Positions 1 through 64,000 of a stretch of DNA of 64,000 nt are shown here, piece by piece; position 1 is the first letter of the stretch; every line of letters begins with the position of its first letter. Source of the stretch: Cliona cf. orientalis (Eukaryota; Porifera; Demospongiae; Clionaida; Clionaidae); assembly GCA_963930775.1 (NCBI GenBank), contig OZ005689.1, positions 25,604,058-25,668,057 on the forward strand, written 5' to 3'. The notes below the pieces were generated by a model. It was not told where the DNA came from and searched no databases. It worked only from the letters and a program-made list of their open reading frames with translations. The position numbers and the translations under genes are program-made.

Positions 1-95
1 TTGACCCTTACACCTAGACAGTGTGACTACAAGCACCATGCTACAATGAAACACATCAATATGACCTCCAATTTTAGAGACAGAGAGGGAAGGTA
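1..95 (+). repeat. dispersed repeat, copy 1
   Basis: The first 95 bases match 2966-3060 in the same orientation with scattered substitutions. Both begin TTGACCCTTACACCTAGACA and keep the following GTGTGACTACAAG block. The copies are about 2.9 kb apart and flank the proline-rich gene. No coding potential is evident. It could be an unnamed interspersed element or the trace of an old segmental duplication; the window edge hides the left boundary. Confidence 0.7.
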
Positions 96-316
96 CATCC
101 GTGAAATCATATTATACTCATTCTCGTTCTGCCAGTGTTGGTGTAACAAGAATGAGTCTCAAATCTGTAACCTAAGCACAGCTACAGTACACCCAAACCC
201 AAACTGAACGGAACCCAGGGCATGACCGCATTCTAGGACTGCCAATCAGTGCAAAATCACAGGTTTTATGGGGTTAAAGGTGAATCCAAGTCCAGTCCAG
301 TGAATAGAGATTACCA

Positions 317-436
317 CCTCAAAGCTGTGGGAAATGCTCTCACCACAATCTTCAATAAGACAGAGAGCAGGCAGCAGCATGCCTCAAAGCTGTGGGGAAA
401 GCTTTCTTCATTAGACAGAGAGCAAGCAGCAGCATG
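317..436 (+). repeat. two-unit tandem repeat upstream of a promoter
   Basis: Two adjacent units of roughly 55-65 bp each start CCTCAAAGCTGTGGG and end with a GCAGCAGCATG block. They lie just upstream of a TATA box, so they may be duplicated upstream control sequence. That role is inference; only the repetition is seen. Confidence 0.7.
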
Positions 437-462
437 CTGCTTTCTTGCAGTGCCTAGGCGCC

Positions 463-472
463 TATATAAATA
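463..472 (+). promoter_or_regulatory. TATA box of the proline-rich gene
   Basis: TATATAAATA lies about 43 bases upstream of the ATG at 515, which puts a start site near 490-500 and leaves a very short 5' leader. The motif follows the tandem repeat at 317-436 and precedes a coherent chain of splice sites, which makes a genuine core promoter likely. Confidence 0.6.
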
Positions 473-514
473 CCCCCTCACAGCTACCAAAGTCTCATTC
501 ACATTACTGGGAAA

Positions 515-964
515 ATGGGACAGCATTTATCAAGTAAGGATACAATACTACCTTGAAAAGTTTATCCTCTAGTCTGACTTGCAGGGTATGTTGCAGATAA
601 GCTGCAAGAAAGGGAGAGAGAGGTGCAGCACCTACAGCGGCTACAACAGCAGCTCAGTCTTAGAGGTACTAGTTACATGTATACGCTTATAGGCTGCATG
701 CTTCACTATGTATAGTCATTACTCACTAATACTTTCTAGGCCAGCGATACCAGCCATATATATGTAAGACAAAAAAAGGCAAAAGAACATCTCAGGTAAG
801 TGCAAATGACAAAGAGCAATCTCTAGAGGATCGACAGTAACATATTTATTATCCCAACACAGAAATCACAAACTCACCTTGTCGCTCAATCAGTTCCTCC
901 TCCGGCTGGTCAGCGACCCTCTGCTCCTCCTCCACCAGCGAGTCCTCCTCCTCTGGCTGGTTAG
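515..964 (+). CDS. four-exon gene, coiled-coil start and proline-rich tail (unknown function)
   Basis: I do not recognise the family. Exons read from the sequence are 515-533, 585-665, 740-795 and 863-964. Every intron has GT..AG ends and the phases agree (1, 1, 0). The product is about 85 residues. It has a short start MGQHLS (an N-terminal Gly that might be myristoylated), a charged Glu/Gln/Arg/Leu helix of about 27 residues likely to form a coiled coil, a basic CKTKKGKR stretch, then proline-rich PPPAGQRPSAPPPPAS. The frame ends at TAG (962-964), exactly where other repeat units read CAG in GGTCAG. Intron 1 is only 51 bp. The start was chosen because of the TATA box 43 bases upstream and the consistent splice phases. 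The stop may be a recent mutation that cut off a longer proline-rich tail. Confidence 0.55.
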
Positions 965-1985
965 TGGCCCTCTCCTCCTCCTCCAGCAGTGAGTCCTCCT
1001 CCTCCGGCTGGTCAGTGGCCATCTGCTCCTCCTCCTCTAGCAGTGAGTCCTCCGCCTCTGGCTGGTCAGCGATCCTCTGCTCCTCCTCCAGCTGGTCAGT
1101 GGCCCTCTCCTCCTCCTCCAGCAGTGAGTCCTTCTCCGGCTGGTCAGTGGCCCTCTGCTCCTCCTCCTCCAGCAGTGAGTCCTTTCCTCTGGCTGGTCAG
1201 TGCCCCTCTGCTCCTCCTCCTCCAGCAGTGAGTCCTCCTCCTCCGGCTGGTCAGTGGCCCTCTCCTCCTCCTCCTCCAGCAGTGAGTCCTTCTCCTTTGG
1301 CTGGTCAGTGGCCCTCTCCTCCTACTCCAGCAGTGAGTCTCCCTCCTTCAGCTGGTCAGTGGCCATCTGCTCCTCCTCCAGCTGGTCAGTGACCCTCTCC
1401 TCCTCCTCCAGCAGCGAGTCCTCCGCCTCCGGCTGGTCAGTGGCCCTCTCCTCCTCCTCCAGCAGCAAGTCCTCCCCCTCCGACTGGTCAGCGACCCTCT
1501 GCTCCTCCTCCGGCTGGTCAGTGGCCCTCTCCTCCTCCTCCTCCAGCAGCGAGTCCTCTCCCTCCGGCTGGTCAGCGACCCTCTGCTCCTCCTCCGGCTG
1601 GTCAGTGGCCCTCTCCTCCTCCTCCAGCAGTGAGTCCTCCTCCTCTGACTGGTCAGTGGCCCTCTGCTCCTCCTCCTCCAGCAGCAAGTCTTTCTCCTCC
1701 GGCTGGTCAATGGCCTTCTGCTTCTCCTCCGTCAGTAATGAGTCTCTCTTCTCCAGGTAGTCAGTTCTCTGCTCCTCCTCCTCTAGCAGCGAGTCCTCTT
1801 CCTCCTCCTGCTGGTCAGTGGCCTTCTGCTCTTCCTCCGGTTAGTCAGTGGCCCTCTCCACCAGTGCGTCCTCCTCCAGCTGGTCAGCGGCACTCTACTC
1901 CTCCTCCTCCATCAGTGCGTCCTCCTCCGCCAGCTCCACCAGTTATGAGACCTACTTCACCAACTCCCCTTTATGGTCATAACTG
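890..1985 (+). repeat. proline-rich coding minisatellite
   Basis: About 1.1 kb of imperfect units built on CTCCTCCTCC, CAGCAGTGAGTCC and GGCTGGTCAGTGGCC encodes repeated PPPPAVSPPPPAGQWPS-like peptides on the plus strand. The proline frame starts in frame with exon 4 (863). It meets TAG at 962-964, shifts frame near 1190, meets TGA at 1390-1392, then stays open to TAA at 1996-1998, ending with a PVMRPTSPTPLYG-like tail. The other frames give Ser-rich or Arg/Glu-rich peptides that are shadows. Repeat-number changes or assembly errors in this tract could explain the breaks. Confidence 0.75.
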
Positions 1986-1998
1986 CATAATATGCTAA

Positions 1999-2965
1999 TA
2001 TTTTATGGTTTTCGTTATTTTGCAATAGGATTGAAATCAAGTTACTGTGCTAATAAGCGCATGCACTTACAGCAGTGTAGTATATACCACGCATAATTAC
2101 ATTCCACTAATGTCATGTGACCATGGTTCTGCAATCTGATTGGGCTGCAATATACGTACCTCGAGGACAAGGAAGTGCAACCCTTTTGACCAGACCCTTT
2201 CTCGTGCGTGCATGAAGGGGGCACGAGATTAAAAAGAGACAGCGATGGTGTGCATCCTTTGGCTTCAGAGTTACATGTACAACGGAACCACAAACTATAG
2301 TGAAGGGATGATATAGTAGCTACTAGAACCTGATTATGGAGACATTTCTATGCACATGTAACTCCTATCCCAGGTCACGCCACACGGAGGCAGATGCACA
2401 GGTGACCCTCGAGGCATTATGTCTACTACACAATGCCCCGGCTCAAATTCAAGGGAGAGAAAGAAGGAATGGCTGATTCCTGGATCGAACTGTAAGCACA
2501 CAAATTAATATATGTCCCCACCCTACTCTCATTACAAATCAGATGTGTACTCATAGCTGCTTTGGAAAACATTCTCTAGCGAAATCATCCAAAGCTGACC
2601 AGCCAAGAATCAGCCATTACATACATACATACACAACAAACCTTCACATTCGTCCCGACTGAGCTCTAAGAAGAGAGGAAAGATATAGCACAATACAGAC
2701 CATTCACTAACACAAAACCGCCACAGAAAACCACAAGTCTGTATCAGTACATGCCATATATCTCCACTGACAGGAGCAACAAGTGCTCCATCATGGACGG
2801 CTCAATCATGCTGCAACTGGAGGAGCTCGACATAAACACACACGATATAAAGAGCCCGGGCCACACTGCCTCGGTTTATGGAGGAAGCTAAAATTAATGT
2901 GTACAATGCACATACATATTGATGTAAAGATAGCGGCCTAAGCACCTGACACTAGTATGAGCTTC
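1999..2965. other. non-coding stretch with two weak exon-like segments
   Basis: No convincing gene. A segment from about 2374 after a CCCAG acceptor stays open for about 33 codons (to TGA near 2472). Another around 2795-2890 is open for about 30 codons. Either could be a small terminal exon, but nothing joins them. The rest is A/T-rich and holds several copies of the palindromic word ACATGT. Confidence 0.3.
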
Positions 2966-3060
2966 CTTGACCCTTACACCTAGACAGTGTGACTACAAGT
3001 ACCATGTCACAATGAGCACGTCAACATGACTGCCAGTTTTCGAGAAAGAGAGAATGAGAG
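2966..3060 (+). repeat. dispersed repeat, copy 2
   Basis: Second copy of the repeat at 1-95, same orientation, diverged by scattered substitutions. It again begins with TTGACCCTTACACCTAGACA and passes into a GAGAGA-rich tail. Confidence 0.7.
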
Positions 3061-3334
3061 CTCTGTAGAGCACATACCCCGTGTGCACAATTAGTAGCCT
3101 AGTATGTGTTCTTGCATTCACTTACATGTACGCGTCATATACATGTAGATGTGCAGTACGCGGTTGAAACAGCACATGGCACACCTGATGTGATTTGTAC
3201 AGTTTGTCAACATTATGAAGTGAAACAAACGTCGGCTTTGACATTTTATTATACTCACCACTCGCTAAGATTGCCTCTATGCTGATATCAGGTAATTTTT
3301 TTTTAGAACAGAGAGAGAAATATAAGTCCGATGG

Positions 3335-3410
3335 GAAAACTAGAAGCCATCAACGACTCATCATGCCACCCGAGCTTCAGGCAGCTGACTTCAATGAGGA
3401 GAAAGAGAGA
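3335..3410 (+). repeat. dispersed repeat pair, copy 1
   Basis: The block starting near AGAAGCCATCAACGACTCAT recurs at 3800-3875 with a small insertion. Both copies continue into CAACTGACTTCAA-like sequence and GAGGAGA. They are 460 bases apart. No protein is supported. Confidence 0.65.
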
Positions 3411-3799
3411 AAATGCCAAGCCACCCGATTACTTTACTATGCACACGGGGGTAATACCATAGTGTCCCAGGCAAGTGCCCACGACACTATAATAATAATA
3501 TTATTATACTGATAGAGTACATGTACTGTAGAGCAGATTATATTAAATTTTAGAGCAACATGATACAACTTGATATTACGTTTTCACTCATAAAATTTTT
3601 GCTCGGTAACCTATAACTACCTACTGCTCTGTAATATAATCAGCTTTGAACAGGCAACAAACAACCGTACCAAGTGCCCAACACAAACAAGTATTGAGAT
3701 GATACAGAGAGGGAGAATGCAGCCATATTAATACAAACATACATGTAGTATAGACTGGGATAGAGAACACAAGAGAGAAACATATCTCCAATGTGAAAA

Positions 3800-3875
3800 C
3801 CAGAAGCCATCAACGACTCATCACGCCACCTGAGGGTGGGAGCTTCAGGCAACTGACTTCAACGAGGAGAGATAC
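3800..3875 (+). repeat. dispersed repeat pair, copy 2
   Basis: Second copy of the block at 3335-3410. It carries an extra GGTGGGA-like insertion after the ACGCCACCTGA segment. Confidence 0.65.
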
Positions 3876-4221
3876 ATGTGCATCTAGATATTATGGCAGA
3901 GCAGAGAACAACCCTGTTTGCTGACATGGTATTTCTGTACTTTCTTATAAGGTAGTGCAAAAAAATCAGTCAGCTGGTTTGGCAGTGTCACTACAAGCAT
4001 ACAGATAAGATTGATAACCAGTACCTGTACCCTATGACCTGACATTCAGAAACCACATTTAACCCCAAAATAAAATTCAAGAAAGGTAGAGCCTAAAACT
4101 GCATAAACCTTCCCTGTGTCAGGCTTATTGAGTTGACGTACCCACTCAAGAAAACACAGGTATGAAGAGAAATAATACTGAGAAAAAATATTATTATGGT
4201 AATAGACATGTACACATACAT

Positions 4222-4277
4222 GTATTAGCATTGAGACGAGCAAGACAGAGAGAGAGAGGGACAGAGAGAGAGAGGAG

Positions 4278-4308
<31 letters not shown>

Positions 4309-4385
4309 GAGGGAGAGAGAGGGAGAGAGAGAGGGAGAGAGAGAGAGAGGGAGGGAGGGAGGCAGGGAGAGAGAGAGAGGGAGTG
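4222..4385 (+). repeat. GA-rich microsatellite
   Basis: About 160 bases of (GA)n and (GGGA)n purine runs. On the minus strand the tract is open in several frames, so the upstream Ulp1/PHD reading frame runs on into a Ser/Leu/Pro tail that is not a real domain. Confidence 0.9.
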
Positions 4386-4419
4386 AGACAAGATAGATAC
4401 ATGTATATGCATTTATACA

Positions 4420-6651
4420 TGTACATGTATATAATAGAGGGAGAGGTAATATATCCCAGAGAGAGAAACATAAGAGAGAGAGGATGGATCGGTAATCAAT
4501 ACATGTGGCCACACCTGGGTATACTGTATACAACAAAATACTAGGTAGAGTTTCACATGATTTACACTTCCAGGGGACATCTTTTTTTTCAAAAACATAG
4601 CTAGGAACGTCCATGCAGTGTTTGTGGTACCAGGTTTTACATACATCACACTCGGCCATTTTATCACCTATTTCCTCGGGCAAGCGGCAGCAGCAGTGAA
4701 GGTCCACTGACTGGGTGTGCCTGACACCAACAATCCTGCGCTCACCGACCGCTGGGAAGCGAGAGAGGCGATATTTCTCCAAGCACTCTGCAAAGTGCTG
4801 CCTCATAGACCTGTGATCGTACTTGATCTTGCATGGGTCATTACCACTGCAAATGTCGTATGTAAATGCTAAGGCAAGGACTCCACAATCGGAACCATTT
4901 GACTGCCTTCCAACATCCATCATTCTCACTACAAGCTGTTTAGCAGGACTGAAAACAAGGCTGGCAATCAATTTGACCGTCCCACTGGAAGCACTGGAGT
5001 ACATGCTGTCGTACACATTGACCACTCCATCGTCACATCCAACGTTGGAAATAGTACACCAGTGACAGCCTCCAACAAAGATGATCTGCACAAATTCTCC
5101 TCTGAGGATTTGGAACAATAGACTCCTGTGAACTGCCGGATCTTGCAGGCCGGCTATGTTTGGGAATTCCTGCAAGATGAGCAACTGACCGACCCTAATG
5201 ACTGTGTCTGAGAGCCAACCATCAGATGAAACAATTTCCCGTTTCTTATCTACGTGCAAGGTGTATAGTGGAGTGGACACCCAGGTGTTGCTTACAACTG
5301 CAGAACCATCGGCTGAAGACAAGGCTGTGGGATCGTCAGTCAGGTCAACAACATGCTCAACAAAAGTCTTGGTTAGGCCACAGCTACACACTTTGAGATT
5401 TGCAGAATCATTTGCTACATCTCGTAGTGAGATCCTTCCTGCAGTTCGCCAGTTGTCTACTGAAATGGATAGATCACCGCTGATAGCCATCAACTGCCCC
5501 TTTGCATAGCCAGTAGTGAGAACTCCCTTGTGACAACATAGTAGGCATCGATCACCAAACACTTGCACAACGCAGCAAGGAAGGTGACATTTGCCCAATT
5601 TGCTATCATGCAAATTCACGCAGTCACCCACCTTGAAGTTGGGCCTAGGCTTTTTCGCTGGGGGAGGCTTCTCACCACCTGGCTTTTCTCTCTTTCCTCG
5701 ATGAGTGGACCTTGTATCGACCGGCTTGCTTGCTTTAGGAGGTTTGGATTTCACACAATCATCATCCTTGCCATTCTTGTCAGAGTCAGCAGAAGAGGCC
5801 TTGGGAAACAATGTGCACCCAACGTAACGATTTCGTGAGTTTGAGGGGCAATCCCTCTTGTGTGCTCGTCCGAGCGCTCCGCACACGCAGATACCACTTA
5901 GTACGTCATCTTCAAAACACCAACTAGTGTCACCAGTTGGGGTAGGCACACTTTTTTCCAAAGAAATGCTTTCTGCGTCTGACAGGGTATCCTCAGAATA
6001 GGAAATGACATCATTATTGTCAGATGCTCTGTCATCCACAGAAACACCACTTCTCTGATTTTTGATGTTCAAAGGACATTCACTATGGTTGGTACGTAGG
6101 TGAGTGGTGGACCCACACTTGCACGTCCCTCCAGTTGTACGCTTCTTCTCTCCTTTTCGTTTGAGTTCATCTTCGTCTATGTCACTGTCGTCACTGCCAT
6201 AGGTATCATGGCCATGCTTCTTTGACCACAGCTTGCAACACTGTGCATCCACTGTTCGCTCAATTTTCAACTGTATTTGCCTCCGCTTGGAGGAATCGGT
6301 CTTTTCCTGATCTAAATACATCTTTCTCTGTCGATTGAATGTCTCCAGAGCAGCCTGAACACCATCAAATACAGGTAGCTTCAGACGCTCAAACAGCTCA
6401 ACCACCCAATGATATTGTGGCCCACGCTTCTCATACATGTATATCATGTTGGATTGCAGCAGAGCCAGCTCGGTTGAAACCACATAGTGTAGACTCTCGA
6501 GGAAGATGTGCTTTGGTCTGAAGCGAATGAACACATTGTGGGAGGCCTCCAACCAATTGGAATGCCCCCTTTTAAGAATGGGGTGAACCAGCTGTTCAGC
6601 CATTTCTGCTCTCTCATGGCATTCAATTTCGTAAGCCAGAGAGTGGAAAGG
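4420..6651 (-). pseudogene. Ulp1-like cysteine protease with C-terminal PHD finger
   Basis: Continues the transposase frame after TGA at 6652-6654. An N-terminal part (MAEQLVHPILKRGHSN, then EASHNVFIRFR) is still transposase-associated. An acidic, Cys-rich linker and a Lys/Pro-rich basic stretch follow. The Ulp1-type core shows the expected triad: His in GGCHWCTISN, Asp in NVYDSMY, and Gln plus Cys in RQSNGSDCGVLALAF. Ulp1 proteases cleave SUMO or ubiquitin-like proteins, so the domain may act on modified host proteins; that is inference. The PHD finger runs from CCCRLPEE through CDVCKTWYHKHC to WKCKSC. Downstream the frame passes into a GA microsatellite, so the true C-terminus is probably lost. 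Confidence 0.75.
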
Positions 6652-6654
6652 TCA

Positions 6655-7980
6655 TGTCAGTGCATGCCTTGTGTGATAGTCTGTTCCTTCGCACTTCAGA
6701 TCCTCTCCATCCTCACACTCACCACAGCTGCATACTGGAAGTTGGTGAAAGTCACACCTACCAAACCCCCAATCGTGCTCGTCGCGGGTATGTCTGGCCA
6801 ATCTTTTCATCCTGGTTGCAAACTCTTCGGCAGATTCACTCATCGACAAAATTAGTGAAAAGTAGTTTCTAGCCTTTTCAATAAACGCCTTGGAGAAGCA
6901 ACCACATCCCTATTTGTGCCTTGAGCAATGACAGACCACGTCGCCAACAGAGGGAAAAGTGTCTTTATACTTTCTTATTAAATCAACAGTGAAGGACTTG
7001 ATTTTCTGCAGCTTTTCCAGCTGCTTCTTGTGGGCCCTACCGGCATGCCCACCACAGATCATGATCTCTGCATTGGGAAAGTGGTCTGTCACTGCCTTAG
7101 CAGAGGAGGAGTCGGCATCTTGCCACTGAATGGCAATGTTCATCCCTTCCTCCTTGGCTTTTTTGAACGTAAGGCGTGCGGCATAGCCTTCGGCGCCCTT
7201 GGAGGTCCCCTGGTATAGCTCTTCTTCAATTATGTCATCTCTGCCTTTCTCACAGAGATGCTTGCGGTAAAGAAGAGCTCCATTGTAGTAGTTTCGAATG
7301 CTGAAAGTAGCATTCTTGCTGTGATGACTACGTGTCATCCACGTGCCGTCAGCGGACGTGACGGCACGACTCCATGAACCCAGTTCATTTTGGTCCATGC
7401 GTTGCATGTCATCCTTTGCATCACTACACATCTTATCGACCATCTCTTTAACAATAGGGTACATTCTCTTGACGGTCGAGTCAAACATTGGCCAACTAAC
7501 TCCTTCAATCCCAAGTGCATGCTTCAATACCTTGTAGTAAGTCACATGCGTGCAACCAGCTATGATAAAAGCCACCTGCGCAGCAATACCAATTTCGGTA
7601 GCACAGCCAAGTTCGTATTTAGATGATGTTTCAAACAATGCCCACTGACTAGCACAACCGTTACAAGCATAGGTGATAGAAAGAGCACCACCCAGCCCAA
7701 GGCTTTTCACATGAATGGGACACAATGCACCTTTACAACCAGGTGTGGCACAACGTATTTGATTCACTTGCTTGATTAACTTGTTCAATTGTTTCAAGTC
7801 CATGAAGCAAATACTTGATGGAATACATGACATACTTTCTATCCTCTCTCTAACCTTTCTTTGAGGGATTGGAACATGCAGGGAGCCATCATTACTCTCC
7901 ACTGTCACGTTGAGACTGTCAGTCTCTTCATCACCCTCCACTGTCACATTGAGACTATCATTATTTGACGTGGGAGTATC
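6655..7980 (-). pseudogene. Mutator-like DDE transposase region
   Basis: The catalytic part of the element. On the minus strand the frame begins after an AG acceptor (7981-7982) with an acidic segment holding a small duplication (DSLNVTVE twice). A Cys-rich zinc-binding segment follows (CATPGCKGALCPIH and YACNGC). Candidate catalytic acids are the Asp in SADGTWMTR and the Asp in WQDADSSSAK. CGGHAGRAHKKQL comes next, matching my memory of metazoan Mutator-like transposase domains. The frame reaches CHCSRHK, hits TAG at 6910-6912, and continues without a frame change into GCGCFSKAFIEKARNYF. The third acid was not assigned. The single premature stop suggests recent decay, unless it is read through. 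Confidence 0.65.
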
Positions 7981-8327
7981 CTAAATGGCAAAGAAAATTT
8001 ACGGTGATGTGCATGCATACAGACAACTTCTTTCAATGAACATGTACAATGTCATATAAGCGAAATGTATCAGCCTCCCAGTCTAGTGTACACCCATCAG
8101 GCATAGCCAGATTTAACAAAATGGTAAAGCGTCATCACTCCTTGGTCATGTAGTATGTAAAGTATATCCTTTGGAAGTCTCATGCCCGCCCACTGTGTAT
8201 CTGCCCATATTATGCATAACTACATCTCTCCAGTTCTTATTCTACCCAGGATTCCTCATATTATTGGGACTTTTAACATTCTTACAACACTGATAATTTC
8301 GTGTTTTTTTGTTTTTTTTCAAGGGGA

Positions 8328-8720
8328 CCACACACTAAGCAGAAAAAAAAAACCACCACACAGTCGAGCTGGATGCATGAAAGAGCCATACAATGCAAGT
8401 ATGCATCAAAATAGCCATATATACAATGTTTGGTAAAGGGTCGTCAACGTACGCCGCGCGCCCGTAATTTTTTTTTACGGGCAAACATGGCTTCCTATAC
8501 AAACATAATTATGGAGAACTTTAAAGTGCCATATCTCTAATTCTAAAGTGTGAATCAAAATTTCCCGCCATCAATTTTTTAGTTTCGACTCATTCTGCGT
8601 GCCCATATAAAAATTATCTCCCCAAGTGCTCCCAGATCCTCTGTGAATTACATTAATTATTTTTAAATAATTTAAATTTAAATTCTTTTTTTTCTACTTA
8701 GTGTGTAATTAGTGTGTAAC
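8328..8720. mobile_element. MITE with ACACACTAAGCAG ends, copy 1
   Basis: The left end is ACACACTAAGCAGAAAAAAA. The right end reads TTTTTTCTACTTAGTGTGT and is followed by a second TTAGTGTGT, so the termini are inverted and the terminal word is doubled. It shares an internal CATGGCTTCCTATACAAACA block with the next element. No coding potential. It lies head to tail with a diverged copy at 8728-9143. Confidence 0.7.
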
Positions 8721-8727
8721 AAGCAGA

Positions 8728-9143
8728 CCACACACTAAGCAGAAAAAAATTGTCCGAAAACCACCACATAGTTGAGCTGGATGCATAGTAGAGCCATACA
8801 ATACAAGCAGGCAGCCTATACATCAATTTTGACCAAATTGTGTAATGCTTGTCACGTTAATGTGCACGCGTGGCCCCGCCCCTCACGTAGCACGTGGGCA
8901 GAAAATATTGCAAATGCATGGCTTCCTATACAAACATATGGGAAAACTTCAAAGGGCCATAACTTTAATTGTAAGGTGTGAATAAAAAATCTGTCTGATC
9001 AAACCTCTAGTTTCGACCCATTCTGCGTGCCCATGTAAAAATTATCCCCCTAAGTGCTCCCAAATCCCCATGAATTAGATTATTTTTTAATTATTTAAAT
9101 ATGCTTAGTGTGTAATTTCTACTTAGAGTGTAATTAGTGTGTA
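8728..9143. mobile_element. MITE with ACACACTAAGCAG ends, copy 2
   Basis: Diverged tandem neighbour of 8328-8720 with the same left end (ACACACTAAGCAGAAAAAAA) and right-end TTAGTGTGTAATT words. Its middle carries a block starting CCCCGCCCCTCACGTAGCAC that recurs at 11289. The close head-to-tail placement may reflect insertion of one copy into the end of another. Confidence 0.7.
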
Positions 9144-9297
9144 ATTTCCCTACTTTATGGTTATATTTGTGCCCAAGACATGTCCTTATAGTGCACAGAA
9201 GGGGGACAGAGGGGGGACATAAGAGGAAGCCACCAGCACCCCACTGGTATCACTGGTATGCCGCACCATCAAAATTATGAAATCACTGCATGCCATG

Positions 9298-9442
9298 CAG
9301 GGCTAGAAATAAGGCTCATGTTTTGGTCGGACATTGCTAGGACACAGTATAAGACTTTATGGAGTTGCATGGGGAATTTGATCGGTCATTTCAATAATTT
9401 GGTCGGAAAATGTCCGATGACCAGCTGTTATTTCTAGCTCTG
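9298..9442. mobile_element. short MITE with CAGGGCTAGAAATAA ends (hAT-like)
   Basis: The left end CAGGGCTAGAAATAA and right end TTATTTCTAGCTCTG are inverted copies with one mismatch. The inside holds inverted GGTCGGACATT / AATGTCCGA blocks, so the whole 145 bp could fold. Both flanks share CCATG, compatible with a short or damaged target duplication. The CAGGG start resembles hAT termini. Confidence 0.65.
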
Positions 9443-10276
9443 CCATGATGTGTGGCCAAACTCCTGATGTGGGAATATAACGTTCAGTATAATTATTATG
9501 AGGTTGATCCAAATTAAGGGGCTGAGTTTAATATTCCATCTCGCTACTAAGATAAGTTACTAAAGGATGGAAGATTGTTCCAGCCTTGAACATTGCATTT
9601 TTTACGCAATTTGTGTTTCTTGTCTGTCGCTGGTATCAAGCATGGAATTTGTGTAACCACTGACTTGGAGGAGCTGAACCTTTATGGTGATGACTGTGAT
9701 CGCTATGATCTTCAGTCCAGAAAGAAAGAGTATCATTGGACGATCATTGTGCTGATCTTGCCTCTCATCCGATATTCTGGTACAGAATTCAACTCTTATA
9801 ACAGTCATTTTCCATACATAGCTTCAATCTTTTTGTGTATGCCTCAACCATCAGGAAAAGCCGGACATGCTCTCAGCGTAATTCTATCTTACATGGTTTG
9901 CTCATTCAACCGATTATAATTAAGTAGACTCCCCCCCCTCAGAATCATCAGGTGATATACATGTAATAGTCTGCCTATGAACATTAAACTTGGAGATAGG
10001 ACCCAACCTCGTTATTGCAAAAATAATACCCCCCCCCCCCACAAACAAACTCTTATAACATGCGTTTGTCACCTTACCTTGATAATACTGTCTATCACCA
10101 ACCTTTCTGGTGTATCACCAGACACAGTATTCATACCCAGTGTAACACACACATCCTGTGTAAAAACAATAATAATTAAAGTTAATCGCTCAGGTCCGAG
10201 GCTAATATTTTCTTCAAGTACTCACTTTTTGTGCATCAGCACTCTCAACTGACTCCATATCACTGCAGAAGATGAA
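9443..10276. other. no recognisable gene
   Basis: Short open frames exist (for example 9593-9919) but show no domain, no promoter and no splice logic. The stretch holds poly-C runs near 9931 and 10030 and is otherwise unremarkable. Confidence 0.4.
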
Positions 10277-10497
10277 TACCATATTTCTTCGAAAAATTTG
10301 GCCCTTCTAATTATTCGGCACCCTTTACCGAATGATTGAATATAGTCTCTAATTTTTTGGCAAAGGTCGTCATGCGTATATGCTATAAATGGGAATGGAA
10401 TGCGCACGCAGACAGAACGTTGAATATTAACCTCTAAAAATTCAGCCAAGCTAAAGCAATATTATTTTCATGCCGAATTTTTAGAAGAAATACGGTA
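10277..10497. mobile_element. 221-bp MITE with TACCRTATTTC ends
   Basis: The left end TACCATATTTCTTCGAAAAA and the right end, read on the other strand, TACCGTATTTCTTCTAAAAA form a near-perfect terminal inverted repeat. No coding potential. The TACCGTA start is shared with MITEs at 44134, 54823 and 55256. Confidence 0.7.
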
Positions 10498-11275
10498 GAT
10501 ACAGTATCACCATGCAAGCACTCGATCCATTATGGTCACAATCACACTATGGTACGTACACTCACGTTAATATGTTGAATAATAAAACTTGGATGAACTG
10601 TTGAAATTTCCAACACAAATCTCTGTAGAAATCAGCACAACACGTAACAGACCATACACCTGTACATGTACCTTGAGTTTCAGAAAATTGTAGCAATAAT
10701 AATATATTATGGATGCACCCACAATTGACAGTAACCCAGTATTGTTCTGCAGACCTCTAAATGACCACCCCCAAATAAGATGGATACCCTTCTCACAAAA
10801 TGACTACACCCTCCATAATTATGATACTAATATACCCCCATACACATGCTGAGCTAGTGAACAGCACCAGGAACACATTACCAGCTCACATGCACAAGGG
10901 ATAAAGTAATTGGTTTTGTCCGTCTGTCTGCCTGTCTGCCTGTCACCACAAAATCGCCAGATCTGGACATCTACATATAGGCATCTGAGCGACTAGTAAA
11001 TATGACAAATCCATACAAGTCGTCCAAAATTTGTCTTCATTATGCGGTTTGGCAAGGCCCATGAGCATCGTAAACACTGCGTCTTTGTTGGCGACACCTA
11101 TCGACTCGACCCATCCACTGCAGGCCATGTGTATACGTCAGCTGCATACGTACATGTATGCACACTACTGTGCAGCTCTCATTTGTATGCAAACAGATGT
11201 GAATGCAGATGCAATGTGCGACGGGTATGTGTTCTATAAAGCTCAAGTTGTTTCGTAGTGCACTGGGAATGGGCA
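10498..11275. other. no recognisable gene
   Basis: A/T-rich sequence with several short open frames on both strands but no domain, splice chain or repeat structure. A short tandem CTGTCTGCCTGTCTGCCTGT lies near 10925. Confidence 0.4.
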
Positions 11276-11337
11276 AGATTATGCGTGACCCCGCCCCTCA
11301 CGTAGCACATGGGCGGGAAACATTGCAAATGTGTGGT
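11276..11337 (+). repeat. fragment of the 8728 MITE middle
   Basis: CCCCGCCCCTCACGTAGCAC followed by a GGGCGGGAAA-like segment and ATTGCAAATG repeats 8873-8920 with few changes. It shows that this module is dispersed, either as a solo fragment or as part of another element. Confidence 0.65.
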
Positions 11338-11482
11338 AGCAAGATTATTCCTGCCTTTGACTTGAAAGGCTTCATGCTGGTATTAGGCAATATTATTAGG
11401 CCCTGTCAGCTTAGTTACCTATATGGTGAGCAAGATTATTCCTGCCTTTGACTTGAGCTGATATTAGGCAATATTATCAGGC
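11338..11482 (+). repeat. two-unit tandem repeat, about 90 bp
   Basis: GCAAGATTATTCCTGCCTTT and the following GACTTGA plus TATTAGGCAATATTAT block occur twice in tandem (from about 11338 and 11429). The second unit is slightly shorter. No function is evident. Confidence 0.7.
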
Positions 11483-11749
11483 CATGTCAGCAGATCTGAT
11501 TCACAATATGCAGGAGTGTCATCATGGAGTGAATGATGTTGCACAGCTCTGAGACTAAGATTACAGGCCTTGAAGTTGCTGGTCCAAAGGAAACTCATTG
11601 CTATTCATAATCCAGTCAGCCGTTCACTTCCGGGCTACAAGTGTGTATAGGCTCTGCGGGATTTACACAAATAAGTGGTGCTGTACGTACAATTCCCCAT
11701 AGCCTTACCAACTAACTAGCAAGTAGCGGAAACGTTTCTGGAGAGACTT

Positions 11750-12930
11750 TTTTCACCCAGCATTTTCAATGGGATCGGCAAGTTGAAAGGAGTGGAAATA
11801 AAGCTCCACATCGACCAGTCAGTACCCCCTGTTGCTCAGCAAGCCTGACGAATTCCATTCCATCTACGAAAGAAAATTTGAGAAGAGCTGGACCATCTGG
11901 AACGGCAAGGAATTATTGAAAAGGTAGACGGTCCGACGCCATTTGTGTCCCCTGTGGTGGTTACCCCAAAGAAAAATGGTGATGTGCGCATCTGTGTTGG
12001 CTAACAAAGCAATCAACCTGGAACGACACCACACCAACCGCAGATGATTTGATCCACATCCTGAACGGAGCAATGGTGTTCTCCAAGTTGGATCTCAGGG
12101 CTGGATACCACCAACTCACCTTAGCCCCCAAGAGTCGCTACATCACAACCTTTGCCACTGACAAAGGACTCCGTCGGTACGTTCGACTGAATTTTGGAAT
12201 GAATTCCGCTAGCGAGCTTTTTTCAAAAAGCGATCAGCGATCTGCTCCGTGACATCCCCGGAACTCTGAATATCAGTGACGATGTCATAGTTTTTGGCAA
12301 AATACAGGAAGAGCATGATGCTGCACTCAAGGCAGTGTTCCAAATGTTTGCAGAGGTCAACCTGACTTTGAACAAGAAAAAGTGCGAATTCAACAAAAAG
12401 AGCATCACATTCTTTGGGTTCGTGTTCTCAGGACAAGGGATTTCTCCTGATCCCAAGAAAGTGGAAGCCATAAAAAAGCCACCAACAACAACCAGTGGTG
12501 TGAGAAGCTTCCTTGGAATGGCCACATACTGTGCGAAATTTATCCCAAATTTCAGCGACATCTCAGAACCACGAGAGTTGACGAATAAAGATGCCCAATT
12601 TCAGTGGAGTGAGCAACATGAGCAGTCATTCAACAAAATCAAAGAGCTCCTTGCAAGTGCTAAAGTAATTGCCTACTTTGACCCGAAAAAAGAAACTGAG
12701 CTAATCACTGATGCCTCTCCCTCAGGATTGTCTGCCATCCTGATGCAGAACACACCAAGACAAGAGTATAGACGAATAGTTGCATATGCCAGTCGATCTC
12801 TCACCGATGTTCAAAGACGCTATTCTCAGACAGAAAGAGAAGCATTGGCAATTGTCTGGGCAGTCGAGAGACTTCATCTCTACCTCTTTGGTGGTCATTT
12901 TTATTTGATCAGACTGCAAGCCTGTTCACC
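11750..12930 (+). pseudogene. reverse transcriptase and RNase H remnant
   Basis: RT starts with a LFNGIGKLK-like segment followed by VDGPTPFVSPVVV and PKKNGDVRIC. FSKLDLRAGYHQL and YVRLNFGMNSASE follow. The catalytic YxDD region is represented by ISDDVIVFG after a frameshift near 12235. The thumb and connection segment (KCEFNKKSITFFGFVFS, VRSFLGMATYCAKF) leads into RNase H with ELITDASPSGLSAIL and SQTEREALAIVWAVE. At least four breaks separate these blocks, including stops near 11847 and 12001. This is established Ty3/gypsy architecture; the copy cannot make one protein. Confidence 0.8.
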
Positions 12931-13099
12931 TGATCTTTGGCAACCCCAAATCCAAACCACCGCCTCGCATTGAACGCTGGAACTTGCAACTCCATGGTTA
13001 CAATTTTGAAGTCATGCACACCGAAGGAAGCCAAAATCCATCTGACTTCTTATTCAGCCTCGAGGAGAATGACAAGCAAGGTACTCTGGCGGAAGAGTA

Positions 13100-14485
13100 T
13101 ATCAACTTTCTCACATCGGCAGCAGCTAGCTGAAATCCAACAAGCAACGGCACAAGATGTCACCATGCAATGTTTAGCCTATCTCATTCGCACCCAGTCG
13201 TGGAGAAACATGGACAAGCTACCACAAAAATTTCAAGATGCTGATCTAACAGAGCTGAATCATTTCAAACAAGTCCGACACGAACTAACAGTCAACGGCC
13301 CAACGAACATCATCATCCTACGAGACAGACGCATAATTGTACCTGCAGCTCTTCGAGACAAAGCTATCTCAATAGCACACGAGGGTCACCAAGGCTTGAA
13401 GACAAAACAACTGTTACGTGAAAGGATTTGGTTCCAAGAATCAATGACACTGTCAAGAAGATGATCGATAAGTGCATGGCATGCCAAGCAAATGGTCCCA
13501 GTAATCATCCAGACCCCTTCCAGATGTCTCCTTTACCGCCTGATCCTTGGAACACAGTTCACATGGACTTCGGTGGTCCATTTCCCTCAGGAGAGTACTT
13601 ACTCGTTGTCATTGACGCATACTCACGATTCCCTGAGGTTGAGATTGTTCGCACATCTGCCGCCTGTATCATCCCAAAGTTGGACAGAATATTCTCAACG
13701 AGTGGTGAGAAGTGACAATGGTCCTCCCTTTACGAGTGAAGAAATCAAGGAGTACATGCATAAGAACAGAATTTATCGCAGAGTAACTCCACTTTGGCCT
13801 CAAGCCAATTCTGAAGCTGAGAATTTTGTGAAACCCCTCAACAAAGCGATTCATTCAGCCCATGTAGAGAGAAGGTAAGGTGTGGAGAAAACATCTCTAC
13901 AAATTTTTGCTCAACTATCGGACAACACCACATAGCACAACTGGATTTGCACCATCAGAATTGCTTTTCAATCGAAAAGTTCGAAATAAACGTCCACAGC
14001 TAATATCTGAACACACCAACCAGTCTGACCTAGGTGCAAAGGTGAAGGAAAATGACGATAGAGCTAAAATTAAGATGAAGATGTAGGCTGACATAAGAGT
14101 GAGAGCAAAGATATCCACTATCAAGGTTGGTGATATAGTACTTGCTCGACAGCGAAAGCACAATAAGCTCTCAACACGTTTCGATCCGGTACCTTTTCAA
14201 GTGGTGCGTCTAAATGGAACAATGGTCACGGCATGTCGTAATGGCAAGTATATCACTCGTAATGTGTCTCATTTCAAAGTGATAGACACGGAGATACAGG
14301 AAGATGACGATGAGGAGGAAGACTATTTAGTCTCAAGACCGACTTCAAATTCAAACACTCCAGATAATAATGTAAACCCTCCTCAAAACGAACTGAGAAG
14401 ATCGACCCGTAATTGTAGACAAGTCGATCGCTTTGGTCGGAACATTTATGGACATTTATTTGTGCTTTGTTTTCAGTCAGAGTAA
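13100..14485 (+). pseudogene. Ty3/gypsy integrase remnant
   Basis: The zinc-binding HHCC region appears as HEGHQGLKTKQLL then CMACQ, with a frame change near 13440. The catalytic core shows the first Asp in VHMDFGGPFPSGEYLLVV, the second in RSDNGPPFTS (after a shift near 13700) and the Glu in PQANSEAENFVK. A further shift near 13875 leads to LLNYRTTPHSTTGFAPSELL, a typical gypsy motif, and a basic C-terminal segment with IKVGDIVLARQRK. An acidic tail and RRSTRNCR precede the stop at 14483-14485. The breaks make it non-functional. Confidence 0.8.
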
Positions 14486-15659
14486 AAGGAAGATGTAATG
14501 TTACTTGTATCACTCACCATATCATTTATGTATGCACACATGTAATCACGTGTTACGTCACATGATCTCCTGTATTGATTATGTAATAATGATTCATGCC
14601 ATGTGTTAAAGAAGTACATCTAAAGTGTAGCTAGCTGCGTGTGTATCCAAACTGATCTAGCTCACAATATTGATAGCTAGACACTACAAGTACATGGTTG
14701 CATGTACAGTTGTAGGTGAAACAATATGAATCATACATGAACAGCTGTGTAGAATTGTAGCTCTACATTCAAAGTAGGATTTCATTCTTCTGGAGCAGTC
14801 TACAAAGGTTAATGCACATAATGCTTCAAAAATGCTTCTTTACATACATGTATATACAGTGTATATTATTATTATATATACACACCTGAACAGAACAAAT
14901 GACCACAAGGTTCAACTGGATGCAAGGTGTGATCTTCATCACACATCAAACACACAGCTGCAAAACTTCACGTTTCCCTACATATAATTGTAATAATACA
15001 GTGTAATGTACAATACAAAATTTAAATACCGTGCAGCTCCATAGCGGATAACAATCAAGCGACTGTTTTATGAAGTGGCACACACGCCTACATATCTAAC
15101 TATTTATTGTTGTATGCTTCTTCCATTGGAGATTATCGCTCCTTTATATGTATGCATCTTGTCCATCCAAACTTATGTGAGCCAAAATGATGCTCATATC
15201 CTACAACCATAGGGAATACCACTGTAAAAATGAGATAGTCACCAAATATTTGCGAAAACCTTGCCAAAATAGTCACTGAAATTGGGAGGTGAAGGATCAG
15301 CACTTTTTATGATCACTACTTTTTATTAGTGATGTTCACCACTATGTTTTATTACTAATATTTTCACATCATCTACATATAAATTTACTCTAGTTACATC
15401 ACTTGTTCTGCATGGAATACAATACAGAGATATAGTAACAATGTCATAAGAATTAATGTAGAAATACAGTAGTCGTATACAAGCCAGCTCCAAGGGAGAG
15501 AAATAGTTAAATAACTACCTCCATAATAATGTGAACGTTACGTTTAACAGCTGCTAACGTTGCAACTATTGCCGACAGTCTGGTCTTGTTAGTAGGCTTA
15601 TTGCAATTCAGAAAAACAACTTCAAAGTAGCTATACAAATTATTGTATCCTTCAGTGTA
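14486..15659. other. possible 3' LTR of the gypsy element, otherwise nothing recognisable
   Basis: Sequence starting TGTAATGTTACTTG near 14494 could be a 3' LTR, but there is no 5' LTR to compare and no clear end. The remainder is A/T-rich with no supported gene. Confidence 0.3.
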
Positions 15660-16110
15660 ATGCGTGTTATATGCTTAAAAGACACGTAACAGGATCAAAG
15701 GCAATTCTTTGGGTTGAAGAGTGGTAATGGTCACCACCAGTATTATTTCCTTAATTGAATCCAATGTTCTCACGATACAGGGTGAACTCCTTCGACTATC
15801 CTCGACACTATCTCCCTCCTGCTTGTGCAATACTGAACACAGCGAACACCAGCCCACATCTACCACAATGTCATAACTTGCTCGAATTGGTCGATTGGTT
15901 GATTGATTACCCTGATGCTCCATTGTACCACAAAGTCAGCCACTATAATGCCAGGCAATCAAACACAAGGCAACTTATTATCCTGCGAGCCAGAACCCTG
16001 CAGTTTCAGAGATCTTTTTTCCAGATGCAGTCAAGCCTTCCCCCTGATTCCTTTTCTTGCACTTCTCTGCCTATGTTCAAAAAGTCGCTCTGTGGTCATG
16101 ATTAGCCAAA
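15660..16110 (+). pseudogene. C-terminal fragment of a non-LTR (LINE) reverse transcriptase
   Basis: The plus-strand frame reads HYNARQSNTRQLIILRAR then QFQRSFF and SLPPDSF. From memory these match the conserved end of invertebrate LINE polyproteins (a ..TRQSN..RT..FQ.SFFP....LPP pattern). Only the last roughly 100 residues are present and the usual WN motif is missing, so it is a truncated or diverged relic. The frame is lost shortly before the element inserted at 16141. Confidence 0.5.
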
Positions 16111-16140
16111 CTTTTGTTATCCTCCTTTCTGTTCTTATAT

Positions 16141-18034
16141 GTGACCCGCTATGCAAAAACAGACCACTCGCGATTTTTCATGAAAATCGCGTTTTGGGTA
16201 TAGGTCGACGCAGAATTTACTGTAGAGTTCAACGGTCAAAGAGCCAGCCTCTAAAACGCTTCCTAAGCCAAGTTATGGCCAAAAAATTGTACACGGGTCA
16301 CCCATGCCTCAGTTCACAATTTTTCAACAAACGGAGAGTTTTGTACGTACATAGCTCAACATTCAATGTTTCCGTATACGCTCCGTATTACACCACGCGG
16401 TTAACGCCATAATGAATTTGCCGGGAAAGATGGCCACAGAGAGAGCGCCAGTACAGCAGTCCTGGTCTTAGGGAGAAGATATCAAGAGAAGCGATGGACT
16501 CTACACTTCATAAGTTGTCTATGATTGTTCTTATAGCTAAGGCTGCATGTAATAAACACCCCTGGGTGTGATTCAACATGAAGTACTTCTGGCAAAGTAC
16601 GAAGGAGTCAGATAGCCATTCGTAGCTGTGAATTTACTAGCTAGCTGTGTGCGCTGTTTGGTATGAGCTACGGTTGTGAAAAGCTCAGTATACCTTTGTT
16701 GTAGAAAATGTAATTTTGAAGGCTCTGTACTGCGCTGTGCAGGTTATTATACCTTTGTTGTAGAAAATGAAGGCTCTGTACTGCGCTGTGAGTCTACCAA
16801 CTGACTGGTGTGATGCTCTCACTGTGAGAATGAGTCTGCTCATTGTTTAAGATTTGGAAAGCTAAGGTACATGTATAGTAAACAGGAGAGTTTGTGTGCA
16901 TGTTGAAGAGTGTGCGTGTGCATGTATGATGTACTTGTAGAAATTGGGGGGAGGGGGAAGGAGAGAAGGGCTTAAAGCCAGCGACAAACATGAGGAAGGA
17001 GAGTCGACTAGTTTTGCATGAGATCGTATATGGTGGGAAAGGTACGTATCCGAGCTGGCACATTTGAGCTGGGGTTTGTGTGGATGTCAACGAGGATAGT
17101 GGTTGTAGACTCAACAGTGATTCTGAGACTGATACATTGACAAGGTCTTCTCAGTAGCTGTTTATGAAGTTTGCTGCACAGGTACTAGTTCCTTCATCCT
17201 TGTCCATAACCGTACAAGTAACATGCATGTCGAATTATCCGTGAATGTACATGTATGTCCATGTAATTTACCTCGGTATTTACCTGTACCTCCTCTCTCT
17301 CTTTCTCTCTTTCACTCTCTCTCTCTCTCTCTCTCTGTCCCCCCCCTCTCCCCCCTTTCCATCTATCTCTTTCTCTCTTCCCCGCCCCCCTCCCTCTTAG
17401 ATTCTCCGAGTCTTCAGACAGCTCAAGGCACTGTTGTGCTCAAGGCTCCCTCAGGCAGGACTGGGCTGCTGCTGTTGAGCTCTGCTGGTCTACATAGATA
17501 GTTAGGCATTGATATTGATTTTAGTAAACAATTCAATTCAGTATTATGACAGTGTATTATATGATTAGGGGGTGGGGTGGATGGGTGGGACCATAGATAA
17601 TAGAGGAGGGACTGTCTTCTTGATTGACTTCTGGTGCCGTCGATCGTGGAGTCGAGGGTGAGCGGCTGCTCTGTGTAGGATCGAAAGCAAGACAAGGGCC
17701 TCGAGTCGGCCACTACTGACTTACTGTGCTATGCTAGCTCGCTAAGCGCGGGTATCGTCATGGTGATCGACCGCGACTTGTAGATTATAATAGATCGATA
17801 ACACTGTAGGTCCGTTCACGTAGCTAGCTAAAACTGAACGCCATTTTTTCGAGTGGTACACACACTGAACAAGCTCGGATTGCGCTGAAATTTTATAAAT
17901 GGATGGGCAAAGGACTATACTTTCAGAATATCCAAAAAAATAAAATTCGAAAAAAAACGTTGAGTTGAGTATCGAACCCCCTACTGCAAAATCATATTTT
18001 AGCGCGAGTGGTCGGTTTTTCCATAGCAGGTCAC
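16141..18034. mobile_element. 1.9 kb non-autonomous TIR element, copy 1
   Basis: The left end is GTGACCCGCTATGCAAAAAC and the right end, read on the other strand, begins GTGACCTGCTATGGAAAAAC. Both flanks are ATAT (16137-16140 and 18035-18038), a 4-bp target duplication. The interior has no long open frame. It holds a CT-rich tract (17295-17400) and a partial internal duplication near 16670-16790. A close relative lies at 47831-49759 and a diverged fragment at 45765-46080. It shares the GTGACC terminus with the 0.65 kb elements, so one transposase may have moved both. Confidence 0.85.
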
Positions 18035-18477
18035 ATATAGTGTTTTATCTCTGCTTGTCACTTTTTGTGGAGTTAATATGCTCTAAACCTTATGGTTACT
18101 GTAACCTGCTGTTTGACATATTTGGAAACTCCTTCATGTTAATGGCTCTAGTTGTTTGTGTGAATTCATCATCGACCTGAAATTTCTTAGGTGAGCTTTT
18201 TATTTGGCAGTTGACCATGGATATAGCTTCTTGCTTAGCAAGGGATGAATTCTAAGCTCTTTATTTTGGGTCAAACTAAACTAAACAAAGGTTTTTTCCA
18301 TCTGATAGCTGACCGTAGAAATATTACTTATTTTCATCCTTTTTGCTCCTTTTTATTGGAGATAATTGAGTGATCACACCATGGACTATAGCGTTTAACC
18401 TTTGTTTTGCATCAGATACTAATGGCTAATGAATTTTTGATGCTGTTGACTGGGAGGAAATTTTTAAGATTAATAAA
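18035..18477. other. no recognisable gene
   Basis: The old target sequence downstream of the 1.9 kb element. No frame with domain content was found. Confidence 0.35.
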
Positions 18478-19470
18478 ATGAAAATGTTGGATAAAATTGC
18501 TGAGCTAAACCTGACATTTGAAATTGAAAGTCGAAGAAATGATTTAGAAAGGGACAATTTGCAGACAGAGAGACAGCAATTGAGTCAAGCTCAACTAAGA
18601 CTTGAGTAGGAGAGGTCAGAAAGAAGACTTTTCGAGTGGGAGAAGCAACAAGCAGGGTTTCATTTAGAGGGGGGCGGGAGGGGTCACTCACCCCCCGCCT
18701 TGGAAGCTGGCTGCCCCCCCTTGAGAGTAGCTACCATTCATACATGCAATACATGCACAAGTAAAAGATTTAAACGGTGAAAGTGTCCAAAGCGGCAGTT
18801 TTGCTCATTTTTAAGCCATTAATTAGCTAAAGTTTCACGCTACGCGCGGTATGAGACACATCCCACATCCTTGCAACATTTGACTTGAAATAGAGGGGAA
18901 CCAGTGGATATTATTGACAGACATTCCCCATCTGAGTGCTTAGAAGCCACCAGAAACAGTCTCAGAGGTTGAAACATTAAAAAAGTTTCCTGGGGGGAGC
19001 ATACTCCCAGACCCCACTATATTATAATGAAGTTAATGAGCACAACGTCATTCTTCACGGATAGAAAAACATACTATAGTCTTTGCCCCCCCTTAACTCT
19101 GGATTGTCGCGTTTGCCCCCCTTGACAAAAATGCTAAATGAAACCCTGACAAGTAGAGGCAGAAAAGACAAGAGTTGCATGGCAAAGTTGTCAACTTGAA
19201 GAGCAGAGGCACGAGGAGGAAAAGGAAGAATATGAATATGCTAAGTAGTAGTTGAATATAAAAAACGACCATTGATGAAACGTTAGAAAAGAAGAGAAGA
19301 ATGAATCGTGCAGCAGGGCTTGGAGAAGGAAAGCAGAGTAATGAACAATTGCAGAAGGAAATACTGGGCTTAAACAAGGAAAGGAAGATGATGAGAGGAG
19401 GAAGGAGAGAAAGTTAAGAGGAAGAGAAAGTGAGGATAGAGGAGGAATTAAAACTAAGAGTCAGAATTGA
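18478..19470 (+). pseudogene. broken coiled-coil coding remnant split by a MITE
   Basis: From 18478 the plus strand reads a charged Glu/Gln/Leu/Arg-rich peptide (MKMLDKIAELNLTFEIESRR onward) for about 43 codons before TAG. The same style (Glu/Arg/Lys-rich heptad-like) resumes after the inserted element at 18653-19148, again with stops. It could be a coiled-coil gene relic or simply purine-rich sequence. I cannot name a family. Confidence 0.35.
18653..19148. mobile_element. 496-bp MITE with CAGGGTTTCATTTAG ends (hAT-like)
   Basis: The termini CAGGGTTTCATTTAG and CTAAATGAAACCCTG are perfect inverted copies of 15 bp. The flanks show the direct repeat ACAAG (18648-18652 and 19149-19153). Subterminal regions are C-rich near both ends (GGGGGGCGGGAGGGG and GCCCCCCTTG). 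No coding potential. It splits the coiled-coil remnant, so it came later. Confidence 0.85.
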
Positions 19471-19479
19471 ATAGATTGA

Positions 19480-19851
19480 CCTACCTAGTCAGTACAGCCG
19501 CCGTACACGGAGCCCATTGCTATGGGTGCTAATTAGAATTCTCAACCTATATACAGCTAGATTCATCGAACTACTGTACGTTCCCTCACGCTTCTTGGGC
19601 ATCTTAGAACAGTCGCCGATCGTTGTCAACATCGAAATCTGACCCTTGCTCTATCTTTACATTCATTTTGAACGGCTCCGCCCAGGTCCATTTAATTGAT
19701 TTCCGGTTCACGCGTAGTATACGGAAACGCCATACGCAGCCAAGCGCGTGATGTGTCTCAGACTTGAAGGCAGGTTAGCCCTATCCAAATATACAGCTAA
19801 CTAAAATTTCATAGACTGATGAATATGGCGGGTTTTCTCAGATCCGGTCAC
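19480..19851. mobile_element. GTGACC-family 0.65 kb element, left-truncated copy
   Basis: Body sequence from CCTACCTAGTCAGTACAGCC matches the 20702-21349 element on the opposite strand. The right end reads CAGATCCGGTCAC (19839-19851). The left terminus is missing. It abuts the next copy through 4 bases, AAAT. Confidence 0.75.
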
Positions 19852-19855
19852 AAAT

Positions 19856-20576
19856 GTGACCGGATCTGAGAAAACCTGCCATATTCATCAGTTTAAATAT
19901 AGCTACGTAGCTAGTAGATCCCAGTGTGGACCATAAAATGTTTGTTCGAGCTAAGCTGATTGTAAAATTCCAATAGCCGAGTTGACTACAAGCATATTAT
20001 ACGTATGTGTCACATGGCACAAGTCTATAGACAGCTTGAATACTATAAGATGCATCTTTACTGGTTTGGTCACGTTAGTTCGAAAAATGTCAAAGTCCAA
20101 TTTTTGTCGTATTCATGGCAATGAACACTTCTACTAACCTTTGCGAGGTCTACGGAGGCTATAAGTAAGTTATAAAGGCGAAATAAGCCTTCATTCTGAC
20201 CTACCTAGTCTGTACAGCTGCTGTACACGGAGCCCGTTGCTATGGGTGCTAATTAGAATTCTCTACCTAGATACAGCTATATTCACAGCTTTTTAGCTTC
20301 TTGGACATCAAAGAACAATCGGCAACCGTTTCAACATCAAAATTCGACTCTTGCTCGATCTTATGTTAATTTTGAATGGCTCCGCCCATGGCCATTTAAT
20401 TGATTTCCTGTAATTTCTCGATTATTAGGGGTGTGGCGCAATCGCAAACAAAGCGCTGTATCTCCACAACAAAGCACACAATCAGTCTAAAACTTGAATG
20501 TGAGGTAGCTCTGTTAGAGCTTATCATAGATGCATCAAACACAACTTTCATATGGCGGGTTTTCCCAGACAATCAC
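19856..20576. mobile_element. GTGACC-family 0.65 kb element, second copy
   Basis: Starts GTGACCGGATCTGAGAAAAC directly after AAAT and ends near CCCAGACAATCAC, a mutated form of CCGGTCAC. The body repeats the CCTACCTAGTCTGTACAGC block of its neighbour. Together with 19480-19851 it gives two ends facing each other across 4 bases. Confidence 0.7.
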
Positions 20577-20701
20577 ATTTGTTCTGTGTGTCCTTAAACT
20601 TTGTATGAGTAGTACTACTAGTGTCTCTCATTCAATGAATGCATGAATGATACGCTGTCGCATGCATGCAATGGTATCACATATCTCTTAATAGATAAAT
20701 T

Positions 20702-21349
20702 GTGACCGGATTTGGGAATACCCTCCGTATGGGATTTTTTTCAGTTTGATGAATGGTTGATAAGCTCTAGCATAGAGCTAACCCGCGTTCAAGTCTTAGG
20801 CCGATTGCGCGCTTCGTTGTGGAGATACAGCGCTTTGTTTATGATCGCGCCACACCCCCAATAATCGAGAAATTCCGGTGTAAAGGCGTTGCTATGCACG
20901 CGTATGGCATTTCCGCATACTACGCATGACCCGGAAATCAATTAAATGGACCTGGGCGGAGCAGTTCGAAATGAACGTAAAGATCGAGCAAGAGTTGAAC
21001 TTTGTTGTTGACAACGACAGCCAATTGTTCTTAGATGCCCAAGAAGCTAAAAAGGTGAGCGAACGTACAGTAGATCGATGAATCTAGGTAGAGAATTCTA
21101 ATTACCGCCCATAGCAACGGCTCCATGTACGGTGGCTGTGCCGACTAGGTGGGTCAAAATGAAGGCTTATTTCGCCTTCGTATCGCACGACTAGCCTCCG
21201 TAGAAGACGGCAACAGTTAGAAGACGGGTTGTTCGACATGTATATGACAAAATCTGGACTTTGACAAATTTGGACCTGAGCTACTAAAAACGCGCATTGC
21301 GCGAATCGCGCGCGGATCCCATATAGAGGGTTTTCCCAAATCCGGTCAC
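20702..21349. mobile_element. GTGACC-family 0.65 kb element, complete copy
   Basis: The left end GTGACCGGATTTGGGAATAC and right end CCCAAATCCGGTCAC are inverted. The flanks are AATT at 20698-20701 and 21350-21353, a 4-bp duplication. No open frame is long enough for a transposase, so the element is non-autonomous. Relatives lie at 36084-36742 (same orientation) and 37817-38487 (opposite). Confidence 0.88.
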
Positions 21350-21353
21350 AATT

Positions 21354-23190
21354 GGGGATTGTGGGGCAATGAGAACTAGAGTAACAGTAACTGAAAAAAC
21401 CAATACAAAGAAACACACTAGCACACATGGATACAAACATTAAACATGACAGTAATACATTCCTCTGGGTGGAATCAGATTGTGACTCGATGTATATGCA
21501 CAAAATTCGCCTGGGATGGGCCAAATGAAGGATATGTGGCCAACATACCCACGGAAAAAAACCCTCTAAAAAACCTCAGAGAGGAAAATTGTGAGGGAAA
21601 AACCAACATAAAAGCATCCCAGGGGCTAGCATAGACTTGAGTGTTCCTTACAGGTCCAGGATTCGGGTCGGGGCGTCCACCTGGCATGCCGGTCCTCCAG
21701 GGTGCAAATGGTGATGGAGAACCTGTATCTGTGAGCTAGATATAGTGCTCGAGGGGGATAGAGCATAAATATAGAACAAATGTTACATGATTGATAACTT
21801 GCCAGCTTCCAGTAGGGAAAAGGTTTCGAGGTAGTCACGATTTAATAGCCTACCTGTAGACTCATAGCAACTCAGGAATGTAATATTACTTCTGTTTGCA
21901 GTATTCTGCAAGTACCAGTCCCGCCCTGCTAATCTAGTATGCAACCTCCTACTACTAGATTTTTCTCTTGATCAATGATAATTTCATTGAGCATGCATTG
22001 TTGAGATCCATAATATTATGTGCACCTGCGCAATGAAAAGAAATACTATAGTACTTATTGATACACTGGGTGGATATGGAGTTTTTGGACTTAAGTATAC
22101 AATCTTCACCTAAGACTCCACAGGCATCTATATCTAGGACTTAATACTTCACCTATTACTTACTTGTTAACCAGCTAGTCAGTAATGCTTGATAATACAA
22201 CAGTATTGTCACAATTCGGGACTTCAATTTCATCTAGTAATCTATCACTAATTACCCCGCGTACACGCATGCGCAGCAAGGGGTAAAGCAATCGGTTTAT
22301 CCATCATCTGTTGTCTATCAGCATAAAAATCGGCAAATCTCAACATCTAAGCGAAAGCAGGATCAATGTAAGACAGCGAACCAACACCTTATGTCTCGTT
22401 ATTAACCATAGGCAGTACCCAGGGAAGATACAAATCGTGCAAGTGTATTGACCACGCCTACATCGGACACACCCACCTGGTACCTTATGAAGTCTATTGC
22501 GCATGCTCGAGCTTCATGCTTCTGTCATTTGTGACCATGGACATCAGAAGAGAACGAAAACGTTCATGCATGAGTAGCAAGGGATTAAAATTCAAAGAAT
22601 AGAGGCCTCTAAGAAGAAGCACGGCCATGGGTGATATTGCCATGGCACACGGGGTATTGCTCTACGAGTTCTAGTTTCTATTTAAAGTGCAGTTTAGTGT
22701 TTCGTCTAGTGTAGTACAGCTGAAGGACCATATTAGAATAGAAGCCGCACCCCGATTAGGTACCCTCTAATCATAAAACACATGCACAAACACAATTGGG
22801 TGTGACCACAGTTGCAAGCTGTTGATAGTCACAGGCAAAAGCATACAAGACTAGGGAGTCTCAGGGGATAGTGACACAGGGCAGGGCAAGTGCATTGCTT
22901 GTGGCCAACATCTGATGTCTTTTTCACACTGCTAATATTAATAATGTATGATGATGATCTTACATACACATAGATGTGACGAGTACCCCTGCACGAGGAC
23001 AGTGTTCAAAAGAAAGCTCGTCTTGATCGACCTGCCAAGTCTGGTGCATGTACATCATCCGTGCATTTGGTAAATTTATCATCATAATTATATTCGTATG
23101 ATTGTGTACAATGACATTGAAGGGATTAAACTACCAGCAATATTCTTGTAGTTACAATATTATAATGATGTCTTTATTATGTTATAACAA
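21354..23190. other. no recognisable gene
   Basis: About 1.8 kb with only short open frames and no domain content. It ends at the start of the piggyBac-type element at about 23195. Confidence 0.4.
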
Positions 23191-23194
23191 GTTT

Positions 23195-23378
23195 GAATAA
23201 AATTGAAGGATGAAGTAGGGAAGACAGTGCTAAGAAGTACACAAACAAGATTTGTAGGGATAACGTATCATATCCACTATACATCCCCACGCTTGCTTTT
23301 CTCATTTATCATGATCAATGACCTTCGAAGTTGGCACCTATTATTGATGTGCATCAACCTGTTAGTGCTAGAATACCC
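23195..23378. mobile_element. left part of a piggyBac-type MITE, split by the 6.1 kb element
   Basis: AAATTGAAGGATGAAGTAGG (23201 on), then ACAAACAAGAT and TGTAGGGATAACG, recurs as the inverse at about 29685-29800. The same ends bound the piggyBac element at 56938 and 61218. This segment and 29461-29815 therefore look like one short non-autonomous piggyBac relative of about 0.5 kb that received the 6.1 kb insertion at ATACCC. Confidence 0.8.
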
Positions 23379-25621
23379 GGTGAGTGTACTATCCGGCCAG
23401 TCTGAATTCAGAATCAACACTACTACCAATCACCTGAATTTACTGTGCATAATTCAATATTCAGCTTCATGGACTCGTTTATTGGTTGAATTCAGTCTTC
23501 AGTTCATGAAATAGTGAACTCTTGGTTTCTGAAAGCTGAATTCTGAAATCTATTCGATTTTCTGTTTACCGATTGGTCTATATCACAGTTAACCGAGCAC
23601 TAAATCTACACCAAGTTTTAGCCTTGAAATCGGTCTAATTTCTAATTCCTAAATCTCAGGCTTCAATTTTGGTTTCCAGCCAAGTCACATTCAGAATGAA
23701 GGGACTGCACCTTGTCACCAAACCCTGTATGAGCGATTTCAGTATCTGTACTATACGCCCATTGCATTTCTTGCCTGAATTTCTACTTTGATACTTGTAT
23801 GATAGCTGAATTCTCAAACTGCCATGCAGATCCAGTATCCTGATTTCACGTAGTGTAATACTGAATTGCGCATGCGTGATTTTAAATAGAGCCCCCCTAT
23901 GCATAACCGCGCGGCACTACGTACGTAGCTACATATGGTCATAGAGGCAGGCCCAGTGACTGTCAGACACTACGCCTAGCTGGTGGATCAGCGATATAGC
24001 TATATCCAGACATGATGAACGTGGAGAGTGTCCAACTCTCAAGGGGTGACCTCAGCATCGCCATATCAACCGAGGATTTGACAGTAAGCAAACTTCCAAA
24101 TATTAAATCATATAAAATTGTAATAATAGTATTATAGCCCATCATCTGTGTCTTTAATTTGATACCATGCCTTATACTTGTAATAAACCTTCGCCGCTTG
24201 GCGGTTGGGGATGTGCAAACCAGCATTAAACATCCAGGGCAACCGTTGGCAGCTACTAGGCTCATGGGTGTTGAAATTTTTTTTTTTTCACAGGGCTGCG
24301 GCCAGGCCACAATAGGGGCTATCTGGCTATATTGAAAATCATGTGCCTGCTTATCTCTCACTATACAGGTTGATAAAATAGCACCACTGTTTGGGCTTGA
24401 TCCCATGCGTCCCATTTGGCTTGTGAAGAAGCAGGGGAACTTGGCTGTGTTTCCTCGCTCCGGATCTGGGAGGTTTGAAGGACACTTGATACAGCCAGGT
24501 GATGTGTACGAGGTTAAGGGTCACTGTGAGGGTTCAAATGGTGGGAGCTCCCCCCAAGCATCAACAAGTGCTGTGCAGTCTGCCAGTGCATCGTTTGGTG
24601 CTTACGCTATGCCGACCTATGCGCCACCACCTCCTCACCCACCTGTCGTTAGTCGAAAGAAAACCTGGCGGAAGACGATTGTGCTCGTCTCCGTGAAGAA
24701 ATCTGTGAAAGGGAAAGAGAAGAGTGGTGCAGTTTGTTACGATATCATAACACAGGTGGTTGTTAATCTCAGCCCGGCTACTTGCAATGTCAGGGAAGTG
24801 TCCCAGCTGGTTGCCAAGCAGGTGGATTTTGAGGTTGTTTTGCTTGATTCAAAGGGTTATCCTCTGCTGGATAACGACAGTACTAGTGGAGAATCGTTTT
24901 GGAAGAGTACGAGGAAAATCCTCGCAGCAAACAAGCAACTGTATCGAAAGGTGACTGGCCAGAATACAAACATCGAGAGAGCCAGCATCGACCTCACAAA
25001 AGACGACAGCTCTGACGACTCTGACATACTGCTGCCACCAGTCAAACTGCGCAAGTGTGAATTTGGAGACTCGTCGGTAGTTCTTATTGCTGATAAGATT
25101 GAAGATATCTCCAAGCAAGTGTCTGGTCTAGCAGAGTCAATCACCTTCATGCAGAATATGCAGCGCTCCCTGGAGTGCGTTGTGTGCAAAGGATTGGTCA
25201 GGAGTCCTATTGTGTCCAAGTGCTGTGGACGAGTGATCGGATGCAAGCGTTGTGTGAAGAGATGGCTTGATGTCCATGCCACCTGCCCTCATTGTTCTTC
25301 CGTTATCGAGGAAAATTTCCCCCTCAAAGGATTTGACGATGTCATCTCCTGCTTGCAGTTTGCTATGGATGAAAAATTACCCACTCCTCGAGGCTATGAG
25401 TCATTGTCTTCATCTGAAGCCAGCGGTTTGGATTGAACGTCCGTACATTTTCATTGAACTCAACTTAGCAGGCTCCCCTCATTGCTGCATCTATCATTTT
25501 CACCAATCGTCATTGATTGGGTGCTCTCACTGTGATTTTCTATCATAGCCATTATTATTATTATTATTACCCTTTATATGCCATTCCTATGACCTTCGTG
25601 CTCACTCCAGTGCCTGTGAGC
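23379..25621 (+). repeat. left inverted arm of the 6.1 kb element
   Basis: Matches 27219-29460 on the opposite strand over about 2243 bases. I saw only a few differences: one T fewer in the poly-T run near 24290, a silent change in the RING gene near 24608, a change near 25055, and a short difference around the CATGAAATAGTGAAC segment near 23507. Inner homology stops near 25621, where the right arm carries an extra GCTAG-like insertion. Confidence 0.9.
24012..25436 (+). CDS. RING-finger protein, left-arm copy (two exons)
   Basis: Exon 1 is 24012-24083 (starts MMNVESVQLSRGDLS) and ends at a GTAAGC donor. Exon 2 is 24369-25436 after a TATACAG acceptor, phase 0, giving 379 residues. The N-terminal part (WLVKKQGNLAVFP, then GDVYEVKGHCEG) is a compact domain I cannot name. 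A Ser/Pro-rich linker and a Lys-rich segment follow. The C-terminal RING-type zinc finger spans about residues 294-333: ECVVCKGLV, then KCCGRVIGCKRCVKRW, then CPHC. RING domains usually act as ubiquitin E3 ligases with an E2 partner; that activity is inferred. The copy at 27404-28827 encodes the same protein. Carriage inside the inverted arm suggests a role in the element's own life cycle or in disarming a host control protein. Confidence 0.85.
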
Positions 25622-25860
25622 GGCATTGTGTAAATTTTTTGTGACTGGCCAGAATGCAAACACATGTCATTGTACATGTACACATTCGTACATGCATTCA
25701 CAGAATTAAAAATTGACCCGCAAACAAATTCTTGTATAGTCTATCAATAATGTGATAGTAACTACTTTAATGTTGTTCTCTTCCCCCCGGCCCCCACCCC
25801 ACCCACTCCTCTTGTTATTCTTATTATAGCACGCTTGCCACTTCTGAATCTTAGGAGAGC
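25622..25860. other. spacer between left arm and integrase gene
   Basis: Single-copy centre sequence, including a C-rich tract (25782-25812). No motif strong enough to call a promoter was found, though it must hold the integrase start signals if the gene is expressed. Confidence 0.35.
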
Positions 25861-26883
25861 ATGGAGCTGCTTGGTCGATATGAAAATATTATAAAAAGTT
25901 TAGTAGATAGTGGAAAAACCTACTCTCAGATAAGTCAATGTCTAAGAAACAGTCATCCTGGAGTACCTGGACTATCGGACCGAAGTATACGCCGATTTTG
26001 TAAGAGCAGAAACATACAATATCGAAGCCACCTTACTACTGCGCAGCTTGACTGTATAGTTACTCAAGCTGTAAGATCTGTTGGGCATTCGTATGGCAGG
26101 AAGACAATCCAAGGACTGCTCAGAAGCAAAGGTATCCGTGTAGGACAAATCAAGATTGGTGAGTCTCTTTCAAGAGTTGCGCCACACGCGATGAGTCTAC
26201 GCAGAGGTAATGTGCATCGACTTATTAATCCACCGCCATACTATGCTCTAAGCTATGGAGAAAAGGTTCATTTGGACCAAAATGAAAAGCTTGCTAGGTT
26301 TGGTGTCACCCATGTTGCGGCAATTGATGGCTATAGCAGAAAAATTGTTGGTTTTATCACCATTCCACGAAAGAATGCAATTGCTATTTACCACGCCCTA
26401 TTCAAGCCTATGCTGATAAATGAAGGTTTATGGGAGCAAGTTCGAGTTGATCATGGCAGGGAGTTTGCTCTTATCATTACAATTCAAAAGGAGCTACAAT
26501 CTTTGAGGCGTAATAGTAATCACCGCCCAGTACTTCAAAGTATGTCAACCCAAAATCACCGGGTTGAGCGCCTATGGCCAGAGATCAATCAACGAATTAA
26601 TTATCCTATTAAAAGGATCTTAGTCATGATGGAATCTGCTGGAGAATTAGACTTAAGCAATGATAAGGATAAATTTTCTGTATCCTGGGTAACAATTACT
26701 GTGTTATCACACCCATTGTCGGAATTTGTCCAGGCATGGAATCACCACCGAATTGCTGGATCATCAGGAGGAATTCCCATACACCTTGCATGCAACAATA
26801 ACTCTTTAACTCCCATTCCATCCACAGCTGTCCCCCAAACGAACCAACTATTGACATATTTAGACGAAATGGTGGACACCTAA
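25861..26883 (+). CDS. IS3-like DDE integrase/transposase with a late frameshift
   Basis: A 340-residue frame. An N-terminal helix-turn-helix (IIKSLVDSGKTYSQISQCLR) and an HSYGRKTIQGLLRSKGIRV segment resemble IS3 transposases. The rve core has the catalytic acids Asp139 (HLDQNEK), Asp197 (VDHGREF) and Glu236 (NHRVERLWPEIN), spaced 57 and 38 residues apart between the acids. NYPIKRIL and WNHHRIAG follow. From memory, related animal proteins continue past this point. Here a neighbouring frame from about 26845 reads DIFRRNGGHLTPESTFGRD and stays open to about 27088, so a 1-base change near the CCCCC run at 26831 probably cut off the true C-terminus. The core is intact. The gene is the only one in the single-copy centre of the 6.1 kb element and supplies its mobility. 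Confidence 0.82.
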   Translation: MELLGRYENIIKSLVDSGKTYSQISQCLRNSHPGVPGLSDRSIRRFCKSRNIQYRSHLTTAQLDCIVTQAVRSVGHSYGRKTIQGLLRSKGIRVGQIKIGESLSRVAPHAMSLRRGNVHRLINPPPYYALSYGEKVHLDQNEKLARFGVTHVAAIDGYSRKIVGFITIPRKNAIAIYHALFKPMLINEGLWEQVRVDHGREFALIITIQKELQSLRRNSNHRPVLQSMSTQNHRVERLWPEINQRINYPIKRILVMMESAGELDLSNDKDKFSVSWVTITVLSHPLSEFVQAWNHHRIAGSSGGIPIHLACNNNSLTPIPSTAVPQTNQLLTYLDEMVDT

Positions 26884-27218
26884 CTCCAGAATCAACATTT
26901 GGAAGAGATCTTCTCGTAAATTATCCCCGCTTACAAATACTTCGTACGAGAGATTTCAACTTGAGGTATCCTGCTCTGACCTTAGTTTTTGAAAATGTAT
27001 TACATGGTGATGGTACTTTATTTAAAGGTTGTATCCAGTATTTTACACAACTCACGGACAACTTGTTTACTCTAGTTAATGACCAATAGTGCTATAATAT
27101 TAATTTTGTTTACAGGTTAATATTTCCTACCATTCTGTGAATAAGATCAACATTGAGTGTATCTCATGAATATCCCATTAAGGGACATGACAACAAAAAT
27201 CACAATTATGCCGCTAGC
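26884..27218 (+). pseudogene. frameshifted C-terminal tail of the integrase and centre spacer
   Basis: In the +1 frame the sequence reads TPESTFGRDLLVNYPRLQIL, then FNLRYPALTLVFENVLHGDG and LFKGCIQYF, stopping near 27088. It is protein-like and continues the integrase family pattern I recall. The rest to 27218 is A/T-rich spacer before the right arm. Confidence 0.55.
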
Positions 27219-29460
27219 GCTCACAGGCACTGGAGTGAGCACGAAGGTCATAGGAATGGCATATAAAGGGTAATAATAATAATAATAATGGCTATGATAG
27301 AAAATCACAGTGAGAGCACCCAATCAATGACGATTGGTGAAAATGATAGATGCAGCAATGAGGGGAGCCTGCTAAGTTGAGTTCAATGAAAATGTACGGA
27401 CGTTCAATCCAAACCGCTGGCTTCAGATGAAGACAATGACTCATAGCCTCGAGGAGTGGGTAATTTTTCATCCATAGCAAACTGCAAGCAGGAGATGACA
27501 TCGTCAAATCCTTTGAGGGGGAAATTTTCCTCGATAACGGAAGAACAATGAGGGCAGGTGGCATGGACATCAAGCCATCTCTTCACACAACGCTTGCATC
27601 CGATCACTCGTCCACAGCACTTGGACACAATAGGACTCCTGACCAATCCTTTGCACACAACGCACTCCAGGGAGCGCTGCATATTCTGCATGAAGGTGAT
27701 TGACTCTGCTAGACCAGACACTTGCTTGGAGATATCTTCAATCTTATCAGCAATAAGAACTACCGACGAGTCTCCAAATTCACACTTGCGCAGTTTGACT
27801 GGTGGCAACAGTATGTCAGAGTCGTCAGAGCTGTCGTCTTTTGTGAGGTCGATGCTGGCTCTCTCGATGTTTGTATTCTGGCCAGTCACCTTTCGATACA
27901 GTTGCTTGTTTGCTGCGAGGATTTTCCTCGTACTCTTCCAAAACGATTCTCCACTAGTACTGTCGTTATCCAGCAGAGGATAACCCTTTGAATCAAGCAA
28001 AACAACCTCAAAATCCACCTGCTTGGCAACCAGCTGGGACACTTCCCTGACATTGCAAGTAGCCGGGCTGAGATTAACAACCACCTGTGTTATGATATCG
28101 TAACAAACTGCACCACTCTTCTCTTTCCCTTTCACAGATTTCTTCACGGAGACGAGCACAATCGTCTTCCGCCAGGTTTTCTTTCGACTAACGACAGGTG
28201 GGTGAGGAGGTGGTGGCGCATAGGTCGGCATAGCATAAGCACCAAACGATGCACTGGCAGACTGCACAGCACTTGTTGATGCTTGGGGGGAGCTCCCACC
28301 ATTTGAACCCTCACAGTGACCCTTAACCTCGTACACATCACCTGGCTGTATCAAGTGTCCTTCAAACCTCCCAGATCCGGAGCGAGGAAACACAGCCAAG
28401 TTCCCCTGCTTCTTCACAAGCCAAATGGGACGCATGGGATCAAGCCCAAACAGTGGTGCTATTTTATCAACCTGTATAGTGAGAGATAAGCAGGCACATG
28501 ATTTTCAATATAGCCAGATAGCCCCTATTGTGGCCTGGCCGCAGCCCTGTGAAAAAAAAAAATTTCAACACCCATGAGCCTAGTAGCTGCCAACGGTTGC
28601 CCTGGATGTTTAATGCTGGTTTGCACATCCCCAACCGCCAAGCGGCGAAGGTTTATTACAAGTATAAGGCATGGTATCAAATTAAAGACACAGATGATGG
28701 GCTATAATACTATTATTACAATTTTATATGATTTAATATTTGGAAGTTTGCTTACTGTCAAATCCTCGGTTGATATGGCGATGCTGAGGTCACCCCTTGA
28801 GAGTTGGACACTCTCCACGTTCATCATGTCTGGATATAGCTATATCGCTGATCCACCAGCTAGGCGTAGTGTCTGACAGTCACTGGGCCTGCCTCTATGA
28901 CCATATGTAGCTACGTACGTAGTGCCGCGCGGTTATGCATAGGGGGGCTCTATTTAAAATCGCGCATGCGCAATTCAGTATTACACTACGTGAAATCAGG
29001 ATACTGGATCTGCATGGCAGTTTGAGAATTCAGCTATCATACAAGTATCAAAGTAGAAATTCAGGCAAGAAATGCAATGGGCGTATAGTACAGATACTGA
29101 AATCGCTCATACAGGGTTTGGTGACAAGGTGCAGTCCCTTCATTCTGAATGTGACTTGGCTGGAAACCAAAATTGAAGCCTGAGATTTAGGAATTAGAAA
29201 TTAGACCGATTTCAAGGCTAAAACTTGGTGTAGATTTAGTGCTCGGTTAACTGTGATATAGACCAATCGGTAAACAGAAAATCGAATAGATTTCAGAATT
29301 CAGCTTTCAGAAACCAAGAGTTCACAATTTCATGAACTGAAGACTGAATTCAACCAATAAACGAGTCCATGAAGCTGAATATTGAATTATGCACAGTAAA
29401 TTCAGGTGATTGGTAGTAGTGTTGATTCTGAATTCAGACTGGCCGGATAGTACACTCACC
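27219..29460 (-). repeat. right inverted arm of the 6.1 kb element
   Basis: Inverse copy of 23379-25621 and near-identical throughout, including the intron of the RING gene and flanking non-coding DNA. Intron identity shows that whole-arm homogenisation or recent origin, not protein-level selection alone, keeps the arms alike. Confidence 0.9.
27404..28827 (-). CDS. RING-finger protein, right-arm copy (two exons)
   Basis: Mirror image of the left-arm gene. Exon 1 is 28756-28827 and exon 2 is 27404-28471 on the minus strand, with the same GT..AG junctions. The predicted 379-residue protein is identical to the left copy as far as I can compare. The C-terminal RING zinc ligands (CVVC, CCGRVIGC..C, CPHC) are intact. 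The two genes converge on the integrase. Neighbouring non-coding differences, such as one A fewer in the poly-A run near 28552, show that this is a separate locus and not a coordinate error. Confidence 0.85.
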
Positions 29461-29815
29461 ATACCCTTTTAAGTATTCTTGACTTTATGCTTGTCAGAGA
29501 ATTTCACATTGCCCCTCAGCCTAGCTCATCCCGAGGTCACTCGGGGAGCCTGCAGGTCATTGAATGTTTGACTCGTGAACTTATGAAGGGGGATACATGT
29601 ACTCAGTTAATATTTTTATCTCTATGCATGTGGGCGTAATTAATTTTATGCTCTCCCGTTATATAGCTACTCTAAAAGCAAGCGTAGGGATGTATGGGAT
29701 GTATAGTGGATATGATACGTTATCCCTACAGATCTTGTTTGTGTACTTTTTAGCACTGTCATCCCTACTTCATCCTTCAATTAATTTCTATTCAATTATT
29801 TTTTACACTTGTCCT
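29461..29815. mobile_element. right part of the piggyBac-type MITE split by the 6.1 kb element
   Basis: After ATACCC, single-copy sequence leads to AAAAGCAAGCGTAGGGATGT, then TTATCCCTACAGATCTTG, and finally CATCCCTACTTCATCCTTCA. This is the inverse of 23195-23310. Removing 23379-29466 would rejoin one short element. Confidence 0.8.
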
Positions 29816-30608
29816 TTTTTTATCAATGTTATTGCATACTGTCCAGTTCTGGTATGATATTATGAAGAGGGGCATGTACATTAATTAATACACTGGAAAG
29901 CGAGTCATCATACCGTGACATGCAGCACTATAATATTATTATCATAATATATATTACCAACAATTTTTTTTTTATTTCAGAGTGAAGATTGGAAAGTATA
30001 ATTCCATTATTATTTTTTAAGTATTGTTGGTATGATAGTTAAAATTAATGGTTAACTTGCGATGCAATGGCTTGCTTTAGTGGTTGCTGGAGAAAAGTGT
30101 GTGCATGTATTGTATGTCAATATCAAGATAAGAAATTTAATGGTACACAATCGGTATATTCATGACACGTCAGCAACAAAGGTTAACCAACATCTATCTT
30201 TTTTTCTGCTTAGTTTACTAATATTGGTCAACCTTTGATTCCAGGTTACGGGACGAGGATCCCGGAGTGCATGGTAACCCAAAAATATTATGTGATCAAC
30301 ACACACTAGTGTGCTGACTCCACATGTCTGTGCACCAGGCTAGCATAACATTATGTGCATATTTTTTTATACTCACTTTGATGGACATAAAATATATGTA
30401 AGTGGTATCACCACATTTGATTCAGTCCAGGTCAATTAACGTGAGAGCACATCATAATTGCTAGCTCAGCAAGTGGTGCCGCTTGCTTTAGAACAGTGTG
30501 GATGGTACATAGCATTCAGCCATGTACAGTGACATAATACACAGTTGTCACTCATCTGTTGGAGTGAAGTATTCTTCACATGTACAGTCTGCACAACACT
30601 GATCAGCC
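29816..30608. other. no recognisable gene
   Basis: A/T-rich sequence with no domain-bearing frame and no repeat boundary. Confidence 0.4.
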
Positions 30609-30705
30609 TCAAGATAGTGTTCTGCATATTATATAGATAGACAGTGTGCTCAAGATAGTGTTCTGCATATTATATACATAGACAGTGTGCATGAGTACAT
30701 TGTAA
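30609..30705 (+). repeat. two-unit 48-bp tandem repeat
   Basis: The unit starting CTCAAGATAGTGTTCTGCAT and ending GACAGTGTG occurs twice with one base change. A simple local duplication. Confidence 0.75.
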
Positions 30706-32100
30706 CTGTATATTAAGTGTCCAGAAAAGTTCACAGAGGTCATCACATCAATCAATATGTACACAATATCAAGAGTGAGTGGTGGGAAGGAGTGTCAAAC
30801 GTGCTATATTATACCTCATGTAATGTTTTCAGAAAGAAATGTGCCTGTACGCACACATGACTAGCTCCAAGGCACTAAACTCTTTATTTTCATAAGACTA
30901 TGAAGAATGGAGGCATTTTCTTGAGTATATTGATCATGAATGCTCGTATAGTAATCTGCTAACATATTCAGTCGAAATCGTGCTCACATTAGCTTGCACT
31001 CAAGGCCATGCTCACAATGTGCTATTTGAATCAAGCATTCTCATTGGTCAATTATTGAATTCCTGGCGTGTGATTTTCCGTGCATATCTTACGCAGCGCA
31101 TATAGCGTGTTTGATACTCTCTTCCCCTCACTATTTACTCTTGACAATATATTATGTACCGCGTTAAGATGTTAGGAGCAAGTTACATGTAGCTACATAA
31201 TTGTACACACAACATCAAAATGATGTGGTCGGTGTCAAATGAACATAGACACGTCTGTTATATCGGAGCTAAGTGTCTGATCAACAATGTGGGGTCCATA
31301 CTGATCCCAACTGCGATATCTTGGGTCGTATACACACATACATATACATACACATACACATACACACATACACACACACGCACACACAGCGGTCCTAGCA
31401 TCTAGCATATAATCGATGCATGCGCATTGCATATAGTATTATATTGCCACGCGCGCGGGGGCTCTACATGTAGCACATATACTATACTAGTACACATACT
31501 CAGGTAGTCTAAGGACTGGGTACGCGCACACGCGGGAGCGGGATCACGTGCGCGATATACATGGCAATACATTTAGTCACACGATCACGATCATGGCCAG
31601 AGTTGCTGTATAAAGGCTGAGGGTCGCTGAGGCGGCGATGAAGACTCTTAGCTACGAAGATATCTCCATTGCACAAAGTGAATAAAGTTGATTTTAAGCC
31701 ATACTACCTGGGGGCAAGAAGAGCTGTTCAATGGGACAGGAAATATTCAGGTAAATAGCCCTCCATGATCGGTACATTTATCACACTTCGTGGTATTCTA
31801 GCTTAGTAGTATGACATATCGACTTGCCCCAGTGATATTTATTAGTTAGGCATATGAATATTATTTAAGGCCTGGAGAAACAGTTGTCCGGGCTGATGTT
31901 CACCACCGCCTTTGGCGATTTTATCTTCAGAATAGCCAATACTCATGACGTCACCAGGAGTAAACTAATTAGTGGGCGTGGCTATAAATTAGTTTGCGGT
32001 TAGAGAAATGGTTGGTCTACATTATGGTGCAACTTTCTTGTCCATATCATGTTATCTTCTAGTCACTAAACTAGCAAAGATACAGCTAAAATCATGAGTC
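30706..32100. other. mostly non-coding, with a CA/TA microsatellite
   Basis: No supported gene. A (CA)n/(TACA)n microsatellite lies at about 31330-31390. A possible small exon starts ATGAAGACTCTTAGCTACGA near 31639, but no acceptor chain follows. Confidence 0.35.
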
Positions 32101-32229
32101 TGAATGGGTGTCCCAGTCCTTAGACAACCTGAGTACGCTGCACATGCATACTGTGACCGATGTTATCAACATCCAAGTCACGCTATAAACGCCAAGACGA
32201 TTACGATTGGTATCGAGCCATCGCTGAGC

Positions 32230-33206
32230 TATGGAGCAAAACCTTGGCGCTTGCTATTCGAGCTACCTGACAACTATCAAGAGTACGAACGTCACCGTAC
32301 AAGCACTACCAATGATAGAGCAACGTGCGATGCTAACGCAAAGAAGTAGTGGACAAGTCGTCTATCCAAGTACGCCATCGTGCTTTCTGATTCCTAGGGT
32401 ACTTAGTAAGTGTGCCAGCAAGGAAAATAAGAAAGAGTCGAAGACGTTTACCCTCAGAAACGTCGATTCCTCTGTGGTCCCCTCGTGTGTTACATTAAAA
32501 GCTCTAATTAAAGCCCAGTTGAAGGGTGACATTGAGAAACATGAGAAACATTTTGATATTGGATATCAACACAATACCTCTGTCTTGAATATTAGAAGTG
32601 CAGATGATTTACTCAAAAGTATGGTCAAATATCCGACAGGGAAAGAATATCACTCTATGGTGTGATGGGCTAAAGACTGTAGATGCAGTCATACGACAAG
32701 CACCCAGCAAACGCTACTGAGGTCCCTGATGAGGATGACGATCACCAGGATGTTTTAAGAAACCAACCACAGTTAAGCCAAAAAAGGATGAAGGAGCTTA
32801 AGCAGAAGCTGTGGAATCAATCGTTGAAAAGTTAAAGGATCTTCATCGTGAGTCTGGCTATACTCTTATGCACTTTAGAATCTGGGCAGAAATGCACAAT
32901 GGGGGGCTTCATCCTAGTCTGGATGAACCTCCAAAAACAACCACGTTTGTTCGTGCTGGCAGCAAGAACCTTCAGCTGACCCCCTCATCCAAGCAATCTC
33001 TCAGCTTGCTGCAGCTATATCACCCAGTATCACTCCCACTCCCACACACACTGGTCAAGGAGCTCCACTGGGGACAAGTCCTGCTAAGGTAATTGATAAT
33101 TGTACAAAATGTTACAAACAGCTAAGTGAACTGAGCAATCAGAATTACTGAGAGTATCATGCGGAAAGAGAGGCGATTATGGATGTACTGAAGAATGTGA
33201 GTGCTT
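32230..33206 (+). pseudogene. decayed member of a sponge-expanded protein family (PB1-like start)
   Basis: Blocks, in order: TFTLRNVDSSVVPSCVTLK, KALIKAQLKGDIEK, FDIGYQHNTSVLNIRSADDL, then (after a frameshift near 32640) ITLWCDGLK, then VEKLKDLHRES and FRIWAEMHNGGLHPS with FVRAGSK, then in another frame KVIDNCTKCYKQLSEL and a stop, and AEREAIMDVLKNV. From memory this is the layout of a large uncharacterised family seen in demosponge genomes: a PB1-like N-terminal domain with LWCDGL, a RIWAE..GG.H block and a short C-terminal helix. Several frameshifts and stops make it a pseudogene. Its 3' end abuts an IS630-type element on the other strand. Confidence 0.55.
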
Positions 33207-34199
33207 GAAAATACTACTGTACATTAAAATAGTTGTTTGATCATATGTATTTGACACTTGTCCAATACAGTCTTGAGTGGAGACCATTCCAAATGCCATG
33301 GCTATTAGTGCTCGTGGAGCCGAGCACACCTGGATTAGTTGATCATTGCTCTTCATAATACTCTTGATCTGACTGAAGTCACCTACAGGGTTGAGGTAGG
33401 GTGAATAGGGTGGTAAGTAGATTAGTTTACTTCCAGCTTGTGTCTCAATCAGATCCTCTACTTGTTCTACATGATGGATGCTGGCATTATCAAGTATGAC
33501 TACTGATCTTGAGTTCACCCCATTGAATGGTTGCAGGACAGGTACGTAGGAGACAATTCCTCACAAACTTGACGAAGCAATCGCCATTCATGGTCCCCTC
33601 CTTAAGATAGACATGAATCCCTTCAAGTGATACTACTGGAATTGCTGTGTACCTCACCCCCCTGACAAGAAGCCAATGATCACTGAGTGGATGACCATGG
33701 ATACTATAGCCATATTTACGTATTATATTTCTACGGTCACAGCTCGTTTCATCAAGCCATACCAGCATCATTGGGTCATATACAGATACCTCTGCCATAA
33801 GTCTGGCCCTAAGCTCGTCAGATCTCTGGATGGCTACATGATGCATGGTCTGCCTTGTGCAACGCATATACTGAAGTGTCCTGCATATGGTATGCAAGCT
33901 GATGACGATACCAAACGTCTCATGGAGGCTTGTCTGTACCTTGTGTAAGTAAATACCAAACTAGACAATATCATTCCCAAAAGGATCAGTTGTTCATGGT
34001 CTCCAAGCAGTTTTTGAGGCCCATGTTTGCCTCCATCACTGGGTTGCACATCTCCAGTCTGGTAGAAGAGCTGTACATAGTGTCTTATTGTACGTTCAGA
34101 AACACTGAATAAGTCAGCTAATTCGGAGAGAGTTAAATTTTGGGTAAGATAGGCCCACACAATCCTCCAGCAAAGATTGATTGAATAGGACTTCAGCAT
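33207..34199 (-). pseudogene. Tc1/mariner-IS630 type transposase, frameshifted
   Basis: The minus strand gives an N-terminal helix-turn-helix (NLTLSELADLFSVSERTIRH), a shift near 33945, then HTICRTLQYMRCTRQ and the first catalytic Asp in MLVWLDETSCDRRN. After another shift near 33540 comes the second Asp in VVILDNASIHHVEQV and then LPPYSPYLNPVGDFSQIKS. The third acid is expected right after LNP (usually LNPIE or LNPVE) but this copy has Gly-Asp there. The DDE_3 fold matches IS630/Tc1 family members found in animals. Two shifts and the altered third acid mean it is dead. Confidence 0.8.
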
Positions 34200-34351
34200 G
34201 CCTCAAGCAAAGTTGATTCAAATTTCGCGGGAGTCTGGTTGCAAAACCGGCAAGAGCTGCATACAATTTCAAATTGTGAACGAGGCTTTAATGCGCATGC
34301 ACTAACGTGATTTGGCACGTCCACGTACGTGACTTGCAACCAACCTGAAAA

Positions 34352-34425
34352 CCGCTGTACATACATACATACATACATACACATACACACACACACACTC
34401 ACACACACACACACACACACACAGA
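34352..34425. repeat. CA/TACA microsatellite
   Basis: A (TACA)n run passes into (CA)n. Length variation is expected. It creates spurious Cys/Val open frames on the minus strand. Confidence 0.9.
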
Positions 34426-34429
34426 GTCT

Positions 34430-34740
34430 AATATTCCACAGGGTATCCCTAGGATAATAGATGGGAAAAGGTTGAAGGGTGTTAATCACTGATGACAATA
34501 TTCAGCAGCCTTCTATAACTAAATAGAAGTAGTGGAAATACTCTCACGCTGCCTGCTAGTGGCCACAGGGGAGTTCCTGAGATGATAAATGGTGGGAAAA
34601 GGCCAGAGCCTGTTAGGTGTTAGTCTCGAGTGTTGAATATTCAGCAACCTTCTAGAAGGGTTTAGAAAGTATAAAAGTACCTAGATGACAAAATTACTGT
34701 ATTGATCTTGAGCAGCTTAGAAAATGGCCTCTATGTCAGG
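34430..34740 (+). promoter_or_regulatory. duplicated upstream module, HSE-like site, TATA box and tiny first exon
   Basis: A module with GGGAAAAGG, GTGTTA and ATATTCAGCARCCTTCTA occurs twice (about 34432-34515 and 34560-34660). The proximal copy has TTCTAGAA (34650-34657), which fits a heat-shock-element core, then TATAAAAG at 34670-34677. An ATG at 34724 opens ATGGCCTCTATGTCAG before a GTATGT donor. The arrangement mirrors the first gene of the window. No downstream exon could be assigned, so it may be an orphan promoter. Confidence 0.4.
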
Positions 34741-35183
34741 TATGTTATAATATAACAATAGTAATTGTGAAATATATGTCTATGTGTAGGCCGTAAATAA
34801 ACCCCTCATGTAACATGTCCACAACCTTGGGGAGCAGGCTGGGTGAGTAGGGAGAGTTCCCCCGGGGACAAAGAGCTCTTTTAACCTACCATTCCTGGTT
34901 CTCAAGGCCAGGCACTCAGCACCCCAATGCACAAATTATATAATACTAAGTAATGAGCATAGACTATTGAATAGCAGAGTGTTATTACTGAACCAACAAA
35001 CTATTTTATTGAGGGGAGGGGGGAGAGTATCCTAGAAATAAAATGAACATGTTATGTACTAAAGGTGAACCAACGGGAACCAGTTGAACGGTCACAGGAA
35101 ATGGTGACAAAATATTCCATTTAGGAGCATATGATCTGCAGTCATGGACAGTTGACAGACGTCCCTCCCACCCATTTTCTTTT

Positions 35184-35184
<1 letters not shown>

Positions 35185-35230
<46 letters not shown>

Positions 35231-35256
35231 ATACACATACATATACACATACACAC
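35185..35256. repeat. CA microsatellite at the end of the Helitron OTU region
   Basis: A long (CA)n run lies just past the OTU-like frame and extends it spuriously as a Cys/Val tail. Confidence 0.9.
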
Positions 35257-35720
35257 AAGTGTTTAACATTGGGCTAAAGTCAAAATTTTTAACATCCGAA
35301 CCCCACGTTCTATTTCTGCCCATGTGAGTGCCTTCAATATACGCAGTGGCACTGAGACCCCGGTCACTGAAATGGGGCAACATCCAACGCTCAATAAGGC
35401 GTAAGTGGTTGATAATTGCCTGACGCACTTGTGCGTGCTGTCGTTCAGTTCCAGATATGAGATAGGAAAAGGAACGGAACGAACAGTTGCCATCTCCTTT
35501 AATGGGTCGGCACCTACATGGTTGAGTGAGATGGACATTGGGACCGCCTTCACCTAGGTCACACTTTGTCACAGGCTCTGTCTATGGGATGGAATCTGAA
35601 TGGACAGGTTCCACTTCCTCCCTGTACATTCACAAGTACGATGTCATGGTCACTAGCACGTGGCACCTTGTTGGGTTTATCACAATCACTGCTCAGTGGC
35701 AGGGACCTTTTCCTCGTCTT
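35257..35720 (-). pseudogene. OTU-like cysteine protease domain of the Helitron
   Basis: The minus strand gives VPRASDHDIVLVNVQGG and FRFHPIDRACDK, then (after a break near 35570) IKGDGNCSFRSFSYLISGTE with the OTU catalytic Asp-Gly-Asn-Cys, and VRQAIINHLRL further on. A WGSDV segment near the end fits the region before the catalytic His. OTU proteases remove ubiquitin-like modifiers. Here the domain is C-terminal to the helicase, as in known Helentrons. It has at least one frameshift and its end is lost in a CA microsatellite. Confidence 0.75.
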
Positions 35721-35949
35721 GGTAGATGAAGTTTGTACTTGCTTAGGTAATGGCTTATTCAGCGTTTTTTCACTTTGGCTACCGCAAGCTTCACCCTTTT
35801 GGCAGGATTAACGTCATTACTACCAGTGAGCTTACGTTCACACCCGAACTGCTGGGTTGTACCTTGGACGGCATTTGATACAAAGGGAGATCTTTCCTGT
35901 ATGCTTCTCTCAACCAATTAGCCTCCTGGAGGCAGCTAGTACTTACTAT

Positions 35950-36083
35950 GATGGACTATTGATCAAATGCTGACAGATGCAACCCAGCAAGTGATCTCAC
36001 CCTCGACAAAAGCCACATACGCCATGCCCGCACTAAAGACTTTGTCGGACAGATCAACAGTCTAAGAACAGGCCTTGACATTT
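35950..36083 (-). pseudogene. Helitron helicase C-terminal motif segment
   Basis: The minus strand reads CQGLFLDC, then VDLSDKVFSAGMAYVA and, after a 1-base shift, LSRVRSLAGLHLSAFD. These are the last conserved Pif1-type helicase motifs of Helitrons. The segment is cut off from the preceding IHK residues by the element at 36084-36742. Confidence 0.8.
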
Positions 36084-36742
36084 GTGACCAGATTTGGGAA
36101 AACCCTCCGTATGGGATCTTTTCCGAAATTGAGTTTGACGCTTGGTTGATAAGCTCTACCATAGAGCTAACCCGCGTTCAAGTCTTATGCTGATCGCATG
36201 CTTCGTTGTGGAGATACAGCGCTTTGTTTGCGATCGTGCCACACCCCCAATAATCGAGAAATTACGGTCTAAAGGCGTTGCTATGCACGCGTATGGCGTT
36301 TCTGCATACTACACGGGACTCGGAAATCAATTAAATGGACCTGGGTGGAGCCGTTCGAAAAGAACGTAAAGATCGAGCAAGAGTTGAATTTCGTTATTGA
36401 CGACAGCCGATTGTTCTTAGATGCCCAAGAAGCTAAAAAGGTGAGCGAACGTACAGTAGATCGATGAATCTAACTGTATCTACGTAGAGAATTCTAATCA
36501 GCGCCCATAGCAACGGGCTCCGGGTACAGCAGCTGGGCCAACTAGGTGAGTCAAAATGAAGGCTTATTTCGCCTTTGTATAGCACGACTAGCCTCCGTAG
36601 ACAACAGCAACAGTTAGAAGGGTTGTTTGACATGTATATGACAAAATCTGGACTTCGACAAATTTTGACCTGAGCTACTAAAAACGCTCATTGTGCGAAT
36701 CACACGCGGAACCCTTATGGAGGGTTTTCCAAATCCGGTCAC
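36084..36742. mobile_element. GTGACC-family element inserted in the Helitron helicase
   Basis: The ends GTGACCAGATTTGGGAAAAC and ..CCAAATCCGGTCAC are inverted, flanked by ATTT on both sides (36080-36083 and 36743-36746). The insertion falls inside a helicase motif: residues before it read QFPLILAYAVTIHK and residues after it CQGLFLDC, so the empty site can be read directly. The body matches 20702-21349. Non-autonomous. Confidence 0.92.
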
Positions 36743-36860
36743 ATTTGTGTATGGTCACTGCATATGCCAGAATAAGCGGAAACTGCTCTCTAGTCTGCAC
36801 GAAGGAATCACGTTTTCCATACACTTTCTTATTTGTACAGGAAGTACGTTAACTTTGGTT
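36743..36860 (-). pseudogene. Helitron helicase segment before the insertion
   Basis: The minus strand reads FVQTREQFPLILAYAVTIHK directly up to the target duplication of the 36084-36742 element. It corresponds to the Helitron helicase stretch that precedes the conserved CQG motif. Confidence 0.8.
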
Positions 36861-37118
36861 GCCAGGCCATAACGTATGTGCCCAGGGCTAACGCATTGCG
36901 CGAGCGCCAAACATATGCGCATTCATAATATATTGCGCACACGTTGTATGAATGTGATTGTATACGGTTGCGTGCGTTTTTACGATTAATAATATTAGCG
37001 CCACCGCCAAAAAGGTCAGCGGGCCAAGGGAGCCGAGTGCACCATAATTATAGCAAAAATCAGGATATGATACCATAAAATCTCTTACAAATAGAAGCAA
37101 TCAAGATTCAGCTATAAC
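36861..37118. other. no recognisable gene
   Basis: Sequence between the helicase segment and a palindrome. It includes inverted GCGCAATGCG-like words. Origin unclear. Confidence 0.35.
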
Positions 37119-37497
37119 AACACTCTCCAGTAGAATCAACATCATACTCCAATTCACGATAGTTTGTGAGTGATGGTACTCCAATTCACGATAGTTTGTA
37201 AGTGATGGTCTACTTCATACAACACATTTGGAGATTTTTGTGTCTGGAGCATTTTCAGAATTTTTGAACATGGTGAAGATAAGCAGCCAATCTTTCAAAA
37301 ATACATAATATGTAAAACTACTGGTTGTATTGTATCTACACTGGTGTTTTTGAAAGATTGGCTGCTTATCTTCACCATGTTCAAAAATTCTGAAAATGTT
37401 CCAGACACAAAAATCTCCAAATGTGTTGTATGAAGTAGACCATCACTCACAAACTATCGTGAATTGGAGTATGATGTTGATTCTACTGGAGAGTGTT
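37119..37497. repeat. large inverted repeat (foldback) with tandem unit in one arm
   Basis: The left arm 37119-37301 and right arm 37347-37497 are inverted copies starting AACACTCTCCAGTAGAATCA. The left arm has a 32-bp unit (ACTCCAATTCACGATAGTTT and the next 12 bases) twice in tandem; the right arm has it once. That accounts exactly for the length difference (183 versus 151). The 45-base loop is A/T-rich. It could be a foldback element or a MITE. Confidence 0.88.
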
Positions 37498-37816
37498 AGG
37501 ACAGAATCTTAAGACATCCATTTAATCCAGCCATCAGCGTTGGGTAGGCTCTGACTGGGGGCCTTGAATATAGTGGAAAATTTCGGTTTTATGCACCTCA
37601 CAGAACCCAACTAGGGTCAATCTGTATCTCTTGAAGAAAATATGTTGTAGACATCATGGTATTGAAGTCCTGTACCAAATTTTAGGTCCATCGCAGGCGT
37701 GCAAGTATATGTTCAAAAATTCTGAAATATGTTAAAATGAGGATCCCTGCAGATAGTGGCAGCAGGACACAACCTACATCAGGATAACTCTCGAAACGAC
37801 TGCGTATAGCTCATAT
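37498..37816. other. no recognisable gene
   Basis: Unassigned sequence between the palindrome and the next GTGACC element. It contains AAAAATTCTGAAA, a word also found in the arms of the palindrome. Confidence 0.35.
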
Positions 37817-38487
37817 GTGACCAGATTTGGGAAAACCCTCTGTATGGGATCCGCATGCGATTCGCGCAATGCGCGTTTTTAGTAGCTCAGGTCCAAATTT
37901 GTCAAAGTCCAGATTTTATCATATACATGTCGAACAATCCTTCTTCTAACTGTTGCCGTCTTCTATGGAGGCTAGCCGTGCTATACGAAGGTGAAATAAG
38001 CCTTCATTTTGACCCACCTAGTCGGCACAGCCACCATACACAGAGCCCGTTGCTATGGGCGGTAATTAGAATTCTCTACCTAGATACAGCTAGATTCATC
38101 GATCTACTGTATGTTCGCTCACCTTTTTAGCTTCTTGGGCATCTAAGAACAATCGGCTGTCGTTGTCAACAACGAAATTCAACTCTTGCTCGATCTTTAC
38201 GTTCATTTCGAACGGCTCTGCCCAGGTCCATTTAATTGATTCCCGGGTCACGCATAGTAGTATGCGGAAACGCCATACGCGTGCATAGCAACGCCTTTAG
38301 ACCGTAATTTCTCGATTATTGGGGGTGTGGCGCGATCACAAAGCGCTGTATCTCCACAACGAAGCACACGATCGGCCTAAGACTTGAACGCGGGTTAGCT
38401 CTATGCTAGAGCTTATCAACCATACCATGCATCAAACTCAATTTTCTGAAAAAATCCCATACGGAGGGTTTTCCCAACTCCGGTCAC
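37817..38487. mobile_element. GTGACC-family element, opposite orientation
   Basis: Starts GTGACCAGATTTGGGAAAAC and ends CCCAACTCCGGTCAC. The left flank is ATAT (37813-37816) and the right flank ATAC, so the 4-bp duplication carries one change. The body matches the reverse strand of 36084-36742. Confidence 0.88.
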
Positions 38488-38689
38488 ATACTATAGGTGT
38501 TTCAACCAGTTCATGGCTCAAAAGCTTTCGCACCGGTGTTGCTGACGCGTACCGTCGACTCGAGTTGACCGCTTGTTCTGTCCGCCAGGTTAAAATTGAC
38601 CCATACAAAATTCCCATAGTGTAAATTAACTTCCTGTTGCATGATTCTCTTCTGCACGAATCAGAAATTTGACCCCCTCATGCAAAATG

Positions 38690-40390
38690 CTCTGTAGATA
38701 TAAAAGTTTTCATGACCATAAATTTAGTCTGTACTTTGTCTAAGTTGTAAGGCTCGCTCACGTGATCGAACTGGACAGTTACGCGTTCGCTTGAGTTGGA
38801 AAGTACCGTGCCGAGGGCACCGTTTACCAGTCCAGCTTTGGTATAATGTTACGACGTAGCATGACTCATGCACTGACAGCTAGCAATAGCTTAGCTTCCA
38901 AACCAGCTGTCCTGCTACAGTCGTTGAGCATTTCCAGCTGCTCAATGGCCTTTTTGTTCTATTTTTTCGTCGACGAAGTTTGGTTGACTTTGTCTGTACA
39001 CACTATTTCGTCCACCTCACTGCTCAAGTGATGGAGCATTTCACTGTTGAACTGTTTGCACATTTCCCTCGTCGGAAACAGACACTCCAGTGCCTCACCC
39101 AACTGCTGCAGCTCATTGAATTTTTCAGCCTCAGCTACTTGAATGACTCATTGCTGAAGTGTTAAAATAGTTTCGTCGGTTGGACAACCGCACCTCACAC
39201 AGTCCAGCATCGTGGCGAATTCTGCATCACTGTTCTGGTGCTTGTTAATGGTGAGCTTGTCGTAAGCAACCAAGTCTTACCAAATGTTAACAGACGCAGT
39301 CCACCCCAGTTTGTGCAGAAGTGCTTTTTGTGTGATGTTTTGAAATACAGGATTTCCGTTTACTGGTTGCAGTTGAAGTAGATCTCCAACAAACATGTTC
39401 CTACAACCAAACCACTCATCGCCACCGAACAGCTCTTCCAGTCTCAAATGCATGTACGTCAATGTGAGACTGGACACCATGGATATTTCATCCACAACTA
39501 TCAATTTCACACTGCACAATTTGGTCTTCATGACCTTCTGCAAGACTTTAGATAGTGACCAATATTCAGCCGACTTACCCTCGTGCTCTATGGGCAGCTG
39601 AAAGAGCCTGTGAATGGTCACATCTCCAATGTTGAAAGCAGCTAAACCAGTGGGCAAATCTTTCCTACTATGAGCTTTATGGCTTCAGTTAGGAAAGATT
39701 TACCCGTACCACCTACACCACTGACAAACATTCGAAGTGGCTTGAAGTCACACTGACACTCACCGGTTTCGTGCTGCTTTTGGTGTTGAAGGTGATTATC
39801 CACGGTGTCAAATATACACCACTGGTCGGCATTTAGCATGGCTATCCTGTCCTCAAAGCTCAGCTGATCGGATGTGGAGTGATTTACAAGCATATCTGCC
39901 ATGTCATGCATGGCAGTTTTTGCTTTACCCATCAACTGAGGGTCGTTGTCGTCCTTGTTGACCCTCTTATCCTCACCATCAGCCTTTCTAGCCTCCTTGA
40001 TCTCTGTCATCTTAGACTGTGCATCCAAGATCTTTTGCAACTTATCATGGTAGGCAGAGCTGTCCTCATTCATCAGCCTGTGAAAGGCCTCCTCTGCCGT
40101 TTCATTATCGAGAAGCAGACTGCTTTCATCTCTGAGTGGAACAAAGAGAAGTATGAGAGTAGAAGTAGTCCTCTTGTTGATTCTCCTTTTGAGGATCAAA
40201 CAACTTGTGGTTTGGTAGACATGGCTTTTTGAGCTTGGTATACTGCCTATTTCCGTTATCGTTATTACTTTACCACGAGTAGTTGGCCACCAAGTCATAG
40301 AGACAGACGTCTTCCAGACTATCCGGTCTCTTGGGATAGTGTGTGTCCAATAGACTCTCTTCGTATATATCCTTGTTGTTTGGATCATGC
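38690..40390 (-). pseudogene. Helitron Pif1-type helicase, main part
   Basis: Minus strand. An acidic/Lys-rich leader is followed by DRIAMLNADQWCIFDTV and Walker A in FVSGVGGTGKSFLTEAI. After a shift near 39660 come GLAAFNIGDVTIHRLF, Walker B in LIVVDEISMVSS, and FVGDLLQLQPV. In further frames downstream come VMLRRN (near 38850) and HVSEPYNLDKVQTKFMVMK (near 38720). These are Pif1/RecD-like motifs that unwind DNA during rolling-circle transposition. At least four breaks occur. The remaining motifs are displaced to 35950-36860 by insertions. Confidence 0.82.
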
Positions 40391-40469
40391 TGGGCCAGCT
40401 GTTGTAACTCTCTGTGGTCCTTCAGCCTACCTACCTACGGCTTCTTTTCTTTGGCATGGACACGTCTAT

Positions 40470-41490
40470 CTACTTGACAGTAGTGGATTTTTCAGTGAGG
40501 TAATCGCCAAGCAACAAATTGCTGGCCTCATATAGGCCGCACTCTCTAGAGCGCAAACTCCGTACACCAAAGTTCCAGAGCCAGCTGTGAATGCTCTTGT
40601 TGTCACTCACCTCCTGCCAAATCTCTTGCATGCCACTTTTCTCAGCCTTAGTGACATAACCACTAACATAGTGAGCTAGAGCTAGCGATGACTCTGCTAC
40701 AAACTGAATGTCAATGTTGGCCTTCCATAGCAATAGCAAGAGTGGGTTATAGTCATTGACTCTAGTCTCTGACTCCACACGTGCCAACTGGTATATTTTG
40801 CTACACGACTTGAGACTGTCGGTAACAGGATTCAACTTGGTGCTCTCACAAGGTATCCGTGGAAAACCAAATTTACATCGGGTAATAAACACGTTACCAT
40901 ACATACTTTCTTTTGCGCTTGCAATAGCCACTAAACTTGTGCATCTGATACCTGGTGATTAGGTTGTACAATTCAGGATCGGATTCCTTATTAGGAATGT
41001 GACAGGTTATCCTCTCCTGAATCCACCCTAGCACCTCATCGGGGTCATCTCGACCTATCACTGGTGCATCTTTGATCCACAGAAGGACATGATAGTGTGG
41101 GGCACCACGCGCTTGGTATTCCTTTTTCCAGTAAAAGTGGACTACCGTACCAAGCACCTCTCCTTTCTTCACTACCCTTTGAATGAAAGAGTGGAATTTT
41201 CGACTAAAGTTGCGCGATACTGATATCCGATCCTCTGTGCAAAGCTTCCCTACATTATAGCTAGAGGGAACATCGTTTACCTTTCTGAGGTGGTTTTCAA
41301 TGTCAGGAGACTCGTACTCGGCACAGCTATATGTGAGAAACAGTGCAGGTGAACCCCACTTGCGTATCATACACCTCAGTTCACTGTTTTTCACAAACCA
41401 GTACTGTTTTGTGCTGCGTACCGACTGAAGCATGCATTGTGCAGAGATTCGCTTCGGGTTGCTCGTTGTTGGCCTGTACAATGCATGCTC
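40470..41490 (-). pseudogene. Helitron HUH replication initiator (Rep) region
   Basis: The minus strand shows SPALFLTYSCAEYESPDI, then the HUH motif in ARGAPHYHVLLWI (about 41080-41115), then the Tyr-containing segment PELYNLITRYQMHKFS (about 40925-40975), which nicks and joins DNA ends in Helitrons. After a shift near 40915 the frame continues with RCKFGFPRIPCESTKL and ALAHYVSGYVTKAEK. The two histidines and the tyrosines are present, but shifts separate them from the helicase. Confidence 0.85.
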
Positions 41491-41865
41491 AAGAGTGTAC
41501 CAACAGTCATAGGCTCGCTTCTTCTAGACTGTTTCAACATATTGTACATACCGGCAGAAAGCTCTCACATTTCTTTTTGCCACAGTAAGTAAAAAACATA
41601 CTGTGGGTCTTTTCTGCAGTGGGAATCTTTATTGAGCAACGTCTATTATCAAAATCACTGTGGGAGATTCACATCACATGGATGGTATTTACCACATTTT
41701 CCAGTGGGATACAACTTGGGAAAGCACATTATATCGAGGTGCTGCTGTCTATTGTCAATGGGATCTTCTCTGACACTCAACAGTTTGTACTGTTCAATGT
41801 CAGATTCAGTTGAAAGCTTGTCAAGATTTCTGATCGTGAAAGCCTGAAAGCCAGATATATCATGC

Positions 41866-43640
41866 TCATCCGCTTTGTCTAGAGGCGTTGTCGGCAGTCT
41901 CTATGACTTTTTTTGAAACATCAACAGAATCATCTTTCACTTCACTATACAGCCAGTTGATCTCCCTAAGCTTCTGTACAGCTGTCTTAACGTTGTCTAC
42001 GTTGACCAGGCTATGCCACACAACCTTAGAGGTGGTTGGTTTTCCAATGACTGTGATGTACAACTCTGGGTCAGGCAAAGACGATGCCCCAATGCTGTTG
42101 CTCTCAACTTGATCCAGAGTTTGAAGTGTCTTATTCAATGGCAATGGAAGAAAGAACATTGTTTCCTTGCACGCTTCGAGTGAATTGTAGACTGGTACCT
42201 TAGCAGTGTATGTATGTACCGAGTCTGGTAGCATTTAGTACGCTGAATTAGCTAGCTACTCAAAGTGTCTAGCTTCGATAGTACAGGTGGAATGGCGACT
42301 GTTTTTGCCCGTTGAGGACACAACGTGGAGGCAACTTATTCTTTCCGATGCTAGACTTGCAATAGTTGCACATGTACAGTGTCTTGTCATCAGCAGCAGG
42401 GTTTAGCTCTAGTATATACTGCTTCAGTGTAGGCCACATGTCCTCACCAATATTGTCAGAGAGTTTGACTCGTGTCACTTTTTCTCTGATACAGGCACTC
42501 ATAGCTACAGCACACATGCTCAGGGTCATCTTCGCTTTCTTTCTCTAGGTCAGCTATTAACTGAGCATGCTTAGTCAGCAGCTTCATTTCTATACCAGGC
42601 TGTACCAGCTCAGAGTCAGCAGAATCCGTGCACTGCTTGTACGTGGATTCAACCTTATTGCTAAGCAGAGCTTCAAAATTAGTTAACTCGGTGATATCCA
42701 TAAGTGTATGGTTGGTGATCACCAGCAGACAGAGCACTGTCAATGTTTTGCACACACTTATGACTATTCACAGCACTATACACAAGATACAGTAGTTTAG
42801 TCAACAATGGGTAATGCATTGCAGCGTCTCTAAGTATACGTACTTTACTGCGACACCCTCCATCATTGAAATAAACCAGGGGATGACCTTGGCGGTCAAC
42901 ACTGATCTATTTCTCATACATTATGACACTCTCCATCGTCAGAGCTAACCGAGGGATCACTTTCATGGTCAACAACAACCTTATGTACAAGTTTTGTGGA
43001 GTGCAGATTGGGACAGTCACCATCACAAATGTCTAAGGCTTGTACAGGCTGGTCAAACGACTCTTTCAACTGAATAATGGCATGCACTTCATCATCATTG
43101 ACTTTTTTGCATTCAATAGTGCATGAGGCTTGGGTTTGCTACTGTGTTTGGTAGTCTTATCATCATCATTGATTTCACTGGCCAACACACACCTTCCACT
43201 TTTGTCTTTGGCAAGGCATAGTCTCTCTTTACAGGCTCGTAAGCTGAATCATAAAAGTAGGGTTCTGTCGAAGCTGTATGACAACCCTCCCCGAAATCTT
43301 CGGCTCCTTTGATTTACATGCTTTAAATCATTCTAACAATTTTGAGTAGTGACCCAGCATGCTCTTTACATACTTGTAAAGCCTTAGTTACCAGCCTCTT
43401 AGCTGCTTCACTACAAACAGCTTTGCCAGTCACTCTTTTCACTACAGTCTCAGTGCTTCAAGTAATTTTTGAAAGTGCAAGGAAGCAATGTCTTTCCATA
43501 TCAAAAATGGACTGACATACACAATAAATGATCAGACTAACTGACAGTCGCTTTTTCCGGGGTAGCTTATCAAAGTCCTCACTAGTGCTGGAAGTACCAG
43601 CGTCTGTCTTTTCAGAACTTCTCTTTCTATACATCACCAA
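41866..43640 (-). pseudogene. Helitron N-terminal region (Cys-rich and linker segments)
   Basis: Pieces in several frames on the minus strand: RKRSSEKTDAGTSSTSEDFD (near 43600), VNDDEVHAIIQLKESFDQ (near 43100), a PEHVCCS..CLYQRK segment (near 42510), TLYMCNYCKSSIGKNKLPPR (near 42360), and VPVYNSLEACKETMFFLPLP (near 42190) leading to VVWHSLVNVDNVKTAV. The Cys pairs suggest zinc binding. From memory this is the DUF6570-like region that precedes Rep in animal Helitrons. At least four frame breaks occur. Confidence 0.7.
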
Positions 43641-43659
43641 AATATTAATACTACTGCAG

Positions 43660-43885
43660 TACTATAAAAATGGCAATAGTCTACATTTAGAGTGCATGCA
43701 TACAATCAAACCTCATAAATACTGTACGCTTGGCAGCAGTCTGCATGCATGCATACAATCAGGTGCCTTGAAACCTCACAAATACTGTACACGTGGCAAT
43801 AGTCTGCATGCCATATACATACAATCAGCTGACTGTACTAGAGTCCAGTATAGTGCAGTGCAGGCATACAATCAGGTGAGCCTGA
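43660..43885 (+). repeat. degenerate tandem repeat, about 70-bp period
   Basis: CCTCAYAAATACTGTACRC, GGCARYAGTCTGCATG and CATACAATCA recur about three times. It lies inside the Helitron's N-terminal part and probably arose by local duplication. Confidence 0.65.
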
Positions 43886-43984
43886 CATTATGTCAGCCTA
43901 AGTTGATAATGGTCTGACATAGTTAAAAATTGACCGGAAAATGTCCGGTGTCTGACCGTTAATTTGAGCACTGCAGTCTCTTGT

Positions 43985-44720
43985 TTCTTAAATGACTCGA
44001 TTTTTAAATTAGTATTCCTTAGCAGGCTGCTTTCCAAGTCCTTGCTATAGGCATCCTTTGCATCAGACGTGGGTTCAGACAGTGCATATTTATCCCTTCT
44101 GAATGTATATAGGCTCTCTTTTTTTTAGAATAATACTGTAGAAACTGGTTAAGTGCATGCACTTATAACACGCGGCAGCAAGAAAATATGCGCTTAACAA
44201 AAAGTATGCGCTTAATTAAAAAGTGCTAAAACACGGTAGCGTAGGTGGGGCGTGTGTAAAGAATGTGTCGAGGTAGAAAGGCCTACAACGGTGGCCAAGA
44301 AGCGACCAGAGAGCGTACTTTTCGACGTTTTCTTCACCCTACTTCTAGCCTTCTTTCTGGGCTCATGTAACCTATCGCTCATCGTTTAGCTAGCTTGCTG
44401 AGCATATGCGCCTAACAAAGAGCGGTAAAGCTCGCACAAAACTATGCGCTTAATAAAAAGTGTGCACTTAACAGCGAGCAGTGCTTAACAACCAGTTTCT
44501 ACGGTATGCATGTGTGAAAGTTTTTTTCTGTGGTTCAATGCTATAGCGTACCTTTAAATACGCATGTGAGGCTGCCTTCTTTTTCTCTGGCTCACGGTCA
44601 TAACTAGCCTTTGAGTTGGCACGTGAGGTTGCTCTTTTTTGTTTTAAATGTTTTTGGTAGTGACGTTCGGCCTTGTCTTCCCCTGTTTGATTATAGTAGT
44701 ACTCTTTATATTTGCTTTGA
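43985..44720 (-). pseudogene. Helitron extreme N-terminus, Lys/Arg/Ala-rich repeats, split by a MITE
   Basis: The minus strand reads YYYNQTGEDKAERHYQKHLK, then RATSRANSKASYDREPEKKK and AASHAYLKVRYS up to the MITE, and continues beyond it with SEPTSDAKDAYSKDLESSLL. ASxxAYxxxPEKKK-like repeats at the start of Helitron proteins are familiar from sponge sequences (memory). A basic, probably DNA-binding leader. Confidence 0.65.
44134..44506. mobile_element. 373-bp MITE with TACYGTAGAAACTGG ends
   Basis: The left end TACTGTAGAAACTGGTTAAG and the right end, on the other strand, TACCGTAGAAACTGGTTGTT are inverted. The interior repeats TGCGCTTAACAAAAAGT-like words on both sides. Inserted in the Helitron leader. 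A fragment of the same family lies at 63265-63320. Confidence 0.82.
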
Positions 44721-45264
44721 AACCCTTGCTGAAGGCATAGCTATTTCAGTAGCTATATCTGTTGGATTATGTTACAGTAGTCCCTGAAATACTACCAGTG
44801 GATACTGTAACTGAATAACTTATCTTTACTGTATAAATAGCCAGGTAGTATTAAACTGATAGAATTGGTAGAAGTGATAGAAGCTATTTTCTCTATGTAT
44901 ATCACAATAAATTTAAGTATCATAATATGAATAGCATGTACATAACATACCTTAGTAAATTCTTGATAGTAAAAATAGTGGTTTGATGTGAACGGTTAAA
45001 TGGCCAATATCTTGGTTGAAGATTGTATAGTTCAGCAGTAAAATGATGGAGGTTGAACGTTTGTTAGCGAAGTGTTCGGAAAATTATTTTGATGGTCACG
45101 AAAGATAATAGCAGGCAGAATGACTGGGCAATAGCGATTTTTAAGAGTTCAGTTCAGTTACAGACGATGCCGACTTATACGTAGCTAGCAAGGCTAGAAC
45201 ATAGCAACAGTTACTTGGCAGCCCCTGTACGGCAAGGCGTGGTGACTTCTGTCACATGACTTTA
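44721..45264. other. possible Helitron 5' flank, nothing recognisable
   Basis: A/T-rich sequence upstream of the Helitron reading frame. The Helitron 5' terminus may lie here but no clear TC start was found. Confidence 0.35.
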
Positions 45265-45715
45265 CCATAGCAACACACTATGAGCATGCATGCGCATTAT
45301 AGCATAAAATGGCGTACTAGACACACCCAATAATTGTCATTGTGCTGTACACACCCACTATTAAGTAACTGTCAACGTAATACAAAATTAGCGTGACACT
45401 GCACTATGCATGCGCTACTAAAATTAATGGAATGGATTTATACTTAAACTAAGATGAGAGGTCAAGGCAATCTTGAGCTAGCCCTGGAAACTAGAATTAG
45501 AAAGAAAGAGTGACAAATGGTCATTTTTTGAACATCTGGTTCTGGTATGTACAATTAATTTGATGAATGATGTTGGTCTTGTTAGATGGATAATTTGCTG
45601 GAGATTCTGGTTTTCACAGTTAGAAAAATTACCTATTTTGAGATATTTGTGCATTTGTAATGCATTACATACATGTCATATCCGGGTCATCCCTACATAT
45701 AGAGTCTACCGACTA
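45265..45715. repeat. repeat shared with 61615-61860 and 62050-62250
   Basis: GTCACATGACTTTACCATAG, a GAGCATGC..GCATTATA block, GGATTTATACTTAAACTAAG and a GTAATGCATTACATACATG / GGGTCATCCCTAC end are found again, diverged, at 61615-61860 (same strand) and 62050-62250 (opposite). It is an old copy of the TIR element described at 61885-63045. Confidence 0.65.
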
Positions 45716-45764
45716 TATTATTGAGTTCACAATTAATCAAGTAGTTACATATAATAGATGTGAC

Positions 45765-46080
45765 CGACTGAGAAAATCGACCACTCGCGATTTTTTTTTG
45801 AAATCCACGTCAGGTTTAGGCATAGATCGACGCAGAATTTACTGTAGGGTTCAATGGTCAAACAGCCAGGCTCTAAAAAGGCTCCTAAGCGGAATTATGG
45901 CCAAAAAAGTGTGCACCGGTCACCCGTGCCTGAGATTACAATTTATCTAGAAACGGAGCGTTTTGTATGTACATACAGAAACGTTCGATGTTTTCGTATA
46001 CGCTCAGTGTCACACCTTGTGGTTTATCGACATAAATATTTTGCCGGGAAAGAAGGCTAGGTAGCGGAGCGAGGCAGATA
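45765..46080. mobile_element. diverged fragment of the 1.9 kb GTGACC element
   Basis: GTGACCGACTGAGAAAATCG, ACCACTCGCGATTTTTT and GACGCAGAATTTACTGTAGG follow the first about 300 bases of 16141-18034 and 47831-49759 with many substitutions. The right part is missing. The oldest of the three copies. Confidence 0.8.
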
Positions 46081-47314
46081 AAAAGGGGTCCAGTTCTTGT
46101 TGGTCTGTGTCCAAAAAGAAGTTGAAAGGTAAGCGATATAAGTTATCAATCGTTCATATAATTTGGGTGGGCTGCATGGCAACAAACCTAAGACTAGGCC
46201 TAGGAGTCACGGGTTCACTCTCGCGCGCTAAAAGAGAGAACGAAGAGAATTCCAGCTAAGCTCAAGAAGCAACGGTGATAGTGAAACTTTCCATACCAAG
46301 TACTAGTATCATAAATGAAACTAGTGTTATTTGGTGTGCTGGCACCAGAAGTGTATAAAGCTCGGGAATCCTGGTTGTGCCGTATGCCATTAAACTTGTC
46401 CTTATGTACAGATCTCTTCTTAGCCTTTGATGGCCACTGTTGGCCAGTGTACTGATCATTACTGGGTGAAAGCAAGGGCTCATAAGCCCTTGGTGAAAGT
46501 AAGTATATGCATACACTCATCATAAAGTTGTAATTCACTGTTAAGTGTTACTAGGGCATGTACGGGCATTGTGCCCTGGTTGCCGACAATGCCCACACAG
46601 TCATGCCCGCTTAGCTAGTGGTTCCTCTGTATTTGGAGCAGGTGGTGGAATGTGGGATTGGTCAGGAGAAAGAGTGGGGGGTAGGGTAGAAGACGGAGTG
46701 GGGGTGGGGTAGGAGATGGAGAAGGTGAAGGCCGAGTGTCGCCCTCGGCTTCTACAGCAGGCTTAGGACATGTGATATCCTTGACGTTGTCAGGGCAAAA
46801 GTCCCTGATTTTATCATGCAGGTACCACTGACGCTGGAGTGATTAGCCTGCGAAAAATTTTTTACACTAAAATTTATCATACGAATTTTTCTTTACACGA
46901 AAATTTCCAGATCTATGGTATATGTTGCTAGCTGGCATGGGCTAGCAATAGGAGGCCTACTATGCACATGTATGACATTGTGTAGGAGCTGATTGGTAGG
47001 TTTATGCATGCATGTAAGAGAGCAGTTACCATAGGATTGTAGATTAAGGCCATCATCACAAGAGTAGTTGCGAAGTGCAAAGAGAGTCATGTAGCTGGCT
47101 CCCACCCCCATACCTGCCTGCTGAGGTAATGGATGGCAGTGGGATTGAAGGAACCCACTGAAGTTAGTGCATTGAATTATGTAGCAGTTAAAGATATCAA
47201 ATATCCACCTTTCCTTGAATGTCTTCTGTACCACTGCATTGTTCCTTCTCATGCTTACTCATTCACACGCGCATACACACACACTGATTCACTGACTCAC
47301 TCCACACTCTGCAG
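46081..47314. other. unassigned sequence with weak coding traces
   Basis: On the minus strand 46215-46538 reads a protein-like frame (QWPSKAKKRSVHKDKFN and SGASTPNNTSFIYD). Another minus-strand segment near 46700-46820 reads RDFCPDNVKDITCPKP followed by a Pro/Ser-rich run. Neither has a domain I know or a clear splice chain. These may be exons of an unnamed gene or transposon relics. Confidence 0.3.
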
Positions 47315-47701
47315 AGCAAAGAGAATCATTGGTGTGACCTGGAGAGCATAGGGATTGAGGAGCTGGCGGGTTTGGAGTATGGTGTTATATCAGAGGGTGT
47401 GGTTAGATCCATGTTTGGGCTGCTAGGCCCAGCTCTCAACAAGTACCTTTCCTCCAAGACTGGGCTGAGCAAGGAGGAAGCGGATTTGGCCACTTCCAGC
47501 ATCACTCTTTTCAATACTCCGACTCACGTAGACCTGTACCTCTCTGATCTATGGCTATATATGGAAGCCTGCATGGCCGCCGAAAAGAGCGGGATCGCAG
47601 TAGAATTTCTAGTGACTGATGACCGTGACTTTTTTAAGGCCTTTGTCAAGTCGAGGCTGGCCGAGAAAGTTCTGATAAATGAAGGAAGGCTGGGGAAGTG
47701 A
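47315..47701 (+). CDS. probable terminal exon of an unidentified gene
   Basis: After a pyrimidine-rich CACTCTGCAG acceptor the frame is open for 128 codons to TGA at 47699-47701. AATAAA at 47719 and again at 47758 could serve as polyadenylation signals. The peptide is well behaved: acidic/hydrophobic (ESIGIEELAGLEYGVIS), then SMFGLLGPALNKYLSSKTGL, LYLSDLWLYMEACMAAEKSG, DRDFFKAFVKSRLAEKV. No membrane segment or known motif was seen. Earlier exons were not found. It could be a host gene or an accessory transposon exon, and it lies just before the 1.9 kb element at 47831. Confidence 0.45.
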   Translation, partial: SKENHWCDLESIGIEELAGLEYGVISEGVVRSMFGLLGPALNKYLSSKTGLSKEEADLATSSITLFNTPTHVDLYLSDLWLYMEACMAAEKSGIAVEFLVTDDRDFFKAFVKSRLAEKVLINEGRLGK

Positions 47702-47830
47702 TCCCAGGAATGGATGAATAAAACAAACCACTATAATTGTGGTATGTGTACTGTACAAATAAATATTTAGGAATAGACATATTTTTCAGTGTCCCAAGCA
47801 ACAAAATTTAAATTTGATGTACAATAATAT

Positions 47831-49041
47831 GTGACCCGCTATGGAAAAATCGACCACTCGCGATTTTTCATGAAAATCGCGTTTTGGATATAGGTTGACG
47901 CAGAATTTACTGTAGAGTTCAACGGTCAAAGAGCCAGGCTCTAAAAAGTTTCCTAAGCCGAGTTATGGCCAAAAAATTGTACACGGGTCACCCGTGCCTC
48001 AGTTCACAATTTTTCAAGAAATGGAGCGTTTTGTACGTACATAGCTCAACGTTCAATATTTCCGTATACGCTCCGTATTACACCACGCGGTTAGCGCCAT
48101 AATGAATTTGCCGGGAAAGATGGCCACAGAGAGAGCGCCAGTACAGCGGTCCTGGTCTTAGGGAGAAGATATCGAGAGAAGCAATGGACTCTACACTTCG
48201 TAAGTTGTCTATGATTGTTCTTATAGCTAAGGCTGCATATAATAAACACCCCTGGGTGTGATTCAACATGAAGTACTTCTGGCAAAGTACGAAGGAGTGT
48301 GACACATGAGATAGCCATTCGTAGCAGTGAATTTACTAGCTAGCTGTGTGCGCTGTTTGGTATGAGCTACGGTTGTGAAAAGCTCAGTATACCTTTTGTT
48401 GTAGAAAATGTAATTTTGAAGGCTCTGTAGTGCGTTGTGCAGGTTGTGAAAAGCTTTTATACCTTTGTTGTAGAAAATGAAGGCTCTGTATTGTGCTGTG
48501 AGTGTACCAACTGACTGGATGTGATGCTCTCACAGTGAGGATGAGTCTGCTCATTGTTTAAGATTTGAAAAGGTAAGGTACATGTATAGTAAATAGGGAG
48601 AGTTTGTGTGCATGTTGAAGAGTGTGCGTGTGCATGTATGCGTGCATGTACATGTATGATAGAAATTGGGGGGAGGAGGAAGGAGAGAAGGGCTTAAAGC
48701 CAGCGACAAACATGAGGAAGGAGAGTCGACTAGTCTTGCATGAGATCGTATACAGTGGGAAAGGTATGTATCCAAGCTGGCACATTTGAGCTGGGGGTTG
48801 TGTGGATGTCAACGAGGATAGTGGCTGTTGACTCAACAGTGATTCTGAGACTGATACATTGACAAGGTCTTCTCAGTAGCTGTTTATGAAGTTTGCTGCA
48901 CAGGTACCAATTCCTTCATCATCGTCCATAACCGTACAAGTAACATGCATGTCGAATTATCCGTGAATGTACGTGTATGTCCATGTAATTTACCTCGGTA
49001 TTTACATGTACCTCCTCTCTTTCTCTCTCTCTCTCTTTCAC

Positions 49042-49072
<31 letters not shown>

Positions 49073-49759
49073 GTCTGTCTCTTCCCCCCTTTCCATCTAT
49101 CTCTCTTTTCCCTGCCCCCCCCCCCTCCCTCTTAGATTCTCTGAGTCTTCAGACAGCTCAAGGCACTGTTGTGCTCAAGGCTGTGGGCTCCCTCAGGTAG
49201 GACTGGGCTGCTGCTGTTAGCTCTGCTGGTGTACATAGATAGTTAGGCATTGATATCGATTTTAGTAAACAATTCAATTCAGTATTATGACAGTGTATTG
49301 TATGATTAGGGGGTGGGGTGGATGGGTGGGACTGTCTTCTTGATTGGCTTCTGGTGCCGTCGATCGTGGAGCCGAGGGTGAGCGTCTGCTCTGTGTAGGA
49401 TCGAAAGCAAGACAAGGGCCTCGAGTCGGCCACTACTGACTTACTGTGCTATGCTAGCTCGCTAAGCGCGGGTATCGTCATGGTGATCGACCGCGACTTG
49501 TAGATTATAATAGATCGAAAACACTGTAGGTCCGTTCACGTAGCTAGCTAAAACTGAACGCCATTCTATCTTTCGAGCGGTACACACACTGAACAAGCTC
49601 GGATCGCGCTGAAATTTTATAAATGGATGGGCAAAGGACTATACTTTCAGAATATCCAAAGAAAAAAAATTCGAAAAAATAACGTTGAGTCGAGTATCGA
49701 ACCCCCTACTGCAAAATCATATTTTAGCGCGAGTGGTCGGTTTTTCCATAGCGGGTCAC
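47831..49759. mobile_element. 1.9 kb non-autonomous TIR element, copy 2
   Basis: The ends GTGACCCGCTATGGAAAAAT and its inverse (..TTTTTCCATAGCGGGTCAC) are nearly perfect. ATAT flanks both sides (47827-47830 and 49760-49763). It matches 16141-18034 over its full length with small indels, including the CT-rich tract (49015-49135). No transposase is encoded. Confidence 0.9.
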
Positions 49760-49902
49760 ATATTATACCACTGAACTGCAAGTGCATGTCATTATATGTC
49801 CACCTTTATTATACTAACTATAGAAGTTGTCCACAAATTTCTTGTACCATTGCTTCTGGACCTGTAATGACAATCCAATAAGAACACGTATAATAATACT
49901 AT

Positions 49903-50412
49903 GTGAGTGAATTTGAGAAAGGGTTAACTTTGCGCATTTCCTGAATTTTTATTTTGGCACGAATCTGCAAATCACGATCCACAGCCACTTCTGGTACGGG
50001 CGGGACGAGTGCATACAACAATTGCATTTGAAAAACTGCTCAGGACAGGAGGCTTGCTCTACCTTCTAACGTTGGGTACCGTACTTAATCTAATACTACA
50101 TATACGCATGGAAATATAATAATTTCAAGTTTGAAAAACGCACGTTTTCTGGTAAAGGTTGTCAATCGCTCCTTATATAAACGTTACGAGAATTTGTAAA
50201 AAGCTAATTTATTGCATTAAATTGGATCATGCGTTGTATTCTATTAACTATGGTATATGAAGTACAAGGCCCGTGCAAACTGGTAACAAATCAAATCTGA
50301 AGCCTAGAGATCTTACTGGGTTGAAATGGTGGTATGTAGGTTGAAAAGAACTAAATAGTGAAAAAAAAATTGAATTTTGTGCAAAGTTACCCCTTTTCTC
50401 AAATTCGCTCAC
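49903..50412. mobile_element. 510-bp MITE with GTGAGYGAATTTGAGAAA ends
   Basis: The left end GTGAGTGAATTTGAGAAAGG and the right end, on the other strand, GTGAGCGAATTTGAGAAAAG are inverted, followed by GTTAACTTTGC / GGTAACTTTGC. Flanks are A/T-rich. The first three bases match the GTGACC elements, but the rest differs, so it is a separate family. Confidence 0.8.
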
Positions 50413-50790
50413 ATATGGAGCATATTTGATGAGAATAATTCAACATCAACCTGATAAAATAATATTCCAGGATTAACAACATAATTTATTTACTTTCAAT
50501 AATTTAGAGGTTGATTTGAGAAATTTTAGGAGCAGTTACCAGGGACAATGTGTCAGGTGATTGTAAGAAGCTTGTAGGTGACTATCACATAGATACATGT
50601 ACGTACCTGTCAGTAGCCAATCAAATTGCAGTACTATAGTATTATTACAGTTGTGATCAAATGCCAAAATATCACTTGCACCAGATAATGTGACCATAAT
50701 TATGCCATATTAATAAGTGCATGCGCTTATCACTCTCAGTGGTAAGGAAACATGTCCCTACCGCCAGCATGTTTGAGCACTCAATCACTC
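50413..50790. other. no recognisable gene
   Basis: A/T-rich sequence between a MITE and a palindrome. No supported feature. Confidence 0.4.
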
Positions 50791-51474
50791 TATAATAACA
50801 TAATATAGTACATGGGAGTATGATCGGCTGGAAGAAGAAAAATAACCAATTTTTCAGCAAGACTCACTTTGAAATCGATGTCAAGACTGAACCCATCTCA
50901 GTGGAACACAGTGTTCAATATAGCCAATCTCGTGCAACTGGCTATCCCAAAATAGGTTGCTAAACAAGTTTAGCCATGCTGACCTCAGTGTGCCTAGTAA
51001 TATTGATGTAAAGGAAGTAGTGCAGTACAGGATTAAGTACACAGGTGGGGATCCCCCAGAATAAAATCCGAACCAGGTATATATATATAACAATAATATT
51101 AAATATTATTGTTATATATATATACCTGGTTCGGATTTTATTCTGGGGGATCCCCACCTGTGTTAATATTATTGTTATATATATATACCTGGTTCGGATT
51201 TTATTCTGGGGGATCCCCACCTGTGTACTTAATCCTGTACTGCACTACTTCCTTTACATCAATATTACTAGGCACACTGAGGTCAGCATGGCTAAACTTG
51301 TTTAGCAACCTATTTTGGGATAGCCAGTTGCACGAGATTGGCTATATTGAACACTGTGTTCCACTGAGATGGGTTCAGTCTTGACATCGATTTCAAAGTG
51401 AGTCTTGCTGAAAAATTGGTTATTTTTCTTCTTCCAGCCGATCATACTCCCATGTACTATATTATGTTATTATA
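50791..51474. repeat. near-perfect palindrome with 310-bp arms and 1-base centre
   Basis: The left arm is 50791-51100. The right arm is 51102-51474 and carries one extra tandem unit of 63 bp (acctggt words at 51124 and 51187), so 373 minus 63 equals 310. The centre is CAATAATATT-A-AATATTATTG. The arms encode the same short frames on opposite strands. No target duplication could be recognised outside (left CAATCACTC, right ATTTAATGA). It could be a foldback element or an inverted duplication at a replication or assembly break. Confidence 0.9.
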
Positions 51475-54400
51475 ATTTAATGATTAAAATTCAACCCAAT
51501 TAACCAAAAATTAAACTGGTGGCCCATCCTGTTTTCAGGTATGTGGGGGGAAGTAGTTGTACTGTAAATTATGTGGTACATGCCCATGTGTAGTCGCTAT
51601 CTACAACTACAAGGCCTTACTAATTAGCTGGCCAAGAAAATTGCTAGATCACTTGCCTTATTTCTCACCAGACTTGTGAACACAAGCACGTACAGAAGCT
51701 ATTGCCTCTGTGACAGTGACTCAGCAATATTTTTCACCTGAAATCTAGCAGCTGCTTAGCTAATTGCAGGCTATTAGCGTAAGCCGCCATATATCGGCCT
51801 GTACGTAATACCGGCACCACCCGTGCCAATCATCGGCTTCTAGTTTACGTCTTTTACGGGATTATACGGACATCGCTGAAGCGTTTACAGACCTGAAACT
51901 TTCAATGGCCATTGCACACCAAGGAAAGTAAACAGGAAGAAAAGGATAATATTACTGGCAAGAAGGCATGGCGAAGAAGCTCTATACAGGGAGAAACAGC
52001 TCATGGCGGCTTTACCGTGGCCTAACAAGAGATAGAAAGATTATTATTCCGTCATAGTTGCTCTTAAGGTAGAGGCTGATGCCTAGAACACATCCAAGTC
52101 CTTCACGAATTTATTATACTGTTGAAACAGCTCTAGTATTGATTTTACGTGTAGTATCAACACATTCACGGCTGCCGTTCAAAGAAGATGCATGCGATCG
52201 ATATGAGAAGAGAGATATAACGAGAGGACACCCCGAGGTATCTAAGGATATTTTTCTATAATTTTCTGGCAAGTAAGGCAGTAGTAAAAGGCTTGAGAAG
52301 GCCAAGGTGCCAATAAATGGCGCATTCGCCATTATGGTAAGGAATAGGTGTACCGATAATACGTACCGGTTGCCGATAAATGGTATTTTGATATCTGCAC
52401 ATTAGCGCTTATAGTTCATTGATTAATTTAATAGGCCTACCTCTCTGGAGTGAGGACGCTAACACGGTTCAAAATAGATGAACTTGATAGCCAGGAAGAA
52501 TATTTTGTTATGAAAGTCAATTCCTTACTAAACATACCGTACCCTCGCGAAAGAGGGCCATGGGTGGTGCACCTTACATTGGGCCAAGATTGGGGGATGG
52601 ACCAATATTCAAGGTATCAGTATCGCACAGACGTGAAAGAGCGCCCAGATAAGTTACCCACACTATCTTCATAATTCGAATAGTAGCAGCAGCTATACTA
52701 TTGATTTCAACCTTATTCAAGCACGGTTACCAATCGAGGGCGAGGACATGAAAGGCCATGAAATCATGGGATATCAAATAGGGATACTGCAAAACCTGGA
52801 CTCTGGACTGGACTCATGATGACCATTACCGGTTCCTGAGACTGATGAGAAAAGTGAATATCAGTGGACATCTGATGTCATGGATGATTACCGTCACTCT
52901 ATACATTCATTGTAGACAGCCAAGTATGACAACAGTTCAAATTTGTACTAGTGCTGCCATCCAGTTGCCACACAGCATACCATGACTGGTAGACACTAGT
53001 AGTCATGTCAACTGGCCAAGGCAGGCCGGGTAGAGAAGCAACTGTAGCATGGGTTATAGTTGTATACTTGAAAGTATCTACCAAGAGCCTTGCCATGGCT
53101 TCTGCGGCCATGACTCCAAGCTGCAGCTATCAATGAACTGTAGTGGCCCATAGTAGACGTTTAGGTTTTACTCCCATGTGATGGCCAGTCTGACTCAGTG
53201 GCCTTTATACTGCACAGATGCACATCAGCCAGAAAATCACAATCATAGGCAGTCCAGATAGGTAGGAGAGCCAAAGTTGCATGAATTATATACAAGTGCG
53301 AGTTTTTGTGTCATGAGAATATAATATACAATTCAGCCATCAGTATCAAAATTAATAGCCAGTTTCAACTACAGGTCATGGTCTACTTTAACTTCTTAAT
53401 GTTTTTAACTATGAGCAGTTACTGTTGTCCGAGATGGCCTGTGACTAAGAATATGAAACTCATAATCACAGACTGATACAGTCTGGGATGGTTACCTGTT
53501 AGGCTATTACTAGTGGAAGGTAAACCGAATTAAACCGCAAAATAATAGTATCATACTAGCTACATATAGATCATTCATCCACAGATCTCGAAATTTAATA
53601 TTCCCCTATATGAGTACAATGGTTGCTAATTTTAATCAGCCAGGATTGTTTAAATTTGATCATCATCCAATAGGCTGTTGTGCTCTGAAAAGAAAGTTGT
53701 CCTATGTTGGCAAGGTGATTATACTATTTTTCAGAGCGACAAGTTTCTTATGTAGTCCGTGTCCTAATCTGGAGGGCATAAAAGATGCACTCTCCTACAA
53801 GTATAGAAGACTCACGATTGGTCAGTATTGTTGTGCTATGTGCACAAACGAGGTTGCCAAGGCCTAGGGGCCATAAAGATGTATTCTCAAGCTCGAGTGA
53901 GCGGTGCAAGTGCCGTGCGTTTCGACAGGCCTGCTTGGCAGGCCACCGAGCCTCAAGCGAAGCAAGAGGCGACGTCTGCATGTACTGTTAATAGATGATC
54001 ATGCATGCTAGCCACATTATCCCATGATAGTGACATTAAACATACTTGTGTAACTATTGGGTAATGCTTTGTCTGCTCTTTATCATATCATGGTCTGATG
54101 GTAGACTTGACGTTCGAGCAGAGTGAGAACATCGCCACTGCACTGTTCTTGAGCAGCTGCTCTTGGCCTGCAGTGAGGGGTGTGGTCTACACCATAATAG
54201 CATAGGTTCAAAGTTCGGTGCTACTTTCATCTGCAGATGCGCACTGTACTAACTGGCACTCGATTATACATAGCATGCTCGTAGTGTTCACTCACATTAT
54301 CCCCATGACTGTGACGTCAGACATACTTGTAATAACTAAATATTATGTAGATCCCATCATAAGTCCTGCTGGTTATATATATTATATATATACAATGTGG

Positions 54401-54822
54401 ACAGGTTTGAAATGTTTGGGTAGATTGATTCTGGATAGTATTAACGCATCTTGGCACAATATCATCACCTCTGATATTGTCAATATTATACACAGCTGCA
54501 GCTGGTCACATTAAGTTAATAAATAACTGTGCTGGAAGGCCAAGGATAAGGTGGGAGAAATTAAAGTTTCTAACAACTTTGGTGCCGCAAGTACGATTAC
54601 CGTAAATTGCGAATAATAAATTTTGGACAAACAATCCTGTACTGCACTATCATCAATAATGCACATAATTTTCATGTGTTTAATTTCCGGACTGGTCATG
54701 CTGTCTAAAATATTCTTTCCTGATTTATGGTATACTGCCCTGTTTTCCCATAAACCACAACATACATTTTTACCGTCCTTTCTTGGCAACCCTAATGTAC
54801 TGCAAATTTAGAGAATTTAGTA
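51475..54822. other. 3.3 kb with no confident gene
   Basis: Several short frames exist. The best is 52450-52674 on the plus strand (ARG/ASP-rich, with KVNSLLNIPYPRERGPWVVH), which could be an exon; no partner exon was recognised. Others at 52079-52261 and 53610-53867 look random. CCTCAAGCGAAGCAAGAGGC near 53949 holds a small inverted repeat. Confidence 0.35.
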
Positions 54823-55023
54823 TACCGTAGAGCGGGAAATTTTCGAGGGAGAAAACTTTCGCGGATAGGAGCATTTCATGGCGAAAATTTTCGCGGAATG
54901 TTAAAACTGGTCGCATAATGGGTATGGCATGCCTAGAATTTCGTGGAGAAAACTTTCACGAATGGCTGAAAAATTGCAAAATTCATGAAAGTTTTCTCCC
55001 TCAAAGTTTCTCGCTATACAGTA
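54823..55023. mobile_element. 201-bp MITE rich in GAAAATTTTCGCGG words
   Basis: The left end TACCGTAGAGCGGGAAATTT and the right end, on the other strand, TACTGTATAGCGAGAAACTT are inverted. The body repeats GAGAAAACTTTCGCG and its inverse. It shares the TACCGTA start with three other MITEs. Confidence 0.8.
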
Positions 55024-55029
55024 TGTATG

Positions 55030-55861
55030 CAGTATGGCGGGTAATTTTCGTGGGATGCTAATTTTCGTTATTTTCGTGGTTGACTTGACAGTCACGAAAT
55101 TTTCCCACCCACGAAAATTAATGCCTATGGTGATATATGCGATCACCAGTCCATGATGATGGGCATGGCCACAAACATGGAAGTGCGGCCACCACTTTCC
55201 AGTATTAGCAAGCAACAGTAGCCATTGTCATCCAGCTAATAGCATCTTCGACAAATACCGTAGAATCCCGCAATTACGCCCCCCCCTCGCGCATAAGCCC
55301 CCCTGCATTTTTAGCTCAAGTTCCTGCATAGGTAGTTTTCTCGCATATAAGCCCTGACTGTAAAATAGAGTCCATACGTCAATAAAAACAGTAGCTATAG
55401 CTAGCAAACTAGCTATTTGTGTCATAATATGCCTTACTTTGTCGTTTTTCTCAAGTTTTGCCCACCAAACAGCCAGAGAAAGTACAGAGATCGCGCGCCC
55501 ATGTGGCATTCGGCGGTCGGTAATGGTCGTCACACGGAAATGTTAGGATCCCGCGTATAAGCCCCCTCCCCACTTTTGTCCAATCCTAGCATGCACAAAG
55601 GGGGGGCGTAATCGCGGGATTCTACGGTAATATTCTTCTACTTGTATCTCATGCTATTTGTCCAAGTCTGTAGGTATGGCTTAGTAACAAAGATTGCGAG
55701 TGAGACCGAGCACGTGTATCGATTACATCATCACTAGTGCAGCAGTGCCACACCCCTGGCTGGTTGCTGTCACGAAATTTAAAACCACAAAAGTAGTTTT
55801 GAGGGCCTTTTCGGACAATTAATGAAAATTAACACCCACGTAAATTACCCACCATACAGTA
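55030..55861. mobile_element. MITE with AGTATGGCGGGTAATTTTCG ends, carrying a nested MITE
   Basis: The left end AGTATGGCGGGTAATTTTCG and the right end, on the other strand, ACTGTATGGTGGGTAATTTA are inverted. The interior has GTGGTTGACTTGACAG and ACGAAATTTTCCCACCCACG blocks. It surrounds the MITE at 55256-55629, so it is the older of the two. Confidence 0.72.
55256..55629. mobile_element. 374-bp MITE with TACCGTAGAATCCCGC ends
   Basis: The left end TACCGTAGAATCCCGCAATT and the right end, on the other strand, TACCGTAGAATCCCGCGATT are inverted. Both are followed by ACGCCCCCCC and TAAGCCCCC words. Nested in 55030-55861. Confidence 0.88.
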
Positions 55862-56937
55862 TTTGTTAGTGATTCTGGAAAAGTGAAGCAAAGGTAGCTA
55901 CATTAAAGCTACCAAAACCCAAAACTGAAACTATTCAACTTCCATGCACATAGAAATTTGCAACCGATACACTAAGCAGAAAAATATTGTCCAAACAGTG
56001 TAGTTATAGAGCTCAATTTTAAGGCTTTGTTCCCAGCTTTTCAACGTCTTAAACAGAAAAGCCACACAAAAACTCCACCCAGTTTCTAAATATCACAGAT
56101 GCTTGAAGACCCAACAAAAGAGAGTAGATTCTCACACTGAAGCGAGGTCCCCACCTTCACATATTCTACAATCATTAGGTTGAGCATGAAAAATCAGCAT
56201 CCACTGATGATCGTGTTTTCTTTAAAATTAAAAAAAATCTAGAATAGCCTGCCTATTAGTTCTAACCCATTCTAACAAAAATGTGCAAAATAATCCACGG
56301 AGCTCTGAGAATTGTTTTAGTGACTAAAGTGGAGTCCACAAAGTACCACAAAGTATAGCTAGCCTCATCCTAAGATCATATTCCCAGCTTTCAATGTTAC
56401 ACTTAAACATTGCACAATAATGAAAAGCTGGTACTGAGTGTCTCTATCCACTATTATTAAATGGTCATGACGATTAAAACTGACTGAGAGTTGACCCCCG
56501 CTTTAGTCTAGGCTATTGTACTGTAGTCACAAAAATTGGCATTATGTACGTACAACAGAACCAACAATATGAAAAGTATGGAGCAAACGGTGCAAGTCAA
56601 TGGCCAAGCAATTTGGCAGTGATGCCAAAATGTAACGAGGAGGACCTACATGCATTAATAATGTGAATCCCACTGGCCAAGGTATGCTCAGCTCACTTGG
56701 AATTTTTTTGTAATATTATAGCAGTAAAGATTAGCCTTGGAGTTATCACAATAACATGGATCACATTGGTCAACGTATGAAATGAAGTACAAAACCCTCG
56801 GCACAAATGCACTGATATGTTCAAGGATCCAAGCACACATACTACATGTAAATATCATAGTCGATAGACTCCATAAGTAGGGATGACACGGATATGCCAT
56901 AATAATATTATTACATGTAATACAAGTATAAAAAATA
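55862..56937. other. no gene; fragment of the ACACTAAGCAG MITE family
   Basis: ATACACTAAGCAGAAAAATA at about 55968 followed by TTGTCC matches the end of 8728-9143. The matching right end was not found. The rest has no supported coding region. An AGTAGGGATGACACGGATAT block just before the piggyBac element (56877) matches ends at 61890 and 63045. Confidence 0.45.
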
Positions 56938-58576
56938 AATTGAAGGATGAAGTAGGGATGGCAGGATCACAAAGTACACAAACAAGATTAGGGATAATCA
57001 CACAAACTATACATCCCTACGCTTGCTTTTCTTGATTATCATGCGCCTATTGATTGTGACCCATTGGTGCTATCCTTAACTCTTTGGCTACGAATGTTAT
57101 ATATATATTACGCGCGCGCGTACCATAAAATACAAATGTTATATATATAAAACGCGCACTGCCATCAAGAAGATAAGTTCGCGCCGGCTACTCCGGCCAC
57201 ACCCAACGGCTGATAATTACCTTGGGGAGACGACGCATGCGCTGTACTATTGCTAACAATCCTTAGCGGTCTTGGAAGCAATCGATTACAGCTGCACACA
57301 AACGTTCTTGTGGTTGCCTTGTGGTAGACTCTGGAAGCCCCCAGCTGGAAACTGTATTTCCTGTTGAGCTATCATGAGCAGACTGACACAGAGGAGGCAC
57401 TGAATCTGATCCTTTCTGATGATGATGAGGCTGATAGTGATGGTGAGTTTGCTGAGCCTATGTGTCCTGGAAGCGATGAAGAGTTTGACTTCGATATTGA
57501 TGATCAAGAATTATTTAGTTTCAACCTGAGGTACAACAAAAGTAGAGTATGCATAATATGAAATTATACAAATTTACTACAACAATAGTAACGAAGAATC
57601 TAATCCAAAGGAGGGAGATCATGAAGCTGACAGTAACAGCGAGTCATCAGGTGCAGCTGCTCACACTCTAGATACTATGAGCATGGATGTGTGCGGATAT
57701 GTTGGTGTATGAATGCATGTGCATGTCATGGGTGAGTGCATGTGTGTGAGAGAAGGGACTAATAAACATAAATAAACCTGTAAATGAAAGTGGTATGTGT
57801 AAATATAAAATGAACATATAAGGTCATGCAGTATCATACATACACTAACTACTTTCACAGATGAACCAGATTGTACTAATCCTGACTACGACATCCATAT
57901 GCAAACTCCAAGGTAAGAAGGCACATACACTTACAAACACTAGCAAGCATAATGGGTATACATCATTTAGTTGTACCAGCAGTGAGGATACACCTGAAGT
58001 AGCTCCAACACCAAACCGTAGCCGGTGTGATCGTGCCAGGCGTGGAAGAGGGAGAGGTTGTGGTATGGGACGTGGTCGTGGCAGAGGTCGAGGACGAGGA
58101 CGTGGAAGTAGACGTGGACCAGGATCAGGTTTGAGGGGTAGGCAGAACAGTAGCAGTTCATCATCATGGAGCTCGAATACATCCCCAATCATAGTACAGC
58201 CCTTCAGTAGACCTGTTGGCCCGGCTGTAGCACCATCTGCCTGCATCCTAGAGTTGTTCAAGATTTTCTTCACCCCAGAGCTTATCAATCTCATTGTTGA
58301 GCAAACAAATCTGTATGCAAGCCAAGTAGTGACTGATGACCAACATTCCCGGTGGCTGCCCGGATTTTTTCTCTTCCAGCTAGCTTTAGGATGTAGATGG
58401 GGTGATGAGAGTGTGTGTGCCCATCCTTGTTAAGCTAAGAACTTTCATGTAATTACTATTGTTGGGGCTCTGTGCTTTGGTGATTTAATTATCCCGGCAG
58501 ACTCCGTGAACGTAGTTTGGGTATAGGGTTGACTTTCGCCCTTAAAGCTGGAAGGGGGGAGTTCGGGTGCCTAAGG

Positions 58577-58648
58577 GTGGTCGTAGCTCAGTGGTAGAGC
58601 GCTGGTGGCTCAAGCCAGTGGCCCTGGGTTCGATTCCCGGTGGCTGCC
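58577..58648 (+). tRNA. tRNA-like sequence, copy 1 (probable pseudo-tRNA or SINE head)
   Basis: TAGCTCAGTGGTAGAGC is a good A box and GGTTCGATTCC a perfect B box. A D stem (GCTC/GAGC) and a T stem (CTGGG/CCCGG) form. The anticodon arm CTGGT..GCCAG closes a 7-base loop GGCTCAA, but position 33 is G and not U. The acceptor stem needs several G-U pairs. The nominal anticodon is CUC. A non-functional tRNA relative is likely. Confidence 0.5.
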
Positions 58649-58864
58649 CGGATTTTTTCTCTTCCAGCTAGCTTTAGGATGTAGATGGGGTGATGAGAGT
58701 GTGTGTGCCCATCCTTGTTAAGCTAAGAACTTTCATGTAATTACTATTGTTGGGGCTCTGTGCTTTGGTGATTTAATTATCCCGGCAGACTCCGTGAACG
58801 TAGTTTGGGTATAGGGTTGACTTTCGCCCTTAAAGCTGGAAGGGGGGAGTTCGGGTGCCTAAGG

Positions 58865-58936
58865 GTGGTCGTAGCTCAGTGGTAGAGCGCTGGTGGCTCA
58901 AGCCAGTGGCCCTGGGTTCGATTCCCGGTGGCTGCC
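58865..58936 (+). tRNA. tRNA-like sequence, copy 2
   Basis: Exact 288-base repeat of the copy at 58577, with the same A and B boxes and the same G at position 33. Confidence 0.5.
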
Positions 58937-59152
58937 CGGATTTTTTCTCTTCCAGCTAGCTTTAGGATGTAGATGGGGTGATGAGAGTGTGTGTGCCCAT
59001 CCTTGTTAAGCTAAGAACTTTCATGTAATTACTATTGTTGGGGCTCTGTGCTTTGGTGATTTAATTATCCCGGCAGACTCCGTGAACGTAGTTTGGGTAT
59101 AGGGTTGACTTTCGCCCTTAAAGCTGGAAGGGGGGAGTTCGGGTGCCTAAGG

Positions 59153-59224
59153 GTGGTCGTAGCTCAGTGGTAGAGCGCTGGTGGCTCAAGCCAGTGGCCC
59201 TGGGTTCGATTCCCGGTGGCTGCC
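59153..59224 (+). tRNA. tRNA-like sequence, copy 3
   Basis: Third identical copy in the concatemer. Three intact internal RNA polymerase III promoters in a row could make this array transcribed even though it is not a tRNA cluster. Confidence 0.5.
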
Positions 59225-61218
59225 CGGATTTTTTCTCTTCCAGCTAGCTTTAGGATGTAGATGGGGTGATGAGAGTGTGTGTGCCCATCCTTGTTAAGCT
59301 AAGAACTTTCATGCAAAGTGGGTGGATGTAAATGAGGAGGAAATATGGGCATCCTAATGGGGATAAACCACCTGCCTGCTCTGTCTGATTATTGGAAAAT
59401 GGATCCAACATACTGATATAGTCCAGTAGCAGACAGGATAACCAGAGACCGCTTCTTTGAGATCACACGCTACTTTCATTTTGTTGACAACACCGTCTTG
59501 CTCCCTCGGGGTGATCCTGGATACGACAAACTTGGTAAAGTTAGGCCCGTCATTGACAGTGTCAACGCAATTCCTACAAAATTATAATCCACACAGAGAG
59601 AATTCAGTAGATGAAGCCATGATAAAGTTCAAGGGGAGATCAAGCATGAAGCAATACTTGCCAAAAAAACCCAGTCAAACGTGGCTTCAAGGTGTGGGTC
59701 CGGGCAGATGCTGTGACGGGGTATGTGTGTGAGTTTGAGGTTTACACTGGTAAGAGTGACAGACAACCAGAGTTAGGCCTTGGAGGATATGTAGTGAAAA
59801 GATTGACTCGCAACATCACAGGTCATAACTATATAGTCTACTGTGACCATTTTTTCACCAATGCTGCTCTCTTCCAATACCTACACTCTGATGGTATATA
59901 TGCATGTGGAACATACAACTCTACACGTAAATGCTATCCTGGCGACCTAAAAGAGAAATCAGAAAAAGGATTAGGTACAAGAGGGTCCGCAGAGTATAGA
60001 CAAGATGGGCAACTATTAGTGACACTATGGCAGGATACAAAGACTGTCTGTCCTTTCAACTAGTTATCAGCCTCATTCTGAAGTGACCATCACTCGACGA
60101 CAGAAGACTGGAACCAGAGTAGATGTTCCTTGTCCTGAATCTGTGCGACTGTACAACATGTTTATGGCCGGTGTTGACAAAAACGACCAACTCCGAGGGT
60201 ATTATGCTGTCAGAATGAAGTCAACCAAGAACTATAAATACATATTTTGGTTCATTTTTGATGTCGCAATCGTGAATGCCTTCATTCTGTACAGTCGAGT
60301 ACCTACAATAGGTAAGAAATTGACACTCAAAGAATTTCGAGTAGAATTAGCGAAACAGGTGATTGGTACATACAATAGCCGCAAGTATCGTGGACGGCCA
60401 ACAGCACGCGAATCTCAAAGTGGTACACATCACAGGCGCATGAAAGTACCCCACTACCCCACTAGAGCTACCCAGGGCCGATGCCGGTACTGTAGCACCA
60501 CTAAAGGCAAGACGACGATGTGGTACTGCAAGGAATGCCAACTCAGGCTATGTCATACTGGAGACGCAGACTGATTGCTTTTTGAAGCACCATTTATCTG
60601 CTGGTCTTTACAGCCAGCCTTGAAACTGAACTGATATGAACAGCTTATAGCCCATTTATAACACTTGTACATGCCCTATCTTTCTGTCATTTTATGCTGC
60701 TGCCATGAACACTTCTATCAAACTCTATGTTCATCATAATATTTCATAAACTCTCGCGCGCACTCCCTATCTCTCTTGCTCTGTCTCTCTCGCTCTGTCT
60801 CTCGCTCTCTCCTTTTTACTCGCTTTCTATGCACACACACACGTCTTACCTTCATTCATGCTATGACGTCAAACGGTCGCCATTGATCCGCTCGAGCGTT
60901 TGATAATCGTCGATCACGTTCGTAGCCAAAACTGTTCTGTGATCGATCTTTAGGCCGTCTTCGCCTCGATGACCTTCAGACGGCAGAAAGAGTCCACAAA
61001 GGTGCGTTATTTAGGATTTCTTGCTGGTACTGCGTGTACGCATAATAAATGTAAATTAATTTTGTCGCGTTGGGTGTGGCCGCGTACAATAATACTCGCG
61101 CTTAGAGTTAATTTGCATCTTCTATATTATTATATTGAATGTGATTATCCCTACAAACCTTGTTTGTATTTTTTGGCACTGCCATCCCTACTTCATCCTT
61201 CAATTTTATTCAATTGTT

Positions 61219-61884
61219 TCATACTTTGTATATACAATGATACACTATAGATTGGAATTTTATGGCTTCTGTCAGTGAGTGCATGCATATTAAGCCTGGT
61301 ACCCTGAATACCATATTCAAGAGCGGGCATTGCTGTATATACTACGAGGAGTACGTATAGCCACGCCCCTAATCAGCTCGTTCATGGAGGTGGCTGGCTC
61401 AGTGACAAATTGAAAGAAGGCTGTTTTGGGCCACGTAGCAATGAGTACCTTCTGTTTATGAATTGTAGTTTAGTGTTGGCAGCTACCATTCAGTTGTCGC
61501 CGAGCGCTCGAGCTAGCTAGTTCGACGTTCAACAGCACGGTCGATCACTAGTGCTAGCCGTGCTAGCACTCAAACCCTTTGCACCGGTGCGCGCCACTAG
61601 CACTGACATCATTTATCACATGACTTCACCATGGTAACACTATACGAGCATGCGCATTATACGACAAAATGGTGTATCGGTGATGACCAATTGTGTGAAA
61701 TGCACTACATATACCCACGATTTACCAACTGTCATGATAACGCAAAAATAGTGTACCACAGACGTACGCTATTGGATTTATACTTGAACTAAGATGAGAG
61801 ATAGAAGCAGTCTTGAGTTAGACCTGGAAGAGATGAAAGAAAGATTGATACTTTGCACTTTTTATCATAGAGTCAGTAGAGTCT
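61219..61884. other. repeat remnant and unassigned sequence
   Basis: From 61615 the sequence matches 45270-45500 (TCACATGACTTCACCATGGT, then TGGATTTATACTTGAACTAA). The rest has no supported feature. Confidence 0.45.
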
Positions 61885-63045
61885 ATAAGTAGGGATGGCC
61901 TGGATATTGCCATATATATAATACATTACAAAAATGAAAGGAACTCAGAGCAACTTGAATTTTAAGATTTTTTGACTCATTTTCATGATCTACGCCAGAA
62001 TACCTATATTATATCAAGCCCCTACACATCCATGGAAATGATCTAACTCAAGACTGGACCGCTCACCTTAGTTCTCATATAAATCCACTTTATTTTGTAG
62101 CGCACAGTGCAGTGTCACATTAGTTCATGACAGTTATGTAATGGTGGGTTTGGTCAGTGCATTGTACCGATTGGGTGTATCTTATACGTGCCATTTTGTC
62201 ATTTAATGCATATGCTCATAATGTGTTACCATGGTGAAGTCATGTGACAGGAGTGGCGCTGGCGCCGCGTGCCACCACAATCGATCATGCGTGGTGCGTG
62301 CGGCGCGGGCAGACTAGATCTAAAAGAAGCCTGAGAAGCGCTAGGCCGTGAAAAGTGAGCAAACCTTAAGTTTAATGTTGGTACATGTAGCTAGCAGCTT
62401 CTCTGGGTCCGGCAACGAGGCCAGTCACTGAGCTGACTGTTTATATCTCGAGATGTAGGGCTCAGTGAGGGGTGTGGCTACGACGCGCGCGAGCAATTTC
62501 GGCTTTCATGTCCACTATACATCCCTACACTTGCTTTTTGAGTAGATGCAGGAATAAACTAACCAGGCAGTAATGCAACAGTCAATCCCCACACCCTTAC
62601 GAGATATAACAATAGCTAGGGGATAACATGAATTTCTCTCGGTTAAGGATACCACCAATTAATCATCATCAACAGGCACACGATAGCTATACCCGAGAAA
62701 AGCAAGCGTAGCGATGTATAGTGGACATGATTATCCCTACAAATCTTATTTGTATACGTTTTGGCCCTCCCATCCCTATTTCACCCTTCAATTTCATTGT
62801 TTCTCCCATCCCTATTTCTCCCTTCAATTTCATTGTTTTTTATAGCTACTTGTACACTTTTTAAAATAGCTGGTTCAAGCATACCTGATTGTTTCCATGG
62901 GCGTTTCAGGACTTCATAGATAGATATTCTGGCGTAGATCATGAATATGTAAGTTAAAAATCTTAAAAATTTATTTGCTCTGACTTTTTTAACATTTTTG
63001 TAATGTATTACATATATGGCATATCTGGGTCATCCCTACTATGTT
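61885..63045. mobile_element. 1.16 kb element with about 110-bp inverted ends
   Basis: The left end AGTAGGGATGGCCTGGATAT, ATTGCCATATATA and a TACATTACAAAAATG block, through ATGATCTACGCCAGAATA, returns inverted at 62925-63045 (TATTCTGGCGTAGATCAT ... GGGTCATCCCTACT). A segment at 62050-62250 is the inverse of 61615-61860. AAAAGCAAGCGTAGCGATGT plus CATCCCTATTTCACCCTTCA at 62698-62795 is a piggyBac-type end. It looks like a composite of several nested pieces. No transposase. Confidence 0.65.
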
Positions 63046-63052
63046 ATTACAA

Positions 63053-63235
63053 GTAAAGTAGGGATGGCAGGGTAAAAAAGTACATAAACATTGCTCTTTG
63101 AGGGATGCAAAAACAGTAATATCTTCCACATTCTAGTCAAGAGTGCTTAATGAACAAGTTAGGTGCATGATAATCGAGAAGAGCTTGTTCTTTTTGACCC
63201 TGCCATCCCTACTTAATCCTTCAATTTTATATTGT
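63053..63235. mobile_element. about 180-bp MITE with piggyBac-type ends
   Basis: AAGTAGGGATGGCAGGGTAA on the left and CCCTGCCATCCCTACTTAAT with CCTTCAATTT on the right are inverted and match the 56938/61218 ends. Short and non-coding. Confidence 0.75.
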
Positions 63236-63264
63236 TTATAACTTGTAAACAATAGCTTGTGACA

Positions 63265-63320
63265 AGAAGAGAGCATGCGCTTAATAGCGGGGTGCGCTTA
63301 ATAACCAGAATTTACGGTAT
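63265..63320. repeat. fragment of the 44134 MITE family
   Basis: GAGCATGCGCTTAATAGCGG and TGCGCTTAATAACCAGAATT followed by TACGGTA match the right end of 44134-44506. Only this end is present. Confidence 0.7.
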
Positions 63321-64000
63321 ACGTATAAAATCACTTCCTGTCCCTCGTGTATTAATGGCTTGCTCATGCTCGAGCGCTCGCCCAGAATGATGTAAAACCT
63401 TGGTGACAGAGTAAAGCACATTATCACAGCAATTTGCTCACTTGGATCCAACTACTGCATGGCCATGCTTGCATGCATGCAAAGTTAGCTAGCCAGAGAG
63501 TGGGTACCACAAGAAGGCACATGGCATGGTAGCTAAACATACACTATTCACTATTGCTGTTGAAAGCACACCAGTGAGCTGAGTGAGGAAGTTAAGGTGG
63601 AGCGCCGACCAGTGTCAATGATTTGCAACCATACTTAACGTGCATGCGCTGAGGGATACCAACATGTATTGTATACATGTAGAGTTCCAACACACTTGTA
63701 TGTACAGTCATGCTACCACTAGCCAGACAAAAGTAAGAAGCTTAGAGTCAGCAAATGACGCCAAAAGTGGCAAACGAAGTGTTTTGGAAGAATGCAAACA
63801 ATACATGCCTTTGTAACACTCCTTACAACACCGCACTTTGTACTCACAAACGAGGTATGTAACAGCTAGCTAGCTCAGCAGACAGATACACACACACGAT
63901 GACTACCACAACCTTCTGGCGTATACACTGAGGGTTAATAAGAGTTGGTCAATAGCCAATTTCCAAGCAATGCACCAAGTATGCACATTTGATGCCCCAT
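63321..64000. other. no recognisable gene
   Basis: No domain-bearing frame or repeat structure was seen to the end of the window. Confidence 0.4.

Follow-up and report, generated by a model that had tools for sequence, protein, structure and literature searches.

A transposon of the sponge Cliona cf. orientalis with an IS3-like integrase between two giant inverted arms that each carry a RING-protein gene

We analyzed a 64,000-nt stretch of contig OZ005689.1 from Cliona cf. orientalis (hereafter the window) and found a 6,082-bp insertion between two ATACCC repeats (23379-29460) in which giant inverted arms, each encoding the same RING protein, flank a central 1.6-kb DDE integrase region. The insertion has defined ends, a target duplication, paralogous empty sites and several copies, and is therefore a mobile unit; the original prediction of a transposon with giant gene-bearing arms holds. 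RING and integrase genes occur together across diverged relatives in the same genome, and the RING protein is a predicted ubiquitin ligase.

Results

Features of the element are collected in Table 1. Self-comparison of the window reproduced the inverted arms of about 2.24 kb that had been described; left and right arms differ by 4 substitutions and a single one-base indel over 2,244 bp. ATACCC does lie, as had been claimed, directly outside both ends. The insertion site was uninterrupted in the five host-repeat copies read, all of them paralogous sites, with a single exact ATACCC in three and one-base variants in two. A second copy on another contig is 6,074 bp long and 99% identical; there the target duplication is GAAGAG and the integrase has 409 aa. 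The exact element is known from these two copies only in the genome. Arm differences between the two copies are common to both arms of each copy, and we conclude for this reason that the arms are homogenized.

Table 1. Positions of the element and its parts in the window
Feature	Position	Strand	Basis
Left target-site duplication, ATACCC	23373..23378	.	Sequence; single ATACCC at uninterrupted paralogous sites
Left giant arm, 2,244 bp, terminus GGTGAGTGTACTATCC	23379..25622	+	Inverted-repeat comparison
RING exon 1, left arm, 24 aa	24012..24083	+	Splice sites; N-terminal homology by eye to Amphimedon protein P0166
Predicted GT-AG intron, left arm	24084..24368	+	Splice sites
RING exon 2, left arm, 355 aa + stop; RING at about aa 292-345 of protein	24369..25436	+	ORF, domain match
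DDE integrase frame (PF24764), 340 aa; a frameshift removes the C-terminus	25861..26883	+	ORF, domain match, alignment
Frame with out-of-frame remainder of integrase C-terminus	26802..27089	+	ORF
Right giant arm, 2,243 bp	27218..29460	-	Inverted-repeat comparison
RING exon 2, right arm	27404..28471	-	ORF, arm comparison
Predicted intron, right arm	28472..28755	-	Splice sites
RING exon 1, right arm	28756..28827	-	Splice sites
Right target-site duplication, ATACCC	29461..29466	.	Sequence
Host repeat hosting the insertion; outer inverted repeats 23201-23287 / 29696-29782	23201..29782	.	Repeat copies compared

Among the 28 top-ranking RING matches in the genome, 27 have an integrase match no more than 15 kb away. 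Pairs within this distance are found at 21 loci, 19 of them apart from the two query copies, which contradicts the possibility, raised at the outset, that the two genes never travel together and bears out the claim that the RING gene belongs to the element. RING-adjacent integrases of the relatives are 36-58% identical over the aligned stretch, and loci with a linked RING gene are spread over several separate branches of an integrase tree that is query-anchored, has its long outgroup branch joining inside the query copies and was used for branch separation only. The best integrase matches comprise 23 loci at E under 2e-22, of which five lack a RING match inside the 15-kb distance: C1:26.01M (54% identity), C18:3.73M, C1:32.71M, C1:18.42M and C1:35.92M. 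A hemichordate and a fish likewise have named integrase relatives, and we know of no RING partner beside either. In the non-animal collections searched, no relatives were confirmed in viral contigs and no RING relatives in prokaryote genomes.

Three relatives with one RING match each have 6-bp duplications and similar GRT...GTACT ends. The two whose interior was read have no giant arms; the family exists in other forms besides the giant-armed one. The 6-bp duplications of five elements are ATACCC, GAAGAG, TACAAG, GTGTAT and ATTAAT, and the termini are GGTGAG..CTCACC, GATGAAG..CTTCATC and GGTCTGTG..CACAGACC. Two more diverged loci (C4 and C1:28.19M) have arms of 2.9 and 3.3 kb (99%) with RING in both; a target duplication was looked for at the ends of these two palindromes and none was found. 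The end pattern alone showed no enrichment in the genome (330 matches vs 445 for the reversed control). Terminal repeats sought in the 1.5-kb flanks of 13 integrase loci, including L028-L034, gave no readable element ends, so the distant integrases are unusable as an IS3EU yardstick.

Each arm of the window copy encodes a RING protein of 379 aa, as originally predicted, with exon 2 at 100% identity between left and right; the GT-AG splice sites are present in all four arms of the two copies. zf-RING_2 matches 25/26 RING proteins at E 0.01 or better, the eight cysteines keep the RING spacing of zinc ligands in 24 of the 26 aligned proteins, and W323 and P331 are likewise kept in nearly all. The predicted structure has two ubiquitin-like folds, a coiled coil and an eight-cysteine RING, the ubiquitin-like calls coming from a model of pTM 0.38; only one Foldseek match to it reaches E 0.001. 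On sequence and model we predict a ubiquitin ligase, and the eight conserved cysteines, W323, P331 and the fold matches strengthen this prediction.

In the center, the residues singled out earlier, D139, D197 and E236, are invariant across 21 aligned integrases. PF24764 is matched by all 21, HTH_21 by three and rve by two, as expected of an IS3-type DDE transposase; in Foldseek the integrase model gave no match at E 0.001 or better. In the window copy the integrase gene is broken by a frameshift near its 3′ end, and its frame stops after 340 aa with the C-terminus in another frame. The C7 copy and the majority of full-length relatives extend to about 400-410 aa.

Discussion

We think it probable that this is a DNA transposon whose integrase likely works by cut-and-paste with a 6-bp stagger and whose RING protein, a predicted ubiquitin ligase, is a second factor. 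Observed on its side are the ends, the 6-bp duplications, the uninterrupted paralogous sites, the second copy, gene co-occurrence across diverged relatives and the homogenized arms. The integrase would act on the GRT...GTACT ends, and the RING protein would recruit an E2 for ubiquitylation of a host silencing factor, a host repair factor or the integrase itself; an anti-silencing role against the host is predicted only. The RING genes would be kept identical by gene conversion between the arms, probably when the gap left by excision is repaired. Weighing against this reading are the small number of exact copies (two), the frameshift in the window integrase, the window protein's RING Pfam scores under the gathering cut-offs, the pTM and Foldseek values of the models, the missing target duplications at C4 and C1:28.19M, the five integrase loci lacking a nearby RING match, the hemichordate and fish relatives with no known RING partner, and the unenriched end pattern.

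It is quite possible, although we lean slightly against it, that the giant arms are a functionless secondary accident, in which an inverted duplication made a short-TIR, single-RING element palindromic; the RING protein could still be a ligase. Some relatives do have short TIRs and a single RING, in L070 the integrase N-terminus is part of the duplicated arm sequence, an outcome expected of a random breakpoint, and the order and orientation of the RING and integrase genes differ between loci. However, the palindrome is intact at two insertion sites whose target duplications differ, three diverged loci share the palindromic form, and the arms are homogenized. We consider it unlikely that the RING protein is a DNA- or transposase-binding subunit rather than an active ligase, a role for which RING and coiled coil could dimerize and the ubiquitin-like folds serve as adaptors. 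The window protein scores under the gathering cut-offs of RING Pfam models, and its last RING cysteine (CPHCSS) has no basic residue directly after it, the position at which many active RINGs have a linchpin Arg. Against this stand the conserved cysteines and the retention of W323 and P331, since W and P at these positions are the usual E2-contact residues. A captured host gene riding as a passenger without benefit is improbable: RING proteins are common host genes, and apparent host RING genes were also matched (C2:14.33-14.37M), but these rank below the element-linked matches, RING accompanies diverged integrases at the 19 further loci in several separated branches, and many assemblies contain open frames that reach 396 aa. 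Assemblies are known to fail at long identical palindromes, but a false inverted duplication, the doubt voiced with the original prediction, is hardly credible and is rejected as far as the assembly alone can show, given arms that differ within each copy, two contigs with two different target duplications and uninterrupted sites in the host repeat.

The transposon reading leaves the question of kinship. Complete IS3EU families have TA..TA termini and 6-bp target duplications, and GingerRoot has 6-bp duplications with TA..TA, occasionally TG..CA, ends (available text of PMC10045372). Our element resembles both in its IS3/IS481-type DDE transposase and 6-bp duplications but differs in the GG..CC or GA..TC ends found in its family, its RING partner gene and the giant arms that hold it. 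Of the earlier label "IS3-like", the IS3/retroviral DDE type stands; membership in GingerRoot or in IS3EU, the latter judged against the published description of its ends, does not. The element is best filed among IS3-like eukaryotic transposons as a distinct variant. Accessory genes in fungal IS3EU encode TET/JBP dioxygenase and alpha-kinase (available text of PMC12730594). RING fingers are encoded by DNA transposons in the Chapaev/TransibVDJ/RAG1 group, and the RAG1 RING has ubiquitin ligase activity (available text of PMC4411706); in that group RING and transposase are fused, whereas our element has the RING in a gene of its own, with predicted ubiquitin-like folds, next to a DDE family unrelated to theirs. 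KolobokP, with a Kolobok transposase and a His-Me finger nuclease, has an internal region between two long direct repeats of about 450 or 660 bp (available text of PMC9587614). The composite look is similar, but the long repeats of our element are inverted.

Tetris/Foldback elements of Drosophila have long terminal inverted repeats, and we know of no protein gene inside their arms or those of Galileo. Galileo, also from Drosophila, has a P-superfamily transposase and terminal inverted repeats that are long, exceeding 1.5 kb in some copies (available text of PMC4168063). Both share such repeats with our element; as far as the available descriptions go, only the latter has a protein gene inside the arms. 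Polinton/Maverick elements, about 15-20 kb long, have an rve-type integrase, long terminal inverted repeats and genes for a protein-primed polymerase, an ATPase and a capsid. The integrase type, the repeats and 6-bp duplications (available text of PMC10045372) are alike, but our element is 6 kb long and its longest frames are RING (366 aa) and integrase (342 aa), the rest being 185 aa or less, so there is no polymerase-sized frame. A literature search of titles and abstract openings, with subscription papers mostly and Repbase Reports perhaps outside its reach, returned no transposon whose arms hold a RING gene.

A stronger reading, which we hold tentatively and with some doubt, is that an animal transposon lineage encodes a ubiquitin ligase of its own, built of a double ubiquitin-like fold, a coiled coil and a RING, as a constant second factor beside the integrase. 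Some members would store the gene twice in mutually rewritten mirror arms, which would serve both as the ends of the transposon and as a pair of genes that repair each other. That a separate RING gene accompanies an IS3-like integrase at about twenty loci suggests use of the ubiquitin system by transposons themselves. The pairing offers a testable case of transposon counter-defense or of control over transposase turnover, and the homogenized, gene-bearing arms offer a natural case for the study of how palindromic transposon ends are maintained.

Anatomy and mobility of the window element

The two inverted arms of the window element are separated by a spacer of ~1.6 kb, and either arm encodes the RING protein (379 aa, 2 exons). 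The central integrase matches PF24764 (E 7e-27), with no variation at D139, D197 and E236 across 21 aligned relatives. Its frame ends at 340 aa, compared with ~400–410 aa in most full-length relatives and in the second copy on contig C7, and the missing C-terminus is readable in a different frame; judged by its reading frames, the integrase of the window copy is therefore damaged.

Features of the window and relatives of the element in the host genome
Feature	Location	Length	Arms or terminal inverted repeats	Flanking duplication
Window element	window 23379-29460	6,082 bp	2,244 and 2,243 bp	ATACCC
Second element (opposite orientation, 99% identity)	C7:8374174-8380247	6,074 bp		GAAGAG
Giant-arm relative	C4:509313-519587		3,269 bp, 99.85%	
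Giant-arm relative, palindrome (C1:28.19M, L070)	C1:28193400-28202400		~2.9 kb, 99%	
Relative with ordinary ends	C1:28.35M	5,680 bp	86 nt, 84%	TACAAG
Relative with ordinary ends	C17:2.27M	6,194 bp	251 nt, 98%	GTGTAT
Relative with ordinary ends (ends alone read)	C1:31.05M	6,177 bp by motif pair		ATTAAT
PHD finger and Ulp1-type peptidase match just below threshold	window 4225-7980, minus strand	808-aa frame		
LTR-type retrotransposon fragment, reverse transcriptase/RNase H	window 12203-12973			
OTU-like fragment, below threshold	window 35006-35581, minus strand			
Helitron-like N-terminal domain and PIF1-like fragment (latter below threshold)	window 39642-41523, minus strand			
RG-rich frame, weak DDE_Tnp_1_7 (piggyBac-type) match below threshold	window 57849-58433			

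Among the other features of the window, the PHD/Ulp1 frame is adjoined by a 356-aa frame with no Pfam match, and this region may be a further transposon, one that carries a SUMO/ubiquitin-related protease.

Searching the whole host assembly (217 Mb, 149 contigs) with the left arm gave at least four matches, namely both arms of the window element and both arms of the second element; no solo arm was found among the matches listed. The window copy lies in a repeat that has inverted ends of its own. When its joined flanks were used as a query, 45 places matched, a count that includes the two flanks in the window itself, and the five further places that were read all continue uninterrupted over the insertion point. 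Three of the five (L074, L075 and L076) carry a single exact ATACCC and two (L073 and L077) a one-base variant of it, with small indels adjoining the insertion point in some. These repeat copies thus establish that the window element, a transposon, duplicated 6 bp of its target and has empty counterparts at paralogous sites.

The four arms of the window and C7 copies were compared over their first ~2,230 positions. Four differences distinguish the copies (three substitutions and one 9-bp deletion), each present in both arms of its copy; eight events are confined to a single arm, and none is common to same-side arms of different copies. Because independent origin of the same four changes in both arms is implausible, we infer that the arms of one copy were homogenised, via gene conversion or rebuilding at transposition.

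Relatives with giant arms and with ordinary ends

Both giant-arm relatives have RING genes in each arm, facing outward in these palindromes and inward in the window element, and no target-site duplication was found at either. The arms at C1:28.19M also extend over the integrase N-terminus. The catalytic core (~residues 76–231) gave no match at this locus, which looks like a defective derivative. Giant arms either originated repeatedly or were ancestral and later reshaped.

The three relatives with ordinary ends, each a single locus in the RING search, have GRT...GTACT ends in common with the window element. C17:2.27M and C1:31.05M are close sisters in the tree and are therefore not independent lineages. 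A pattern built from the ends of the window element, C1:28.35M and C17 gave 330 matches genome-wide versus 445 for the reversed control (100 places listed), so that the end motif by itself is not enriched; its value lies in inverted pairs bracketing integrase and RING.

Pairing of RING and integrase genes

The host genome contains at least 120 integrase and at least 55 RING matches. Among the RING matches listed, 25 of 55 have an integrase match no more than 6 kb away and 28 have one no more than 15 kb away, whereas random placement on the same contigs, using partly approximate contig sizes, gave means of 0.45 and 1.1 and maxima of 3 and 6 in 1,000 draws. All but one of the best 28 RING matches are within 15 kb of an integrase match; the exception, C2:14.34M, is part of a cluster of apparent host RING genes. 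The 27 linked matches represent 21 loci, or 19 without the two query copies, and since some are near-identical in the tree (C1:18.53M/C13/C6; C2/C1:22.32M; C17/C3/C1:31.05M), independent lineages are fewer than 21. Two of the 21 are loose pairs, 7.7 kb (C1:20.62M) and 13.7 kb (C3) apart. When loci were compared locally with 26 RING and 21 integrase proteins, two further linked loci emerged (L023 and L065), and the 9.4–9.7 kb read at C1:26.01M (L066) and C18:3.73M (L068) yielded no RING gene. For the best 23 integrase loci (E < 2e-22), 17 are linked by distance, one more by local comparison, and five are unlinked.

Across host loci the RING gene is variously divergent and upstream, on the same strand and downstream, or convergent relative to the integrase. 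Integrase and RING relatives, among the matches listed, cluster in the right half of C1 (~16–37 Mb).

A profile search recovered 63 RING relatives, one of them (P0166) from the sponge Amphimedon queenslandica, and the host is probably a sponge as well. Contig sizes agree for three RING/integrase pairs, at 5,121 (P0160/P0040), 271,591 (P0010/P0046) and 4,663,597 (P0018/P0059), which suggests that each pair is on one contig. Protein matches to the integrase also occur in Ptychodera flava and Paramormyrops kingsleyae.

Comparison with known elements and proposed mechanism

Long-armed elements such as Galileo and Foldback are already known. To our knowledge, no described one holds a conserved protein gene in both of its arms, and none appeared among the papers listed in literature searches, judged by title and opening of abstract. 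According to PMC10045372, IS3EU elements have 6-bp duplications and TA..TA ends, features mostly found in GingerRoot as well. The window element works like these elements and, TA..TA being their usual ends, was assigned to neither. In Chapaev and RAG1-like elements, where a transposon RING was already known, it is fused to the transposase, according to PMC4411706.

Alongside the directly shown ends, duplications, copies, uninterrupted sites, arm homogenisation and gene pairing, we propose a mechanism in which the integrase would cut and join at the GRT...GTACT ends with a 6-bp stagger. The window RING resembles those of the RNF8, Rad18, PRC1 and BRCA1 ligases; as RINGs resemble one another, this likeness points only weakly to chromatin and repair proteins as candidate targets. 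The RING protein is predicted to be a ubiquitin ligase serving the element, and its target would be a silencing or repair factor of the host, or the integrase.
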